A stretch of DNA of 64,000 nt from Nitrospira sp. (GTDB lineage Bacteria > Nitrospirota > Nitrospiria > Nitrospirales > Nitrospiraceae): assembly GCA_022226935.1 (NCBI GenBank), contig CP092081.1, positions 2,368,627-2,432,626 on the forward strand, in the 5' to 3' direction. Under the pieces are notes generated by a model. That model searched no databases. It saw only the letters and a program-made list of their open reading frames with translations, and had not been told where the DNA came from. The translations under genes and the position numbers were made by a program. Shown here piece by piece: positions 1 to 64,000 of this stretch. The first letter of the stretch is position 1, and each line of letters begins with the position of its first letter.

Positions 1-764
1 CGAATCCAGGAGTCGAGCAACGGCAAACATCCGCCGTTGAAGCGGGTGTTCATCATCTTGCCGACGATGCCGAGGACCGGCATGCCCGCGCGATGCTTGA
101 AGCAGCGCACGCCCGCGCCCTTCATCATTTCGATCATTTCCGGCGCATAGCCCTGCTCGCGGAGACGACGGGCCCCGGCCTCACCACTATAGCGGGTAGC
201 GATAAGGACGCATCCCTTGGCGACATAGGTGAAGGCCGTATCCCACGAGACCCGGTTGAGGTCGTCTAAGAACCGGCTGTCAAATTTGTACTTGCGCTTC
301 ACATCGGGCGTCAGCTCGGGGGAGCCGTCGTCCATCCACTGCTTCCAGCCCTTGCGCATCAACGGGCCCTTCAAACGATAGGGACCGTACACGCGCCGGT
401 GGAAGGTGAACCCCTTCAAGCACATGCGCGGGTTATGCGCGAACGTCCCGCGGTTGCCGTAGAGGTCTTCGTAGGTTTGGTGGTCGTAGTTCTGCTCCAC
501 CCGCATGACGACGCCGTTCCGGACGAAGGCCCGGATGCGACAGCCGTGCGTGTCGTTCGGGGAGCAGCACCAGGTAAACGAGGAATCGTATCGATACTGG
601 TCGTGATAGACCCGCTCCCAGGATCGATCCGGGTACTCACCCAGCGGGTTCCCCACCTCGATGACCGGCTGCAGCGCGGTCAAGGCGAGGACGTTGTCCG
701 CCACGGCTACGGCCGCGACGGTGCCCGCCGAGATCTTGAGAAACTGTCTCCGTGAAAATAACAT
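1..764 (-). CDS. nxrA: Nitrite oxidoreductase alpha subunit NxrA, N-terminal part (cut by window edge)
   Basis: Catalytic molybdopterin subunit of nitrite oxidoreductase, which oxidises nitrite to nitrate; in Nitrospira it faces the periplasm. Only the first 254 residues are present. They begin with a Tat leader (SRRQFLK, residues 4-10, then a hydrophobic stretch). An iron-sulfur ligand region follows, with Cys67, Asp71, Cys75 and Cys115, so Asp stands among the cysteines of a type II DMSO-reductase-like FS0 site. The text from about residue 40 matches what I remember of Nitrospira NxrA (for example YGNRGTFAHNPRMC). The ATG at 764-762 has AAGGAG six bases upstream. It is transcribed away from the response regulator at 1059. 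A paralogue or divergent copy cannot be excluded because the catalytic domain lies outside the window. Confidence 0.9.
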   Translation of the reverse strand, partial: MLFSRRQFLKISAGTVAAVAVADNVLALTALQPVIEVGNPLGEYPDRSWERVYHDQYRYDSSFTWCCSPNDTHGCRIRAFVRNGVVMRVEQNYDHQTYEDLYGNRGTFAHNPRMCLKGFTFHRRVYGPYRLKGPLMRKGWKQWMDDGSPELTPDVKRKYKFDSRFLDDLNRVSWDTAFTYVAKGCVLIATRYSGEAGARRLREQGYAPEMIEMMKGAGVRCFKHRAGMPVLGIVGKMMNTRFNGGCLPLLDSWI

Positions 765-925
765 ACATGACTCCTTATGTAAGGGGTGGAGAGTTGAGGG
801 ATGGGAAGCACAGTGCAGGGCCTCCTTTCTCTTGAGAAGCGACTCGTGTATGTATGAAGCGACAAAAAAGCAGGAGGGATCATAGCGGGGCCGTGCAGGA
901 AACAACGTCCCTGCGCAAGGAAAAT

Positions 926-947
926 CCTGTCAATTTGTAATGACAGG
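926..947. promoter_or_regulatory. Perfect inverted repeat in the nxrA upstream region
   Basis: CCTGTCA, eight bases, then TGACAGG: a perfect 7-bp dyad located 162-183 bp upstream of the nxrA start and about 110 bp upstream of the regulator start. There is no T-run, so it looks like an operator rather than a terminator. The minus strand also reads TTGACA across one arm, which could be a -35 element for nxrA, although I see no convincing -10 at the right distance. Confidence 0.45.
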
Positions 948-970
948 CCGTCTACGACAACGGTCAACCT

Positions 971-989
971 ACTAAGGGATATCCCTAGT
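971..989. promoter_or_regulatory. AGGGATATCCCT palindrome upstream of the nxrA regulator
   Basis: A 12-bp perfect palindrome (975-986) extended by ACT and AGT flanks with a single-base asymmetry. It sits between divergent nxrA and the NarL-type regulator, about 70 bp upstream of the latter. Symmetric sites of this size suit a dimeric LuxR/NarL-type regulator. Binding is an inference. Confidence 0.4.
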
Positions 990-1058
990 TGATTCTTTTA
1001 CATGCGCGTGTTCAAGTAGCGGGCGCGGAACTTCTTATAGAAGAGGAGTTCAAGACAG

Positions 1059-1700
1059 GTGCAACGGGCCGTCATCGCAGACGATCATCATCTGTACCGT
1101 CGTGGCACCCGGGACGTGATCCAGGAGGAATTTGCGCCAGAAGTCATAGCCGAAGCCAAAACAGGGACGCAACTCATTAATCTTGTGAGGGAAAGCAGCT
1201 GGGACCTGTGCATCATGGATGTGGCGATGCCCGTCAAGTCCGGTCCCGACTTAGTCGAAGAAGTGGTTCGAATCCGGCCCTCTATGCCCATTCTGATCCT
1301 CTCGATGCATCCGGAAGAGCATTATGCGGTGCGGATGATCAGGTCGGGAGCACGAGGATACCTCAATAAATCCACCACCGATTCGCTCTTATTGGTCGAA
1401 GCCATTCGTTCGTTGCTCTCCGGACATAAATTTATTACCTCTACGGTGGCGGAGTGCCTGGCCGACACCGTATGCGCCGGATCGCATCCTTCTTCAGCCC
1501 TTCATCAGATTCTCTCGAACAGAGAACTCCAAATCTTCCAAATGCTGGCAGCGGGAAAACCGGTGAAAGAGATTGCCGGCATGTTATTTATCAGCGCAGC
1601 CACGGTCAGCACCTACAGGACCCGCGTATTGACGAAACTGGCCCTCGACAGCAATGCTGAACTCGTACGATATGCGCTCGAACATTCGTTGATCACGTAA
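1059..1700 (+). CDS. NarL/FixJ-family response regulator
   Basis: DNA-binding response regulator of 213 residues. The receiver occupies about 1-120 with the acidic pair Asp8/Asp9, phospho-acceptor Asp54, Ser82 and Lys104, all in canonical places. A LuxR-type HTH covers about 151-213 (LSNRELQIF, then KEIAGMLFIS and TVSTYR). The start is GTG at 1059 with AGAGGAG about 10 bases upstream. It is divergent from nxrA across 294 bp holding two palindromes, so control of nxrA, itself, or both is a reasonable inference. No histidine kinase lies next to it, so its sensor must be elsewhere. Confidence 0.88.
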   Translation: MQRAVIADDHHLYRRGTRDVIQEEFAPEVIAEAKTGTQLINLVRESSWDLCIMDVAMPVKSGPDLVEEVVRIRPSMPILILSMHPEEHYAVRMIRSGARGYLNKSTTDSLLLVEAIRSLLSGHKFITSTVAECLADTVCAGSHPSSALHQILSNRELQIFQMLAAGKPVKEIAGMLFISAATVSTYRTRVLTKLALDSNAELVRYALEHSLIT

Positions 1701-1746
1701 TGTTGGTGCCTGAACGGCATCGGACCGTGCGCACATCAAGTTTGCC

Positions 1747-2073
1747 CTACCGACTGATTCCAGCTCCCACCGCCTCCGGTTGCAGCCAGTCGCGCACGAG
1801 CTCCGGCTCACTCGCTGCGGCCAGCCGGATCCGCTTTTGACCGCACCAGGCACAGGTCCACCGCTCGAACTCAAGTTGGCCGGAAGTGTTATCGGAGACC
1901 CAATGGTGCGCGTGTGGAGTTCTCTTCGAGAGCTTGGTCTCTACAGGAAATGAGTAGGCGGCGACGAATTTCTCGTTCAGCATGAGGCGAGGATACCGGA
2001 ATTCTACGGCGAGGTGGGTTAGGAAGATCCCTGGTCGTGGACATTGAGCCTTCACCGCGTTATCGGCAGGCAA
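1747..2073 (-). CDS. Hypothetical protein with a CxxC zinc-ribbon-like motif
   Basis: Not recognised by name. The frame encodes up to 108 residues with a central His-rich segment (PHAHHWVS) and a CAWCG motif, which suggests one half of a metal site. Composition is globular, not membrane-like. The most upstream start is a TTG at 2073 without a good ribosome binding site; an internal GTG or ATG is possible, so the N-terminus is uncertain. It converges with the response regulator at 1700 and is read in the same direction as the next two small genes. Confidence 0.5.
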   Translation of the reverse strand: MPADNAVKAQCPRPGIFLTHLAVEFRYPRLMLNEKFVAAYSFPVETKLSKRTPHAHHWVSDNTSGQLEFERWTCAWCGQKRIRLAAASEPELVRDWLQPEAVGAGISR

Positions 2074-2119
2074 GAGGATGAGGCATAACCGCTACAGGTG
2101 TGTACGCCGTGCCTGCGGA

Positions 2120-2491
2120 TTACACGAGCGCTGCTGGCACCCGCGAAGCTGTAGGGAGGGACGCACCGGAGAATGCAGGCATAGGCCAGGCCTCGGGATG
2201 CCGACCGACCCAATCGAGATCATAGCGATCAACCCGCTCGAATACTCGACATAGATGACGCGTCGCCAAGAGTGCGGCAAACCCTTCGACCCGCTGATTT
2301 CGATCGTGAAAGACCGCCGTCTCAACTTGCAGTGTTTTTTCTTGCGACCCATCAAACGGCACAATGACGAATACGTGGTAACGCTCTCCGACTTGCCGTG
2401 ACAAAATACTGGCCAGGGGGAAGCTGTGGACCAGATACCGAATCAACACCGTGAGTTTCTCCTCGGCGCTCCGCTCTTGGTACCAGGCCAT
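2120..2491 (-). CDS. Conserved-looking hypothetical protein (123 aa)
   Basis: Soluble protein of about 123 residues with no family I can name. I place the start at the ATG at 2491 because GGAGGT (2504-2499) lies seven bases upstream; the longer open frame reaching 2677 would include sequence that overlaps the small membrane gene at 2578. The middle has alternating hydrophobic and charged residues (YHVFVIVPF), as in a small alpha/beta domain. The C-terminal 20 residues are rich in Pro and Ala. Confidence 0.55.
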   Translation of the reverse strand: MAWYQERSAEEKLTVLIRYLVHSFPLASILSRQVGERYHVFVIVPFDGSQEKTLQVETAVFHDRNQRVEGFAALLATRHLCRVFERVDRYDLDWVGRHPEAWPMPAFSGASLPTASRVPAALV

Positions 2492-2577
2492 AGCCATCAC
2501 CTCCGGTATCCTGCCTCGCAGTGAGGCACCACACTGCCAACGGATCGCAAGCCAAAGAGCCTTTTTATCGCTCGGAT

Positions 2578-2697
2578 TTATCGCTCGGACCAACGAGCGG
2601 GCCTGGTGAGGAGCCCAAGCGTCGCGAGACCACAGATCACCGCTAAGAGCAGTAGACTCGCCACAAGAAACAGCCATCCTTTTATCTCCTGCGTCAT
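2578..2697 (-). CDS. Small single-pass membrane protein (39 aa)
   Basis: Short frame of 39 residues starting MTQEIKGW. One transmembrane helix spans about residues 8-31 (rich in Leu, Val, Ala), followed by a basic tail ending RPARWSER. This is the usual design of inner membrane mini-proteins with the positive end in the cytoplasm. The ribosome binding site is weak. It lies 86 bp upstream of the 2491 gene on the same strand. Function unknown; a similar-sized single-pass protein occurs at 30064-30225. Confidence 0.45.
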   Translation of the reverse strand: MTQEIKGWLFLVASLLLLAVICGLATLGLLTRPARWSER

Positions 2698-3035
2698 ACC
2701 CCTATCCTACGGCCTCCCCGTTCGGCCATGACCTAGGGAAACCGCTGGAATGCGTTCGGGAAGACTCTCGTTCGATCAGCTGGCATATCGATACATTCCG
2801 AGCTCGCTGCCTGATTGACCTGACGCACAGCGGCGGATTGATCTCTAAGGGGTGGGATGGTGAGGGAGATACGACTCAGACAGGGTGGCATCATGTGGGA
2901 GAATACACAGCGTCCGGCAAGCCCACGCATGCCTTCACGCATCACTCGCATCAGGTGATGCGAAAAGAAACGGCTAGCGGAGTTGACGGGAGGGGACGAG
3001 CTTGACGGAATGGCTTCTGAGGACGAGAAGGAAAG
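2698..3035. other. Intergenic stretch without a supported gene
   Basis: About 340 bp between the small membrane gene and the tRNA. A 72-codon minus-strand frame (2733-2951) has no ribosome binding site and an unconvincing composition. The only structure I see is the short hairpin at 2946-2963. Confidence 0.5.
2946..2963. terminator. Hairpin downstream of tRNA-Ala
   Basis: TCGCATCA and TGATGCGA form a perfect 8-bp dyad separated by GG. It lies about 70 bp past the 3' end of the minus-strand tRNA gene. No T-run follows, so termination is only a guess. Confidence 0.3.
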
Positions 3036-3111
3036 TGGTGGAGGGCAGGGGAGTTGAACCCCCGACCCCTACGTTGCGAACGTAGTGCTCTCCCAACTGA
3101 GCTAGCCCCCC
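3036..3111 (-). tRNA. tRNA-Ala (anticodon CGC)
   Basis: A full cloverleaf reads on the minus strand. The 7-bp acceptor stem GGGGGGC/GCCCTCC includes the G3-U70 wobble that identifies alanine tRNA. Also present are a GCTC/GAGC D stem, a CTACG/CGTAG anticodon stem with loop TTCGCAA (anticodon CGC, reading GCG), and a TTCAACT T loop. The 3' CCA is encoded (3038-3036). Length is 76 nt. Confidence 0.96.
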
Positions 3112-3151
3112 ACAACCGAGACGGCATTATACACAACCAGCGCGCCAGTCT

Positions 3152-3280
3152 CTAGTCCGCATGGTTCATAAACACTTCTGCTGTAATCGCCGATTCACTG
3201 CCGCGACGAGCCTTCGGCCGGCGGGCTCGTCACGTGACTCGACGATTTCACGACGAACCGCCATGAACCATGCGGACTAG
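3152..3280. repeat. Long inverted repeat with nested stem
   Basis: An 18-bp perfect inverted repeat (3152-3169 and 3263-3280; CTAGTCCGCATGGTTCAT and its complement) encloses about 93 bp. Inside is a second perfect stem, GACGAGCC/GGCTCGTC (within about 3207-3235). No open frame is present. It abuts the palindromic element at 3283. It could be a MITE-like element, or transcribed into a stable RNA. Confidence 0.6.
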
Positions 3281-3282
3281 CT

Positions 3283-3401
3283 GGCTGCGGAAAAGTCTGC
3301 GAGCGGCGTTCTCCCATCGCCCAGATGCTCAACGTACGACCGAGAGGATGATTCGCCTCTTCGCCCGCAGCGTCCTTGCTGGACAGCCGTTTTGCGCAAC
3401 C
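3283..3401. repeat. Palindromic intergenic repeat, copy B
   Basis: A 119-bp element with imperfect terminal inverted repeats (GGCTGCGGAAAA against the complement of TTTTGCGCAACC). Read on the minus strand it shares the sub-blocks CCAGCAAGG, a CGTACGTTGAG-like centre and GAGAACGCCGCT with the element at 5258-5380, so the two are one family. It lies about 40 bp downstream of the purN stop. Confidence 0.6.
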
Positions 3402-3442
3402 TGCTCGATGAAGTTGACGTGAAGAATCTGCGCGCCGTTCCA

Positions 3443-4114
3443 TCACGGATAGTGGAAACCGACCGTGGGCGCATCAGGGTCCGCCACCAGCACTCGCCGC
3501 CCCTCCACTCGCAAACGACCCTCGGCATAGAGTTGGATGGCTCGCGGATAGATGCGGTGTTCGTGCTCGAGGATGCGAGCCGCTAAGGTCTCTGCCGAGT
3601 CCCCTTCAGCAATGGGCACCGCCGCTTGAATGATGATCGGTCCTTCGTCCACCCCTTCCGTGACGAAATGCACGGTGCAGCCGGAAATTTTGCACCCGTG
3701 TTCGATGGCCTTTTCCTGCACATCCAGCCCTGGAAACGACGGAAGGAGCGACGGATGGATATTCATCATCCGGTTTTGATAAGCGGAGACCAGTACGGGG
3801 GTGACGATTTTCATGTATCCCGCCAGCAGCACCAGATCGACTTCATGCTTCTGCAAGACTTCTAGAACAGCCCGATCATAGGCCTCACGACTCTCAGGTC
3901 TCCCTGCGAAGGGTTTGGGATCGAGCCAGACTGCCGGCGCGCCGTGCTTGCGCGCGCGATCGAGGGCTACCGCGTCCTGCTTATTGCTGACCACCACTGC
4001 AACCTCGGCCGAAAGCGCATGCTGTTCGATCGCGTCGATGATCGCCTGCAGATTGGATCCCCGTCCCGAGGCCAAAACACCCAGTCGCACGAGCCGAGGA
4101 GCTTTACCCGACAT
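3443..4114 (-). CDS. purN: Phosphoribosylglycinamide formyltransferase
   Basis: Third step of de novo purine synthesis: transfers the formyl group from 10-formyl-tetrahydrofolate to GAR. 223 residues from the chosen start. The phosphate loop ASGRGSNLQ is near the N-terminus, and the catalytic triad is clear: Asn118 and His120 in [13 protein letters not shown], and Asp156 in GVDEGP. I prefer the ATG at 4114 (MSGK) because GGGTGG precedes it; an ATG 18 bases earlier also exists. The start lies within the last codons of purM, so the two are translationally coupled. Confidence 0.95.
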
Positions 4115-5141
4115 AGTCGACCACCCCTTCATCGGTCTGCTGCGCCACGATCTCGCCGATGTGGTACGCCTGCTCCCCTACCTCGCGAGCCTTCGCCATC
4201 ACCCGGTCGGCATGGTCGGGAGCCACCACCAGGATCAAGCCGATCCCCATATTGAAGACACGGTACATTTCCTCCAGCGGCACCGAACCACGCGCCCGAA
4301 CCGCCTCGAAAATCGGCAGGACCGGCCAGGATCCCCGGCGAATCCGCGCGCCACAATGCGCCGGGAAGACTCGCGGCAGGTTATCGGTGATGCCTCCGCC
4401 GGTGATGTGGGCAATCCCCTTGATCGGACAACTTTCCATCAACGACAGCACCTGCTTCGCGTAAATCCGCGTGGGTGTCAGCAAGGTTTCGCCCAGCGCC
4501 CCGTCCAATTCCGGCACGACCGTCTCGACGGTCAAGCCACTCCGCTCCAGCAGGACTTTCCTGACAAGTGAAAAGCCGTTGCTGTGCACGCCGCTGGATG
4601 CCAACCCGATGACCATGTCACCCGGAACAATCTGCTTTCCATCGACGATCTTCGGCCGATCCACCACGCCCACAGCAAACCCGGCCAGGTCATATTCACC
4701 GTCGCCGTAAAACGAGGGCATCTCGGCCGTTTCGCCCCCGATCAATGCACATCCGGCTTGTCGGCAGCCGTCGGAAATGCCTTTCACCACCGCCGCCGCC
4801 GTCGCGATCGACAGTTTGCCGGTGGCAAAATAGTCGAGGAAAAACAGAGGCTCCGCACCGCTCACGGCGATATCATTGACGCACATGGCCACCAGGTCGA
4901 TGCCGACCGTGTCATGCTTATCCATTAGAAAGGCGATCTTGAGTTTCGTCCCGACGCCATCCGTCCCCGACACGAGCACCGGATCCTGATAGCGATTAGC
5001 CTGGAACCGGAAAAGGCCGCCGAAGCCGCCCAGATCGGTCATCACTTCAGGGCGAAACGTGGCGCGCACATGCGGCTTGATCCGCTCGACGAACGCATCG
5101 CCGGCATCGATATCGACTCCGGCATCACGATAAGTAGTCAT
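4104..5141 (-). CDS. purM: Phosphoribosylformylglycinamidine cyclo-ligase
   Basis: AIR synthetase: ATP-dependent ring closure of FGAM in purine synthesis. 345 residues, normal for the family. Recognisable blocks are TDGVGTKLK near residue 60, [36 protein letters not shown] and [13 protein letters not shown]. It is the first gene of a two-gene purM-purN operon and overlaps purN by 11 bp. Upstream (5142-5383) lies the palindromic repeat copy A and the end of the NtrX-like gene. Confidence 0.96.
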
Positions 5142-5257
5142 TGGGGCCGCATCTTAACGAGCCGACTGATGGCGGGTCAACATGGGAGATTGACCGTGAT
5201 TGGACCGGGATAGGGATGAAGGGAGCCATGAGTATCAGGGCGCTGTTGGGTATGAGC

Positions 5258-5380
5258 GAGTTGCTCAAAACGATCGCCCAGCAAGGCTGCAAGGAGACGT
5301 CGCGACTGAGGCGTACCCTCGGGGTACATCGCAGGGACGACGTGACTGAGAACGCCGCTGGCGGTCGTTTTCAGCAACTC
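5258..5380. repeat. Palindromic intergenic repeat, copy A
   Basis: A 123-bp element. Its ends GAGTTGCT (5258-5265) and AGCAACTC (5373-5380) are a perfect inverted repeat, continued inward by AAAACGA/TCGTTTT after one mismatch. The interior has a GGCGTACC...GGGGTAC arm. It starts three bases after the stop of the NtrX-like gene and shares sub-blocks with 3283-3401. A role as a bidirectional terminator or RNA end protector is plausible. Confidence 0.62.
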
Positions 5381-5383
5381 ACC

Positions 5384-6784
5384 TTACATTTCTGGGCGCA
5401 TCTCGACATCAAGCAACTTAATCTTCCGATGAAGATGGCTGCGTTCGATCTTGAGATCTTCCGCCGTGCGGGAAATGTTCCAATGGTGCTCACGCAATTT
5501 GCGAGCAATGAATTCCTTCTCAAATGCGTTCCGGGCATCACGGAGCGAATCGTACGGCCTGGTGAGCAACGAATTGGCCGGTTGGGCGCCGGAGGCCGAG
5601 TGGGCGGCTGATATTTGGGGACGCACTTGGAGCGCGACAGACGCATGCGCCGCCTCGATCACCGGCCCCGGCACCATGATCATCAGCCGCTCGATCAAAT
5701 TCCGCAGTTCGCGGATATTCCCCGGCCATTCGTACTGCATAAAGACATCCATGGCCTCCGCTGACACTTGCTTGATCTTCAAGCCCTGCTCTTCCGCATG
5801 CACGCGCAGGAAATGTTTTACCAGCAAGGGAATATCCTCGCGGCGATCACGCAAGGTGGGCACTACGATCGGCACCACGTTCAGGCGGTAGAACAGGTCC
5901 TCACGGAACGTCCCCTTTTCGATCTCTTGCAATAAATCTTTGTTCGACGCGGCCAGCACCCGCACGTCCACCTTGATCAACTTGGTCCCTCCGACCCGAG
6001 TGAACTGCTGCTCTTGGAGGGCTCGCAACACCTTGGCCTGGGTGCTCAAGCTCATGTCCGCAATTTCATCCAAAAACAAGGTGCCGCCATCGGCCTGCTC
6101 GAACTGGCCACGCTTCATGGTCGTCGCTCCGCTGAAGGCGCCTCGCTCGTGGCCGAACAACTCGCTCTCGATCAAGGTTTCGGGAATCGCCGCGCAGTTG
6201 ACCGCCACAAACGGCCGGTTCGCCCGGTGGCTGTGTTGATGGATGGCCCTCGCCACCAATTCCTTCCCAGTGCCGTTTTCACCGCCGATCAGCACTCGAC
6301 TGTTGGTCGGACCGGCCGTTTCGATCAGTTGTTTCAATTGCTGCATGACCGGCGCCTGGCCGATGAGTTCGAACTTGCGCTCGACTTTCGTGCGAAGCGA
6401 GCGATTCTCCTGCTCGAGCCGGTGCTGGTCCAAGGCATGCTTCACTCTAAGCGTCACATTTTCGAGGGAAAGCGGCTTTTCGATATAGTCATAGGCGCCC
6501 AACTTGATCGCTTTCACCGCGGTCTCGATCGATCCGTGCCCGGACATCATCATCACTTGCGTGCTCGGCACCAATTCACGCAGGCGCTTGAGGGTCTCCA
6601 GCCCGTCCATCTCGGGCATCCAAATATCCAGCATCATGAGTTCGGGCGGATTGATCGCGCAATGCCTGAGGGCCTCCATGCCGCTTTTGGCCACACTCAC
6701 GTCATACCCTTCATCCTCCAGGATGCTGCTCAAGGAGTTCAGAATGGAGACTTCGTCATCGACAATCAGAATCGAAGCAGACAT
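5384..6784 (-). CDS. Sigma-54-dependent response regulator, NtrX/NtrC type
   Basis: 466 residues. The receiver covers 1-115 with Asp9/Asp10, phospho-Asp53 and Lys103. A central AAA+ domain has Walker A GENGTGKE (168-175), Walker B GGTLFLDE (233-240) and the sigma-54 contact loop GAFSGA (215-220), where Ser replaces the usual Thr. A Fis-type HTH lies at the C-terminus (NISRTAEDLKIERSHLHRKI). It activates promoters read by sigma-54 RNA polymerase after phosphorylation. The partner kinase lies 48 bp upstream on the same strand. By architecture the pair resembles NtrY/NtrX, but the signal and targets are unknown here. Confidence 0.92.
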   Translation of the reverse strand: MSASILIVDDEVSILNSLSSILEDEGYDVSVAKSGMEALRHCAINPPELMMLDIWMPEMDGLETLKRLRELVPSTQVMMMSGHGSIETAVKAIKLGAYDYIEKPLSLENVTLRVKHALDQHRLEQENRSLRTKVERKFELIGQAPVMQQLKQLIETAGPTNSRVLIGGENGTGKELVARAIHQHSHRANRPFVAVNCAAIPETLIESELFGHERGAFSGATTMKRGQFEQADGGTLFLDEIADMSLSTQAKVLRALQEQQFTRVGGTKLIKVDVRVLAASNKDLLQEIEKGTFREDLFYRLNVVPIVVPTLRDRREDIPLLVKHFLRVHAEEQGLKIKQVSAEAMDVFMQYEWPGNIRELRNLIERLMIMVPGPVIEAAHASVALQVRPQISAAHSASGAQPANSLLTRPYDSLRDARNAFEKEFIARKLREHHWNISRTAEDLKIERSHLHRKIKLLDVEMRPEM

Positions 6785-6832
6785 GCATCCCCCACATACG
6801 ATCCGACGATGCCCACGCGCTCGTCCGTTCCG

Positions 6833-9130
6833 TTACACCGGCAATTCGAAGGTGAACAGGGCGCCCTTCGGTTGATGATTGCCCGCATGAATCTGGCCGT
6901 CGTGATCGGTCACAATCCGCCTTACGATGGCCAGCCCCAAACCGGTCCCGGTCTTTTTCCTGGAAAAATACGGCACAAAGAGTTTGTCCTGATCCTCAGG
7001 CGCAATGCCGGTGCCTTCATCCGCCACCGTGACCACTGCGCGTCGCTGCTTCGTATCGTACCGGCTCGTGATCCACAACCGCCCCTTATGGTTCATGGCA
7101 TGGATGCCGTTATCGCACAAGTTCACCAAGACACGCTTGATCTGTTCACGATCGAAATTGAAGGGCGGCAGATCGGCATCCAACGACACGACGCAGGCAA
7201 TTTCACGATGCGCACTCTCGTAGAGCGCCACGACCTCTTTCACGACATCGTCGAGGGAGTTCATCGTCATATGCGGCGCCGGCATGCGCGCGAATTTCGA
7301 AAACTCATCCAGCATCTGCTTGAGGCTGCCGACCTCATTGACGATGACCTGGGTGGATTCGTCGCAGATGCGGTCGAAGTCCGGCGCCTTGTCCTGGAAC
7401 TTTTTCCGCAGCCGCTGGGCCGAGAGTTGAATCGGCGTTAATGGATTCTTGATCTCGTGCGCGATCCGTTGCGCCACTTCCCGCCAGGCCGCCGCCTTCT
7501 GCGCCTTGATCAATTCCGACAGGTCTTCAAAAATCAGCACGAACCCGAGATCTTTGTTCGACTCGTCCTTCATGCGCGAGCAATGCACACCGATGGTCAG
7601 AAACCGGCCCTGCAGATCCAGCTGCCCTTCCAGCGCGATGTTATCCCGCTGATCGGCCAGCATGCGGTCGTACACGGATTGAAACAAATCCAGCTTGTAC
7701 TCTTTGAACACTTCGTTGGCGGAACGGCCGCGAAACCGGTCGGCCCACAACCCCAGCATGCGTTCGGCCGATGGATTAAAGGTCGTGATGATCCCCTGCC
7801 GATCGATCGACAGCACTCCCGCAGCAATGGTATCGACCACCGTTTCGATATAAGCGCGCCGCCGGTCCAGTTCGAGGTTGGATTGGCGCAGCGAGACGTT
7901 CGCCTCTTCCACCTTGCTTTTACTGCCCTGCAGATCGGCGGTCATCCGGTTGAAGGATTCGACCAGAGTGCCGATTTCATCCGTCGCCTTCGCTTCGATA
8001 CGGACCGACAAATCTCCCTGCGCAATGGCCTCGGTCGCTTCGGCCAACCGTTGAATCGGCACGGTGATACCGCGCGCGACATAAAACCCGAACCAGGTGG
8101 CGCTGAACAAAATCATCACCGTGATCACCGCCACCAACAGATAGGCGCCGGCTTTAATAGGATTCTTCATCGCCTTCATCTGTTTGTACTCGGCATATTG
8201 ACGGCCGATGCTCTCCATTTTGCCGAGCAACGATTCCGGCACATAGGCGTCTACCACCACTACCCCGTCGATTTCCCCACGCCGCACGCTGGAGGCAATC
8301 GGCACGCCGGCACGGACGAGCCGGCCGGTCTGCGCTTCCTGCACCGAGGTCAACTCCTGTTTGCCGTTGATCACCTGCAACACCAGCTGGCCGATCGGCA
8401 AGTCGAGCACGGTCACCGGCACCTCAGGATCCAGGGCCTTCGTCAGCGTTTCCATTTTCGAGGAGAACACCTCAATGCCTGCCGTGGCGTATTCGGCTCG
8501 TTTCCGGGCGATCGCCGCCACTAGCAGATCCCGTTGCTCCGGCAGCAGCAATTCCTCGCGAAAGATCTCATGGCTGATGGCGCGAGCGCTGTTGATGGCC
8601 AACGACACATGCCCGGCATGGTGCATGCGCGCCACTTCGTAAGAATCCTTCATCACATGTTCGATCTGATCGTTGAACCAGACATCGACAGCTTTGTTGA
8701 CCAACCCGCTGGCGACCAAGGCCAACAACACGGTCGGAATGAGGGAGAATCCAATGAAGGCCGCAACTAACTTCGCCCGAAACCCGGAGCCCACCAGACG
8801 ATGCCGGCGTTCGAAATAGGCTTTGATGAGATTGCGGGACAGGAGCAGCGTGAGGACGACGAATCCGATCAGGTCGAGATTGACCAGCAGCAAGACAAAG
8901 GCATAGCCGGTGCTGGGAAGAAAGGAATCGGATTCCTCCCCGACCGGAACGGCCATTTGCGCGTAGTAGAAGGTCAGCGCCAGGCAGGGCAGCAGGAGGA
9001 TCAGGACAATCCACACCGGCCGGACATGGCGCTTCCGCCGCTCGCTCTCGATCGAGGCGGGCGACGACGGCTCTTTTTCACGCAGCACACCCGGAGGGAT
9101 GAGCTTGCTCATGTCCGTCGATTCAGGCAT
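6833..9130 (-). CDS. NtrY-like transmembrane histidine kinase
   Basis: 765 residues. Three N-terminal membrane helices are followed by a large extracytoplasmic sensor region, a fourth helix near residue 330, and a HAMP linker (ITVPIQRLAEATEAIAQGDLSVRI). Then come a PAS domain (GVLSIDRQGIITTFN), the HisKA phosphorylation motif AHEIKNPLTPIQ, and an ATPase with N, G1 (DEGTGIAPED) and G2 (GTGLGLAIV) boxes. The start ATG at 9130 has GGAG eight bases upstream. It is transcribed first, with its regulator 48 bp downstream. Topology and domain order match NtrY, a sensor linked in other bacteria to nitrogen or redox control. Confidence 0.92.
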   Translation of the reverse strand: MPESTDMSKLIPPGVLREKEPSSPASIESERRKRHVRPVWIVLILLLPCLALTFYYAQMAVPVGEESDSFLPSTGYAFVLLLVNLDLIGFVVLTLLLSRNLIKAYFERRHRLVGSGFRAKLVAAFIGFSLIPTVLLALVASGLVNKAVDVWFNDQIEHVMKDSYEVARMHHAGHVSLAINSARAISHEIFREELLLPEQRDLLVAAIARKRAEYATAGIEVFSSKMETLTKALDPEVPVTVLDLPIGQLVLQVINGKQELTSVQEAQTGRLVRAGVPIASSVRRGEIDGVVVVDAYVPESLLGKMESIGRQYAEYKQMKAMKNPIKAGAYLLVAVITVMILFSATWFGFYVARGITVPIQRLAEATEAIAQGDLSVRIEAKATDEIGTLVESFNRMTADLQGSKSKVEEANVSLRQSNLELDRRRAYIETVVDTIAAGVLSIDRQGIITTFNPSAERMLGLWADRFRGRSANEVFKEYKLDLFQSVYDRMLADQRDNIALEGQLDLQGRFLTIGVHCSRMKDESNKDLGFVLIFEDLSELIKAQKAAAWREVAQRIAHEIKNPLTPIQLSAQRLRKKFQDKAPDFDRICDESTQVIVNEVGSLKQMLDEFSKFARMPAPHMTMNSLDDVVKEVVALYESAHREIACVVSLDADLPPFNFDREQIKRVLVNLCDNGIHAMNHKGRLWITSRYDTKQRRAVVTVADEGTGIAPEDQDKLFVPYFSRKKTGTGLGLAIVRRIVTDHDGQIHAGNHQPKGALFTFELPV

Positions 9131-9174
9131 CGGCGCTACTCCGACTCCATCCCGGATCCCTTAGGTTCTGCCAC

Positions 9175-9204
9175 ACTATAACGAATTCGCGGGGAAAGTC
9201 TCAA
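9175..9204 (-). promoter_or_regulatory. Candidate sigma-70 promoter for the ntrY-like/ntrX-like operon
   Basis: On the minus strand, TTGAGA (9204-9199), an 18-bp spacer and TATAGT (9180-9175): five of six matches in each box. This gives a leader of roughly 40 nt before the kinase ATG at 9130. Confidence 0.45.
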
Positions 9205-9332
9205 AACTGTCCCTGAGTCATCACGTTGGCCAGAGACAAGAACGGCAGGCTGAAGGAAGTTGAAAGGCCGGGCACAACCAAAGGAAGGACAAACCATGCG
9301 AAACAGGAGCACACGAAGAGAGCGATCACAGA

Positions 9333-9752
9333 TTATGGAGTATGGAGCGATGATTTTCCGGAGGTCAGGCTGACGAACTTCATCCTCAAGGCGTAGAGCA
9401 TGTCCTTCATCACGACCTGCTCGTCCGGCGTGAGATTGCCTCGCGTTTTTTCTTCGAGCATCGACAGCAAATCAATGATTTCCTTCGCCTGTGGAAGATT
9501 GAGCGGCATGGCCGGCTGTTGGGGATCCAATTGTTCCCCCATGAGCATCAAGGCCGAGCTCCCCATGGAAATCACGAAGGAGGAGAAATTGACCGGCAGG
9601 TGTCCGGCATGCCCATGCGCGTCAGCATGATGGGACTCAGCTGGCGCCGGTTCGGGGGCAGGAGGCGTGGGAGCCGATGCCGCAGGGGGCGCCTCTTCAC
9701 CGCGGCCTCGACGATCGCGGATGACGAATCCCTGATCCTTCTCATCACCCAT
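9333..9752 (-). CDS. DUF1844 family protein
   Basis: 139 residues from the ATG at 9752, which has GGAGG eight bases upstream. The N-terminal half is low-complexity (Pro/Ala/Glu, then a His-rich patch around HHADAHGHAGH). The C-terminal half is the DUF1844 helix block (NFSSFVISMGSSALMLMGE, PLNLPQAKEIIDLLSMLEEKT, GNLTPDEQ). DUF1844 proteins are short, helical and of unknown function, commonly found next to housekeeping genes. The His-rich insert is unusual and might bind metal. Confidence 0.8.
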   Translation of the reverse strand: MGDEKDQGFVIRDRRGRGEEAPPAASAPTPPAPEPAPAESHHADAHGHAGHLPVNFSSFVISMGSSALMLMGEQLDPQQPAMPLNLPQAKEIIDLLSMLEEKTRGNLTPDEQVVMKDMLYALRMKFVSLTSGKSSLHTP

Positions 9753-9887
9753 GTGCGTCACCTCCGATCAGTCCATCATAAAATGCAGAACGGTACCCTA
9801 TCATAGGCCTTGGAGACGCGCAAGGCAGCGGGCCCCGTTGAAGGCGAAGAAAAACTCAGTTAGAGTGGCGCCACGAGGGAAGAACGC

Positions 9888-10784
9888 ATGTCCGAACGGT
9901 TCGATAAAGTGGTCGCCATTATGGCCCGGCTCCGGGCGCCCGGCGGGTGCCCATGGGACCGCAAGCAGACCCATGAATCCCTCAAACCCTACCTGATTGA
10001 AGAAACATACGAAGCGCTCGATACCATCGACCGGCGGGACTTTCCCAAGCTCAAGGAAGAACTCGGGGATGTGCTGCTTCAGGTCTTATTCCACAGCCAA
10101 ATCGGAACGGAAGCCGGCACGTTCACCATGGACGACGTGCTCCAAGAGTTGGGCGACAAACTGGTGCGCCGCCATCCGCATGTCTTCGGGGATGCGGCGT
10201 CGGGCGCGCAGAGTCTCAACTCCGACCAGGTCGTGCATCGATGGGAAGATATCAAGCGAGCAGAACGTAAACATGCCGGAAAACCTGATTCCGTCTTGCA
10301 CGATATTCCTCAAGCCCTCCCGGCATTACTTCGGGCCTATCAAACTCAAGTTCGCGCCGCGCGGGTCGGCTTCGACTGGCCCGATAGTCCGCAAGGCCTC
10401 GCCGATGTCCTTGGCAAGGTCGAGGAGGAAATCGGAGAACTCCGCGAAGCCGTGAGTGACACGGCAGCCGCATCCCAGCCTCCGTCGGAGCCTACCGCAG
10501 ACATGGCGGCGGAATTGGGCGACCTGCTCTTCTCCTTGGTCAACCTGGCGCGCCACATCAAGGTGAATCCGGAAGAATCGCTGCGGCAAGCCACGAACCG
10601 GTTCACCGCTCGATTCCAATACCTCGAACATGAGGCGGCGCGCAACGGACGGAGCGTTCACGACCTCACCCTGGCTGAAATGGATCACTACTGGAACGAA
10701 GCAAAACGTTTGGAATCAGCCGCTCGTCCTGCGGCAGGCGTCCCGCTCGGCTCAACAGGTGAGGCACCGCAGACTTCCCTATGA
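9888..10784 (+). CDS. mazG: Nucleoside triphosphate pyrophosphohydrolase MazG
   Basis: Hydrolyses (d)NTPs to monophosphate and pyrophosphate, cleaning the nucleotide pool and affecting ppGpp signalling in other bacteria. 298 residues with two MazG repeats. The first holds GGCPWDRKQTHESL and the metal-binding EETYEA...EELGDVL pattern. The second holds KVEEEIGELREA and AAELGDLLFS, followed by the typical ending YWNEAK. A Pro/Ser-rich loop between residues about 196 and 208 lengthens it. The stop overlaps the next gene by four bases. Confidence 0.95.
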   Translation: MSERFDKVVAIMARLRAPGGCPWDRKQTHESLKPYLIEETYEALDTIDRRDFPKLKEELGDVLLQVLFHSQIGTEAGTFTMDDVLQELGDKLVRRHPHVFGDAASGAQSLNSDQVVHRWEDIKRAERKHAGKPDSVLHDIPQALPALLRAYQTQVRAARVGFDWPDSPQGLADVLGKVEEEIGELREAVSDTAAASQPPSEPTADMAAELGDLLFSLVNLARHIKVNPEESLRQATNRFTARFQYLEHEAARNGRSVHDLTLAEMDHYWNEAKRLESAARPAAGVPLGSTGEAPQTSL

Positions 10785-11395
10785 GCAGCGAACAGAATCC
10801 ATACGAAGAGGGCAAGCGAGCGGGCATTCATCCGCTGCTCGTGCTTTTTGGCGCCATTTTGATTATGTGGCTCCTGATCAATCTTGCCGTTCCCAGCGGG
10901 AAACAAAAACAGGCCGCCGGGCCGGAAATTTCTCAAGTCGGCCCTGAAGATCCGGATGCCGCACCGGTCATGTACAAAGTGCAGACGACCCTGACGGAAT
11001 TTAATGCCATCAGCATTGTCGTGCCAGCCCAGTCGACAATGAGCCAGGTCGTCGGTCTATTGAAACAATTCAAGCAGGCCAGACTCAACCAGACGCTAGC
11101 CGGTATGCTCCCGGCTACGAGCCCTGGCCACAAATTAGGCGATCAGGCCGTCGCCGATCTGTACGTCTTTTCGGACCCCAAATATGCGACGGCTGAAGTC
11201 GTCGGCACCTTGGCGCGGGGGGCCCATGCCCCGGGCAACCTCTATCCGCAGGCCATTTCTTTTGAAGAAGCCATGGAACAGGTCCGTGGACATTACCGCA
11301 TCGACTTGAATGACACGAGTAATCCCGACACCGGCTCCATCGGTTTTGCCGACGACTCGGGGGTGCACAGTAAACAATACCGCCGGATTTTTTGA
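10781..11395 (+). CDS. Membrane-anchored hypothetical protein (204 aa)
   Basis: No family recognised. A short cytoplasmic N-terminus is followed by one transmembrane helix (about residues 17-37, HPLLVLFGAILIMWLLINLAV), which is then followed by a soluble domain of about 160 residues without cysteines. The start overlaps the mazG stop (ATGA), so it is co-translated with mazG. Context alone does not give a role. Confidence 0.75.
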   Translation: MSSEQNPYEEGKRAGIHPLLVLFGAILIMWLLINLAVPSGKQKQAAGPEISQVGPEDPDAAPVMYKVQTTLTEFNAISIVVPAQSTMSQVVGLLKQFKQARLNQTLAGMLPATSPGHKLGDQAVADLYVFSDPKYATAEVVGTLARGAHAPGNLYPQAISFEEAMEQVRGHYRIDLNDTSNPDTGSIGFADDSGVHSKQYRRIF

Positions 11396-11811
11396 GCGAA
11401 TCTCTCGAAATCCCACGCCTGGCAGGCCCTCGCTATCCCCAAGTCAAAATCGATCAACAAAGATCCCCCTAGGGGTTTTCATCTTCCACAGCATCTGGTG
11501 GCCGGCTCGTCGGTGACCCCAATGCCTAAAACTTGTGCAGGCTGCTGAAGGACCAGTCTACGAAGGGCCCCGCGTCGCGAGGAGGTGGCTATACACACGC
11601 TTATCCACAGATTCTGTGTGTGAGAGAACGAGAGACTCGCGCGTCCGTGCGGCTACGCGTCCAGCGATCTGCGGAAGGACGTCAGGGCGCGCAGGTAGAG
11701 TCTTTCTTGATGCCGGATAGTAATACGAAAACGCGGGGACTGATTCAAAAATGGCGCGGCCACCAAATCAGAGGAGCCCCTTGAGTCTCCTCCCCTCGTG
11801 CCGTCGATGAC
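11396..11811. other. Intergenic region of about 415 bp, no supported gene
   Basis: Contains CCCCCTAGGGG then TTTT at about 11465-11479, a single perfect DnaA-box-like TTATCCACA at 11601-11609 inside a CACAG/CTGTG dyad, and outer ACACAC/GTGTGT arms. The segment from 11538 (GCAGGCTGCTGAA) resembles the end of the palindromic repeats at 3283 and 5258 but is too diverged to call. Frames on either strand lack ribosome binding sites and look random. Confidence 0.45.
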
Positions 11812-12228
11812 TCAGACTGCCAAACCGATAGTCTGCTTGATTTCGCTCCGCAAGCTCTCCTGCTGCGCCTGGACCCATGACTCCAGCTGCGGAAAATGAT
11901 GCGCCAGCGGTCCCGTGAAGGGAGGCACCAAGACATCGGCGCGCTCCTTCAGCCACCCTTCCTCCTCGGCAATCCGAAGTTTTTGATCGCCGATCTTGCG
12001 CGACAGCAGCTTGTTCAACATCAACTGCTGCCCGGGGCTCCCGGTCACGGTTCCCAAGAGCTTCGCTTTCACATAGTCCAACTCTTCCGCCAGCGCGATC
12101 TTCACCCGAACCGCATGGGTCGCCGCCCAGGTCGCCCGTTGGATGGAATAGTCATACGACAACACCGGCTCTCGGGGTTCGCGAAAGGGCCCGGCGACAT
12201 TGGAGATCACCAACTGGTCATGTAACAT
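11812..12228 (-). CDS. Hypothetical protein downstream of the heme operon (138 aa)
   Basis: Not recognised. 138 residues, soluble and charged, with helical character in the second half (KLRIAEEEGWLKERADVLVPP and a Gln/Glu-rich C-terminus). It lies 43 bp after hemG in the same direction, so it may be the last gene of the heme operon. No cysteine or obvious metal site is seen. Confidence 0.65.
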   Translation of the reverse strand: MLHDQLVISNVAGPFREPREPVLSYDYSIQRATWAATHAVRVKIALAEELDYVKAKLLGTVTGSPGQQLMLNKLLSRKIGDQKLRIAEEEGWLKERADVLVPPFTGPLAHHFPQLESWVQAQQESLRSEIKQTIGLAV

Positions 12229-12271
12229 CGTCCACGTCCTTCTGTTGCTTCGTCTCTCACGATTCCACCTC

Positions 12272-13726
12272 TCATTTGGAGGCGGTTTGGAGGTAGCGTA
12301 CGGTCTGCGCCGCCGCTTCTGCCCCGTCTCTGATGCAATCGGGTAGGCCGACGCCGCGATACCCCGCTCCTGTCACGGATAGTCCGCCGAATCGTGATAG
12401 CGCCGCCTCAAGCTGTGTCAATCGATCCAGATGCCCGAGCGTATATTGCGGCATGGCCCGATGCCATCGGTTGACCTCGACATACTGCGGTGTCGCCTGC
12501 AGACCGACGATCGAGGCCAATTCCTCCCGCACGCAACGGACCAATGCCTCATCGTCCTGCTGCAAGATGGCCTCGCGTCCCACCCCACCCAGATAACAGC
12601 GAACGGACACCTCTTCGGGAGGCGCTCGGTGCGGCCACTTGATGGAAGTCCAGGTCGCGGCAATCAGGTCACGGCCTTCCACCCGCGGCACCACGAAACC
12701 AAAGCCCTGCAAGCGAGCTCCCACCGCAGCGGCCGGATAGATCAAGGAAATGGTGGCCGTCGAGGCATAGGGAATCGTCTCCATCAATCCGGCCGCCAGT
12801 GGACTCAAGGGTCGAACCAGGTCGGCACTCACATACGCCGGCGTCGCCAGGACTACCGCTTCTGCAGACAGCGCCGTTCCATCGGCGCAGATCACATCGT
12901 ACATCCAGCGTCCCGCCTGGTGCGAGCGTACCCGAAGCGCCTCCGCTTGAACCCCTGATTTCAACACGCCGCCGATCTCCCGGATACGCGCGGTCAATCC
13001 GGCGACGAGATCCGTCAGACCATTTTTCAAGGTCACGAACATGGTATGCCGCGGACGTCCGTCGGAAGGCTGCTGCGCCCGCGCGCGTCGAGCCGCCATC
13101 ATGCCGCGAATCACGCTCCCATGCGTCTGCTCAAGCTCATAGAATCGGGGAAACGTCGCGCGCAGGCTCATCTGCTCGGCATCACCCGCGTAGATCCCCG
13201 CCATGAGCGGTTCCATGACCCGCTCACAGGCATGCCGCCCGAATCGGCGACGAAAAAAAGCCGCAAGCGATTCATCTTCCGTGGACCGACGCGGTGGAAT
13301 CAGCAGGTCACAGCCCATCCTTGCCAGGTCGATCCACGACAGCAACCCGCTGCGAAAGAACGGACCCAGTTGAGTCGGCGTAAAGGTCACGAGCCCTTCC
13401 GGTAGCTCATGCAACTGCCCGCCTCTCAACACGCTGGCTTTTTTTTCAACGGGGTTCGTGTTGATGAGCTCATCGGCGATCCCAAGTCGCCGACAGAGGT
13501 CCATGCCCCACGGTTTCTGAGACAGGAAGGAATCCGGGCCGGCCTCCATGACCAACCGGCCGACACGATGGGTGACGATCTTTCCGCCCCAGACCGGCGC
13601 GGCATCGAGGATGGTACAGGACAGCGCCACGTCTGCCGCCGCCGCTTGCTCCAGTAGAGCAAAGGCCGTGGAGAGGCCTGAGATGCCCCCACCGATAATG
13701 ACCACTGACCGTGAAGTGCCCGCCAC
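12272..13726 (-). CDS. hemG: Protoporphyrinogen/coproporphyrinogen oxidase, HemY type
   Basis: FAD-dependent oxidation of the porphyrinogen to porphyrin late in heme synthesis. The open frame extends far upstream into hemH, but homology begins with the FAD-binding dinucleotide fold VVIIGGGISGLSTAF; I therefore start at the GTG at 13726, just after the hemH stop, giving 484 residues. Other family blocks are GGKI, EAGPDSFLSQKPW, FGRHACERVMEPLMAGIYAGD and the C-terminal VTGAGYRGVGLPDCI. The start codon lacks a strong ribosome binding site, which suggests coupling to hemH. Whether the substrate is proto- or coproporphyrinogen cannot be told from sequence alone. Confidence 0.92.
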   Translation of the reverse strand: MAGTSRSVVIIGGGISGLSTAFALLEQAAAADVALSCTILDAAPVWGGKIVTHRVGRLVMEAGPDSFLSQKPWGMDLCRRLGIADELINTNPVEKKASVLRGGQLHELPEGLVTFTPTQLGPFFRSGLLSWIDLARMGCDLLIPPRRSTEDESLAAFFRRRFGRHACERVMEPLMAGIYAGDAEQMSLRATFPRFYELEQTHGSVIRGMMAARRARAQQPSDGRPRHTMFVTLKNGLTDLVAGLTARIREIGGVLKSGVQAEALRVRSHQAGRWMYDVICADGTALSAEAVVLATPAYVSADLVRPLSPLAAGLMETIPYASTATISLIYPAAAVGARLQGFGFVVPRVEGRDLIAATWTSIKWPHRAPPEEVSVRCYLGGVGREAILQQDDEALVRCVREELASIVGLQATPQYVEVNRWHRAMPQYTLGHLDRLTQLEAALSRFGGLSVTGAGYRGVGLPDCIRDGAEAAAQTVRYLQTASK

Positions 13727-13737
13727 AGGTGGTGCCG

Positions 13738-14679
13738 CTAATGAACGAGCGAGGCCTCGTGCGCCTCCACGACCGACGTCAGAATATCGATCAAAGGAGC
13801 CGAGGCGTTCAACATGGGTATACGTTCCAGTTGGATCCCCTTCGCGCGGGCCAACTGCGTGAGCTCGATGTCGATGTCGTAGAGAGTTTCCACATGGTCG
13901 CAGAGAAAACCGATGGGGGCCACCAACACATGGTGGTGACCGGCTTGGGCTAAATCGTCCAACACTTCTTCGACCGACGGCCCGAGCCATTTCTCGCCGG
14001 AACGCCCCTGGCTCTGATAGGCGAACCGCGTCGGTTGTCCGCCGAGTTGCGCACACACCGCCTCGACGGTACCGCGAACTTCCTCCGGATAGGGATCCTT
14101 CATGGCCACCACCCGTTCCGGCAGACTATGGGCCGTAAAGAGCACCGGCACCGGCGCGCGGACTTCCGCGGGAAATCGCTCCAGCGTGCGGCGGATATGC
14201 GCGACGATCGCAGTGATCAACAACGGATGGCGGTGCCAGCTTGTCACGAAGCTGATCGGCGTCTCATCGGCCAATTCCGCACGAGCTTCTTTCACCTTCT
14301 TCACATAGGCGCCGATGCTGAGCGACGAGTACTGCGGCGCCATACACAACCCGACGATATGATCAGGCGCGGTCTTGAGCAGTTCGGCATAGGTCTCTTT
14401 GATGAACGGATGCCAGTGTCGCAATCCCACGTAACACCGGAAGCGCCCATCGCCTAATGCGTTCAGTCGCTGTTCCAAGGTGCGAGCCACTTCGCGCGTG
14501 ATGTCGAGCACGGGCGACTTCCCACCGGTCAGACGGTATCGCGTCCGGATTTCCTCCACCAACGCGGGAGGGGTAGGTCGTCCGCCCCGGACATCGAGAA
14601 GATACGGCTCCACATTGTCCAGACTGTCAGGTCCGCCCATGGCCATGAGCAAGAGTGCAATGGAGCGTGGTGCAGACAT
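13738..14679 (-). CDS. hemH: Ferrochelatase
   Basis: Inserts ferrous iron into the porphyrin. 313 residues, usual for bacterial enzymes. It begins with the characteristic LLLMAMGGPDSLDNVEPYL. It contains the MAPQYSSLSIGAY loop, the catalytic His in FTAHSLPERV and the C-terminal PIGFLCDHVETLYDID block with the metal-binding Glu. It is the middle gene of hemE-hemH-hemG; hemG follows after 11 bp. Confidence 0.96.
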   Translation of the reverse strand: MSAPRSIALLLMAMGGPDSLDNVEPYLLDVRGGRPTPPALVEEIRTRYRLTGGKSPVLDITREVARTLEQRLNALGDGRFRCYVGLRHWHPFIKETYAELLKTAPDHIVGLCMAPQYSSLSIGAYVKKVKEARAELADETPISFVTSWHRHPLLITAIVAHIRRTLERFPAEVRAPVPVLFTAHSLPERVVAMKDPYPEEVRGTVEAVCAQLGGQPTRFAYQSQGRSGEKWLGPSVEEVLDDLAQAGHHHVLVAPIGFLCDHVETLYDIDIELTQLARAKGIQLERIPMLNASAPLIDILTSVVEAHEASLVH

Positions 14680-14764
14680 CCGGCAACTCGTCAGACCTGA
14701 CTAGGAAGACGTCTCTCGCGAATCATGCGTCTGCCGGACAATGAGCAGCTACGCCTCACCGGAT

Positions 14765-15790
14765 TCAGCGGGCGCTCAATTTATGGACCAAGTCGATCGT
14801 CGCAGCTACATGCTCGACTGGAGTATTGGGAAGAATCCCATGGCCCAGATTGAAAATGTGCCCGGGACGCCCTCCAGCCCGGCGAAGAATATCCGACACG
14901 CGGCGCTCGATTTCATGCATCGGCCCGAACAAGGTGACCGGATCCAGATTGCCTTGCACTGCGCGGTCGTACCCCACCATGGCCCAGGCTTCATCGAGAG
15001 GAATACGCCAGTCGATGCCGATCACGTCGCCACCTGCCTGGCGCATCGATTTGAGAATAGCGGTCGTACCCGTTCCGAAATGGATGAGCGGCACACCTTC
15101 ATGCTTGAGGCCGTCAAAAATCAGCTGCACGTGCGGCATGACATATTCCGCATAATCCCCCGCCGACAAGCAGCCCACCCAGCTATCAAAGAGCTGCACG
15201 GCTTGGGCGCCGGCGCGAATCTGACGACGCAGATATCCGGTAATGGCCCGCGCGAACTTATCCATCAGGCGGTGCCATACCTCCGGCTCGCCATACATCA
15301 TCTGCTTGGTGTGGATATAGTTCCGCGAACTGCCGCCTTCGATCGCATAACTGGCCAACGTAAACGGGGCCCCGGCAAAACCGATCAACGGCACGCGACC
15401 GGCCAGCATCTTGCGCGTCAGGCTGATGGCATCCATGACGTACTGGAGGTCGCTGTCATCGAGCATCTTGAGCCGCTCGACCGCCGCCCGATCCCGCAGG
15501 GGATTGTGGATAATCGGCCCCTCTCCCTCCGCAAACTCCAGCGACAGTCCCATCGGTTCCAACGGGAGCAGAATGTCGGCAAAAATAATGGCCGCATCGA
15601 GCGCGAATCGGTCGATGGGCTGCAACGTCACCTGGGCCGCCAATTCCGGTGTCTTACACAGTTCCAGAATGGAGTGCTTTTCCCGCAATCGCCGGTACTC
15701 GATCATATAACGGCCCGCCTGGCGCATGAACCAGACCGGCGTACAATCAACCGGTTCGCGCCGGCACGCTTTGAGAAAGCGATCATTCAT
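14765..15790 (-). CDS. hemE: Uroporphyrinogen III decarboxylase
   Basis: Decarboxylates the four acetate side chains of uroporphyrinogen III to give coproporphyrinogen III. 341 residues from the ATG at 15790 (MNDRFLKACR); an ATG 12 bases upstream is also possible. The signature WFMRQAGRYMIEYR is present, with FADILLPLEPMG, GFAGAPFTLASYAIEGG, FDSWVGCLSAGDY and LGHGILPNTPVE. It is the first gene of the heme operon, 85 bp before hemH. Confidence 0.96.
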   Translation of the reverse strand: MNDRFLKACRREPVDCTPVWFMRQAGRYMIEYRRLREKHSILELCKTPELAAQVTLQPIDRFALDAAIIFADILLPLEPMGLSLEFAEGEGPIIHNPLRDRAAVERLKMLDDSDLQYVMDAISLTRKMLAGRVPLIGFAGAPFTLASYAIEGGSSRNYIHTKQMMYGEPEVWHRLMDKFARAITGYLRRQIRAGAQAVQLFDSWVGCLSAGDYAEYVMPHVQLIFDGLKHEGVPLIHFGTGTTAILKSMRQAGGDVIGIDWRIPLDEAWAMVGYDRAVQGNLDPVTLFGPMHEIERRVSDILRRAGGRPGHIFNLGHGILPNTPVEHVAATIDLVHKLSAR

Positions 15791-15960
15791 AATGGGGCGC
15801 ATTTTAGAGGGCCGATCCGAACAGAGTCAAACAATCTTGCGCCGCGTTGCAGCACAGGGGCTCTCGTTGATCTCCAGATTCGGTCCCGGAGCATCACGAA
15901 GGGTCCGGTTCTCGGCGGCTGGTTGCGGGCGAGGTTTCGCCGTACAAGGCAAAAAATCTC

Positions 15961-15990
15961 ACGACATTTTCCTACGAATCTGTGTATAAT
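15961..15990 (+). promoter_or_regulatory. Candidate sigma-70 promoter for the desaturase gene
   Basis: ACGACA (15961-15966), an 18-bp spacer and a perfect TATAAT (15985-15990). It would give a leader of roughly 170 nt before the desaturase ATG. The rest of the 376-bp gap between hemE and this gene holds no convincing frame. Confidence 0.5.
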
Positions 15991-16166
15991 AGTCGCACGT
16001 GTCTTGAAGGCTGAGTCTACACACTCACTGATCGACACCATTCCGGAACATTCAGCGGCCTGCCCCATCGCATCAATCGCAAGCGCCGCAACGATTACGT
16101 CACGCTAGTACAACGGCGGCGCGACCCCTCGGTACCGCATTTTACTCGCACAACTGTGGAGGTGGC

Positions 16167-17183
16167 ATGAGTAGTGATCTGCATCCGCTCACCTTACCCG
16201 ACAACGGTGAGCTGTCCAAAACTGCCGAACTGCCTGCAGAACAGGCTACGAGCCCTTCGCCCTGGCTGACCATCGTGCATTGGTTTGATTCCTGGGCCGG
16301 CATCGAGAACATGAAAACCGATGCGGCCCCCGCCACGGTCGACTGGCTGCGGGCCATTCCGCTCATCACGGTCCACTTGATCTGCCTCGGCGTATTCATC
16401 GTGGGATGGAGCTGGGTCGCAGTCGGCGTCTGCGCCGCCTTTTACTTCGTGCGCATGTTCGCCATCACCGGGTGGTACCACCGGTACTTCTCCCATCGGA
16501 CATTCAAAACGTCCCGCGCCTGCCAATTTGCCTTTGCGCTGCTCGGGTCGTCCTGCGCCCAACGCGGCCCTCTCTGGTGGGCCGGCCATCATCGCCACCA
16601 TCACATCTATTCGGACAAGCCGGAAGATACGCACTCGGTGCGCCAGGGCGGATTTCTCTGGGCTCACATCGGCTGGATCAGCTCAAAGAAATTCTTTCCG
16701 CCGAGACTGAAGAGCATCGGCGATTTTGCCAAGTTTCCTGAACTGCGCTTCCTGGATCGATTCGATACCCTGGTGCCGACGATCTGCGGATTCGGCATGT
16801 TCGGATTGGGCAAACTGCTGGAAGCCTATGCGCCGGGGCTCGGCACCAATGGTCCGCAAATGTTGATCTGGGGGTTTTTCGTCTCCACCGTCGCCCTGCT
16901 CCACGGCACCTGCACGATCAATTCCCTCTCGCACGTGTACGGATCGCAGCGCTACAAGACAGGTGATGACAGCAAAAACAATTTCATTCTCGCCATGGTC
17001 ACCCTCGGCGAAGGGTGGCACAACAATCACCACTATTATGCCGCATCAACCAGGCAGGGGTTTTACTGGTGGGAAATCGACATTACCTACTACATCCTCC
17101 GCGCTATGCAGGCAGTAGGATTGGTGTGGGATATTCGCGAGGTGCCGGCCCACGTTCGAGAAGGCAAGAACAAACTCGCCTGA
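16167..17183 (+). CDS. Acyl-lipid/acyl-CoA fatty acid desaturase
   Basis: Membrane di-iron desaturase that introduces a double bond (delta-9 type by similarity) into fatty acyl chains. 338 residues. The three histidine boxes are complete: His105-RYFS-His110, His141-His142-R-HHH (144-146), and GEGW-His285-NN-His288-His289. Hydrophobic helices surround residues 63-100 and 205-250. The start has GGAGGTGGC just upstream. Transcribed alone from a leader of about 170 nt and followed by a hairpin. Confidence 0.92.
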   Translation: MSSDLHPLTLPDNGELSKTAELPAEQATSPSPWLTIVHWFDSWAGIENMKTDAAPATVDWLRAIPLITVHLICLGVFIVGWSWVAVGVCAAFYFVRMFAITGWYHRYFSHRTFKTSRACQFAFALLGSSCAQRGPLWWAGHHRHHHIYSDKPEDTHSVRQGGFLWAHIGWISSKKFFPPRLKSIGDFAKFPELRFLDRFDTLVPTICGFGMFGLGKLLEAYAPGLGTNGPQMLIWGFFVSTVALLHGTCTINSLSHVYGSQRYKTGDDSKNNFILAMVTLGEGWHNNHHYYAASTRQGFYWWEIDITYYILRAMQAVGLVWDIREVPAHVREGKNKLA

Positions 17184-17190
17184 TTCACAG

Positions 17191-17220
17191 CGGGGGCGGC
17201 CAGTTCACTGCCCGCCCCCG
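17191..17220. terminator. Terminator-like hairpin between convergent genes
   Basis: CGGGGGCGG (17191-17199) and CCGCCCCCG (17212-17220) form a perfect 9-bp GC stem with a 12-base loop, between the desaturase (+) and the 17231 gene (-). No clear T-run. Confidence 0.6.
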
Positions 17221-17230
17221 TAACTCCGCG

Positions 17231-17701
17231 CTATACCCACTCCGATTCATCCGCCGACCTTGATTTGCTGCCGTACTGCGGCGCCAACCGCTTCCGGATG
17301 TCACGGCTCGCCGCATCGATCTCAGCCACCTCTGCCTCCGTCGCGATCCACGCATCTTCAGGTGTCAGTTCGATGCGATAGTGATTCTTTCGCATGGAAA
17401 ACCATTCGATGTACGGATGGGGCACCAGATGAGGATGGGGATCGAACGAGATGAGGCTGGCATCTCCAATCTGCGGACTCTCGACATCCCCCAACACCTG
17501 ACCGGCAAGATCTTCATCGGCGAACCGGCTATTTTTGAACCGGATCACCTGGCCGGCGATTTCTCCCCGGCAATTGCCCGCGAGATAAACATCGATTGTT
17601 CCCAAGACCGCAAACGTGATGCGCCCGACCACGGTGCCGTCCTGCCGGTTGTCGAGAAATCCTTCTTGTACCCATCGGCTGTTGCCGAACTTTTGAGCCA
17701 T
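17231..17701 (-). CDS. Hypothetical protein (156 aa)
   Basis: Family not recognised. The start ATG at 17701 follows AGGGAG and lies just past the EamA transporter stop, so it is the second gene of that operon. The N-terminal 60 residues contain beta-rich stretches (TVVGRITFAVLGTIDVYLAGN), which may form a small barrel. A His/Pro cluster (DPHPHLVPHPYIEW) sits in the middle, and the C-terminus is charged. Confidence 0.7.
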   Translation of the reverse strand: MAQKFGNSRWVQEGFLDNRQDGTVVGRITFAVLGTIDVYLAGNCRGEIAGQVIRFKNSRFADEDLAGQVLGDVESPQIGDASLISFDPHPHLVPHPYIEWFSMRKNHYRIELTPEDAWIATEAEVAEIDAASRDIRKRLAPQYGSKSRSADESEWV

Positions 17702-17702
17702 G

Positions 17703-18581
17703 TCATCTCCCTTCTGAACGCACAATCACAGACTGTGGAGAGGCTTGCGCCATCTCCCCAGGCACCCGCGATCCGAACAGCACACCACCCAAAATCATCG
17801 CGCTACCGAACCATCCTTGGGCATCCAGATGTTCGCCCAGGAAATACCATGCGAGCCACGCCGCGATGGCTGGCTCCACGGCAAACAATAATGCGACTTG
17901 TTGTGCGGGCAGCAGCTGCTGTGCCCACATCTGCACGGCGAACGCGCCGGTCGCCAGAATCCCGGTGACTCCAAGGCCCAACAGCAATACTCGGCTCGGC
18001 TCGAACATCGCGGCCGTCGGCTGTTCCCACCACATCGCGCCCAGCATTGCCACGGTCATCATCACCAGTTGCCAGGCGAACAACGACACGGCGTCAGTCG
18101 TTCTAGTGTACTGCTCCAGACAGACCATATGCGCCGCAAATGCCGCGGCGCTGCCGAGCGTCAGCAGATCACCAAGATTGGCGGAGGCTGTCGGCTTGAC
18201 GAGCAACCACAGCCCGAGCAACGCGATTCCATTTGAGATCCAGGTATGCGCGCTCAAGCGACGGAGATACAGCGGAACGAATACCACGTACAGCACGGTG
18301 ATGAAGGCCGAGTTGGAGGCCGTCGTCAAATGCAGTCCCACCGTCTGCAACACATACCCAAGGAACAGCCAGAGGCTCGCGATGAGACTCATCCGCAGCA
18401 TCGCGGCATCGCGCGTCAGTGTACGGCGTGACAGGAAGAGCACCGCGAACACCAGGAGCAGGCCGAGGAAAAATCGCAGGAACAGAAACGAGAGCGGCGT
18501 GATTTGTTCGAGGGCGGCCTTGGTGGCCGGGAATGTTGCGCCCCACACAACGGTTGTGAGGAGAAGCGCAAGTTGAGGCAT
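17703..18581 (-). CDS. EamA/DMT-family transporter
   Basis: Inner membrane permease of 292 residues with ten predicted helices arranged as two five-helix EamA repeats (first begins LLLTTVVWGATFPATKAAL; second near AWQLVMMTVAMLGAM). Members export amino acids, nucleobases or other metabolites; the substrate cannot be inferred. It is followed after one base by the 17701 hypothetical gene. Confidence 0.9.
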   Translation of the reverse strand: MPQLALLLTTVVWGATFPATKAALEQITPLSFLFLRFFLGLLLVFAVLFLSRRTLTRDAAMLRMSLIASLWLFLGYVLQTVGLHLTTASNSAFITVLYVVFVPLYLRRLSAHTWISNGIALLGLWLLVKPTASANLGDLLTLGSAAAFAAHMVCLEQYTRTTDAVSLFAWQLVMMTVAMLGAMWWEQPTAAMFEPSRVLLLGLGVTGILATGAFAVQMWAQQLLPAQQVALLFAVEPAIAAWLAWYFLGEHLDAQGWFGSAMILGGVLFGSRVPGEMAQASPQSVIVRSEGR

Positions 18582-18599
18582 GGTCAGGCGATTGGATGT

Positions 18600-18658
18600 G
18601 CTGAGTGATGGACCAGATCCGGCGCGAACGTGAGCCGGCGTGGATCTATCGGCTCAGC
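18600..18658. terminator. Multi-stem intergenic hairpin
   Basis: Three nested dyads: GCTGAG/CTCAGC (18600-18605, 18653-18658), AGATCC/GGATCT (18615-18620, 18642-18647) and CCGGC/GCCGG (18619-18623, 18634-18638). It lies just downstream of the minus-strand gene at 18677 and upstream of the EamA gene, so it may end the former transcript. Confidence 0.45.
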
Positions 18659-18676
18659 ACTTTCGTGTGAACTCGA

Positions 18677-18880
18677 TCAGGGTTTGCAGAGCGCGCACTT
18701 GCGCTCATCGCTGGTCCCGGCCTGCTCCATCGCCGCGAGCGCGCGTTCCTTGTCAGGATAGTCGAACCAGCCGCCCTCCCAGAAGTCACTACTGGAAATG
18801 CTGGAAGGCACTTCCGAACAACGGTCCCGATGAAGTGTGACTCGATCGATCGCGCGTGCAATGTGGATCCAATAGACCAT
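18677..18880 (-). CDS. Small hypothetical protein ending in a CxxC motif (67 aa)
   Basis: Start ATG at 18880 (MVYWIHIARAI), preceded by GGGGT. The protein contains an HRDRC motif near residue 19, an aromatic patch (FWEGGWFDYPDKERA) and a terminal KCALCKP. Cys and His spacing suggests a small zinc-binding domain. No family name can be given. The longer frame to 18931 lacks support. Confidence 0.55.
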   Translation of the reverse strand: MVYWIHIARAIDRVTLHRDRCSEVPSSISSSDFWEGGWFDYPDKERALAAMEQAGTSDERKCALCKP

Positions 18881-19029
18881 GATACCCCGTTGGACTCTGT
18901 CGTCAGGACCGTCGCAGCCCAACCCTACCACGCACTTCTCAACGAGAGCAATGCGCAGACCGCATCAAGCCGCAACGACCCGCGACGGCAACACACATGA
19001 GATGATGGGATGAACCCAGGAGGTACGTG

Positions 19030-19206
19030 CTAGGGCAGGAGCTGCCACTCGTCCTTCTCGATCACGGTCTTGACGCCGGTTTCGAGCTTCTTGACGTCCT
19101 TTTCTTCGAAGAGACGCATGTAGCGTTCGATCCGGTCCGGATCGTCGATGCGCTCTTCCTGCATAACACCGCCATTGCCTTTGTACTTCCGGATTAACAG
19201 GGGCAT
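19030..19206 (-). CDS. Small charged hypothetical protein (58 aa)
   Basis: A 58-residue frame with a good ribosome binding site (AAGGAG eight bases before the ATG at 19206). It begins MPLLIRKYKGNGG and is rich in Asp, Glu, Lys and Arg (EERIDDPDRIERYMRLFEE), consistent with a helical mini-protein. It is divergent from the FmdB gene at 19377. No function can be proposed. Confidence 0.6.
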   Translation of the reverse strand: MPLLIRKYKGNGGVMQEERIDDPDRIERYMRLFEEKDVKKLETGVKTVIEKDEWQLLP

Positions 19207-19376
19207 TTCAACCGCTCCTTCAATTGTAGCTCGCGTTTCGACACACAGATTCGGTACAATAGTGCAAAGCTACACACAGGGTCAAGCGCTTCCAAATAGA
19301 GAATCGCTTTATCTCGGCCGATCCCTCAAGGGCCGGCCATGGAGCGTGAGTCTTCTCCAGCTCGAAGGAGTCGGCA

Positions 19377-19688
19377 ATGCCGGTCTACGAATATCGCTGT
19401 GATCAATGTACCCATCGGTTCGAGGCCACGCAATCCATCCATGCGCGGCCGGACGATACGGTCTGCCCACAGTGCAACAATGTGGGGGCAACCCGAATCT
19501 TGTCCGCCTTCGCCTCGAAGGTCAAAGGCAGCCACAAGCCCGGGTTTGAGGAAATCAAAGCGTACGACATGCTTCATGAGCGCATGGATCGCTTTTCAAA
19601 ACTGCCGCCCGCCATGGGCAAACGCGTGGATGTGACACCGGAGATGATGTCCGGTGCGGTAACCCCGACGGAAAACCCAGACTCCTAA
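19377..19688 (+). CDS. FmdB-family zinc ribbon protein
   Basis: 103 residues. The N-terminal zinc ribbon is complete (Cys8, Cys11, Cys30, Cys33), starting with the family hallmark MPVYEYRCDQC. The C-terminal half is a basic-to-acidic tail without known motifs. FmdB proteins are putative regulators; the name comes from a gene near formamidase in other bacteria, and that link is not implied here. Confidence 0.9.
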   Translation: MPVYEYRCDQCTHRFEATQSIHARPDDTVCPQCNNVGATRILSAFASKVKGSHKPGFEEIKAYDMLHERMDRFSKLPPAMGKRVDVTPEMMSGAVTPTENPDS

Positions 19689-19787
19689 ACGGAGAGGTCG
19701 CGTGGGTGGAAGGAACTGCCGCCCCGACCTGCCTCGCCACGATGCCGCCGGAACGCGACTCAGGGGCGAGAGGGAGAATTGTTCAGC

Positions 19788-20612
19788 ATGTATTCCCGTA
19801 TCAGCGCCTTGCTTTGTGCCGGACTCCTCTCTCTGTCAGCGCCGCCGGCCTCAGCCGAAGTAGCTGGCTCCATGGTGATCGCAGGGCATGGCCCCGAGCA
19901 ACACGCAATGGAATCCCTGGCGCACGCCTTCGAAAAGGCCAACCCCCGCGCCTATATCGATGTCGTCTGGGACGACAACTCCAAACCGCTCGACATGGTC
20001 AAAGCCAAGCAGGCGCATATCGCCGTCGCGGGCGCCTCGGCAAACGGACTGCGCTCCGTTCAAATCGCCTGGGACGGCATTGCCATCATGGTCCATCGGT
20101 CAAACTTCACGAAAGAAGTGACCAAACAGGAAGTCGCCGACCTCTTTTCCGGAAAATATAAAATCTGGTCCGACCTGGGCGGACCGGACACCAAAGTGCT
20201 GCTCATCGACCGGCCGCGCAACGAAAATAATCGCGACGCCTTTGAGCAACTCCTGGGCATTGTCGGCAAGATTCCCGACACCACTAAAGTGATCGCGAAG
20301 GACGAGAAGGTCATCAAAACCATCGCCGGGACCCTCCCGCCCAATTCTGCCGTCACTTACCTGTCTCTTGGCCAAGCCTTGGAAGCCGTCGCCTCCGGAG
20401 TGCCGGTGCGCCTGCTTCCGGTCGATAAAGTGGAACCGGAAACACCCACGGTGAAGGACGGCCGGTACTCTTTGCGCCGACCGATCCTCCTGATTTCAAA
20501 TAATGATACCGACCCGCTCGTCGCCGCATTTGAACAATTTGCCCTGTCGGACGAAGGGCAGAAAATCATCAGCGAATCTTATACACCGCTCCCGAAGACA
20601 TCATCTCCCTAA
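19788..20612 (+). CDS. PstS-like periplasmic substrate-binding protein
   Basis: 274 residues from the ATG at 19788; a TTG nine bases earlier is possible. A Sec signal peptide ends near ASA (residue 23). The mature part has the PBP-like phosphate-binding fold: GSMVIAGHGPEQHAMESLAHAFE, DGIAIMVHRSN, the VADLFSGKYKIWSDLGG block typical of PstS-related proteins, and a C-terminal FEQFALSDEGQKII. No permease genes are adjacent, so it may act with a transporter elsewhere or as a stand-alone ligand sensor. Confidence 0.82.
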   Translation: MYSRISALLCAGLLSLSAPPASAEVAGSMVIAGHGPEQHAMESLAHAFEKANPRAYIDVVWDDNSKPLDMVKAKQAHIAVAGASANGLRSVQIAWDGIAIMVHRSNFTKEVTKQEVADLFSGKYKIWSDLGGPDTKVLLIDRPRNENNRDAFEQLLGIVGKIPDTTKVIAKDEKVIKTIAGTLPPNSAVTYLSLGQALEAVASGVPVRLLPVDKVEPETPTVKDGRYSLRRPILLISNNDTDPLVAAFEQFALSDEGQKIISESYTPLPKTSSP

Positions 20613-20624
20613 TAGGAGGCTTTC

Positions 20625-21080
20625 ATGCGCACATTCATGATCGTGGCCCTTGGTTCCGCTGTTGTTCTCGGCGTCGTCTGTCTTGCCGTTCCTTCAGGCC
20701 AGGCCCAGGAAGGGGCCATGGTGGAAGGCGCCGGATACACGATGTTCAATACCGAATCAATCAAGGGCTCGGATACGTCCAAGCTTGAGAAGGATCCGGT
20801 CTGCGATCGGTCGAAACGTCCGTCCATCGGCAAGGTGGAGCCGGATGAAGCCAAACCCGGCGATAAAATCGTGATCAAAGGCGAAAACTTCGGCAGCAAG
20901 GAATGTTTCCACGGGGTCACCTTCAGCGCGGCGCCCAAGGATAAGATCGACTATCAATTTGTGAATGAAACGACCATTGAAGCCGTGGTGCCGGATGCGA
21001 AGGCGGGGATGTCATTCATTATCGTCGTCGCCGGCGGCGGCAGTGCGCAGTCGAAGCCACTTCTCATTCAGGCCAAGTAA
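20625..21080 (+). CDS. Secreted protein with IPT/TIG-like domain
   Basis: 151 residues with a signal peptide (cleaved near GQAQ, residue 28) and a single immunoglobulin-like IPT/TIG domain from about 65 to 150 (VEPDEAKPGDKIVIKGENFG, TTIEAVVPDAKAG). A Cys pair (CDRSKRP, KECFHGV) could form a disulfide. It follows the PstS-like gene by 12 bp with AGGAGG before its ATG, so the two periplasmic proteins are co-expressed. The domain is usually structural or carbohydrate-binding. Confidence 0.78.
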   Translation: MRTFMIVALGSAVVLGVVCLAVPSGQAQEGAMVEGAGYTMFNTESIKGSDTSKLEKDPVCDRSKRPSIGKVEPDEAKPGDKIVIKGENFGSKECFHGVTFSAAPKDKIDYQFVNETTIEAVVPDAKAGMSFIIVVAGGGSAQSKPLLIQAK

Positions 21081-21090
21081 TCACGACCAT

Positions 21091-21115
21091 GGCAGGAGGC
21101 ACTATGCCTCCTGTC
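21091..21115 (+). terminator. Hairpin after the IPT/TIG gene
   Basis: GGCAGGAGGC, loop ACTAT, GCCTCCTGTC: a 10-bp stem with one G-T pair, 11 bp after the stop. Weak T content follows. Confidence 0.6.
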
Positions 21116-21252
21116 CAATTCGTGCCCTTCCGGATTCGCCATTTTACCGGCCTTCGTCTCGACAACTCTCTTGACCCTATGCTAGGTTACGCGAACTTTT
21201 TGGGAGGCGACCCAGAGGTGAGCTCCGGCTCCGAACCTCACGCAGGCTCAGC

Positions 21253-22671
21253 ATGTTCCGCAAGATCCTTATTGCCAACCGTGGCGAAATCGCCATGCGC
21301 ATCATCCGCGGCTGCCGCGAGCTCAACATCGCGACAGCGGCGATCTATTCCGAGGCCGACTCCTCGGGCATCTACGTCAAGAAAGCTGACGAGTCCTATC
21401 TCGTAGGTCCTGGCCCGGTTAAAGGGTTTCTGGACGGCAAACAGATTGTGGAAATCGCGAAACGCATCGGTGCCGACGCGATCCATCCCGGCTACGGTTT
21501 CCTGTCCGAAAACGCCAAGTTCGCCCGGCTCTGCCATGCCTCTGGAATCACCTTCATCGGCCCTTCGCCGGAAACGATCGATCTCATGGGCAGCAAGGTC
21601 AAGGCGAGGCAGATTGCCCAGCAGGCAGGGCTTCCGATTGTGCCCGGCACCGAAGGCGGGGTCACCAGCATCGAAGAGGCCCTGGAGTTCGTCCACCGGA
21701 TCAATTACCCCGTCATGATCAAGGCCAGCGCCGGCGGCGGTGGACGGGGACTTCGAGTGGTCCGCTCTGATCAAGAATTGCGCGAGAATATGGAAGTCGC
21801 GGCACGGGAAGCGCTGGCAGCTTTTGGCGACGGCAGCATTTTCATCGAAAAGTACATCGAGCGTCCGCACCATATCGAATTTCAGATCTTGGGCGACAAA
21901 CACGGCAACATCATCCACCTCGGCGAGCGGGATTGTTCGATTCAGCGCCGGCACCAGAAACTGATCGAAATTGCCCCCTCACTAGTTCTGACGGCAAAAT
22001 TGCGCGCGCAAATGGGTGAAGCCGCCATCGCCATCGCAAAAGCCGTGAAGTACGACAATGCCGGCACGGTGGAGTTCCTCCTCGACCACGAAGGCCATTT
22101 CTATTTCATGGAAATGAATCCCCGGTTGCAGGTTGAACATACCGTCACGGAACAGATTACGGCGATCGACATCGTTCGAAATCAAATTTCCATCGCGGCA
22201 GGCAAGCCGTTGGAGATCCGGCAAAAGGATGTGACGCTGCAAGGCCACGCCATTCAATGCCGCATCAATGCCGAAGACCCGCGGAATAACTTTATGCCCT
22301 GCACCGGCACCGTCACCGCCTATCTGTCTCCCGGCGGCATCGGGGTCCGCATCGATGGCGCGGTCTACCGTGACTATACGATTCCCCCCTATTACGACGC
22401 GTTGCTGGCGAAACTCACTGTGCGGGGACGCACCTGGGAGGAAACCGTGAGCCGCATGCGGCGTTCACTGGAAGAATACGTCCTGCGTGGCGTGAAAACG
22501 ACCATTCCGTTCATGAAGAACGTGATGATGGAACAGGATTTCCAGGCGGGACGATTCGATACTTCCTATCTGGAAACCCATCCCGACCTGTATCAATACG
22601 AAGAATCCGAGGAGCCTGAGGACCTGGTGTTGGCGATTTCCGCAGCAATCGCCGCCTACGAAGGACTCTGA
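21253..22671 (+). CDS. pycA: Biotin carboxylase subunit of pyruvate carboxylase
   Basis: ATP-dependent carboxylation of biotin. 472 residues with the three ATP-grasp regions: MFRKILIANRGEIAMRIIRG at the start, the Gly-rich loop KASAGGGGRGLRVV, and the catalytic EMNPRLQVEHTVTE motif. The downstream gene carries the transcarboxylase and biotin domains, so this is a two-subunit pyruvate carboxylase rather than acetyl-CoA carboxylase. It makes oxaloacetate for anaplerosis or the reverse TCA cycle. A 2-oxoglutarate carboxylase is a less likely alternative. Confidence 0.88.
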   Translation: MFRKILIANRGEIAMRIIRGCRELNIATAAIYSEADSSGIYVKKADESYLVGPGPVKGFLDGKQIVEIAKRIGADAIHPGYGFLSENAKFARLCHASGITFIGPSPETIDLMGSKVKARQIAQQAGLPIVPGTEGGVTSIEEALEFVHRINYPVMIKASAGGGGRGLRVVRSDQELRENMEVAAREALAAFGDGSIFIEKYIERPHHIEFQILGDKHGNIIHLGERDCSIQRRHQKLIEIAPSLVLTAKLRAQMGEAAIAIAKAVKYDNAGTVEFLLDHEGHFYFMEMNPRLQVEHTVTEQITAIDIVRNQISIAAGKPLEIRQKDVTLQGHAIQCRINAEDPRNNFMPCTGTVTAYLSPGGIGVRIDGAVYRDYTIPPYYDALLAKLTVRGRTWEETVSRMRRSLEEYVLRGVKTTIPFMKNVMMEQDFQAGRFDTSYLETHPDLYQYEESEEPEDLVLAISAAIAAYEGL

Positions 22672-22740
22672 CCTCCCAGCCGCCAGGCACAGCACCTCAA
22701 CCTGTTACGCGAGCGATTCCGCCGCCCCGAGGCCGCCAGA

Positions 22741-24738
22741 ATGGCAATAAAAAAGACCAAGAAAACCATATCGAAAAAAAGTCCGTCCAAGAAGCCCGCG
22801 CCGGCTAAGCCGACCAAAGTCGCCAAACCGGCTGCAACACGCGCCCTCGCTGTTGCCTCGTCGGCATCCTCGACGTTCAGCGTTGTTCCGGCACCGGGAA
22901 AGAAAGTCCTGCTGACGGAAGTCGCTTTGCGAGACGGACATCAATGTCTTCTGGCCACCAGAATGCGCACTGAAGACATGTTGCCCATCGCGCAAAAACT
23001 GGACTCGGTGGGGTTCTGGTCCCTGGAAGTCTGGGGCGGGGCAACCTTCGACACCTGCCTGCGCTTTCTCAAGGAAGATCCCTGGGAACGCCTCCGCGCC
23101 CTCCGCGCGGCGATGCCGAAAACAAAATTACAGATGTTGCTGCGCGGGCAGAATCTTGTGGGCTACCGGCACTATGCCGACGACGTCCTCGACAAATTCA
23201 TCGAACGATCGGCCGCCAATGGCATCGATGTCTTCCGCATATTCGACGCGCTCAACGATGTCCGTAACCTCGAACGCGCCATCCGCGAAGTCAAAGCCTG
23301 CGAGAAACACGTAGAGGCGGCCATTTCCTATACGACGAGCCCCGTCCATCGATTGGATGGATTCGTCACGATGGGCAAACGCCTGGAAGATCTCGGCGCC
23401 GACACAATTTGTATCAAGGATATGGCCGGACTGCTGGCGCCGGTGGATGCCTACCGGCTGGTCAAGAGTTTGAAAGCCGCGGTTCGCGTTCCCATTCACC
23501 TCCATTCCCATTACACCTCAGGCATGGGTACTATGACCGCCCTGATGGCCGTGATGGCGGGATTGGATCTTTTGGACACGTCCATTTCGCCGCTGGCGGG
23601 AGGGGCTTCGCATCCGCCGACCGAATCGATGGTCGCGGCCTTACGCGGTACGCCGTACGATAGCCAATTGGATCTGGAAGACCTCCAGCCCATCGCGGAA
23701 CATTTCCGCACGGTGCGTCGAAAGTATCGGCAATTTGAAAGCGACTTCACCGGTGTCGATGCGGAAATTCTGACGTCCCAAATCCCCGGCGGCATGTTGT
23801 CCAATCTCGCCGCGCAATTGGCGGAGCAAAACGCGCTCGACCGGATGAAGGAAGTCATGGACGAAATTCCCCGCGTCCGAAAGGACATGGGCTATCCGCC
23901 GCTCGTCACGCCCACCAGTCAAATCGTCGGCACGCAGGCCACACTCAATGTGCTGACCGGCGAACAGGGCGAGCGCTATAAAGTCATCACCACGGAAACC
24001 AAAAACTACTTCCTCGGCCTCTACGGCCGCGCCCCAGGGCCTCTTGATAAAGAGATCATGGCACGGGCCATCGGCGACGAAGAACCGGTGAAAGGCCGGC
24101 CGGCGGACCGACTGGAATCAGAATTCGAGAAACTCAAAAAGGACATGCCCGAGTCCGCGACGACCCTGGAAGACCAGTTGTCCTTTGCCCTGTTTCCCGC
24201 CATTGCGCGGGATTTCTTCGAGGCACGCGAGCAAGGTAATCTGCAGCCGGAACCGCTGGAGCCGACCGACACCAAGGGGCCAGCCGTGGCGCACGATCTC
24301 CATCTCGCTCCGGCCGAATTCAACATTACGGTCCACGGCGAAAATTACCATGTCGTGGTCTCAGGCTCCGGCCGCACCACCGACGGCCGCAAGCCCTATT
24401 ACATCCGCGTCAATGATCGGTTGCAGGAAGTCTCTCTCGAGCCGCTCCAGGAAGTGTTGGCCGGAGTGCCGGAGGCTCCCGAGGCCGGCAACACGTCAAA
24501 GCCGAAACGTCCCCGGCCGACGAAACCCGGTGATGTCGCCCCTCCGATGCCCGGCCGTGTGGTGAAGGTGCTGGTCGCGGACGGCGCTCAAGTCAAAACG
24601 GGCGACCCCCTGTTGATCATCGAGGCCATGAAAATGGAAAGCCAGGTTCCGGCCCCCATGGACGGACGGGTCGCCGCCATCCTTGTCGCCGAGGGCGACA
24701 ACGTCAAGATCGACGAAACCGTCATTCAATTGGAGTAG
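22741..24738 (+). CDS. pycB: Pyruvate carboxylase subunit B (transcarboxylase plus biotin carrier)
   Basis: 665 residues. A Lys/Pro/Ala-rich N-terminal extension of about 50 residues is followed by the HMGL-like transcarboxylase barrel (ALRDGHQCLLATR, GQNLVGYRHYADDV, HLHSHYTSGMG). Then come a PYC/OADA conserved domain and a C-terminal biotinyl domain with EAMKMES, in which the first Lys is biotinylated. It sits 69 bp after pycA. The two act together in the cytoplasm. Oxaloacetate decarboxylase alpha has the same layout, but no membrane beta subunit is nearby. Confidence 0.88.
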   Translation: MAIKKTKKTISKKSPSKKPAPAKPTKVAKPAATRALAVASSASSTFSVVPAPGKKVLLTEVALRDGHQCLLATRMRTEDMLPIAQKLDSVGFWSLEVWGGATFDTCLRFLKEDPWERLRALRAAMPKTKLQMLLRGQNLVGYRHYADDVLDKFIERSAANGIDVFRIFDALNDVRNLERAIREVKACEKHVEAAISYTTSPVHRLDGFVTMGKRLEDLGADTICIKDMAGLLAPVDAYRLVKSLKAAVRVPIHLHSHYTSGMGTMTALMAVMAGLDLLDTSISPLAGGASHPPTESMVAALRGTPYDSQLDLEDLQPIAEHFRTVRRKYRQFESDFTGVDAEILTSQIPGGMLSNLAAQLAEQNALDRMKEVMDEIPRVRKDMGYPPLVTPTSQIVGTQATLNVLTGEQGERYKVITTETKNYFLGLYGRAPGPLDKEIMARAIGDEEPVKGRPADRLESEFEKLKKDMPESATTLEDQLSFALFPAIARDFFEAREQGNLQPEPLEPTDTKGPAVAHDLHLAPAEFNITVHGENYHVVVSGSGRTTDGRKPYYIRVNDRLQEVSLEPLQEVLAGVPEAPEAGNTSKPKRPRPTKPGDVAPPMPGRVVKVLVADGAQVKTGDPLLIIEAMKMESQVPAPMDGRVAAILVAEGDNVKIDETVIQLE

Positions 24739-24741
24739 CCG

Positions 24742-25704
24742 GTGCCGCGCCCGGCGTATCTCGTCCGGTTTGCTGCCGCAGCGCCTCGTCACCTGGCAAC
24801 CTGGTTTCTTGCGAGCCTCCTCATGAGCGGTTGCGCGGCACGGCCGGAAATCCCTCCCTGGTTCGACGCGATTCAGCGATTTCCCGTCCATACCACCTCC
24901 GTCAACGGCCACCGAATCGCCTATCTTGACGAAGGGCAGGGCCCGCCGCTGATCTTAGTGCACGGATACGGCGGATCCATGTGGCAGTGGGAATATCAAC
25001 AGCCTCTGACCGCACACTTCCGCGTGATTACTCCGGATCTCATCGGGTCGGGACTTTCCGATAAACCTGACATCGACTACCGTCCTTCCGAACTGATCGA
25101 ATCCATACGAGGGCTCATGGATGCGCTGGGCCTGCCGACAGCCACCTTGATCGGCAATTCCATGGGCGGCGGCGTGGCCATCGGCATGGCCCTGACTTAT
25201 CCGGAGCGCGTTCACCGTCTGGTCTTGATCGATAGCCTGCCCGATCATGTTCGGGAACGACTCGTCAGCCCGCTCATGCGGCGCGCGATCAATACGCACG
25301 TGCCCGCCTGGGTGGCCCGCTTCGGCGCATCGCTGTTCGGGAGCCGGACGATGGAAGCCGTGCTCAAGGAAGTCGTCTACGATCACAGCCTCATCACCCC
25401 GCTCGTGCTGGAACGCTCCAACCGGAACCGGCAGCGGGAGGACATGGTCGGCCCGTTGCTGTCATTACGCGATAGCTTGCCGTTGTGGGAACAGCAGTAT
25501 GCCCCGCGACTCACGGAGATCCGCCACTCCACGTTGATCTTATGGGGCGAACAGGATCGCCTCTTCCCTCCGCAAGTCGGCCGAGACCTCCAGGCTATAA
25601 TTCCGCAAGCTCGGCTGATCGTCATTCCCGAGGCCGGCCATATTCCCCAATGGGAGCGACCGCAAGCGGTCAACCGGCACATCCGAGAGTTTCTTCAACC
25701 TTGA
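24742..25704 (+). CDS. Alpha/beta hydrolase, probable lipoprotein
   Basis: 320 residues from a GTG three bases after pycB. An N-terminal hydrophobic segment ends in a lipobox-like LMSGC (Cys about 30). The hydrolase core follows, with oxyanion loop HGYGGSMWQW, nucleophile Ser140 in GNSMGGG, an acidic residue in WGEQDRLFP and catalytic His in EAGHIPQWE. Substrate unknown; lipid or ester hydrolysis at the envelope is likely. Confidence 0.85.
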   Translation: MPRPAYLVRFAAAAPRHLATWFLASLLMSGCAARPEIPPWFDAIQRFPVHTTSVNGHRIAYLDEGQGPPLILVHGYGGSMWQWEYQQPLTAHFRVITPDLIGSGLSDKPDIDYRPSELIESIRGLMDALGLPTATLIGNSMGGGVAIGMALTYPERVHRLVLIDSLPDHVRERLVSPLMRRAINTHVPAWVARFGASLFGSRTMEAVLKEVVYDHSLITPLVLERSNRNRQREDMVGPLLSLRDSLPLWEQQYAPRLTEIRHSTLILWGEQDRLFPPQVGRDLQAIIPQARLIVIPEAGHIPQWERPQAVNRHIREFLQP

Positions 25705-25770
25705 CAGTCTTCCCAGCGGGCCATACAGTGACGATCGAGACAAAACCTTTCTTTATTCATGGAGCGGCCT

Positions 25771-26457
25771 ATGAAGTCGATCAGTACTCTTGTCGTGCGC
25801 AGCGCGCTGGTGCCCCGTCTTGTCCTCGGCCTCTTGTGTCTCGGATTCGGCGGCTGCGGCACATGGTCGAGCGCCGGCAAAGCTGACTTTTCATACAAAG
25901 ACATGCCTATCGCCGACGGAAGCGCGGTGGCCGGAGAAGGGAACAATATCCTGTTTCAGGGCAAACCGCTGATGCTCACCGGCATGGGGATCAAGGTCGG
26001 CGACAAACTGCGCGATGTGAAACTGGCGCAAACCGACCTCTCGATGGTTCCCATCAATGACACCAAGGGGAAAGGCAAGGTCCGCATCATCAGCATCGTC
26101 CCGTCTGTCGACACAAAAGTGTGTGAACAACAAACGCACTATTTGAGCGAGAAAAACATGGGACTCGATCGCATGGTCGAGCTCATCACCATCAGCATCG
26201 ATACGCCCTTCGCGCTCAAGCGTTTTGCGGAGGAAGCCAAAATCAGCAACGTCACCTTTCTCTCCGATTTTCGCGCCGCCGATTTCGGGAAGGCCCATGG
26301 GCTCTTGCTCAAAGACCTTCACCTCCTGAGTCGTGCCCTGCTGGTCGTCGACAAGGACAACAAGGTGCGCTACCTGCAGATCACGCCGGAATTGGCCCAA
26401 CTGCCGGACCTGGAGGAAGCCTTCCGGTTCGCGCGTAAGCTGGTGACGGCCAGCTAA
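25771..26457 (+). CDS. tpx: Lipoprotein thiol peroxidase (Tpx family) with a single catalytic Cys
   Basis: 228 residues from the ATG at 25771, chosen because GGAG lies seven bases upstream. A signal peptide with lipobox GFGGC puts the lipidated Cys at 29. The Tpx core has the peroxidatic motif SVDTKVCEQQT (Cys118). The position of the usual Tpx resolving cysteine, in the RF-C segment after PFAL, is Ala153, so this would be a 1-Cys enzyme needing an external thiol. Its location outside the cytoplasm is unusual, since Tpx is generally cytoplasmic or periplasmic-soluble. Next to sthA. Confidence 0.82.
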   Translation: MKSISTLVVRSALVPRLVLGLLCLGFGGCGTWSSAGKADFSYKDMPIADGSAVAGEGNNILFQGKPLMLTGMGIKVGDKLRDVKLAQTDLSMVPINDTKGKGKVRIISIVPSVDTKVCEQQTHYLSEKNMGLDRMVELITISIDTPFALKRFAEEAKISNVTFLSDFRAADFGKAHGLLLKDLHLLSRALLVVDKDNKVRYLQITPELAQLPDLEEAFRFARKLVTAS

Positions 26458-26487
26458 CTCTCGTCTCACAGCCGTTGAGGACTATCC

Positions 26488-27891
26488 ATGGCCCATTACG
26501 ATCTGCTGGTGATCGGAACCGGCCCGGCAGGACAAAAGGCCGCCATTCAAGCGGCGAAGCTCGGCAAAAAGGTCGCCGTCGTCGAGCGCAAACAGGTTGT
26601 CGGCGGGGTCTGCACCAACACCGGCACCATCCCCAGCAAATCGCTCCGTGAAGCCGCTCTCTATCTTTCCGGTTTCCACCAGCGCAGCCTCTATGGCGCC
26701 AGTTATCGCGTCAAACAGGACATCACGATGGCGGATCTGACCTTCCGTTCCAATCACGTCATCAACCGCGAGATCGAGATCATCCATAATCAGATGACGC
26801 GGAATAATATCGACCTGTGGTACGGCACCGCCTCTTTCGTCGACCCGCACCGCGTGCGAATCGAACGGGCAGATGATCGCGTGGAACATACGGCCGACTT
26901 TCTCGTCATTGCCTGCGGCACCGTCCCGGCCCGCCCGACTCACATTCCTTTCGACGACCGGACCATCATCGACACTGACGGCCTCCTGACGTTGAAAGAC
27001 CTGCCCAAGTCCATCACGATCATCGGCGGCGGGGTGATCGGCGCGGAATATGCGTCCATCCTGGCCACAATGGGCATTCACGTCACCCTCATCGAGCGCC
27101 GCCCGCGCCTTCTGGAATTTGTCGATCAGGAAACCATTGAAGCCCTGCAGTATCACATGCGCAGTATCGGGGTGATCCTCCGGTTCAACGAAGAGGTCGT
27201 GTCCGTCGAGCCGGTAGCCGAACAACAGGTGATCGTGCGCTTGAAGAGCGGCAAGGAAATCGGCGCCTCCACCGTGCTCTATTCGGTTGGGCGTACCGGC
27301 GCCAGCGCGACCCTCAACCTGCAGGCCATCGCCCTCACAGCGGACGAGCGCGGGCGACTCACCGTCAACGAGCATTATCAAACGGCGATTCCCCACATTT
27401 ATGCGGCCGGCGACATCATCGGTTTTCCCGCCTTGGCTTCGACATCCATGCAGCAAGGCCGTCACGCGGCCTGCCACGCATTTGGTGTGCCCTACCAGAC
27501 ACAGTCGGACCTGATGCCTTATGGCATCTATTCCATCCCCGAGATTTCCATGGTCGGCCGCAACGAAGACGACTTGACCAAACACGGAGTGCCCTACGCC
27601 GTCGGCATCGCCCGCTACCGGGAAATCGCGCGCGGGCAGATCATCGGTGATGAGATCGGCATGTTGAAACTGCTCTTTCACAATAAAACCCGGCAATTGC
27701 TCGGCGTGCACGCGATCGGCGACGGAGCGACGGAACTGATTCACATCGGCCAGACGGTGATGGCCTTTCAGGGACAGATCGACTACTTCATCGATGCGGT
27801 GTTCAATTACCCCACCCTCGCGGAATGTTATCGCGTTGCCGCGCTGGATGGCATCAATCAACTCCCGAGACCGTGGACGCCCCGAGCGTGA
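26488..27891 (+). CDS. sthA: Soluble pyridine nucleotide transhydrogenase (SthA type)
   Basis: Flavoprotein that exchanges reducing equivalents between NADPH and NAD+. 467 residues. FAD fold VIGTGPAGQKAAIQAAK at the start, NAD(P) fold TIIGGGVIGAEYASI near 178, and a C-terminal dimerisation domain. The active-site segment GVCTNTGTIPSK keeps Cys42 but has Thr47 where dihydrolipoyl dehydrogenases have the second redox Cys. That loss marks SthA. It lies 30 bp after tpx. Confidence 0.9.
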   Translation: MAHYDLLVIGTGPAGQKAAIQAAKLGKKVAVVERKQVVGGVCTNTGTIPSKSLREAALYLSGFHQRSLYGASYRVKQDITMADLTFRSNHVINREIEIIHNQMTRNNIDLWYGTASFVDPHRVRIERADDRVEHTADFLVIACGTVPARPTHIPFDDRTIIDTDGLLTLKDLPKSITIIGGGVIGAEYASILATMGIHVTLIERRPRLLEFVDQETIEALQYHMRSIGVILRFNEEVVSVEPVAEQQVIVRLKSGKEIGASTVLYSVGRTGASATLNLQAIALTADERGRLTVNEHYQTAIPHIYAAGDIIGFPALASTSMQQGRHAACHAFGVPYQTQSDLMPYGIYSIPEISMVGRNEDDLTKHGVPYAVGIARYREIARGQIIGDEIGMLKLLFHNKTRQLLGVHAIGDGATELIHIGQTVMAFQGQIDYFIDAVFNYPTLAECYRVAALDGINQLPRPWTPRA

Positions 27892-27999
27892 CCAGCCGTT
27901 TCTCACACGTCGCCACCCTCAGTGCCCCATGTTGAGCATTGAATGGAGACGTGACCATCGAGGATTCAACATTCTCCGACACGAGCAAGGAGGACCCGG

Positions 28000-28668
28000 A
28001 TGTCGTTTTCAAATCATCTTCGCAAGCTGGCCCAACCCGTCTGGGATGCACAACTGACTCACCCCTTCGTCCTCGCACTGGGCAAGGGCACGTTGTCGGA
28101 AAGAAAATTCCGCTACTACATTCTGCAGGATGCCCGCTTCCTCGCGGATCTTGCCCGCGTCTTTGCCGCCGGCTCCTTGCGGGCGCCGGACGCTGAATCG
28201 GCCCTGCGTTTCGCCAAACTGGCAGAAGAAACCATCACCGTCGAGCGCAGTCTCCACGAGAACTACGGCAAACGTTGGAACTTGTCGCCGCAGGAGATGC
28301 TGAACGAGCCGATGGCGCCGACCAACTATGCCTACACCCGGCATATGCTGGCCGTGGCCCAAGCCGGGACCGCGACGGAAATCGCCGTCGTCGCACTCCC
28401 CTGCGCCTGGATCTACTGTGTCGTCGGGAAACATTTTCTCAAGAACGGGGCGCCGCCGGCCAAACATCCGTACCGGGATTGGTTGATGCTCTATGCCTCC
28501 CCGGAGTTCCAAGCGGTGCAGGAATGGATGCGAGCCCGGGTCGATACCTGGGCGAGAACCGCCGGCCATGAAGAAAAGAAACGGATGGAGCAGGCGTTTC
28601 TCCTCAGTTCGAAATATGAGTGGATGTTTTGGGAGATGGCCTGGAACGAGGAGAAGTGGCCGGTGTGA
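28000..28668 (+). CDS. tenA: TenA-family aminopyrimidine aminohydrolase (thiaminase II)
   Basis: Hydrolyses aminopyrimidines to salvage thiamine breakdown products. 222 residues, all-helical. The catalytic Cys135 sits in PCAWIYCVVG, matching the family Cys, and the C-terminal KYEWMFWEMAW holds the conserved Glu. The start ATG has AAGGAGG upstream. No TPP riboswitch pattern is visible in the 108 bp before it. thiD lies about 5 kb away, so thiamine genes are only loosely grouped. Confidence 0.9.
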   Translation: MSFSNHLRKLAQPVWDAQLTHPFVLALGKGTLSERKFRYYILQDARFLADLARVFAAGSLRAPDAESALRFAKLAEETITVERSLHENYGKRWNLSPQEMLNEPMAPTNYAYTRHMLAVAQAGTATEIAVVALPCAWIYCVVGKHFLKNGAPPAKHPYRDWLMLYASPEFQAVQEWMRARVDTWARTAGHEEKKRMEQAFLLSSKYEWMFWEMAWNEEKWPV

Positions 28669-28722
28669 GGGGCGAGGGAAGGGCCGGGCTCTTCGCTCAC
28701 AAGCACAGCACCGGCGGGCTCT

Positions 28723-28825
28723 CCCTGAGACGACCTTGGCGTCTGAACTTGCTGCGTCTCGTCATGCGATCCGCAGCTTCGAACAACAGACGCCACCTGC
28801 GAGGCCAGGCAGGTCTGTCTCAGGG
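28723..28825. repeat. Nested inverted-repeat element
   Basis: Three perfect nested or inner dyads: CCCTGAGAC/GTCTCAGGG (28723-28731, 28817-28825), GGCGTCTG/CAGACGCC (28738-28745, 28787-28794) and GCTGCG/CGCAGC (28751-28756, 28772-28777). It lies between tenA and the UDG-like gene in a 352-bp gap with no supported gene. The folded transcript would have a multi-arm shape. Confidence 0.5.
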
Positions 28826-29020
28826 CAGCGCACAAACATCGCCGATGCTGTGCAATCGCTCAGAGCCAGCCCCCCTCGCCAGTCGCATGGCCACGAGGAG
28901 AAAGATCAAAAAAACCGGAGCGGCGACGAAAGACGCAAATCATCTTCGGCGACGGACAGGCTCAGTGAAGAGGCTGCTGCCAACCTTGCATAACAGCATC
29001 ATGCTTAGCTACTAATTTAG

Positions 29021-29644
29021 ATGAGTACCTCTTGGGAACAGCTTCAGCGGGATATCTGGGTGTGTAATGCCTGCGAGAATTTGGCAAGGGTCACGCTCAC
29101 TATCCGCCAGCAGACTGATCCTCCGAGAACGGCTGTTAAACTCCTCGTTGTAGGCATTGCACCTCCCTTCAAACCAAACATTAACGAAAAAACCCCGGCC
29201 AAAAGCGCTACCAGCGATCCCACAGATAATCTCAGACAATTTCTCACAAAAACTTTTGGACATTCCTGGGAACACCTACTCAATGAGGGCCTTTTCGTTC
29301 TCCATGCAGCCAAATGTGCAATCCAACCGAAAGATGGTTATCAAAATCCACCTCGCGAGGTTGTTGATAACTGTGCCTCACGCCATCTCACCCGAGAGTT
29401 TTTAGAAATCAAACCTCGATATGTTGTCACCTTTGGTGAACGTGCCAGACGAGCCGTTCTCAAAATATCTCATTGTCACAAGCCGCCAGGGCCAAAATTA
29501 AGCGGAGAGCTGTTTGAGGGGCCATGGCAAATGACAATAAAAGACTTCGAGTACACTCTATTTGTGTCGCCGTTCTTCAGCCAAAATCCCGCAAATGCAC
29601 AAAGGATCTTGAAACAGGCAGCCCAGCTTGCAACAGTAGATTGA
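29021..29644 (+). CDS. Uracil-DNA-glycosylase-superfamily-like protein
   Basis: 207 residues. The order of blocks fits the UDG fold: an early CNAC, LLVVGIAPPFKPN in place of the family GxAPG loop, LFVLHAAKCAI, YVVTFGERARRAVL, and FVSPFFSQN near the C-terminus where active UDGs have the HPS motif. Several catalytic positions differ, so activity is uncertain. The gene is visibly richer in A and T than its neighbours and stands alone between two non-coding gaps, which suggests acquisition by transfer. Confidence 0.6.
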   Translation: MSTSWEQLQRDIWVCNACENLARVTLTIRQQTDPPRTAVKLLVVGIAPPFKPNINEKTPAKSATSDPTDNLRQFLTKTFGHSWEHLLNEGLFVLHAAKCAIQPKDGYQNPPREVVDNCASRHLTREFLEIKPRYVVTFGERARRAVLKISHCHKPPGPKLSGELFEGPWQMTIKDFEYTLFVSPFFSQNPANAQRILKQAAQLATVD

Positions 29645-30063
29645 GCCAATAAGAAAACAGTCAGATGAAGGCCGGAAGTCTTTTGCCTCATGCCCCCCTC
29701 CCAGCCTCTAGGTTCTCCACAGCTGCCCTCTCCGTCACAGGCGACGCCAACGCGCTTTTCTTGGCATGGCATGACGCCCTTGCGCTCAATGGCCATTTTC
29801 GAAGAAATGGGAAATTCCGAAAAATGGCGATTCGATTGAAGAAGAATGAAATGAGAGGGTTCGAAACGTGGCTAGGAACCCAAGCGGCTAGAGAGGAAAT
29901 AAAGGAATCGGAAGGCCTTTGTCGTAGTCACCACCACTGTGAGCGCGCCAGGAGCCGCTGAGACAGCGGTGAAGGCTTCACAGACAACGCCGTACCTGCC
30001 GTCCTTCCTGCATGCACCAGAGTAACGCTGGTAGCGTGAGCTGATCGAGAAGCCGCTCAACCC
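29645..30063. other. Intergenic region of about 420 bp
   Basis: A 98-codon plus-strand frame (29665-29961) has no ribosome binding site and is unconvincing. A short dyad GCCATTTT/AAAATGGC (29792-29799, 29821-29828) is present. The first two thirds share the AT-rich character of the preceding gene; nothing else is identifiable. Confidence 0.4.
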
Positions 30064-30225
30064 TCACCCTGTCTTGCGATATTCTTGCGGCTGCGGCTGA
30101 TCGAGCGGTTCAGCACCCCAGTCAGGCTCTTCTTCACTCATAGGGATGCTCTCTTGAGTGACTGAGGCCCAGATAGCGATGGCACAAAACAGGATCGTCA
30201 ATGCGATGAGGAAGTAAACAGGCAT
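30064..30225 (-). CDS. Small single-pass membrane protein with acidic tail (53 aa)
   Basis: Start ATG at 30225 with GAGGAGGT four bases upstream, an excellent site. One helix (about residues 3-24, VYFLIALTILFCAIAIWA) is followed by an acidic, Pro/Gln-rich tail (EEEPDWGAEPLDQPQPQ). Function unknown. Size and layout recall accessory mini-subunits of membrane complexes, but no complex is adjacent. Confidence 0.65.
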   Translation of the reverse strand: MPVYFLIALTILFCAIAIWASVTQESIPMSEEEPDWGAEPLDQPQPQEYRKTG

Positions 30226-30554
30226 GATGACCTCCTCTATTCCTGGTTGTCCTACTCTCACGTTAATCCTGCCGCCAGCGAGAGGCTACAAGGTAAAAAC
30301 CTAGGTTCTAGACTAAATTTCCCTGTAGGGGGAACAAGGATAGACCGTGCCGTATGTCGCGAAGTATCCGTATAGTGTTGTCTTAACCGTACGCATGCTC
30401 CCGAATGCCAAGCCGCTCCTATTGATCCATCCCGTTCGCGCCGAACAGTCGCTCGACATGCATTGTTTGCAGCCCTTACTCAGCCGCCCTCTCAGATTTC
30501 TTCCGGGTTTGTGGTAGGCTGACCGCATCGCCTGACAGGTCACCGCCTCTCACT
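30226..30554. other. Intergenic region of about 330 bp
   Basis: Upstream region for the small membrane protein (-) and the HEAT protein (+). A 76-codon minus-strand frame at 30313-30543 is not supported. The main visible signal is the CCCT-GT-AGGG dyad at 30315-30333. Confidence 0.4.
30315..30333. promoter_or_regulatory. NarL-like 7-2-7 dyad
   Basis: ATTTCCCT-GT-AGGGGGA is a near-symmetric pair of seven-base half-sites with a two-base gap. This resembles the known NarL/NarP arrangement (TACCCCT, two bases, AGGGGTA), though the outer bases differ. It sits about 90 bp upstream of the small membrane gene start. Confidence 0.25.
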
Positions 30555-31601
30555 ATGACAGCCGCCGAGTCGTCGCCGAACATCCTGAGCGCGCGCGAGA
30601 TCCAGTTACACCTGCTGGGACTGGTCCTGGTGCTCGGCCTTCTTGGATCGTGGTACTGGTTTTCGACTGGAGCGCGGGTCGTCCCGACCCTGATCGAGCT
30701 GCTCAAGGACGATGATCCGTCGACACGAATTGTCGCGGCCGAACAATTAGGGCAAGTCGGACCGGCAGCGCGATCCGCCGTTCCGCAGCTGCTGAGCCAG
30801 GCCACGCAGGACGGCAGTCAACATGCCAACACCACCGCAGCCATCGCGCTGAAGTGGATCGATTTGACGGCGGCTCGCCGGGTGATGACCCACTTCGTGC
30901 CGAGACTGCATGATTCCGATGTGCAACAACGCCGTATAGCCTGCGCGGTGATCGGCAGCCTGGGACCGATTGCCAAACCGGCGGTACCGGCCCTGCTGGC
31001 CGTCGCGCATGATGCCGATGCGCTCCTACGCCGCAATGCCCTTATCGCCTTGGCGAGCATCGGCATTCCACCGCCCCCGATCGGCGCAGCCCTCGTGGAC
31101 GGGCTACGCGATTCTTCTTCGCTCGTGCGCCAAACGGCGGTCACCCAATTTGCCTTTACTGTCCCCCTCTCACAGGAGGCGGTGGCTTCGCTCACACCGA
31201 TGCTGAATGATCTGGATAAGGGCATCGCCACCCTCGCGCGTACAGCGTTGGACAAACCGAGGGCTGGGGATGCGGCTCACATCGAATCCTTGGGCATGAT
31301 GCTCGGGCATTCCTCTGCGCGCGACTATGCGTTGCACCAATTGGCCCAATTGGGCCCGGAGGCCAGTGATGCCCTGCCGCCGATTATTCCCCTCCTGAAC
31401 GATGAACAACCTCTGATTCGCTATCTGGCCGCCGAAAGCATCGGGGGCATGGGAGCTGCCGCCAAACAAGCGCTGCCGGCCTTGCAACGACATCAGGATT
31501 CCGACCCCGTCGTTCGCGCCGCCATCTCCGAAGCCGTGAGTGCGATCGAATCCGGAGCCGTGGTCAGCGCCGAACCTTTCACCAAGGAACTGCCACGTTG
31601 A
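30555..31601 (+). CDS. Membrane-anchored HEAT-repeat protein
   Basis: 348 residues. One transmembrane helix near residues 19-38 is followed by an array of HEAT/PBS-lyase-like helical repeats (recurring VPxLIELLKDxDPSTRIVAAEQLG, PALLAVAHDADALLRRNALIALASIG, PLLNDEQPLIRYLAAESIGGMG). Such arrays mediate protein contacts. The stop overlaps the next membrane gene start by four bases, so the two are translated together and may interact. Confidence 0.85.
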   Translation: MTAAESSPNILSAREIQLHLLGLVLVLGLLGSWYWFSTGARVVPTLIELLKDDDPSTRIVAAEQLGQVGPAARSAVPQLLSQATQDGSQHANTTAAIALKWIDLTAARRVMTHFVPRLHDSDVQQRRIACAVIGSLGPIAKPAVPALLAVAHDADALLRRNALIALASIGIPPPPIGAALVDGLRDSSSLVRQTAVTQFAFTVPLSQEAVASLTPMLNDLDKGIATLARTALDKPRAGDAAHIESLGMMLGHSSARDYALHQLAQLGPEASDALPPIIPLLNDEQPLIRYLAAESIGGMGAAAKQALPALQRHQDSDPVVRAAISEAVSAIESGAVVSAEPFTKELPR

Positions 31602-32098
31602 CCGATATCGCGCAGGAAAAGTCTTCTCGCCTCAGAATGATGACGCGCTTGGGCGTTTGGATCAGTCTGCTCGGCGGGCTACTCCTCCCCTGGATCATCA
31701 TGCTGGCCGTCGAGATTCTCGTGCGCGACGTTCCGGTTCCACGAGCCTGGCGGTCGTTCACGTTGCACCTCTTTGCCCCCGGCTACAACTTTTTCTTAGT
31801 CGGGGTACTGACGGCGCTGCCCTTCGTCATTCTGGCGCTGCTCATCCTGTTCCACCTGGGAACCGCCGCTGCCCACAATGCCCTGATTGCCTACCGGCGT
31901 GCGCTCGGCCTCTTCTCGGCGGGAGTGAGCATGGTCCTCATCGCCGGCTGGATCCATATTGACGTGCTCATCCATCCCGATGCGCAGGGAGCGCTCGCCT
32001 ATTTCTACCTTCCGATTCTCTTGCTGACCATTCTGCCGTTCGGGTATGGGCTGGGACGGGCGTTGGCCAAAGCCTTCCTGCCCAGACTGTCGAGCTGA
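31598..32098 (+). CDS. Four-helix membrane protein (166 aa)
   Basis: Unrecognised. Helices are at about 16-40, 56-84, 100-121 and 135-155. The loops are short and the protein ends with a basic tail. It starts with a GTG/TTG-like codon within the HEAT gene stop region (overlap of four bases). Its role is probably linked to the HEAT protein. Confidence 0.75.
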   Translation: MTDIAQEKSSRLRMMTRLGVWISLLGGLLLPWIIMLAVEILVRDVPVPRAWRSFTLHLFAPGYNFFLVGVLTALPFVILALLILFHLGTAAAHNALIAYRRALGLFSAGVSMVLIAGWIHIDVLIHPDAQGALAYFYLPILLLTILPFGYGLGRALAKAFLPRLSS

Positions 32099-32109
32099 CG
32101 TTCACGGGC

Positions 32110-32137
32110 TGGACAGCATCGACGACGTGAGTATAAT
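32110..32137 (+). promoter_or_regulatory. Sigma-70 promoter for the FlgO-like gene
   Basis: TGGACA (32110-32115; five of six), a 16-bp spacer and a perfect TATAAT (32132-32137). Transcription would begin near 32144. This excludes the more upstream start codon at 32138 and supports an ATG at 32168 or 32174. Confidence 0.7.
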
Positions 32138-32167
32138 GTGGGCCATGCGTCACGTGATCGTAAAAGT

Positions 32168-33151
32168 ATGCCGATGAATCGCCTCTTACCCTGCCTCATC
32201 CTGCTTGTCCTCTGCCATTCCACCTCTCTGGCTGCCTCGAAGTATGAGGACAGCGTCAAAGAACTCGCCGAAGGGGTGGCGGCAGAGGCGATCAAAATGA
32301 AAAAGTCGCGGCTCGCGCTGCTGGATTTTGTGGACAGCAAGGGGGACGTGACGCCCATCGGCCAATTTCTGGCCGAGGAGTTAGCCACCCATCTGCTCGT
32401 GGCCGGGGAGCTCAAAGTAGTCGATCGCAAGTTGCTGATCGCCACCATGGCAAAACACCAGCTGACCCACCTCGATACGTCACAGGCCAAGGCCGCCAAG
32501 AAAGTCGCCAAGGCTCTGCGCGCGGATCTCTACGTCACCGGCGCCTATCTGGAAATTCCCGAAGGCATTCAGGTCACCGCCAAGCTGATCGGACCCTATA
32601 CGGTCTACCCCGTCGGCGCGTCACGGACCATCGTGCCGAAATCCGGCCCCTTGGCAGCCCTGCTGAAACAGGCGGCAGCCGCTCCGGCCCCGGCAACCGC
32701 GGCCGTGGTGACCGAAACTGCGCCGGTCCTGAGCGCCCATGAAAATGAATTGTACAAGGTCACGATTCTCAGCATGACACGGCAAGACGATGTGATCGGC
32801 CTTGATCTGTTATTCACCAACCGTACGGCGCATCCGGTCAAGATCGGCTGCCAACTGCTCGACACCTATCTTGTGGATGAGCACGGCGAGCAGTGGAAAC
32901 AGAATGTCGCACAGAATCGTGAAGGCCTCTGCACGCGCGGCATGGAGCTGAACCCCAAACGACAGCAGCCTGCGAGCTTGTCGTTCCTGGCCGGCAGTAA
33001 ACCGCCGACAGGTCCGATCACGTTGCATTACCATGAAACGTCGCCCAGGGCGGATCGGATCATCTCCCTGGACGGACTGAAGATTGACTCTGCGCCGGTC
33101 GTCGAACCCGACGCTCCCGCCGCGCAGGAATCAACGCCCCCCACACCGTAA
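32168..33151 (+). CDS. FlgO/CsgG-like exported protein
   Basis: About 327 residues from the ATG at 32168. A signal peptide ends near SLAA. The first domain (about 25-170) resembles FlgO, a TolB/CsgG-type fold: an opening helix, RLALLDFVDSKGDVTPIGQFLAEELATHLL, LKVVDRKLL and ADLYVTGAYLEI. The second domain (about 190-310) is beta-rich with one Cys pair (CQLLDT, EGLCTRG). It would be periplasmic or outer-membrane associated. The promoter immediately upstream suggests its own transcript with thiD following. Confidence 0.75.
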   Translation: MPMNRLLPCLILLVLCHSTSLAASKYEDSVKELAEGVAAEAIKMKKSRLALLDFVDSKGDVTPIGQFLAEELATHLLVAGELKVVDRKLLIATMAKHQLTHLDTSQAKAAKKVAKALRADLYVTGAYLEIPEGIQVTAKLIGPYTVYPVGASRTIVPKSGPLAALLKQAAAAPAPATAAVVTETAPVLSAHENELYKVTILSMTRQDDVIGLDLLFTNRTAHPVKIGCQLLDTYLVDEHGEQWKQNVAQNREGLCTRGMELNPKRQQPASLSFLAGSKPPTGPITLHYHETSPRADRIISLDGLKIDSAPVVEPDAPAAQESTPPTP

Positions 33152-33185
33152 GCCATTACATCCGATGACAGGCACAGGAAACACC

Positions 33186-33980
33186 ATGATTAAACAAGTC
33201 TTGTCGATAGCTGGTTCAGATTCAGGCGGCGGCGCAGGCATTCAAGCAGATTTGAAAGCCATGTCCGCCAACGGCGTGTACGCCATGTCGGTCATCACGG
33301 CCATCACGGCCCAGAACACGGAAGAAGTCGCCGACGTGTTCGAACTGCCCACGTCGATCATCGCCGCCCAGCTCGACGCCATCTTCGACGACTTCGACGT
33401 GGCGGCCGTGAAGACCGGCATGCTCTCCTCCGCAGAGATCATCCGGACGGTCGTGAAACTGTTGAAACCGCAGCAGATCAAGAATCTGGTGGTGGACCCA
33501 GTCATGATCGCCAAAGGCGGACAACCGCTCTTGAAGCCGGATGCCATCGATACCCTCAAAAGCACGCTCTTTCCGCTGGCCTTACTCGTCACACCCAACG
33601 TGCATGAAGCGCAGCAGCTCTCAGGCATCGAGATTACCTCGCTGGCCGACGCGCGCCGTGCCGCCAAGGTCATTCATCAGTTCGGTTGCGCTAACGTCCT
33701 CATCAAAGGCGGCCATCTGCAAAAAGAGCGCGGGACGGATCTGCTCTATGACGGACGGTTCTTCAACATCTTTAAGGGGGAATTCATCGACACGCCTCAT
33801 ACGCATGGCACCGGGTGCACTTTTGCCTCCGCCATCGCCGCGCATCTCGCCCGAGGCAAAAGCGTCCCTGACGCGGTTCAAACCGCCAAGACCTATCTCA
33901 CTGAAGCCATCAGGCACAGCCTGGCCATTGGGCACGGCAAGGGGCCGACCAATCACTTTTACTTCTTGAATCAGGGGTAA
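33186..33980 (+). CDS. thiD: Hydroxymethylpyrimidine/phosphomethylpyrimidine kinase
   Basis: Phosphorylates HMP and HMP-P for thiamine synthesis. 264 residues from the ATG at 33186 (AGGA seven bases before); a start 21 bases upstream is possible. The ribokinase-fold motifs are AGSDSGGGAGIQADLK at the N-terminus, VVDPVMIAKGG, TPNVHEAQQLSG, and the anion hole THGTGCTFASAIAA with catalytic Cys. Six bases after its stop the oxidase-like membrane gene begins. Confidence 0.95.
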   Translation: MIKQVLSIAGSDSGGGAGIQADLKAMSANGVYAMSVITAITAQNTEEVADVFELPTSIIAAQLDAIFDDFDVAAVKTGMLSSAEIIRTVVKLLKPQQIKNLVVDPVMIAKGGQPLLKPDAIDTLKSTLFPLALLVTPNVHEAQQLSGIEITSLADARRAAKVIHQFGCANVLIKGGHLQKERGTDLLYDGRFFNIFKGEFIDTPHTHGTGCTFASAIAAHLARGKSVPDAVQTAKTYLTEAIRHSLAIGHGKGPTNHFYFLNQG

Positions 33981-33986
33981 GAGGCT

Positions 33987-35276
33987 ATGGCTCGAGGGCT
34001 TGGATCGCCACTGTCGTTTCTGCTGGCCGGATGGGGCTGGCTGCTGCTGACCTCGCTGCTGGGCCTCGCCGCATTTGGGGGCATCGTACGGGGAGGTCCG
34101 CTACCCTCCGGCCTTCGCCAACTACACGTCCACGGAGTGCTGATCGGCGGGTTGCTCCAATTGATGACCGGCCTGGCGATCGCGGCACACGATCTGGCCG
34201 GCCCGGAGGGGAAACGAACGACACACCGGTTACTGTTTCTCAGCATGAATCTCGCGGCCCTCGGATTTGCTGCCGGAGCCTGGTTGCGGAACCCCACGTG
34301 GACCTTGATCGCGGGATTCTTGCTGGCCGCGCTCTTTGTCCCCATGGCGCGCCATATGATGTCCGCATTACGGGCCTGCTCAGGGTGGACACCACTAGTA
34401 CATTTCTATTTCGGAATCAGTTTCGCCGGACTGTTCGGCAGCCTAGTCCTGGGGGGAATGCTCGCCGATGCCTGGTATCCAACCTGGCACGGCATTCTCC
34501 GTCTGGGCCATCTCCACGCAGGCCTGTTACTGTTCCTCACACTCGGAACCGTCGGAACAATGCAACTGGCGCTGCCGCTGCTGGTTCATCGGCCGCTGCG
34601 TAGCACCGGTGTCGGCCAGGCGGTTTCGCTGCTCCTGCCGGCCTCCGCCGCAGGGCTGATCACGGGGTTTGTGTTGTCCTCGGTCCCTATCCAGTTGGCT
34701 GCGGGAAGCGTCTTCCTGATCGTGCTGGTGCTGTGCGGTATCAACCTGCTGCGCACGTGGAGTCAGGCAGGACAACCTGGCTCTGCCGCCACAGACCATC
34801 TCCTCACGGCATTGACCTTCTTGCTGATCATGACCTTCATCGGCTTGGCAGTCGGGGTCAATGTATTATGGTCACCGCCGGCCATGCCTTATGGCACGTT
34901 ACACCTGGTTGCCTATACGCACACGGCATTCCTCGGATTTCTCCTACAAAGCATGGTCGGCGGACTGTCCGTTGCCCTGCCGCCCTTGCTTGCGGCATCG
35001 CGGATTGCGAATCAGAAAAAGCGGGGCAGCTATCGCGAAGACCTCGAACGTATCATGAACCGTTGGCGTGCGGCACAGGTGGCGACCGTAAGTTTTGGAT
35101 CCCTGGGGTTGGTGCTGGTCGCCTCGTTGACCTGGAATCTTCCCCTGTCCTCACCCTGGATCCAAACCGGCACCTGGGTCAGCTTGGGAATGTTGTTGCT
35201 GCACTTCCTCATGGTCACCGTCAAAATCGCACAGGTGACCGGGGCCCGGCCGTCCCATGATGGAGCCGCGAAATAA
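33987..35276 (+). CDS. Polytopic membrane protein resembling heme-copper oxidase subunit I
   Basis: 429 residues with about eleven to twelve predicted helices. Histidines sit in or near helices in patterns like those of heme-binding NnrS/cbb3-type subunits: His47-Val-His49 (HVHG), His139, His168, His175-Leu-His177 (GHLHAG), His306 and His312 (YTHTAFLGF). No CuA site, cytochrome c motif or second oxidase subunit is visible. It lies six bases after thiD and could be a diheme membrane protein in respiration or NO handling. The assignment is by motif pattern only. Confidence 0.55.
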   Translation: MARGLGSPLSFLLAGWGWLLLTSLLGLAAFGGIVRGGPLPSGLRQLHVHGVLIGGLLQLMTGLAIAAHDLAGPEGKRTTHRLLFLSMNLAALGFAAGAWLRNPTWTLIAGFLLAALFVPMARHMMSALRACSGWTPLVHFYFGISFAGLFGSLVLGGMLADAWYPTWHGILRLGHLHAGLLLFLTLGTVGTMQLALPLLVHRPLRSTGVGQAVSLLLPASAAGLITGFVLSSVPIQLAAGSVFLIVLVLCGINLLRTWSQAGQPGSAATDHLLTALTFLLIMTFIGLAVGVNVLWSPPAMPYGTLHLVAYTHTAFLGFLLQSMVGGLSVALPPLLAASRIANQKKRGSYREDLERIMNRWRAAQVATVSFGSLGLVLVASLTWNLPLSSPWIQTGTWVSLGMLLLHFLMVTVKIAQVTGARPSHDGAAK

Positions 35277-35312
35277 CCTCACGCGTCTCAAACGCCATCA
35301 CTATTCCCTCTT

Positions 35313-36113
35313 ATGGAACAAGCGCTCTCATTTCACGATCAGGCCGGCCACCGGATCGCGGCTGTGCTGGCCGAGCCCGAGCCGCACACCGACTCGATCG
35401 CGGTGCTCTGCCATGGTTTTTTGTCGCACAAGAACAGCACGAGTAACCAAGCTCTGGCTGAACAGTTGAAGAATCGTGGCATCGCCACGCTCCGATTCGA
35501 CTGTTTCGGACATGGGGAGAGCGATGGGCCTTTTGCCAAACTGACGACCAGTATTGGCGTCGCACAGGCGCGTGCCGCATTGAGCTTTGTGATGACCCGT
35601 GGCTTTCGGCGACTGGCACTCGTCGGATCCAGTTTCGGCGGCCTTGTCTCGATCCTTGCCGCCGCCGAGTGGGCAGAGTTGCACAACTCCACACCGTCAA
35701 CGATTCCACCGCTCGCCTGCCTTGCGCTCAAATGCCCGGTGGTGGATTTCAGCGAGGAGCTTCGCTTAGAACTGGGCGAAGATGGACTGCAGGAATGGAG
35801 ACGAACGAACACGATCCCTGATCTTCATGGAGGTCCCTCACGCCTTCCCCTGGACTTTGCCTTCTACGAGGATTGTCTGCATCGCATCGCGTATGAACCG
35901 GCTCGATCCATTACCTCGCCGACCTTGATCGTACAAGGGGATCATGACGAATATGTTCCTCTACACCAAAGCCAACGGCTGTACGGATCGTTGGCAGGTC
36001 CCAAGCACCTGGAGATTCTTCCCGGTGCTGATCACCGATTCACAAATCCGGCCGACTTCCAACGAATGCTGACATTGCTTACGGATTGGATTGTCACTCC
36101 TCCCGCGGCCTGA
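35313..36113 (+). CDS. Alpha/beta hydrolase (serine aminopeptidase-like)
   Basis: 266 residues, cytoplasmic, no signal peptide. The motifs are LCHGFLSHKNS (oxyanion loop), nucleophile Ser in GSSFGG, acid in QGDHDEYVP and His in GADHRF. This is the common family of esterases and acylaminoacyl hydrolases; the substrate is not predictable. It is the last gene of a same-strand series from thiD. Confidence 0.85.
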   Translation: MEQALSFHDQAGHRIAAVLAEPEPHTDSIAVLCHGFLSHKNSTSNQALAEQLKNRGIATLRFDCFGHGESDGPFAKLTTSIGVAQARAALSFVMTRGFRRLALVGSSFGGLVSILAAAEWAELHNSTPSTIPPLACLALKCPVVDFSEELRLELGEDGLQEWRRTNTIPDLHGGPSRLPLDFAFYEDCLHRIAYEPARSITSPTLIVQGDHDEYVPLHQSQRLYGSLAGPKHLEILPGADHRFTNPADFQRMLTLLTDWIVTPPAA

Positions 36114-36380
36114 CACTCTCTCCATTCTTCAACCATCACAGCGGCACACTTCAGACCAAGGCGCCTGCGCCGTCCGCTTCACATAGGTTCACAAGAAGGG
36201 GATCGAAGGCATTCTCCTGCACCCACTGCTCCAACTTGCACAGCCTAAAATAACGAACACTATCGCACAGCGCCGTTCTCTGCAAAATGGCTCGTGACGC
36301 GGCTTTCTGACGTTCGCACGAATTTTCAGGCTGGCATGCCGGTTGCTCATCCAGCGTCTCGAATTTCCGGAGGAACTATC

Positions 36381-38165
36381 ATGAAGACGCCCAAGAGTGT
36401 GTTGGTTATCGGTGTTGCCGGTTGCCTATCTTCCGTGCTGTGCTCCACAGCCTTGGTCCCAACCGCCGCTGCCGCAGACACCACGCTCAGCCTGCTGCAG
36501 CAGTCATCGACTGATGCGGTCGTGATCAAGGCCCAAAGCAGCGGCACGGCTCCCATAGTCACCAGCCCAGCCGCCCTGGTCCTGAGCGCCCAAAAGGGAC
36601 AAACGGCAGTGGGCACCCTCAATCTGAAAAAATCCAGCACGGATCAACATAGTTATTATCTCAGTACGAACCAGGGGTGGGTCTGGATGAATCCGCCCTA
36701 TGGCAGCACACAGACCATCACGACTGAAACCGATCAACTGGTCATCACGGCGCAAACGGCCAATCTCCCGGCCGGCACTCACTCCGCCGTGGTGTATATC
36801 GTCGATTCGGGCCCGAACAACTTCACCAATATGCTCCGCATACCGGTCACCCTCACCGTGACAGCAACTGCGGTGACACCGCCGCCGCCCCCGCCCCCTG
36901 CGGCCGTGCCCCCGGCCATCATTCCGACGCCCAGTCCCGTCGCCGTGCCTCCCCCTCCGGCTCCCGCACCTGTCGTACCGCCGGTGGTGACTGGGACGGC
37001 CATCACGTCGAGCCCGGCAGCCTTGGTACTGAGTGCCGTCAAGGGGCAAACCGCCGTCGGAACCCTGTCCCTGCGGAAGGGCGGTACCGATCTACATAGC
37101 TACTATCTCAGCACGAACCAGGGGTGGGTCTGGATGAATCCGCCTTATGGCAGCACACAGACCATTACGACCGAAACCGACCAACTGGTCATCACGGCGC
37201 AAACGGCCAACCTTGCGGCCGGAACCTACTCTGCCGTGGTCTATATCGTCCAATCCGGACCGAATAACTTCCAGAACATGCTTCGTGTCCCGGTTACTCT
37301 CACCGTCACAGCCTCTGCGGTGGCACCGCCGCCCCCGCCCCCTGCGGCCGTGCCCCCGGCCATCATCCCGACGCCGAAACCGGTAGTCCTGACGCCGCCC
37401 CCGCCGCCCACACCGGTGGTCGTACCACCGCCGCCTGCGCCTGCCCCGCCGGCACCAACGCCGGTCACCGTGCCCACCGGACCGATTCAGGTGACCCCGT
37501 CAGCCTTGAGTCTGACGAGCGCCAATAACGTCGGCACCTTAACGCTCCGTAAAACGGGAACCGATCAACACGCGTATTACCTCAGCACGAACCAGGGGTG
37601 GATTTGGATGAATCCGCCTTATGGCAGCACACAGACCATTACGACCGAAACCGATCAGCTGGTGATCACCGCCCAAACGACCGGCTTGGCGGCCGGTACC
37701 TATACGGGGGTCGTGTATATCGTTGAATCCGGGCCCAATAACTTCGCCAATACGCTCCGCATTCCGGTGACATTCACGGTCGCCGCGGGCCAGGCGGCTT
37801 CCGGCACGCCGACGACACCGACACAACCAGCGGTGACATCTCCGCCGCCGCCTCCTCCCAGCCCCACACCAGTCCCTGTGACGCCGACACCGACGGGGTC
37901 CGCCTCTTCCACGGCGCCCAAGACCGCCAGCGCCACGGTAAGCTGGAACGCCAATACCGAGGCCGACCTCGCCGGCTACCGCATCTATGTCGGAACGAGA
38001 TCGGGCAGTTACGGATTCGTGGGACCATTCGAGGTCACCAAGAGCACCAATTTTACGGTGCCGAATCTTCCGCTCGGCGCAACGTACTTCTTTGCCGTCT
38101 CGGCTTTTGACAAGTCGGGCAATGAAAGCGCGAAATCCGCGGAAGTCAGCAAGAGTCTGTTTTAA
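36381..38165 (+). CDS. Secreted protein with three BACON-like repeats and a fibronectin type III domain
   Basis: 594 residues from the ATG at 36381 (GGAGGA upstream). A signal peptide runs to about AAAADT. Three beta-sandwich repeats of about 100 residues follow, each containing STNQGWxWMNPPYGSTQTI and AGTxxxVVYIVxSGPNNF, joined by long Pro-rich linkers (PPPPPAAVPPAIIPTP). A C-terminal fibronectin III-like domain spans about 515-590. The repeats resemble BACON domains, usually carbohydrate or mucin binding. The repeats are very similar at DNA level, indicating recent duplication. Likely a cell-surface or matrix protein. Confidence 0.82.
   Translation: MKTPKSVLVIGVAGCLSSVLCSTALVPTAAAADTTLSLLQQSSTDAVVIKAQSSGTAPIVTSPAALVLSAQKGQTAVGTLNLKKSSTDQHSYYLSTNQGWVWMNPPYGSTQTITTETDQLVITAQTANLPAGTHSAVVYIVDSGPNNFTNMLRIPVTLTVTATAVTPPPPPPPAAVPPAIIPTPSPVAVPPPPAPAPVVPPVVTGTAITSSPAALVLSAVKGQTAVGTLSLRKGGTDLHSYYLSTNQGWVWMNPPYGSTQTITTETDQLVITAQTANLAAGTYSAVVYIVQSGPNNFQNMLRVPVTLTVTASAVAPPPPPPAAVPPAIIPTPKPVVLTPPPPPTPVVVPPPPAPAPPAPTPVTVPTGPIQVTPSALSLTSANNVGTLTLRKTGTDQHAYYLSTNQGWIWMNPPYGSTQTITTETDQLVITAQTTGLAAGTYTGVVYIVESGPNNFANTLRIPVTFTVAAGQAASGTPTTPTQPAVTSPPPPPPSPTPVPVTPTPTGSASSTAPKTASATVSWNANTEADLAGYRIYVGTRSGSYGFVGPFEVTKSTNFTVPNLPLGATYFFAVSAFDKSGNESAKSAEVSKSLF
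36561..37783 (+). repeat. Three tandem intragenic repeats
   Basis: Repeat units begin near 36561, 37008 and 37494 (period about 447 then 486 bp). The segment encoding the WMNPPYGS block is almost identical in all three copies, while the proline linkers vary in length. Confidence 0.8.
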
Positions 38166-38208
38166 ACCGAACGAGAAACCCGTGAGCTGGTGCGCATGGG
38201 CGCCCGGC

Positions 38209-39051
38209 TCACGGCGAAGCAGGTAGTCCACCGGATCTGGCACATCGAAATCCCGTGTAGCTATTGCGAGTCTCCGGCGGCAACTTGAACCGGCCATAGG
38301 TCAGCAGATACTTCGGCAGGTCGGACCAGGACCCTCCCCTCACCACCCGAAATGCTCCGGCATCAGGTCCGGATGGGTTCTGACGCGGACCGTGTTCGTA
38401 ATAGTTTGCGCCATACCAATCCGCCACCCATTCCCCCGCATTTCCTGCCATCTGATACAGACCGTAGGGGCTGCGCCCCTGTTCGTAGCGTTCCACAGGA
38501 GCCAACACCTGGCTGTAGCTGAACCGGGCCCCCAACCCGAAATTGGCCGATTCCTCACGCGGACTCTGATTGCCCCAGGGAAATAACCGCCCATCGATCC
38601 CTCGCGCCGCCTTTTCCCACTCGGCTTCGGTCGGAAGACGTTTCCCCCGCCACCCGCAATAGGCGTCGGCATCGAACCAGCTGACGCCGATGACCGGACG
38701 ATTCCCGTGCTGAGACAGATCGACCGACTCCCATTGCCAGGGAGCCGGACGCTTCGTGGAGGCAAGGAATTCGGCGTAGTGTCCGGTCGTCACTTCGTCA
38801 CGGTCGATCTCAAACCGGTCGACCCACACCTCATGCTGAGGTTTCTCGTCCTCCAAGGCGTCCGTTCCATCGGCACCCATGCGAAAGGCTCCTTCGGGGA
38901 TCACGATCATGGGTACTTCGGGATGGACCTGCAGCTCCGCACTGGGGCGCGGTTTACGCAACTGCTCGAGAAGCCCCCCCGCCGACTCAGCGGGACAGGC
39001 CAGGACAATGACGAGCAGGCAGGCAAGCAGGGCTGAGTGGAGGAGGCGCAT
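38209..39051 (-). CDS. SUMF1/formylglycine-generating-enzyme-like exported protein
   Basis: 280 residues from the ATG at 39051. A signal peptide ends near AESA. The SUMF1 fold shows GAFRMGADG, DEVTTGHYAEFL, PVIGVSWFDADAYCGWRGKRLPTEAEWEKAARG, MAGNAGEWVADWYG, FRVVRGGSW and GFRCAR. The Cys pair that makes genuine FGE catalytic, expected after RGGSW, is absent, so it is probably not a sulfatase-activating enzyme. Periplasmic SUMF1 proteins often act as partners of respiratory complexes. Its target is unknown. Confidence 0.8.
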   Translation of the reverse strand: MRLLHSALLACLLVIVLACPAESAGGLLEQLRKPRPSAELQVHPEVPMIVIPEGAFRMGADGTDALEDEKPQHEVWVDRFEIDRDEVTTGHYAEFLASTKRPAPWQWESVDLSQHGNRPVIGVSWFDADAYCGWRGKRLPTEAEWEKAARGIDGRLFPWGNQSPREESANFGLGARFSYSQVLAPVERYEQGRSPYGLYQMAGNAGEWVADWYGANYYEHGPRQNPSGPDAGAFRVVRGGSWSDLPKYLLTYGRFKLPPETRNSYTGFRCARSGGLPASP

Positions 39052-39143
39052 GATCGCTATGGAGGAGGAACCGGCTTGACGAACACCGCTCATGGAGGCA
39101 TGCACCTGGACCCTCGCAGCAGGCTATGTGTGTCGACAGACGC

Positions 39144-39803
39144 TCAGGGGATGATGCCGCCGACTACCCAGTGTCGATCGTCAGGCACATCGATGAGGAG
39201 CCGCGATAAATTCATTTCAGCCAATTGCGCCGCCACATCGTCTTCGGTGAAGGCCGCGAGCAACGAGTGATAAAAGTCCCGCTTCAGAATCGGATCTTCA
39301 CCGGCTGCATGCTGTTCGACCAACGCATGAGCGGCTTCAGGAGATTCCGGCCGCAGTAGATCCATGACCAAAATGCAGGCACCCGGCTTTGCCAGTTGCT
39401 TCAGGCGAAACCAGAATTGAAGCGGATTCGGCACATGATGCAACAGACTGTTCGAAAGAAGCGCATCGGCCTGTTCCGGTAACGCGAGCGACTGAAAGCG
39501 CTCGCAGCACAGGGTGATGTGATCCGTCAATCCTGCTCCGGCAATGGCTTCCGTCGCCAGATCGAGCATGGGACGACTCGCGTCGACAGCGGTCAGTCGC
39601 GCATTCGGGTAGGCGCGCAGGAACCGAATCGGGATATCGCCCGGCCCGCAACCGAGATCAACCACGTGGCCGCCGTTCCAGTCAGGAAAATACTCGCGAA
39701 AGCGGTCGACAAAGCCTTGGTTCTCTTCGGAGAAATCCGCCTTCGCATAGGCGCGAGCCTGCGCCACATCATCCATCAATTCCGGTTCAAGTACTCTCTT
39801 CAT
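39144..39803 (-). CDS. SAM-dependent methyltransferase, class I
   Basis: 219 residues. The Rossmann methyltransferase motifs are VVDLGCGPGDIPIRFL (SAM loop), LTAVDASRPML and LLSNSLLHHVPNPLQF, followed by VMDLLRPES. The C-terminal half contains FYHSLLAAFTEDDVAAQL, a helical cap. Substrate unknown. It is followed, with a gap of 93 bp, by the SUMF1-like gene. Confidence 0.85.
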   Translation of the reverse strand: MKRVLEPELMDDVAQARAYAKADFSEENQGFVDRFREYFPDWNGGHVVDLGCGPGDIPIRFLRAYPNARLTAVDASRPMLDLATEAIAGAGLTDHITLCCERFQSLALPEQADALLSNSLLHHVPNPLQFWFRLKQLAKPGACILVMDLLRPESPEAAHALVEQHAAGEDPILKRDFYHSLLAAFTEDDVAAQLAEMNLSRLLIDVPDDRHWVVGGIIP

Positions 39804-39834
39804 CTTTCATTCCTACATTGGGTTGAGAGATCAC

Positions 39835-40326
39835 TCACCGCTCACCCGAACAGGCCTCAACTACCACCGCGTCCCCTGGCTTCACCGCGCCCTCATTGAG
39901 CACGCGCGCGTAGAGGCGGCTCCATCCGGGATACGCTTCCTGCGCGATCCGACGAAAATCCCCGTCCCTGAACCATTGCGCATTCAAGCGGCACGGTGCG
40001 GTGTAACTGCTCAATTCGAGTCGGACATGTTCGCCGATGGTGAGTCGATCACCCGGTGCCATGTGCCGCCAATCGAGACCGGCCACCGTGAGGTTTTCAC
40101 CGGACGAGCCCGGCCCAATCGAATGCCCTTCGGCGCGTAAGGCTTCGATGATTTCCAACGAGTAGAGGCAGACGGCCCGGTCCGGTCCTCCGTGATACTT
40201 CCGATTGCGCTGGCGATCGCCTGCCAGGCCGTCGATGGTGATCACCGCCGAAGGCACGGCCCGCTTCGGTACTCCGCCATCGGAAAGGCTGATCTGATGC
40301 AGATGTGGAATCGCCGATTGCTTCAT
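39835..40326 (-). CDS. MOSC-domain protein
   Basis: 163 residues from the ATG at 40326; the longer frame would overlap prmA. The MOSC core holds GLAGDRQRNRKYHGGPDRAVCLYS, GSSGENLTVAGLDW and a Cys in SYTAPCRLN, the conserved cysteine used by MOSC proteins to bind sulfur carried to molybdenum cofactors. Proteins of this kind (YiiM-like) act in Mo-cofactor sulfur handling or N-hydroxyl reduction. It lies eight bases after prmA. A role in maturation of molybdoenzymes such as NxrA is only a thought. Confidence 0.85.
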   Translation of the reverse strand: MKQSAIPHLHQISLSDGGVPKRAVPSAVITIDGLAGDRQRNRKYHGGPDRAVCLYSLEIIEALRAEGHSIGPGSSGENLTVAGLDWRHMAPGDRLTIGEHVRLELSSYTAPCRLNAQWFRDGDFRRIAQEAYPGWSRLYARVLNEGAVKPGDAVVVEACSGER

Positions 40327-40333
40327 GGGCGCA

Positions 40334-41269
40334 TCAGGAACAGAGACCGCCGTCACAGGTTTCCATTCCCGTCGCTTCCAGGGCGAGCCACCCGTCGCGT
40401 TCCCGAACGGCTTTTACATAGACTCCGCGAGCGGCATAGGCCGTTTCAATTTCCGATCGCTGCTCGACCAACAGCCCGGACAAGAAGAGCCGCGCGCCGC
40501 CGGCGGCATACTCGCAAAGGCTTTCGGCTGATGCCAGGAGGGTCTGCCGATCCAAATTGGCTAGAACCAGGGTGGGATCGAACGTAGTATGAGACTGCCG
40601 TGCCTGGGCATGTCTCACGGCCAGCATCAGCCGCCCATCGAATCCATTGACCTGAGCATATTCCCGCGCGCAGTCCACCGCGACCGCGTCGAAATCCACC
40701 CCCAGCGCTTCCGCTGCCCCCAGCCGCAAGGCCACCATCGCCAGCACGCCGCTGCCGGTTCCCACATCCAGCACGCGATCGTTCGGTCGCACAATCTGCT
40801 GCAGCCATTCAATCAACAGCTGCGTCGTCGCATGATGGCCGGTGCCGAATGCCTGCTTGGGATCGATGATCAATTCGATCTCACCGGAATTCAACGAGAC
40901 GTTTTTCCAGCTTGGCCTGATCAGGACCCGCCCGATCCTGATCGGTTCCACCAGCCGAGACCATTGTGCATTCCAATCCTGATTCGCCAGATGATTGATG
41001 GTCACCGCCGGGTCCGGGTCCGCATGGCCAAGCTGAATCAGCGCACGGTTCAGCCCCTGCCAGGTATCCGGTCCACACCGGCCCGCGGGCCAATACAGAT
41101 GCACTTGGTCATCCTCTTGCCAGGCTCCGGTCACGTCAGGATCGTTCAAGACTCCCAATAGCTCACCGGCATCCAGCGAGGTGCGCACATCGACTTGAAT
41201 CCAGTCTCCCGCATCCACCGCAACGGACTCGCTCATCGCAGATTGATCTACCTTGGAGGTTGACGCCAT
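40334..41269 (-). CDS. prmA: Ribosomal protein L11 methyltransferase
   Basis: 311 residues. Substrate-recognition N-terminal domain, then the methyltransferase domain with FGTGHHATTQLLIEWL (characteristic PrmA block), VLDVGTGSGVLAMVALRLGA (SAM loop) and LANLDRQTLL in place of the usual LANIL. It methylates ribosomal protein L11. The first gene of prmA-MOSC. Its 5' end overlaps by about 10 bp with the frame of the divergent MutS-like gene, so one of the two starts is probably further inside. Confidence 0.88.
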   Translation of the reverse strand: MASTSKVDQSAMSESVAVDAGDWIQVDVRTSLDAGELLGVLNDPDVTGAWQEDDQVHLYWPAGRCGPDTWQGLNRALIQLGHADPDPAVTINHLANQDWNAQWSRLVEPIRIGRVLIRPSWKNVSLNSGEIELIIDPKQAFGTGHHATTQLLIEWLQQIVRPNDRVLDVGTGSGVLAMVALRLGAAEALGVDFDAVAVDCAREYAQVNGFDGRLMLAVRHAQARQSHTTFDPTLVLANLDRQTLLASAESLCEYAAGGARLFLSGLLVEQRSEIETAYAARGVYVKAVRERDGWLALEATGMETCDGGLCS

Positions 41270-43182
41270 CTCAGACTCCCAGTATCGTCAGCATTATTGT
41301 GAACCCAGTCACGTCACCACGATCAAAACCAACTCGTGAGCAGCATCTCATCCATGCGCTCCGGCGCGCGGCTCGTTTAGAAACGAACGGCCGTCGCATC
41401 AGCGCGCGGTTTACCACGGCTCGTCTTGCGATTTTTGCCGGCGGCCTGCTTGGCGCCGTCATTCCGCACAAGATAGGCTGGACGGTCTTGGGCAATCTAG
41501 TCCTCGGATTCGGCTTCGTCCTGTTTCTGATCGTGGCCTGGTATCATAACAGGCTCGAAGATCGCTTGCATCGACTCCGGCGCTGGCACGGCATCAAACG
41601 CGTGCACCTGGCGCGCCTCAGCTTAAAATGGACGGAGATCCCGCTGCGGGAGGTGACCGTGCCGGAACGGCATGGGTATGCCAGGGATCTCGACCTGGCC
41701 GGTCCTCACTCTCTGCTTCATCTGATCGACCACAGCATTTCCTCCCAGGGCCGGCAACGTCTCGCTTCGTGGTTCTTGGACCAGCCGCCTCATGCCGCGC
41801 AATGGTCGAGCCGGCAGGCCCTCATCCGCGAATTGACGCCTCTCTCGCTGCTCCGCGACCGGCTGGTCCTGGAAGCGCAGGCGGTGGAGGAAGCGGATAT
41901 CGACGGGCGCCGGCTGCTTTCGGTGTTGCAGAAACGGGTGGACGATTCGGGGCTCATGCCGATGCTGCTGACGGAATCGGTCCTCGCCCTTGCCACGGCC
42001 GCTCTGCTGTTCGCCGACTTGATTTCCGGCCTTGGTAACTATTGGATGCTGGCGTTCGGACTCTATGCCTTGTTGTTCCTCTCGGTCCGCAGCCGGTCCG
42101 AGGAAATCTTCGACCACGCCCAGTCGCTGCATCTGCAACTGGAACGGCTCAGCGCCGTACTCGGTTATCTGGAGCGGCGTTCTTATCGCACGACTCCGCA
42201 TCTGGCGCGGCTCTGCGCACCGCTCCTGCAACGACACAGCAGTCCCTCTCGCTCCCTGAAACAAGCCGCATCTCTTATGAACCGGCTCAGTGTGCGCGCC
42301 CATCCCCTGGTGCACTATCTCATCAATGCCGTCGGTCCATGGGATCTCTTCCACACGTATCGCCTGCAACAACTCCAGGATCGGATCGCGGCCGTTGCGC
42401 CGCTCTGGTTCGAACTGCTCGCTGAATTGGATGCCGCGGCATCCTTGGCCACCTTCGCCCACCTGCACCCGAACTATCTCTGGCCCACGCTGTATCACGC
42501 CGGGGCAGACAATCAGGAAAACGGCGACGCGCCGGGGCTCACGGCCGAAGGGCTGGCGCATCCGCTCATCCCGGCCGCGGTCCGCGTGGCCAATCCCGTG
42601 GCCTTGCAAGGGAGAGGACGGATCTTTCTGGTCACCGGCTCCAACATGTCCGGCAAGAGCACGTTTCTCAGAACCATCGGCATCAACACCTGCCTCGCGC
42701 AGGCGGGCGCTCCGGTCTGCGCCACGGCCTTTCGCTGGTCGCTGGTACGCATCGGCAGCTGCATCCGCGTGGACGATTCCCTCGACGGCGGCCTCTCGTT
42801 CTTTTATGCCGAGGTGAAGCGGCTCAAAACCATTCTCGACAGCACAAGAGATAGACAAGGACCGCCGGTGCTGTGGCTGATCGACGAAGTTTTCAAAGGC
42901 ACCAACAACCGGGAGCGGCTCATCGGCGGGCGAGCCCTGATTACCGCACTCGCGGGAGGCAACGGATTCGGCTTGGTGACGACCCACGATCTGGAGCTGG
43001 CTGAGTTGGAGAAGCAGTTACCGACTGTCACCAATGTCCATTTTCAGGAAACCGTCGTGGCGGGCGCCCTGCACTTCGACTATCGTCTCAAGCCGGGCCC
43101 CTGTCCGACAACCAATGCCTTACGCATCATGGCGCTCGAAGGGCTTCCGGTGGAGAGCGCCGATCCAATGCCGCCGCGATAA
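41260..43182 (+). CDS. MutS-like ATPase with membrane helices
   Basis: 640 residues. Two hydrophobic blocks (about 55-95 and 230-275) form helical hairpins. The C-terminal half is the MutS ATPase: Walker A GSNMSGKST (about 460-468), a Q/D-loop region, Walker B LWLIDEVFKGTNNRER (about 538) and the switch TTHD. No mismatch-recognition domain I is present. This group of MutS relatives is poorly characterised; tethering to the membrane makes classical mismatch repair unlikely. The start shown is a TTG; a GTG at 41299 is an alternative. Confidence 0.8.
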   Translation: MTPSQTPSIVSIIVNPVTSPRSKPTREQHLIHALRRAARLETNGRRISARFTTARLAIFAGGLLGAVIPHKIGWTVLGNLVLGFGFVLFLIVAWYHNRLEDRLHRLRRWHGIKRVHLARLSLKWTEIPLREVTVPERHGYARDLDLAGPHSLLHLIDHSISSQGRQRLASWFLDQPPHAAQWSSRQALIRELTPLSLLRDRLVLEAQAVEEADIDGRRLLSVLQKRVDDSGLMPMLLTESVLALATAALLFADLISGLGNYWMLAFGLYALLFLSVRSRSEEIFDHAQSLHLQLERLSAVLGYLERRSYRTTPHLARLCAPLLQRHSSPSRSLKQAASLMNRLSVRAHPLVHYLINAVGPWDLFHTYRLQQLQDRIAAVAPLWFELLAELDAAASLATFAHLHPNYLWPTLYHAGADNQENGDAPGLTAEGLAHPLIPAAVRVANPVALQGRGRIFLVTGSNMSGKSTFLRTIGINTCLAQAGAPVCATAFRWSLVRIGSCIRVDDSLDGGLSFFYAEVKRLKTILDSTRDRQGPPVLWLIDEVFKGTNNRERLIGGRALITALAGGNGFGLVTTHDLELAELEKQLPTVTNVHFQETVVAGALHFDYRLKPGPCPTTNALRIMALEGLPVESADPMPPR

Positions 43183-43240
43183 GTAATTGCATCATTCCGG
43201 GAGTTTCGGCAGACTGCACCATCACCATTGACAGGCGCTT

Positions 43241-46200
43241 GTGTTTCGCCAAGCCAAGGAGGCTCCTATCGATCCGCAGTCGGATTCCTCACCACAACCC
43301 GCGCGCCCGTTGCGCGGATTGCTCATCGCACAGTTTTGCGGGGCCTTCAACGACAACGCGTGGAAATTTATGGTCGCTCTCCTGGGCATCCGGGCCGTCA
43401 CCACGACCCTCGCGCCCGGCCAAGATCTTGAAGCGGCCTCGCAAACGCAGACCACGCTCGCCATGGTGGTGTTTACCCTTCCCTTGATCCTGACCTCGTT
43501 CGTGGCCGGATTGTTTGCCGACCGGCTGAGCAAGCGGACCGTCATCATCACCATGAAAGCCGTGGAAGTCTTGCTCATGGCCGGCGCAACGCTCGCACTC
43601 CTGTCTCATCCTACCGGCGGCCTCTGGGCCCTTGTGATGCTGGCGTGCATGGGCATCCACAGCGCGCTGTTCAGCCCGGCCAAATACGGCATTCTTCCCG
43701 AACTGCTCCCGCATGCACAACTGGCCCGGGGCAACAGTATTCTGGAGTTATTCACCTTCCTGGCTATTTTGACGGGCACCACCGCAGGGGGATTCCTACT
43801 GGCCGGCGCCGGCCCCCAACCCTGGCTGGCTCCGCTTGCACTGACCATGCTGGCGCTGATCGGGTTCGCCGCAGCCTGGGCTGTGCCGCCGGTTCCTGCC
43901 GCGCGTGCGGCTGGGGGCATCTTCGACACCTTGCGCGGCGCCCTCTCGGCATTGCGAGCGGACCGCCTGTTGCGACTGGCCATTACCGGCGCGGTGTTTT
44001 TTTGGACCATTGCCAGCCTCGTCGTGCAGAACGTCCTGGTCTACGCCAAGGCTGTGCTGGGCCTTTCAGATGCCTTGGCCACTGTTCCCTCGGCTTTGAT
44101 TTCAGTGGGCATCGGCTTGGGTGCGCTCGTGGTCGGACGACTCTCCCGGTCTCGCGTGGAATACGGGTTGGTCCCCTTAGGGGCGGCGGGCGTCGCCGCA
44201 TTCCTGCTGATGCTGGGCTGGTGGATGCCGTCGTTTGCCGGCACCCTCGTGTTGATGATCGCACTGGGCATGTCGAGCGCCCTCATCTTCATTCCCATTA
44301 ACGCTCTGGTGCAATGGCGCGCGCCGCACGACCGCCGGGGCTCGGTCATCGCGCTGGAAAATATCTGTGTCTTCACCGGCATTCTGTTGGGCTCCTTAAG
44401 CGGCGGTCTACTGGCGAACGCAGGGCTCTCGACCGCCGGCATCTTTCTCGCGACGGCCGGCGTCACCATCATCGGAACAGCCTGGGCCATGTGGCTGATG
44501 CCGGAAACCTTCCTGCGCCTCGTCTTGGTTCTTCTGACTCATACGCTCTACCGGCTGCGTATTGCCGGCCAAGACCACGTCCCGGTCACGGGTGGCGCCC
44601 TGCTCGTTCCCAACCACATTTCATTCATCGATGGATTTTTGCTGATCGCCAGCCTGGATCGGCCTATCCGGTTTGTCGTCGATGCCCACTACGTGAACCT
44701 TCCCCTGTTCAAACCGTTCATGCGGGCATTGAAGGTCATTCCGATTGCTTCCGATGGCGGCCCACGCGTCATTCTGCGAGCGCTGCGCGACGCGGGGCAG
44801 GCCCTTGACGCCGGTGACGTGGTCTGCATTTTCCCTGAAGGTCAGATCACGCGTACCGGCAACCTGCTGCCGTTCCGCCGCGGATTCGAGCGGATCGTGA
44901 AAGGCCGGGAGGTGCCGGTGGTCCCGGTGCATCTGGATCGTGTCTGGGGCAGCATCTTCAGTTTTGTCGGAGGTCGGTTTGTGACCAAATGGCCGGAGCG
45001 GCTGCCCTATCCGGTGACCGTCTCTTTCGGCGCCCCGGTTCCTGCCGGCACGCCCGCGCATGAGCTCCGCCGGCTCGTCAGGGAACTCGGGGAAACCGCC
45101 TGGCACTGGCGAAAATCTTCACGGCGTCCTCTGCATGCGATGTTTGTCCGCCGCATGCGCCAGCATCCGTTTCGCCTCGCGATGGCGGACGCGACCAAAC
45201 CTCATGTGTCCTCGCTCCAGGCCTTGATCGGCGCGATTGCCCTGGCTCGTGCGCTGACGCCGCACTGGCAAGGCCAACCATGCGTGGGCCTGCTGCTGCC
45301 GCCGACCGTCGCAGGAGCTCTGACCACCGTCGCGGCCGCACTCGCCGGCCGCACCAGCGTGAATCTGAACTACACCGTCGGCAAAGCGGGGCTGGAATCG
45401 GCCGTGCGGCAGGCACAACTGCGCACCATCGTCACCAGCCGCAAGTTTATCGAGAAGGCCAAGCTCGAGGTCCCGGACGGGCCAACGATCCTGTGGCTGG
45501 AAGACATCGGCGCCGGCATCGGCAGCCTGCAGAAAGCGCTCGCCGCAGTCCTGGCGATTCTGGCTCCGCTCCGGCTCATTGAATCGGCCTGCGGGCAAAC
45601 CCGGCGGGTGACCATGGATGATCTGGCCACCATTATCTTCAGCAGCGGCAGCACAGGCGAACCGAAGGGCGTGATGCTCTCGCACTTCAGCATCGACGCG
45701 AATGTGCAAGCCGTCTCACAAGTGCTTCCCCTGGACCCGGACGATCGCATCCTGGGCATTCTTCCGCTCTTTCACTCATTCGGGTACCTCGTATTCTGGT
45801 ATATCACGCTCAACGGCGCCGCCACCGTGTTCCATCCTTCGCCCCTCGATGTCACGGCCATCGGAGAATTGTGCGCCAAACATCGCCTCACGTTTCTCGT
45901 GTGTACGCCGACGTTTCTCCAGCTCTACCAACGCCGCTGCACCCCCGAGCAATTCAGCACGCTGCGCGTGGTCCTCACGGGGGCGGAGAAACTGCCCTTG
46001 CGTCTCATCCAGTCGTTCGAAGACCGGTTCGGCATCGGACCCATCGAAGGGTATGGCGTGACCGAATGCGCTCCGGTGATTGCTGTGAACTGTCCCGACT
46101 ATAGGGCCGCGGGCTTCTATCAACCGGCATCCCGGCGCGGCACCGTCGGTCAGCCGCTCCCCGGTGTCTCCGTGCGCATCGTCGATCCTGACAGTTTCGC

Positions 46201-46708
46201 CATTCTTCCGCCCGGCACGCCCGGTATGTTGCTGGTGAAAGGCCCGAACGTCATGAACGGCTACCTGGGACGCGAGGATCTGACCGCGCAGGCCATGCGC
46301 GACGGATGGTACATTACGGGCGACATTGCGACGCTCGACGACGACGGGTTTCTGACAATCACCGACCGGCTGTCACGCTTTTCCAAGATCGGCGGAGAAA
46401 TGGTGCCGCATCGGCTGGTTGAAGAAGCCTTGCAACAGGCCTCGGGAGAAGAATTACAAGTCTGCGCAGTTACCGGTGTGCCGGACGAGCGAAAGGGCGA
46501 ACAGCTGGCCGTTCTCCATACGCTCGCCGAAGAACGGATTCCGCAGATACTGGCAAAAGCGCAAGCCGCCGGCCTTCCGAATTTGTTTCTGCCCTCCCAC
46601 AGCCATTGCTTCAAGGTCGAGGCGCTGCCCATCCTGGGAACGGGCAAACTGGATCTCCGGGCCCTCAAGCGAATGGCGATGGAACGGCTCAACCTGCGTG
46701 GAGCGTGA
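43241..46708 (+). CDS. Fused MFS transporter/acyltransferase/acyl-ACP synthetase (Aas-LplT type)
   Basis: 1155 residues in three parts. An MFS domain of about twelve helices (1-415) resembles lysophospholipid transporter LplT. A PlsC acyltransferase (about 440-640) has NHISFIDG and FPEGQITRTG. An AMP-forming acyl-CoA/ACP synthetase (about 660-1150) has IFSSGSTGEPKGVML, YGVTECAP and WYITGDIA. Together they would import lysophospholipid and re-acylate it, a phospholipid repair function. In E. coli LplT and Aas are separate proteins. The start is a GTG at 43241. It is the longest plus-strand gene in the window. Confidence 0.9.
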   Translation: MFRQAKEAPIDPQSDSSPQPARPLRGLLIAQFCGAFNDNAWKFMVALLGIRAVTTTLAPGQDLEAASQTQTTLAMVVFTLPLILTSFVAGLFADRLSKRTVIITMKAVEVLLMAGATLALLSHPTGGLWALVMLACMGIHSALFSPAKYGILPELLPHAQLARGNSILELFTFLAILTGTTAGGFLLAGAGPQPWLAPLALTMLALIGFAAAWAVPPVPAARAAGGIFDTLRGALSALRADRLLRLAITGAVFFWTIASLVVQNVLVYAKAVLGLSDALATVPSALISVGIGLGALVVGRLSRSRVEYGLVPLGAAGVAAFLLMLGWWMPSFAGTLVLMIALGMSSALIFIPINALVQWRAPHDRRGSVIALENICVFTGILLGSLSGGLLANAGLSTAGIFLATAGVTIIGTAWAMWLMPETFLRLVLVLLTHTLYRLRIAGQDHVPVTGGALLVPNHISFIDGFLLIASLDRPIRFVVDAHYVNLPLFKPFMRALKVIPIASDGGPRVILRALRDAGQALDAGDVVCIFPEGQITRTGNLLPFRRGFERIVKGREVPVVPVHLDRVWGSIFSFVGGRFVTKWPERLPYPVTVSFGAPVPAGTPAHELRRLVRELGETAWHWRKSSRRPLHAMFVRRMRQHPFRLAMADATKPHVSSLQALIGAIALARALTPHWQGQPCVGLLLPPTVAGALTTVAAALAGRTSVNLNYTVGKAGLESAVRQAQLRTIVTSRKFIEKAKLEVPDGPTILWLEDIGAGIGSLQKALAAVLAILAPLRLIESACGQTRRVTMDDLATIIFSSGSTGEPKGVMLSHFSIDANVQAVSQVLPLDPDDRILGILPLFHSFGYLVFWYITLNGAATVFHPSPLDVTAIGELCAKHRLTFLVCTPTFLQLYQRRCTPEQFSTLRVVLTGAEKLPLRLIQSFEDRFGIGPIEGYGVTECAPVIAVNCPDYRAAGFYQPASRRGTVGQPLPGVSVRIVDPDSFAILPPGTPGMLLVKGPNVMNGYLGREDLTAQAMRDGWYITGDIATLDDDGFLTITDRLSRFSKIGGEMVPHRLVEEALQQASGEELQVCAVTGVPDERKGEQLAVLHTLAEERIPQILAKAQAAGLPNLFLPSHSHCFKVEALPILGTGKLDLRALKRMAMERLNLRGA

Positions 46709-46771
46709 GCCGGCCCTCGTGAGGGTTTCAGTCGACAGACGAACGACCGGCAACCGATTTTCGACAAACCC

Positions 46772-47764
46772 ATGACGAGCCCGATCAACAACACGCTGAT
46801 CGATTGCCACGTTCATCTCGCGGCATTACCGGATGGCGACAACGGCTGCTACATCTCTCCCAAAACGCTCCGCAGTCCGCTGTTTCGCTTCCTGCTCTGG
46901 AAGCATGGCCTCTCGCCGAAGCATCCGCGTGAAGCGAACCAGAAATATCTCGCCGATCTCCTGACCGAATTGCGGGCTTCACGGCACGTGCACAAGGCCG
47001 TGCTCCTCGGCATGGACGGTGCGTACGATCAGAACGGCCGGCTCAACCAGGCCGGCACCGATTTTCTGATCGGCAACGATTATGTACTGCACACAGCGCA
47101 GGCCCATCCCGATGAATTGCTGGCCGGCGTGTCCATCAATCCGCAGCGGCGCGATGCCGTCGATGAAGTGCACCGCTGCGCGGAGGCGGGCGCCGTGCTG
47201 GTGAAAGTGCTGGCGAATGCGCAACAATTCGATCCGGCGAACAAAAAATACATTCCCTTCTATCGTGCGCTGGCGGAACGGAAGTTGCCGTTTCTCAGTC
47301 ATGTCGGCTATGAATTCAGCTTGATCGGCAAAGACCAGTCGGTGGGAGAGCCAGACCGGCTTCGCGTCGCATTAGATGAGGGCGTGACGGTCATTGCGGC
47401 ACATGCGTGCAGTTACGGTCTGATCCTCTATGAAAAGTTTCTTCCCACCTTGCATGACTTGGTACGTCGTTATCCGCATTTCTATGCGGATATTTCCGCC
47501 CTCACGTTGCCCAACCGTCTGCGGATGCTGCTGCATCTCCGGAACTATCCGCAGGTCCATGAACGTCTGCTGTTCGGTACCGACTATCCGCTGCCTGTCT
47601 TTCATCTGGCGGCATGGGGACGAGTCGCGATGGGAAGGTTGCGACAACTTCTGCTGACGAAGAACCGCTTCGACCGGCAGGTGGAAGTGTGCCAAGGACT
47701 GCAGTTAGGGTTTCGGTCGATCGGGGATCTCCTTCCCCCTGTGTCGGTACAGGCACCTCACTGA
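46772..47764 (+). CDS. Amidohydrolase-related TIM-barrel protein
   Basis: 330 residues of the amidohydrolase_2 type. It opens with the metal-binding LIDCHVHLAA. The barrel includes LLAGVSINPQRRDAV, VKVLANAQQFDP and FLSHVGYEF (a metal His), then IAAHACSYG and FGTDYPLPVF near the end with the catalytic Asp. Typical members decarboxylate or hydrolyse small aromatic or carboxylated substrates; none can be chosen. It is followed after 11 bases by the sigma factor gene. Confidence 0.8.
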   Translation: MTSPINNTLIDCHVHLAALPDGDNGCYISPKTLRSPLFRFLLWKHGLSPKHPREANQKYLADLLTELRASRHVHKAVLLGMDGAYDQNGRLNQAGTDFLIGNDYVLHTAQAHPDELLAGVSINPQRRDAVDEVHRCAEAGAVLVKVLANAQQFDPANKKYIPFYRALAERKLPFLSHVGYEFSLIGKDQSVGEPDRLRVALDEGVTVIAAHACSYGLILYEKFLPTLHDLVRRYPHFYADISALTLPNRLRMLLHLRNYPQVHERLLFGTDYPLPVFHLAAWGRVAMGRLRQLLLTKNRFDRQVEVCQGLQLGFRSIGDLLPPVSVQAPH

Positions 47765-47775
47765 GCGCGACTGCC

Positions 47776-48273
47776 GTGACACGAGACGAAATTCTCACCC
47801 GCTTGCGCGAAAGGATTCTGACCTTCGCGACATCACGCCTTCAGAAAGATGTGGCCGAGGATCTTACGCAAGAGGTGCTGATGCTGCTGCATGAAAAATA
47901 CGCCCGCGTGACTGAGTTGACCGAACTCGTGCCCCTGGCCTTTCAGGTGCTCCGGTTCAAAATGCTGGATGCCCATCGCAAATCACTACGGCGAGGCGAG
48001 TATAATGACCAATCCGTCGATGACCTGCCGTTGGCCAATCCCGGCGACGATCCGGCCTCACAATTGGATCAGAAGCAGCGTGTCGATCGCTTGATAGCCG
48101 CCGTGAGGCAGCTCGGGGACCGCTGCCGCGAACTGTTCACCTGGAAGCTGGAGGGAAATAGCTTTCCTGAAATTCAAACGCTTATGGGGCAGGCGTCGAT
48201 CAATACCATTTACACCTGGGACCTGCGCTGCCGGAAACAGTTATTGAGTCTAATGGGCGGCTCATGGGAATAA
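47776..48273 (+). CDS. ECF-type RNA polymerase sigma factor
   Basis: 165 residues from a GTG at 47776. Region 2 is seen at DVAEDLTQEVLMLLHEKY and FKMLDAHRKSLRRGE. Region 4 is an HTH at CRELFTWKLEGNSFPEIQTLMGQ and NTIYTWDLRCRKQL. The amidohydrolase stop lies 11 bases upstream. The next gene, 136 bp downstream, has the layout of a membrane anti-sigma factor, so the two may form a signalling pair. Confidence 0.85.
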   Translation: MTRDEILTRLRERILTFATSRLQKDVAEDLTQEVLMLLHEKYARVTELTELVPLAFQVLRFKMLDAHRKSLRRGEYNDQSVDDLPLANPGDDPASQLDQKQRVDRLIAAVRQLGDRCRELFTWKLEGNSFPEIQTLMGQASINTIYTWDLRCRKQLLSLMGGSWE

Positions 48274-48298
48274 TCCGGCATGAGTGTTGCGTGATTCG

Positions 48299-48388
48299 GT
48301 TCCATTTCATGTTTTCTGTTTGCCGTTCCACGTTTTCGTTTCACTCATTCCCTTTTCCGTTTCATCTTTCACATTTTACGTTTTCGTC
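48299..48388. repeat. Pyrimidine-rich degenerate repeats between sigma and anti-sigma genes
   Basis: A run with repeated TTTCAC/ACGTTTT-like words (for example CACGTTTTCGTTTCAC and ACATTTTACGTTTTCG) on the plus strand. It is much richer in T and C than the surrounding DNA. No coding frame and no clear hairpin. It ends about 20 bp before the next ATG. Confidence 0.55.
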
Positions 48389-48408
48389 GCAATTCGCGCG
48401 CGAACCGT

Positions 48409-49701
48409 ATGGCTGATCACGAATTGGAACATCTGTTAGGCGGCTTTGCGGCTGATACCTTGACGCCGGAGGAGCGCAAGCGGCTCTATGCGGCAGCCTT
48501 GCACGATCAGCAGCTGTTCACTGCCCTGGCCGACGAACAGGCGTTGAAAGAGTTGCTGGCGGATCCCGATGTTCGCCGCCGTCTCCTCCAGGCTTTGAAG
48601 CAACCAAGCCCCACCGCAACCGGCAGCACAGTGACGTGGTGGGGTTGGTTGAAAAAACCGGCAGGGCTCGCCTGGGCAGGAGGGTTGGCGGCAGCCGTCT
48701 TTGCCATCGCATTCGGGACCAGAATCTATCAAGAGAGCCTCGACCGGGCAGCCCAATCGGTTGTGACCGAGGAGGCCAAACCGGCCGCGCCATCGATACA
48801 ACGCGCACAACCAGCCATGGAGCCAACAGCATCTGCGCCGGCGCCGGAACGGAAAACCAAAGAGAAGACCGATGCGGCCAAGAATGACAGACGCGCCGAC
48901 AAGCTTGCCAAACGCGAGCAGCCCCTAGCGGGCAGGGCGTCGGAGCAGGCTGCGTCCAAGTCTCTGGCTGATACGGCCACACCTCAGCGTGAGCGCGATG
49001 AATCCAGCAACCGAACCCCGATGGCGGCGGCCGAAAAGAAATCAACCAGCACGCCCCCATCAACTGACCGGAAGCTCGCTGCTCCCGCACCGCCTCCGGC
49101 AGCAGCTCCGCCTCTCTTGCAAGCGCCGGCCGGATTTTCGGCGGCGCGTGCTCCAGCCCCGAAGAAGAGCGCCCGAGCCCTCTTTTATGGCGACGAATCG
49201 AGCCCCAGCATCGGTCAGGCGAAACCATTGGGCCTTCGCTACAGTTTTGTGACGAGGGGCACCGATGGCCGGACGCAGGAACTCACGGCAGCGATGGTTG
49301 CGCGAAGCAGCGAGCCAGTTCGCATTACCGTGCAGGCGACGCAGGAATCGTATGTGCAGCTGCTCCAAAATCTTGGCTCTGCCGGCACCAGGCTCTGGTG
49401 GCCGCCGCAAGAAACCGGCAAGATCTCCCTCAAACTGCAGGCTGGAACACGGACCGAGATCCCCATGCCGCCTCCGGCGGAAAACGGCCTGATCACGCTC
49501 ATCATCCGGCTCTCTTCGAAACCCTTCGGGCCGTTGACGATGCAGGAAGTCGGTATGCTGGACCGATTCTCCTCGTCTCTGCTCATCGAAACCGTTTCTC
49601 CCGGCACGACCACGGGCGTTCAAGAACAAGCGACGTATGTCGTAAGCCAAGATCCTTCCACCAGCGCCCAACTCGCCGTCGAGATACCGGTCGTTCAGTA
49701 A
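48409..49701 (+). CDS. Probable membrane anti-sigma factor with DUF4384-like C-terminal domain
   Basis: 430 residues. The N-terminal cytoplasmic part (1-70, HELEHLLGGFAADTLTPEE) is anti-sigma-like but has no zinc-binding Cys/His. A helix at about 84-104 crosses the membrane. A long Ala/Pro/Lys linker follows (about 120-250). The C-terminal domain (about 265-430) is beta-rich with VRITVQATQESYVQLL, LWWPPQETG and LIIRLS, resembling DUF4384. Function inferred from the position next to the sigma factor. Confidence 0.65.
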   Translation: MADHELEHLLGGFAADTLTPEERKRLYAAALHDQQLFTALADEQALKELLADPDVRRRLLQALKQPSPTATGSTVTWWGWLKKPAGLAWAGGLAAAVFAIAFGTRIYQESLDRAAQSVVTEEAKPAAPSIQRAQPAMEPTASAPAPERKTKEKTDAAKNDRRADKLAKREQPLAGRASEQAASKSLADTATPQRERDESSNRTPMAAAEKKSTSTPPSTDRKLAAPAPPPAAAPPLLQAPAGFSAARAPAPKKSARALFYGDESSPSIGQAKPLGLRYSFVTRGTDGRTQELTAAMVARSSEPVRITVQATQESYVQLLQNLGSAGTRLWWPPQETGKISLKLQAGTRTEIPMPPPAENGLITLIIRLSSKPFGPLTMQEVGMLDRFSSSLLIETVSPGTTTGVQEQATYVVSQDPSTSAQLAVEIPVVQ

Positions 49702-49725
49702 CGTGAGGATCGTCCACACTCCGCA

Positions 49726-50088
49726 TCACGGGTAGAATCGCATCACCAGCATCCCGGCTATCGCCGCCACGCCCCCCGTGAAGCACAAAATAAGTCCCAG
49801 CGCACCCGTGACAAACCAGGGTCGCACCCGACGAAATTCATCTGCCTGGAGTAACGGATGCAGCTCCACTGGTCTTTGCCACCAGCGGGGCGGCAGCGCC
49901 ATGCGCGCAGATAGAGCCCGATACAGGACGACGTGATACCACCATCCGGTTGGAATGCCGATCAGCAGGCCCAGGGCCAACGCCCAGAGGCCGAGCTCAA
50001 CCATTCGCGTTGAGGTGGCGACAACGGTCAACAGGCCCGTCAGGCCGATCACGACCAGGCTCGCCAGCACGAGGAGCAGTTCAAGCAT
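49726..50088 (-). CDS. Three-helix membrane protein (120 aa)
   Basis: Unrecognised. Helices at about 2-26, 30-52 and 92-116. A cytosolic loop carries Trp and Arg residues (PPRWWQRPVE). It follows the lipoprotein gene at 50137 on the same strand with a 48-bp gap. Confidence 0.7.
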   Translation of the reverse strand: MLELLLVLASLVVIGLTGLLTVVATSTRMVELGLWALALGLLIGIPTGWWYHVVLYRALSARMALPPRWWQRPVELHPLLQADEFRRVRPWFVTGALGLILCFTGGVAAIAGMLVMRFYP

Positions 50089-50136
50089 GGGCCGGATTAT
50101 ACTCGAAGGATTGCGGGGAGGGTGGACTCTGGCGCG

Positions 50137-50769
50137 TCACGGCGGCGCATCGATATCGGTGCGGTTCCAGGTGAGAAAAAATAACATGGTGTACTGGTTG
50201 TAAAACGTGCGGCCCACGAGGGTGGCGGAAGAACCGAGAAATTCACCGGTACGATTATCATAAATGTCCAGATGGAGGCGCGCATAGCCGCTTTGGTTTT
50301 GTTGCTTGTAGAGCGTCAGTTCCGGGAGGGCGAACGGGATCAATACACTCTGGACCGGCGGCATCCCAAAGAACGTGATACCCTGCATCGTCCCGAACGA
50401 CTCCGCCATGACCCGCACGAGATAGGGCGACTCCATGTCTCGCGCCCGCACCAGATACCCCCTGCGTCCCAATTCAGCCGCGACCGTATCTCGGATGTAG
50501 AGAATGTCGCGGTTGGGACTGTTCATCGAGCCCAGATCCGAATTCGTCATGCGAAGTCGGGACCGGTCGCTCTCCAGGCCGGTCGCATCGAGTTCCACAT
50601 TCACGCCGGCCGGTAATTGCACGGTGAGGTTCGTGAGCGCTTGATTCACGGCCTGCGTCAACAGCACTTGCTCGACAGCCGTCCTGGGCGTTCTGGACAG
50701 CTCTTGTTCGAGCGAGCATGCAGCCAGAAGCGCCATGACACCAATCATGAAGCAGGAGCGAATCAGCAT
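50137..50769 (-). CDS. Lipoprotein (210 aa)
   Basis: A signal peptide with lipobox LLAAC puts lipidated Cys at 18. The mature domain of about 190 residues is alpha/beta and contains the pattern LGRRGYLVRARD and a hydrophobic run (ITFFGMPPVQSVLIPFALPELTLY). It probably sits in the outer membrane. No family assigned with confidence. It is followed by the 49726 membrane gene. Confidence 0.75.
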   Translation of the reverse strand: MLIRSCFMIGVMALLAACSLEQELSRTPRTAVEQVLLTQAVNQALTNLTVQLPAGVNVELDATGLESDRSRLRMTNSDLGSMNSPNRDILYIRDTVAAELGRRGYLVRARDMESPYLVRVMAESFGTMQGITFFGMPPVQSVLIPFALPELTLYKQQNQSGYARLHLDIYDNRTGEFLGSSATLVGRTFYNQYTMLFFLTWNRTDIDAPP

Positions 50770-50892
50770 GCCATTACCCTCAATGGGATTCCTCTATGCT
50801 TAAATGCTAATGGACTACAAGACGCTATTCAATGAGGCAGATCCCTAGAGGTTGGAGATTCGTACATACGGCTCCCTCGCGACATCGCTTCA

Positions 50893-50988
50893 GCGAGGCG
50901 GCAGGCCTACGCTCGACTGCGCGCGTCGAACGAGGTCCTTCCCTGGGCGCGCGTTCCGCGAGCAGAGAGCATAGGTCTGCCGCCTCGC
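50893..50988. repeat. Long inverted repeat upstream of the RnfD-like gene
   Basis: Arms of 22 bp (50893-50914 and 50967-50988) match except for two positions: GCGAGGCGGCAGGCCTACGC against the complement of the second arm. The loop is about 52 bp and GC-rich. It lies 58 bp upstream of the ATG at 51046. Possible attenuator, terminator or RNA element. Confidence 0.5.
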
Positions 50989-51045
50989 GCCCCCCTTCTG
51001 AAAGGATTCCCCGATTCATTCCATACCCTCCGTAAAGGAGGAATT

Positions 51046-53289
51046 ATGGAGCACCACCAAGCCATTCCTACATCGGACCTGTCAGCATCTCGGTCGGATC
51101 CCCGCTACTACCAAATCGCAAGCCTGAGCACCCTTCTCATCTATGGTCTGTGCTGGCTCCACTTCGATCTGTCGATCTGGCAGATTGCGGTGACGATCGG
51201 AACCGCATTGCTGACTCAATGCGTCGGGACCGTCCTCGTCAAGCTTCCGGCCTTCGATCCCAAGAGCGCCCTGATTTCTTCACTGTCATTGTGCCTCCTG
51301 TTGCGCACCGATAATCTCAGCGTCGCCGCATTGGCCGCCCTCATCGCCATCGGCAGCAAGTTTATCCTTCGCTGGCATGACAAACACCTCTTCAATCCGA
51401 CCAATCTGGCCTTGACCGTGATGCTCGGCAACGGGCTCGGATGGATCTCGCCGGGTCAATGGGGGCAGGCCGCCTGGCTCGCCTTTCTCATCGCCTGCCT
51501 GGGGAGTTTGGTGGTCACCCGCGCCGCACGCGCCGATGTCACGCTGGCGTTCCTCGCCTGTTATGTCGGGCTCCTGTTCGCGCGGGCAGTTCGACTCGGT
51601 GATCCAGTCACGATCCCACTCCATCAGATCGAAAGCGGCGCCCTGCTCATCTTTGCCTTCTTCATGATCTCGGACCCGAAGACGACGCCGGATTCACGCA
51701 TCGGCCGTATCGTCTATGCGCTCCTCGTGTCTTTGGCTGCGCTCTATGTGCAATTCGGACTATTCAGGCCGAACGGGCCGCTCTGGGGGCTCATCGCCTG
51801 CGCGCCGTTGGTGCCGGTGATCGATCACCTACTTCCCGGCTCGCGCTACCACTGGGCACGCGCTTCCACCGGTGCGTCTCCTCACTCGGCGCCACAACTA
51901 GTCCACAATCTCAGCCCTGTTCTGTCATCAACCAAGGAGGTTCCTATGCGACGCGCCATCGTTCCGTCATTATTTCTTACCTTGGGCCTGCTCGCCTGGG
52001 GTGGCGACGCCTCAGCCTTCTGCGGCTTTTACGTCGGCAAGGCCGATACAAAGCTGTTCAATAAGGCCTCCGAGGTGGCCATCGCGCGGCACGACAACAA
52101 AACCGTGATCACGATGGCCAATGATTTCAAGGGCGACGTGAAGGAGTTCGCGCTGGTGGTGCCGGTCCCGACCATCTTGGAGAAAGAACAGATCCACGTC
52201 GGCGATCCGGCCCTGCTGAAACATCTGGCCGATTACTCGGCGCCTCGGCTGGTGGAATACTTCGACCAGAATCCCTGCCTCCGCTACGAGCTGATGGAAC
52301 GCCGCAGCATGGACGCCATGAAGAACGTGGCGCCGGCGGCCGCTCCGCGTGAGCGCGACAAGGCCCTGGGCGTGACGGTGGAGGCACAGTATACGGTCGG
52401 TGAATACGACATCCTCATCCTCTCCGGCAAGGAAAGCAGCGGCTTGGAAATCTGGCTGACCGAGAACGGCTACCGCATCCCACAAGGCGCGTCGGCAGTC
52501 CTGCAGAGTTATCTCAAACAGGGCATGAAATTCTTCGTCGCGAAGGTGAACCTGGGAGAACAGACTAAGCTCGGCCTGACGCACCTCCGCCCGCTGCAAA
52601 TCGCGTTTGAATCGCCCAAGTTCATGCTGCCCATCCGGCTCGGCACGGTCAACGCCGACGGCGCGCAGGAATTATTCGTCTATTTCCTCACGAAGCAGGG
52701 CCGCGTCGAAACCACGAACTACCGGACGGTGCGGTTGCCGGACGCGCAGGAGATCCCGCTCTACGTGAAGGATACGTTCGGCTCCTTCTACCGCGACCTC
52801 TTCAGCCAACAGGTGAAGCGCGAACACGAGCGCGGCGTTTTCATGGAATATGCCTGGGATATGAACTGGTGTGATCCCTGCGCGGCTGATCCCTTGTCGG
52901 CCGAAGAGTTGCGCAGTCTCGGGGTGTTTTGGCAGGAAAGCACCGGCCGGATGGGGAAAGGCAGGCCGATGGCGCACAACGTCTTTCTGACCAGATTGCA
53001 CGTCCGCTACGACGCCGCGCATTTTCCTGAAGATCTGATGTTCCAGGAGACATCGGACCGCGGCAATTTCCAGGCGCGCTATATCTTGCGCCACCCGTGG
53101 ACCGGGACCGACGACTGCGCGGCCGCGACGGCTTACCGCCAACAATTGCGGGAGCGGCACGAACGCGAGGCCCAGACCCTGGCCTCACTGACCGGTTGGA
53201 ATATCAGCGAGATCCGCAACACCATGAACTTGGCATCACTGCCGGCGGATGGGGAGAAGAAATGGTATCAGCGGTTGTGGAATAACTAG
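51046..53289 (+). CDS. Joined open frame: RnfD-like membrane protein and DUF2330 protein
   Basis: One frame of 747 codons without a stop. Residues 1-290 form a membrane domain with about nine helices and the block ISDPKTTPDS (208-217), typical of RnfD/NqrB-like proteins, though the usual flavin-binding Thr context is altered. Residues 301-747 begin with Met301 (ATG at 51946) preceded by AAGGAGG five bases upstream, then a signal peptide ending SAFC and a DUF2330 domain (GFYVGKADTKLFNKASEVAIARH..., FALVVPVPT, and TDDC near the end). Both halves are complete proteins. Either it is a genuine fusion or two genes that lost an intervening stop. The ATG has a GGAGG site. An inverted repeat lies upstream. 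Confidence 0.8.
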   Translation: MEHHQAIPTSDLSASRSDPRYYQIASLSTLLIYGLCWLHFDLSIWQIAVTIGTALLTQCVGTVLVKLPAFDPKSALISSLSLCLLLRTDNLSVAALAALIAIGSKFILRWHDKHLFNPTNLALTVMLGNGLGWISPGQWGQAAWLAFLIACLGSLVVTRAARADVTLAFLACYVGLLFARAVRLGDPVTIPLHQIESGALLIFAFFMISDPKTTPDSRIGRIVYALLVSLAALYVQFGLFRPNGPLWGLIACAPLVPVIDHLLPGSRYHWARASTGASPHSAPQLVHNLSPVLSSTKEVPMRRAIVPSLFLTLGLLAWGGDASAFCGFYVGKADTKLFNKASEVAIARHDNKTVITMANDFKGDVKEFALVVPVPTILEKEQIHVGDPALLKHLADYSAPRLVEYFDQNPCLRYELMERRSMDAMKNVAPAAAPRERDKALGVTVEAQYTVGEYDILILSGKESSGLEIWLTENGYRIPQGASAVLQSYLKQGMKFFVAKVNLGEQTKLGLTHLRPLQIAFESPKFMLPIRLGTVNADGAQELFVYFLTKQGRVETTNYRTVRLPDAQEIPLYVKDTFGSFYRDLFSQQVKREHERGVFMEYAWDMNWCDPCAADPLSAEELRSLGVFWQESTGRMGKGRPMAHNVFLTRLHVRYDAAHFPEDLMFQETSDRGNFQARYILRHPWTGTDDCAAATAYRQQLRERHEREAQTLASLTGWNISEIRNTMNLASLPADGEKKWYQRLWNN
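51934..51948 (+). promoter_or_regulatory. Internal ribosome binding site and ATG of the DUF2330 domain
   Basis: AAGGAGG (51934-51940), TTCCT and ATG (51946-51948), in frame with the upstream RnfD-like frame and directly before a signal peptide. Independent translation of a 447-residue DUF2330 protein is therefore likely. Confidence 0.75.
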
Positions 53290-53303
53290 CAGCGGACAGA
53301 AAT

Positions 53304-53328
53304 CGGAGGCCGGAATAGCCGGCCTCCG
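53304..53328. terminator. Terminator-like hairpin between convergent genes
   Basis: CGGAGGCCGG, loop AATAG, CCGGCCTCCG: a perfect 10-bp stem between the stops at 53289 (+) and 53372 (-). No T-run. Confidence 0.65.
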
Positions 53329-53371
53329 AAACGCCACCCTCTCTGTCCTCAGATTCGATATCGGGCAGGAA

Positions 53372-53812
53372 TTACTTCGTGGCGCAATCGCCCGTGCGTT
53401 TGCCGTCCACCTTCATCGTCACCGACAAGGCCTTGTCGCCTTTGGGCGTCGCTTTGCGGACGACAGAAAAACCGGTGTTGGAAACCGTGCCTTCCACGCG
53501 GGTGATCGCGTAGACGCCTTCAATATCGTAACTGACCGTCCCGCCATGCATCGACACGTTCATGACCTTGTTCGCCGGATTGGGTTTGAATCCGTTTAAA
53601 GCATAATAATTAAACACCGCATCGGGATTGGCCAGGTGTTCCTCCTTCACGCATCGGGTATGGGTGTCCGGCTTGCCCGCCTCGCCGCTGCTGCTTTCGG
53701 TCACCGCCGTCACCTGATACTCACCCGGCTTCAGAGGGACCGCCTCTGCTCGCACCGTCGGCGCCGCGCAGAGAATTCCCGCCATCGCACACAGCCCCAT
53801 ACTTACCTTCAT
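53372..53812 (-). CDS. DUF3617 family exported protein
   Basis: 146 residues. Signal peptide to about VRAEA. The DUF3617 hallmarks are GEYQVTAVTESSSG, TRCVKEEHLANPD (Cys) and KRTGDCATK at the C-terminus, where two Cys probably form a disulfide. Small periplasmic protein of unknown function found widely in Gram-negative bacteria. It ends 83 bp from the convergent DUF2330 gene. Confidence 0.8.
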   Translation of the reverse strand: MKVSMGLCAMAGILCAAPTVRAEAVPLKPGEYQVTAVTESSSGEAGKPDTHTRCVKEEHLANPDAVFNYYALNGFKPNPANKVMNVSMHGGTVSYDIEGVYAITRVEGTVSNTGFSVVRKATPKGDKALSVTMKVDGKRTGDCATK

Positions 53813-54067
53813 CGTCAGCCCTCCTTGTAATACCGGGGTGCGTCTGCTCCTGGCTCATCACAGCGACCAGGCCGCCTCGCCCGAATTCGTGCCCCATCAA
53901 GGACCCGGCGATTGTGCTGATGCCTGGGGATATTGTCAACCGTTACCTCCAACGAACAGACCTCCTGGTCCGTTAGAACAGGCACCGTCCTAGGCTCATT
54001 TCCGTGCCGACTATGCTATAGTCGGCCCCCATCACCTCCATATCGCCGCATGAAAGGAGCACTACGT

Positions 54068-54463
54068 ATGACAGGGACTCGTCGCTCGCTCATCGCCGCA
54101 GTCAGCGGACTTTCACTCCTGGCGTTACTGTCAGCCTGTTCCTTCAAAGCCACGTTCAAAGAGACCACCGACACCACCTCGAATATCACCGGCACCACGT
54201 CCGGGCGTATCTGGTGGAATGAAGACGGCCTGCTGAAATCTGAGCACAAGATGGCCGCCTTCACCGCCTACAATGCAGAGAACGTGGAAGCTGATGCGGC
54301 GCGGGGTCACGGCGAATATCTCGCGTCGTTGGATGCGCTCGCCGATCTATCGGAGGCAGCGGCGTTTCAACCGGCGGCGCAAGCTGCCTTCAGCCGCTGG
54401 AGCCAAGCCGGCTCGTTGTCGGCCACGGAACTGGTCAAGGCCTTACAAGCCGCGCACCGCTGA
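54068..54463 (+). CDS. Small lipoprotein, DUF3015-like
   Basis: 131 residues from the ATG at 54068 (AAGGAG seven bases upstream). Lipobox LLSAC. The mature part has TTSGRIWWNEDG and, near the C-terminus, ARGHGEYLASL, which resembles the end of DUF3015 proteins. The role is unknown. The universal stress gene follows with a 61-bp gap. Confidence 0.6.
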   Translation: MTGTRRSLIAAVSGLSLLALLSACSFKATFKETTDTTSNITGTTSGRIWWNEDGLLKSEHKMAAFTAYNAENVEADAARGHGEYLASLDALADLSEAAAFQPAAQAAFSRWSQAGSLSATELVKALQAAHR

Positions 54464-54524
54464 CGCAGAGCCCGATCACCGGACAATCACGACACACCGC
54501 ACCTCACCGGAGTTCGATAAGGAT

Positions 54525-55379
54525 ATGAACGCGCCGCGCAATCCCCTCGCGATCCATCGGATCTTTCACCCTACGGATTTTTCGCAGGACAGTCAGGTGG
54601 CATTCGTCCATGCGCTCAAACTGGCGTTGGTCTTTCGCGCCGAACTGACCATCATGCATGTGGACCCTGACGTCTCGCCGGAAGGGTTCGAAGATTTTCC
54701 CCGCATCCGGCCGACGCTCGCGCAATGGGGACTCCTCCCGGAATCCAGTTCGAAAAGCGATGTGACCACGCTCGGCATCCGGATCAGAAAGGTTCGCGCC
54801 CTGGCCGCCGATGCCAAGCAGGCCATCATGCATCATCTGACCGCCGCGCCGACCGATCTCATGGTCCTGGCCACACACAAACACGAGGGATTTGCCGGAT
54901 GGATCCATCATGCGGTCGCGGAACCCGTTTCACGCGAAATGCATGTCACCACGCTGTTCGTGCCGTCCAACGTGGCAGGATTTGTCTCTCGCACCACCGG
55001 CGACACCTCGCTGCATCGGGTGCTTCTGCCGATCTCAAGCCACCCGTCGTCTCAACCAGCCATCGATGCCGCGACCGTGTTGGTTTCTCAACTGAGCGCG
55101 CCACCGGTCACGATGACCCTTATCCATGCAGGTGCGGAAGGCGATGTTGAAGCGCTGGCACTTCCGCAGAAGGCGGACTGGTCCTGGAATCAGTTGTTTG
55201 GAAAAGGCGATCCCGTCGAATGGATTCTCGCGGCAGGCGCCGAGTTCGATGTGGATTTGATTGTGATGGCGACCAAAGGGCAGGACAGCTTGCTCGATAT
55301 GCTGCGCGGCAGCACCACGGAACGGGTCTTGCGCGGTGCGCGATGCCCCTTACTCGCTATTCCTGCGCCGCTGATCTGA
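54525..55379 (+). CDS. Tandem universal stress protein (UspA family)
   Basis: 284 residues from the ATG at 54525. Two UspA folds: the first with FHPTDFSQDSQVAFVHALKLA and MVLATHKHEGFAGWIHHAVAE, the second ending LIVMATKGQDSLLDMLRGSTTERVLRGARCPLLAIP (GxTTExVL near the ATP-binding loop). USPs support survival under stress and often bind ATP. The stop is immediately next to the convergent lhr gene. Confidence 0.88.
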   Translation: MNAPRNPLAIHRIFHPTDFSQDSQVAFVHALKLALVFRAELTIMHVDPDVSPEGFEDFPRIRPTLAQWGLLPESSSKSDVTTLGIRIRKVRALAADAKQAIMHHLTAAPTDLMVLATHKHEGFAGWIHHAVAEPVSREMHVTTLFVPSNVAGFVSRTTGDTSLHRVLLPISSHPSSQPAIDAATVLVSQLSAPPVTMTLIHAGAEGDVEALALPQKADWSWNQLFGKGDPVEWILAAGAEFDVDLIVMATKGQDSLLDMLRGSTTERVLRGARCPLLAIPAPLI

Positions 55380-58300
55380 TTAGGATCGCACGTCCCGTTG
55401 TGCCACTTGGAGGATCGGCGGCTCCTGCCGATCCTTCGCACTTCGCCCGGTCACGGTGCGGATGACGACGCCCTCGCGAAATACCACAAAGTTCGATGGG
55501 ACAGCCGCGATACGAGGTCCCGGAAGAATGATCCCGGCCAAGTTCAAGGGGTCAGCCGCTGAAATTTTGATCTCCTGCTGAGTGGCGGTGCCGGGACGCT
55601 TTTTCAATGCCCGCAAGGCTTCCAACGCCTCCGGCAAAGCGAACTGTTCTCCCGTGAACCCGCTGACGAACCGCCCCCCACGCAACTCTCCCGTCGATTC
55701 CAGACGCCGGTAACAGATCAACAGATCCCGCCAGGAAGGCACGATCGATTCACGTGCCAACAGGTCTCGGAATACCACGCCATATCGCTGCAGCAGTTGC
55801 CGCGCAATACGTTCCGTCGCCTGCGCCGTTTGTGAAGCACCAAAAACATGAGCGGGCGAAGACGGTGATCGCAAGTCCGCCAAGGACTGACGATCGCCCT
55901 GCGATTGTCCGATGGCGGGCCTCAGGAGCGACCAGCGTCCGCCGACGTGGCGGGGTCGGCGGTTCCGATCGGACGCCTCCGCGCGACGTCGCCGGGGATC
56001 GATGAGCGCTCGCAGATTGTCGAATCCATCGGCCGTGACCAGCCCGGCCGCGACCAATTCCCAAAGCCCGTCCTCCACTTCCGACGCCAACAAACGAGTA
56101 CCGTGCAGCAGCTCGCTGAAAAAGCTCGCACCACGCTCCTGCAGACAACGGCAAATGGCCTGAGCCGAGGGGCTGAGTTTGGAGGAAAGATCCAGTCGTG
56201 CCAAATCCTCTCCGGCCGCCTCCAGCAGGACCGCAGCGTCTTCTCGCGCAAAGAGACTGACGGGCGCGACCCGCGTCGGCACCACGCGCCGTCCCGGCAA
56301 CACCGTAAGCTCCTGCATGAGCCGTGGATGCGGCGTGACACGTCCCCACATCAGCGCGCCGCCCAAACAGAGCCGGTCCAGCCATTCCGGCTGATACTTC
56401 GCCAGACGAATCCGAAGAATCTGCGCTTCCCAGGCCGATGCGGCGGCCTCGAATCCTCCGAGCTGTTTCGCCACCTCGAGTAGTCCGGCCTCTCCATGGA
56501 GACGCGCCCCCGGTGACGCGTGCTGCCACTGGAATAGAAACCGCATGAACTCGGCAGCAGTGACGGGTTCAATCTCCTTGCGGAGTCGACCCACCGTGAG
56601 ACGGTGAATTCTGGCCAACAGGCGTCGATGACACCACTCCACCTCCCCATCCGTGATGTGTGAGGACTGCGTTGAAAACCGCCCTCGCAGGACGTGGCCT
56701 TGCGCTTCGAGTCTTACCATCGCCCCATCGATATCCTGCACGGCCAGGTCCAGGCGCTCAGCCAGATCGGCGGACGTGACTGGCCCCACACTTTCCATCC
56801 ACCCTAAGACAATGCGCTGCAACACGTCTTCCCGTTCCAGCGCGATCTCCTGGGTCGGTGCCGACTCCGGATCGATCCGGGCATCCGGAAATAGCAGGCC
56901 CCCGTAGTGATGATTCTCCGCGGCCAACCATCCCCGTTTGCTGTCGCCCTGCCACAGCGTGGCAATCCGGCCTGTGGTCTCGAGCCTCGGCACCAGCAGG
57001 TCCCACCCCGGCATACAGGCGCAGGGCACCCAGCCGAGCGTCAGCAGCGCATCGTGCAATTCCTCCGCATCACGCACATCGGGCCAGGATTCTTCTCTGA
57101 CTTGATCGATGGCCGACTGGTCCAACGCGCCCATCTCACCAGCCAGCGCGGCTGGGAGCGTACGTCGCATATCCACGGCCCGTGCCCGGCGTTCTTCAAG
57201 CGGCGCATCGTCGAGATACGCATAGGGATTGGCGTTTAAGATCTCGTGGCAGAAAGCGGACGGCATCGGGGTATCGACGGCGACGCAGGCAATCGCGCCC
57301 GACTCGATGCGATTCAGCACCGCTGCCAACCCGTCGATGTCCATCGCTTCCGTCAGACAATCCCGGATCGTTTCCTGCGCCAACGGATGGTCAGGGATCT
57401 GACGTTCCGTACGTTCCCCTTGGAAATTGTCCTGGCAGGCAATGGCATCGGGGAACACGGCAGCCAGGAGATCTTCGGCGCGCATACGTTGAATCTGAGG
57501 CGGCACCCGCTTTCCTCCGGCAAACCGGAGCAACGCCAAGGCTCGCGACGCATTCCACCGCCACCGCGTCATGAACATCGGCGCCTGCAGCACGGCCTGG
57601 GTCAACACCTCACGCAGAGTCTTGACGTTCAGAAAGGCGAAGACCGTCTCGAGCGGGAAACTGTGCTTTTCGCCCAGCGACAGCACGATCCCTTCATCCG
57701 TCGCGGCGGCTTGCAATTCAAAATCGAAGGTCACACAAAAGCGTTTCCGCAGGGCCAGCCCCCAGGCGCGATTCACCCTGCCGCCGAACGGAGCATGAAT
57801 GACCAGCTGCATGCCTCCGCTTTCATCGAAGAATCGTTCCGCCACGATCGTATGTTGCGTGGGCACCGTCCCCAGAACGGACTTCCCGGCCAGGATATAG
57901 TGAACCGCCTGTTCCGCCCCCCGCTGATCGAGACCGCATTCCTGCTTGAGCCATTGCACGGGCGGCGCGGAAGGAGGAGGCTCCGGTACAGTTGGATCGA
58001 GACGTTGATCGAGATCGGCTCGGAGGCGCGCCACTTCCGCAGACAAATCCGCCGTGCGCGCCGGCGCTTCGCCGCGCCAGAACGGAATAGTCGGCGGCGC
58101 ACCCTGCGCATCTTCGACACGCATCTTGCCGGTTTCGACACCCTTGATGCGCCAAGACGTGTTCCCCAATAGGATAATGTCTCCCGCCAGACTCTCGACG
58201 GCGAAGTCTTCATCGACGGATCCCACCACCGTGCCGTCCGGTTCGGCAATCACGGCATAATTGGCGGTATCGGGAATGGCGCCGCCGGAGGTAATGGCGG

Positions 58301-59831
58301 CTAATCTGGCCCCGCGACGCCCGCGGATCTGACGGTTGATACGGTCGTGATGCAGATAGGCTCGCCCCCGGCCCCGGCTGGTCGCGTATCCGTCGGCCAG
58401 CATGGCGACCACCGCATCGAACGTCTCACGGCTCAGGTCGCGAAAGGGCATGGCCTTGCGGCACAACTCATACAATGCCGTCTCGTCCCAGGCCTGGGTG
58501 GCCGCCGCCGCGACGATCTGTTGCGCCAGGACATCAAGCGGCGCGGGCGGCACCTCAATGTGGTCCAACACACCGGCTCTGATCGAGCGGATCAGCGCGG
58601 CACATTCGATCAACTCGTCGCGTGTGGTGGCAAAGAGGCGGCCTTTCGGGATGGCATGCACCCAATGGCCGGCCCGGCCGACACGCTGTAAACAAGTCGC
58701 GATGGACCGGGGTGATCCAATTTGGCAGACCAGATCGACCGTTCCGACATCGATGCCGAGTTCCAGCGAGGCCGTCGCGACGACCACTCGCACGGCCCCG
58801 GTCTTCAATCGATCTTCCGCCGACAGGCGAATTTCCCGCGACAAGCTCCCGTGGTGGGCCGCCACGACACCTTCACCCAGATGGCGCAGCCGCTCTTCCA
58901 AGTAGTGCGAGACCCGCTCGGCCAGGCGGCGCGTATTCACGAAGACCAGCGTGGAGCGATGCGCGTCGACCAGCGCGGCAATCCGATCGTAGATATCGCT
59001 CCAGATCGCATTCGTCGCTACGGGACCGAGCTCATCCTTCGGGACTTCGACCGCCAGATCCATGTCGCGGCGATGGCCGACATCGATGATCGCTACCTCG
59101 TTCGCCACCGGCATGGCGTCGCCTGAACGCCCGTCTGCGATTTCCTCATGCCGTGTCACTGGAGAGGTCGACCGGTTCCCCACTAAGAAGTGTCCCATCC
59201 GCTCAATCGGACGTTGGGTAGCAGACAAGCCGATCCGCTGAACGACGCCACCGGCCAGCGCCGCCACACGCTCCAATGACAGGGCCAAATGCGCCCCTCG
59301 CTTGTTCGGAGCGACGGCATGGACCTCATCGACAATGACCGTGCGCACCGTCTTCAGCATCGCCCGACTCTTTTCCGCGGTCAGCAGAATGAACAGGGAT
59401 TCAGGCGTGGTAATCAGGATATGCGGCGGACGCCGCAGCATCTGCTGCCGCTCGGTCATCGGCGTGTCGCCGGTCCGTACGATGACCCGCAGGTCGGGCA
59501 ACAGCAGTCCCGCGGAGAGGGCCGCCTGACCAATCTCGAGAAGCGGTTGCTGCAGGTTTTTTTGCACATCGTTGCTGAGCGCTTTAAGGGGCGAGACATA
59601 GAGGATTTGTGTTTCGTCACGCAGGTCGCAGCGCAGCGCCTGCTGAAACAGCCGGTCGATACAAGACAGAAACGCTGCCAGGGTCTTTCCTGACCCGGTC
59701 GGGGCGGAAATCAGCAGATCACGCCCGGACTGGATCTCAGGCCAGGCCTGCTGTTGCACGTCAGTCGCGACCGTAAATTTTGCGGTGAACCATTCAGCGA
59801 TGATGGGATGAAAGGGAAGAGCCGGTATCAT
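55380..59831 (-). CDS. lhr: Large ATP-dependent helicase Lhr
   Basis: 1483 residues from the ATG at 59831. The helicase core holds Walker A APTGSGKT, the Walker B-type DEVH box, SATQRP (motif III) and the second RecA lobe with VFVNTRRLAERVSHYLEE, VVATASLELGIDVGTVDL and QRVGRAGH. After it come the winged-helix and Lhr-core domain and an extended C-terminal region of about 600 residues. Lhr unwinds nucleic acids in repair. Coding strand and convergent USP gene share their ends exactly. The upstream 12-codon extension (to 59867) is not supported. Confidence 0.92.
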   Translation of the reverse strand: MIPALPFHPIIAEWFTAKFTVATDVQQQAWPEIQSGRDLLISAPTGSGKTLAAFLSCIDRLFQQALRCDLRDETQILYVSPLKALSNDVQKNLQQPLLEIGQAALSAGLLLPDLRVIVRTGDTPMTERQQMLRRPPHILITTPESLFILLTAEKSRAMLKTVRTVIVDEVHAVAPNKRGAHLALSLERVAALAGGVVQRIGLSATQRPIERMGHFLVGNRSTSPVTRHEEIADGRSGDAMPVANEVAIIDVGHRRDMDLAVEVPKDELGPVATNAIWSDIYDRIAALVDAHRSTLVFVNTRRLAERVSHYLEERLRHLGEGVVAAHHGSLSREIRLSAEDRLKTGAVRVVVATASLELGIDVGTVDLVCQIGSPRSIATCLQRVGRAGHWVHAIPKGRLFATTRDELIECAALIRSIRAGVLDHIEVPPAPLDVLAQQIVAAAATQAWDETALYELCRKAMPFRDLSRETFDAVVAMLADGYATSRGRGRAYLHHDRINRQIRGRRGARLAAITSGGAIPDTANYAVIAEPDGTVVGSVDEDFAVESLAGDIILLGNTSWRIKGVETGKMRVEDAQGAPPTIPFWRGEAPARTADLSAEVARLRADLDQRLDPTVPEPPPSAPPVQWLKQECGLDQRGAEQAVHYILAGKSVLGTVPTQHTIVAERFFDESGGMQLVIHAPFGGRVNRAWGLALRKRFCVTFDFELQAAATDEGIVLSLGEKHSFPLETVFAFLNVKTLREVLTQAVLQAPMFMTRWRWNASRALALLRFAGGKRVPPQIQRMRAEDLLAAVFPDAIACQDNFQGERTERQIPDHPLAQETIRDCLTEAMDIDGLAAVLNRIESGAIACVAVDTPMPSAFCHEILNANPYAYLDDAPLEERRARAVDMRRTLPAALAGEMGALDQSAIDQVREESWPDVRDAEELHDALLTLGWVPCACMPGWDLLVPRLETTGRIATLWQGDSKRGWLAAENHHYGGLLFPDARIDPESAPTQEIALEREDVLQRIVLGWMESVGPVTSADLAERLDLAVQDIDGAMVRLEAQGHVLRGRFSTQSSHITDGEVEWCHRRLLARIHRLTVGRLRKEIEPVTAAEFMRFLFQWQHASPGARLHGEAGLLEVAKQLGGFEAAASAWEAQILRIRLAKYQPEWLDRLCLGGALMWGRVTPHPRLMQELTVLPGRRVVPTRVAPVSLFAREDAAVLLEAAGEDLARLDLSSKLSPSAQAICRCLQERGASFFSELLHGTRLLASEVEDGLWELVAAGLVTADGFDNLRALIDPRRRRAEASDRNRRPRHVGGRWSLLRPAIGQSQGDRQSLADLRSPSSPAHVFGASQTAQATERIARQLLQRYGVVFRDLLARESIVPSWRDLLICYRRLESTGELRGGRFVSGFTGEQFALPEALEALRALKKRPGTATQQEIKISAADPLNLAGIILPGPRIAAVPSNFVVFREGVVIRTVTGRSAKDRQEPPILQVAQRDVRS

Positions 59832-59990
59832 CGGACGATCGTAACACAACCGCCACCGGCAGAACATGCGTTCGGCTCGTTGCGCTGTACGGTGGCTGGA
59901 GTGGCAGGCGCCGAAGGTGGGAACCTCTACGGAATGGGCGGCCGTGCGGAGAGCGCCGAGACCCTGCCGGTTCAGCAGGCCAGGCCGACC

Positions 59991-60194
59991 TCATTGTTCC
60001 CCATAGGTTTTCAAAATGTCATACGACAACCGGCATTCACTGCAGTAGTTTCTCGAAAACCGCACCTGGGTTGGCGACACCACATGCCGCGCCAGGTAAC
60101 TCGGGAAATCGACCCAACAATTCGTTCCCCTGGGGGAAAATCCATCGTCACAAACCCTGCGGCACAACTCACACATCGGTACGACTCGGACCAT
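59991..60194 (-). CDS. Cys-rich mini-protein (67 aa)
   Basis: Start ATG at 60194 with AAGGAG nearby. It carries CELCRRVC near residue 8, a Cys in NCWVDF and CSEC near the end, the arrangement of a zinc ribbon-like domain. It is next to the receiver gene on the same strand, 49 bp downstream. Function unknown; a metal-binding accessory is plausible. Confidence 0.6.
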   Translation of the reverse strand: MVRVVPMCELCRRVCDDGFSPRGTNCWVDFPSYLARHVVSPTQVRFSRNYCSECRLSYDILKTYGEQ

Positions 60195-60242
60195 CGTCGG
60201 TCTCCTTTTGCGCGAATCTGAGTGCGTGCATGCATGCGGCCG

Positions 60243-60674
60243 CTACTTTTTCTTCGGGCGCCCTACCCGCTTGTATAAATCGTCCGGACAACAGACTCGC
60301 TCACCATCCAGCACCCGACGCAAATAATGGCCGGGGTCCACCGTCCGGTGTTTGACCAAATACCCCATCGCGCCGACTTCAAAAGCTGCCGTCACATACG
60401 CGGCCTCTTCGTGGGAGGAAAAAAACACGACCCTACTGTCCGGCAACGCCTCCTGAAGCTGCCGGCCCACGGACAGGCCGTCGAGAAACGAGAGGGAAAA
60501 ATCCAGGATGACCAACTCAGGGGCAAGACGTTTTGCCGCCAGGACCAAGGCTTCCCCCTCGGTTTCCGAGCCAACGACGTCAAAGTGAGACTCCAAGAGA
60601 ATCTCGAGAAATGCCAACATGGAGCGGGAGGAATCACCGATCAGCACACGGGGACGGGAAATCTTTTTTCTCAT
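60243..60674 (-). CDS. Stand-alone receiver-domain response regulator
   Basis: 143 residues, one receiver domain and nothing else apart from a basic tail. Phospho-acceptor Asp58, upstream acidic Asp14, Ser86/Ser87 and Lys108 are in canonical places, so it should be phosphorylatable. No output domain. It lies near the 60825 regulator and 61466 kinase, but separated by 150 bp, so it could be a phosphate sink or a protein-protein output. Confidence 0.85.
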   Translation of the reverse strand: MRKKISRPRVLIGDSSRSMLAFLEILLESHFDVVGSETEGEALVLAAKRLAPELVILDFSLSFLDGLSVGRQLQEALPDSRVVFFSSHEEAAYVTAAFEVGAMGYLVKHRTVDPGHYLRRVLDGERVCCPDDLYKRVGRPKKK

Positions 60675-60824
60675 AGTCCTACGAGTCTCTGCTTAGAAAA
60701 TGGATGCGTATAGTAGGGAAGTGAAGGGTAAACCACACGCGTAACAAGACGAGGTTATGCGCTAAAAAAATACTAGATGAAATACTGGTATTCAGGGAAG
60801 ACGCGGGGGGATCCGAGAAGCGGA

Positions 60825-61469
60825 TCAGGTCTGACTGGTGAGGCCCTGCGCTAGAGCATATTTCACGAGTTCGACGGTGGTGTGCAGGTTGAGCTGTTCC
60901 ATGATTTGCCCCTTGTGGAATTCAACCGTGCGAGGAGAAATCTTGAGAGTACCGGCAATGTCCTTCACCGTATGGCCTTCGGCCAGGAGCTGCAATACTT
61001 CGCGTTGACGGGTGGTAAGTTCAGGGCCGGATGGGGCGCCTCCATCCACCCCGCGGAGCATGCTTTCCACCACTTCCTTCGTCACGAGAGGGGTCACATA
61101 GAAATTGCCGCTCCGGACGGCCCGGATCGCTTGGGCTAATTCCTCGCCCACACAACGCTTGAGCAGGTAGGCGGAGGCGCCGGCCTCAAAGGCTGCGCGC
61201 ACATAGGCTGGATCGGCATGCATGGTGATAAATACCACTTTGACCTGCGGAAACTTGACCTTCATCACGCGGGCCGCATCAATGCCGTTCAGCACCGGCA
61301 TCGAGATGTCCAAAATGACAATATCCGGCTTTAACTGCGCCACCGCTTCCAACAGTGCTCGCCCGTCGCCCACCGTGCCGACCAGTTCGCACTGATCATC
61401 CAGCAAGCGCCGAAATCCCTCCAGGACGAGGGTATGGTCGTCTGCCAACAATACGCGCGGAAGCGTCAT
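60825..61469 (-). CDS. NarL/FixJ-family response regulator
   Basis: 214 residues from the ATG at 61469 (MTLPRVLLADDH). Receiver with Asp10/Asp11 and phospho-Asp54, then a LuxR-type HTH (LTTRQREVLQLLAEGHTVKDIAGTLKISPRTVEFHKGQIM). The kinase gene ends at 61466, so the start overlaps its stop by four bases: a coupled two-component pair. Confidence 0.92.
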   Translation of the reverse strand: MTLPRVLLADDHTLVLEGFRRLLDDQCELVGTVGDGRALLEAVAQLKPDIVILDISMPVLNGIDAARVMKVKFPQVKVVFITMHADPAYVRAAFEAGASAYLLKRCVGEELAQAIRAVRSGNFYVTPLVTKEVVESMLRGVDGGAPSGPELTTRQREVLQLLAEGHTVKDIAGTLKISPRTVEFHKGQIMEQLNLHTTVELVKYALAQGLTSQT

Positions 61470-62608
61470 ATCGCCACCCGTCCAAGCGGTACGTACATTG
61501 ATACGGTCGTTCCCTTCCCCGGACTGGACTCGACTTCGCACGTGCCCTGCACCGACAGGAGACGTTCGCGCATATTCAACAGACCCAGCCCGCCCTCACA
61601 TCGTTCCACCGTCAGCTGATCGAACCCCTTGCCGTCATCGCGTACCACCACGACCACCCCCTCTTCTTCAACCGTGACCTCTACTTCCACCCGGGTCGCT
61701 TTCGCATGACGGGCAATATTGGACAGGCTCTCTTGGACGACGCGATACAGCGCCGTCGAAGCCGTTTTGTCGAGTTGGTGGTCAAGGGGTTGATGGACGA
61801 ACAGGGCTTTGACGCCCGTTCGAGCGGAAAAGTCATCCAGGAGGCGCTGCAAAGCCGCCTTCAGGCCAAGATCATCGAGGATAGAGGGATGGAAGCGATA
61901 GGCCATGTACCGTACGTCGTCGGAAAGCGCTTCCAACCCCTTCAGCACATTGCGCACACTGTCTTGAGCTGTCGCAGGCGAGACTCCGATCTGCCGGTCC
62001 ACGCTCTGAAGCTCCAGCATAAGCAGCGCCAGGCGCTGATTGACATCATCATGGAGATCCCGGGCAATCCGCCGACGTTCCTCTTCCTGGGCCGTGAGAA
62101 TCCGGCCGGTCAGCGTATGCAACTGCTCCTCGCTCCGCTCCAACGCCAGGCGGCTGGCGGCCAGATCTGCTGTCCGCCCTTCTACCCCTCGCTCCAGCCG
62201 CTCGTTGATTTGCTCTAGAAGTCGTTCCGTTCGGCGACGCTGATAGACAAACACCACCGGCGCCCATACGCCGAAGAGACTGAACAGGTGATTGACCCAT
62301 TCAAACCATGGGGGAAGATTGGGAATCCTGGGACTGAAGGGAGCGGCAATGATCGTCAACAATGAGCACGCCGTGGCGGTGGCAATCGGCAACCATCGGT
62401 AGTGGCTGGCGGACGACAGGAGCACGACCGCGCTGTAGAGCACCGCGTTCGCCACGCCTAGCGGCAACTGAAGATCCAGCACAAAAAAGAGACCGGCCAG
62501 CAGACCGGCGAGTCCGACCAGGAGCCGCTGGCGCTGCTGCGCCTTGGCATCGGTCGGCCGGCCGAGCATCTCACCCGTCTCGTCCTGACGTAAGTTGAAA
62601 GGCGCCAT
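61466..62608 (-). CDS. NarX/LiaS-type histidine kinase
   Basis: 380 residues. About four N-terminal helices, a short coiled-coil, then HisKA_3 with RRRIARDLHDDVNQRLALL (phospho-His) and a HATPase of the GHKL type (VVRDDGKGFD, GGLGLLNMRERL). No extracytoplasmic sensor loop of any size, so it may sense from inside the membrane. Pairs with the overlapping regulator at 60825. Confidence 0.92.
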   Translation of the reverse strand: MAPFNLRQDETGEMLGRPTDAKAQQRQRLLVGLAGLLAGLFFVLDLQLPLGVANAVLYSAVVLLSSASHYRWLPIATATACSLLTIIAAPFSPRIPNLPPWFEWVNHLFSLFGVWAPVVFVYQRRRTERLLEQINERLERGVEGRTADLAASRLALERSEEQLHTLTGRILTAQEEERRRIARDLHDDVNQRLALLMLELQSVDRQIGVSPATAQDSVRNVLKGLEALSDDVRYMAYRFHPSILDDLGLKAALQRLLDDFSARTGVKALFVHQPLDHQLDKTASTALYRVVQESLSNIARHAKATRVEVEVTVEEEGVVVVVRDDGKGFDQLTVERCEGGLGLLNMRERLLSVQGTCEVESSPGKGTTVSMYVPLGRVAI

Positions 62609-62709
62609 CGGGGCCGGATTTTAGCACGCGACTCTGTCCGGAGACTAGAACCAGAATAGGCTCCGACCGGCAGCAGCAAACGCACCGGCGGTTCGGGTAT
62701 GATGCCCGG

Positions 62710-63525
62710 ATGTCCGCCCCTCGCCCCATTGTCATTCTCGGAACCGGGTATACCGGCCGCTGGATCCGGAAGTTGGCCCGTGAACAATCGCTCCCCATTC
62801 TGGCCGGCAGCCGCCGGCCGGAGCAACGCCTCAACGACCTGGCCCAAACCGCCCGCATCCAGTTCGATCTGGATCATCCGTCCACGTGGTCTGCGTTGCC
62901 GCTCGAAGCCGACCTGATCTGGACGTTTCCGGCCGTTCCTCTTGAACAGGTCCGGGCCTTCGCCACATACGCCTGTCGCCATTCCCGTCGGTTGGTGGTG
63001 TTAGGGAGCACGTCGGCCTACGATCGAGGCGATGAGCCTCTGACGGACTGGCCGCCGTGGATCGACGAGGCCAGCCCCGTCAATGCCGATCTTCCCCGCG
63101 TGCAAGGCGAGGAATACCTCCGGACACAACAGGGTGCCATCATCCTCCGCGTGGCCGGAATTTATGGACCGAATCGCAATCCGGTGGAGTGGATCCGGCA
63201 AGGGCGTGTCGGCCCGACGAAGAAATTCGTGAACTTGATTCATGTCGAGGATCTGGCCGCGCTCTGTCTTCGAGCCCTGCAAACCGGACGCGCGGGAGAC
63301 CTGTACAATATCAGCGACGGGCATCCGCGCCGATGGGCCGACATTTGCGCGGAAGTGTCGACTCGATGGGGCATTGTGAGTCCGCAGGAAGCTTTCCCCA
63401 GCCAACCAGGAAAACGGATCAGCAGCCGCAAAGCGCTCGAAGAATTAGGCTACACACTCCGGCATCCCGACCTCTACCGCACGCTCGCAACGCTCCAGCA
63501 GGAAGTAGGCAGGAACTCCCACTAA
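62710..63525 (+). CDS. NAD-dependent epimerase/dehydratase-like (SDR) protein
   Basis: 271 residues. The Rossmann start VILGTGYTGRWIRKLA lacks the full GxxGxxG spacing of classical SDRs but keeps its outline. The active site region has LGSTSAYDRG and LRVAGIYGPNRNPVEWI, followed by NLIHVEDLAALCLRAL and YNISDGHPRRW. It resembles the YeeZ-like epimerase group. Single gene, no clear pathway. Confidence 0.8.
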   Translation: MSAPRPIVILGTGYTGRWIRKLAREQSLPILAGSRRPEQRLNDLAQTARIQFDLDHPSTWSALPLEADLIWTFPAVPLEQVRAFATYACRHSRRLVVLGSTSAYDRGDEPLTDWPPWIDEASPVNADLPRVQGEEYLRTQQGAIILRVAGIYGPNRNPVEWIRQGRVGPTKKFVNLIHVEDLAALCLRALQTGRAGDLYNISDGHPRRWADICAEVSTRWGIVSPQEAFPSQPGKRISSRKALEELGYTLRHPDLYRTLATLQQEVGRNSH

Positions 63526-63533
63526 GCACGGCC

Positions 63534-64000
63534 TCATTGTTGGGCCAGGCGAGTAGGACTACCGGCCAGCAGATGATGGATGGCCTCCCCGGCCACGCGC
63601 TGCCCTTCCGCCGTCCAATGCGTATCATCGGGAAGATAGGTCAACACGCCCTGTGCGGCGGCTTCGCGGAGAGGCGGAGTCAAATCGAGGAACTCGGCCT
63701 CCGGCACGAGTCCTTTCAGCATCGACGCGACTTCGGCAGGCAGATCGTTGAGCGGCCATTCCCGCATCTCCTCTGTCAGGGGCTCGAAATTGTCCAACCC
63801 CTGGTGCACTCGATGCTTCACCGGCGCAAACGCCACCACGAGGCGAATGCCTTGTTGGCGGCTCACCTGAGAGGCTTCGGCCAAAATCGATCGCAGCCGC
63901 TCGAGGCGCAATCTGTCCGTGGCCTTCAACGCTCCGAGCTTCTCCCAGAAATACAGCAGAGTTTCCTTGCCCTCCGTATCCTGAAACCTTCCACGAAGTC
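63534..64000 (-). CDS. SGNH/AlgX-AlgJ-like hydrolase, C-terminal part (cut by window edge)
   Basis: The frame stays open to the window edge, with 154 codons visible after the cut; the apparent internal start is not needed. The visible part contains a strand-rich VVAFAPVKHRVHQG and the catalytic-like DDTHWTAEGQRVAGEAI near the end (Asp-x-His pair of the DHHW/AlgX-AlgJ type). Such proteins are acetyltransferases or esterases of exported polysaccharides. An O-acyltransferase (MBOAT) partner may lie just outside. Confidence 0.7.
   Translation of the reverse strand, partial: LRGRFQDTEGKETLLYFWEKLGALKATDRLRLERLRSILAEASQVSRQQGIRLVVAFAPVKHRVHQGLDNFEPLTEEMREWPLNDLPAEVASMLKGLVPEAEFLDLTPPLREAAAQGVLTYLPDDTHWTAEGQRVAGEAIHHLLAGSPTRLAQQ

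Follow-up and report, generated by a model that had tools for sequence, protein, structure and literature searches.

The window analysed here, a stretch of 64,000 nucleotides from a Nitrospira sp. genome (contig CP092081.1), contains at positions 51046-53289 of the forward strand a single stop-free open reading frame (ORF) of 747 codons that joins an RnfD-like half to a DUF2330 half, as the initial annotation had claimed and as ORF and Pfam analysis confirmed. The membrane half (residues 1-270; 51046-51855) matched NQR2_RnfD_RnfE (PF03116) over residues 134-263 (E 1.5e-12; 47.9 bits against a cut-off of 27.7), while residues 322-666 gave a full-length match to DUF2330 (PF10092; profile positions 3-278 of 279; E 5e-82; 275.6 bits against a cut-off of 24.7). 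Between the two lies a hypervariable linker (residues 271-300; 51856-51945) that contains an internal Shine-Dalgarno (SD) sequence AAGGAGG (51934-51940), followed after 5 nucleotides by an ATG at 51946 (M301) in frame with the membrane half. This ATG opens a predicted signal peptide (M301-A324; 51946-52017), MRRAIVPSLFLTLGLLAWGGDASA followed by FCGF, with a predicted cleavage site between ASA and F, and the mature DUF2330 part with its stop codon occupies 52018-53289. The order of SD, five bases, ATG and signal peptide in mid-frame had also been recognized previously and is found exactly at these positions. A further AAGGAGG (51035-51041) precedes the start of the RnfD-like half (pattern match 51035-51048), and the two starts of this gene account for two of the four AAGGAGG-N4-7-ATG sites matched in the 64-kb window, in comparison to 0.56 expected by chance. 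A search for a promoter upstream of the internal start at 51946 found none.

A GC-rich hairpin (53303-53329) separates the DUF2330 end from a convergent gene for a DUF3617 exported protein (53372-53812, reverse strand); it was listed as terminator-like on the reverse strand, and hairpins of this type were no more numerous than in shuffled sequences. On the other side of the locus, an ECF-type sigma factor gene and a following gene that perhaps encodes the regulator of this sigma factor occupy 47614-49701 (forward strand). The listed sigma start overlaps a gene of the amidohydrolase family (46772-47764), indicating that the true start is probably further downstream.

The full-length protein model was poor (pLDDT 54) and only its membrane half was used for a Foldseek search, which retrieved RnfD (8rbq_D, E 8.7e-8). 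The window protein resembles RnfD of the Rnf complex (8rbq_D, 9eri_D and 8ahx_D) in fold and over the C-terminal half, where the FFMxSDPKTTP stretch lies, but its membrane half is shorter, lacks the [ST]GAT motif of covalent FMN attachment in a motif scan and has no adjacent rnf genes. It scored 39.8 bits in comparison to the curated cut-off of 207 bits for rnfD (TIGR01946), no rnf gene and thus no rnfABCDGE cluster was present among the ORFs adjoining 51046-53289, and no second PF03116 gene was found in the genome. Among 149 membrane halves, a search for [ST]GAT returned three loose SxAT matches only, at no common conserved position. Because the motif is absent, the idea that the membrane half carries a covalent flavin was dropped, and the earlier label of a flavin subunit is likewise doubtful. 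Ten helices were predicted in this half, with 15 Lys and Arg residues on the presumed inner side and 3 on the outer. This distribution suggests that the membrane half ends inside the cell (N-in/C-in), so that the internal signal peptide could insert normally.

The DUF2330 half possesses five highly conserved Cys residues, including a WCDPC motif, and three conserved His residues, which, as a guess, would fit an exported partner in redox chemistry or metal handling. Its model was good (pLDDT 80.5), and a Foldseek search with it gave no match below E 0.076. VIA-align returned common beta-sandwich matches only, the best being baculovirus P35 (Z 10.9), and no family assignment is claimed from such a fold. 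In the same phylum, more distant DUF2330 proteins lack an RnfD-like partner. Literature searches found no paper naming DUF2330 and nothing relevant on RnfD-like proteins of Nitrospira.

A scan of named genomes with the membrane half identified over 550 relatives, and among the best 80 of these loci, which came from Acidobacteriota, Eisenbacteria, Rokubacteria, Thiotrichaceae, Verrucomicrobia, Dadabacteria, Krumholzibacteriota, Deltaproteobacteria and others, DUF2330 was directly next in 75, with three of the other five reaching a contig end. In a sample of 396 genomes around an acidobacterial one, all 18 close relatives of the membrane half (one in each of 18 genomes) adjoined DUF2330, six of them in fused form. 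The linkage between RnfD-like and DUF2330 proteins, for which the initial annotation knew of no precedent, is therefore strong. No third conserved gene was found beside the pair in relatives, and gene neighbourhood thus gave no hint of function.

Within the family of the window genome, 82 of 175 genomes searched gave matches and 27, the window included, held one open frame over both halves; the other open-frame relatives were 71–92% identical to the window protein. Closed genomes are among them (G000, Ca. N. defluvii FP929003 and N. moscoviensis NZ_CP011801), and a 28th fused genome of the class belongs to a different family. Gene order was kept in homologues and the stop between the halves varied, both fused and split forms occurring. 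Of the two circumstances that had been named as speaking against the joined frame, separate genes are indeed common among relatives, whereas a sequencing error or missed stop is excluded by the recurrence of the open frame.

Classification of 139 pairs by junction type gave 57 with an ATGA/TGATG overlap, 39 fused, 22 separated by a gap and 21 with longer overlaps, mostly of 16–152 nt (one listed value, 2267, is no real overlap). In non-fused relatives of the class the ATGA/TGATG junction predominated (34/41). The SD of these split relatives lies within the last codons of the membrane gene, whose tail ..QRRFS* reads CAA AGG AGG TTC TCA TGA, and fused relatives carry the same SD shifted by one register (..AAG GAG GTT NNN ATG). 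Judged from this comparison, pairs that overlap by ATGA have repeatedly become fused through a change of register, a point that the initial annotation had missed. Two pairs of close sisters differ in state by a single inserted base, an A just 5' of the SD in one (L064 and L096) and a base between SD and ATG in the other (L067 and L120). Mapping of the fused and split states on a tree of both domains, built without the linker by a quick method with approximate branch support, required 11 changes, nine of which were forced by the starred branches, and placed the window in an exclusively fused clade of 16 genomes. The SD-like site, the ATG and the signal peptide were kept in every fused case (28 genomes of the class and 11 loci elsewhere). 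A third junction type was found at three loci of one small lineage, where the membrane gene ends in ..TKEVI* on ATATGA and DUF2330 has a new upstream ATG. At eight further loci, out-of-frame overlaps of 56–152 nt extend into the DUF2330 coding region, and such overlaps recur in unrelated phyla.

We interpret the locus, with a probability of about 0.7, as a translationally coupled pair with an optional stop, which would give rise to a read-through chain, probably cut, and to an independently initiated DUF2330 protein. In the arrangement common in the family, the first gene holds the SD of the second near its end, and its stop overlaps the start of the second (ATGA). A shift of register within this tail, which is free of constraint, would remove the TGA and place the first gene in frame with the second. 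By read-through, ribosomes would then make one chain of membrane half and DUF2330; its internal signal peptide would insert into the membrane N-in and probably be cleaved by signal peptidase I, with release of DUF2330 outside the cell, while initiation at the conserved internal SD would supply free pre-DUF2330. Termination-reinitiation is impossible in the fused gene, and this second route would consequently need de novo initiation under elongating ribosomes. We infer that both routes may be used; the earlier suggestion that re-initiation could give fused and free products alike appears likely given the retention of the internal SD, ATG and signal peptide.

Substitution patterns in the 16-genome fused clade indicated which parts of the junction are maintained. 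The SD codons AAG and GAG were invariant (16/16), in comparison to uniform AAG in 0/14 invariant-Lys columns and uniform GAG in 1/24 invariant-Glu columns, and only 14 of 141 invariant two-fold columns were monomorphic, indicating that the internal SD is maintained at the nucleotide level, as a signal. The linker, in contrast, evolves at approximately the third-position rate and without codon-position bias (190/151/168 and 146/145/145 substitutions over the three positions, in comparison to 1059/494/4193 in the domains), and its residues are thus free, in agreement with the earlier impression that residues just before the ATG are not conserved. All length differences between linkers were nevertheless multiples of 3, reflecting at least three frame-keeping indels, and no linker contained a stop (0/16), where neutral simulation at matched divergence expects about 5–6 of 16 (P = 0.028). 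Stop-free linkers and frame-keeping indels together argue, with moderate strength, that translation has to pass through this region. In reporters for two E. coli gene pairs a premature stop at +38 nt caused 80–90% loss (PMC10666635), and such strong reduction of coupling may be the reason that stops are avoided in the linker.

These observations bear on an explanation by drift, in which free DUF2330 alone matters, the stop was lost neutrally and the joined product is broken down. The frequent swaps between fused and split states and the unconstrained linker residues are what drift would produce, but the missing stops are not, and neither is the behaviour of two other ATGA pairs of the window, taken as controls, both of which remained unfused with gene-length frames, one in 28 close orthologues and the other in essentially all 136 genomes. 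We regard drift as improbable, at roughly one chance in seven.

Slightly less probable still is a true functional fusion, in which the chain stays uncut, the signal peptide serves as an eleventh helix that tethers DUF2330 outside and the internal start is a relic. An open frame held across the 16-genome clade, nine or more changes of state within the family and independent fusions in Acidobacteria and Deltaproteobacteria are in keeping with such a fusion. A relic start, however, would not be expected to remain constrained at silent sites of its SD, which was lost in no fused lineage seen, and a functional tether agrees poorly with a linker devoid of amino-acid selection. The signal peptides of fused and split relatives are also alike: 28/28 fused and 39/40 split cases possess a cleavage site of the AxA type, which makes cleavage the simpler prediction. 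Cutting of a signal peptide placed after ten transmembrane helices is itself a prediction only, and permanent anchoring of DUF2330 through an extra helix, as initially envisaged, appears less likely and is unsupported by the kept cleavage site. Finally, a sequencing, assembly or frameshift artefact has next to no probability and is refuted for the window, for although two isolated sister cases that differ by 1 base, one of them in an A-run, could individually be errors, 26 other family genomes, closed ones among them, carry the open frame.

Under the coupled-pair interpretation, a cut read-through chain would yield two proteins almost identical to the products of separate genes, with the SD adding free DUF2330, and this would explain the switching back and forth between states. 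A more general proposal, which we put forward tentatively and at somewhat below even odds, is that the junction is indifferent to frame. The tail of the first gene would then be a mere runway for ribosomes to the start of the second, and small indels would flip the locus between a two-gene operon, a polyprotein processed by signal peptidase and a long out-of-frame overlap with mature products unchanged, so that fusion and splitting would be interchangeable ways of expressing one pair of membrane and exported proteins.

The principle of coupling is already known, and the feature described here is real, recurrent and partly selected. Coupled ATGA/TGATG pairs (Huber et al. 2023, PMC10666635) share with this locus the SD of the second gene inside the first; their stop-start overlap is present in 57 of the 139 relatives, where the partners are a membrane and an exported protein. 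In the window and 38 other loci, by contrast, no stop overlaps the start, as loss of the stop has merged the two frames, and termination-reinitiation cannot operate. The FbcH cytochrome b/c1 polyprotein of Bradyrhizobium combines a multi-helix membrane protein with an in-frame internal signal peptide, an exported partner and a predicted signal peptidase cut. The window gene resembles it in having one frame and an internal signal peptide with a predicted cleavage site after a membrane domain that is predicted to end inside, and differs from it in its conserved internal SD and start and in close relatives that keep two genes. A literature search found no description of repeated switching in which the internal start is always retained, or of an RnfD-like/DUF2330 pair in many phyla.

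This pair has undergone about ten fusion and splitting events independently, the internal start being kept each time, and this natural series makes it testable how coupled genes turn into fused genes and whether polyproteins processed by signal peptidase are commoner in bacteria than the single case of FbcH cited here. It also has a consequence for automatic annotation, as the same pair would be recorded as one protein in some species and as two in others. The RnfD-like/DUF2330 module is now defined across many phyla, and DUF2330 may work together with the membrane protein. Eight genomes of the Nitrospira family retain decayed or fragmentary remnants of the pair, indicating that the module is dispensable and often lost. 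A second, solitary RnfD-like subfamily (L231-L241, score about 110) was encountered in the sampling around the acidobacterial genome without adjacent DUF2330, and the neighbours at the loci read resemble repeat proteins of the FG-GAP/ASPIC-UnbV type, suggesting that the exported partner of RnfD-like membrane proteins may vary.
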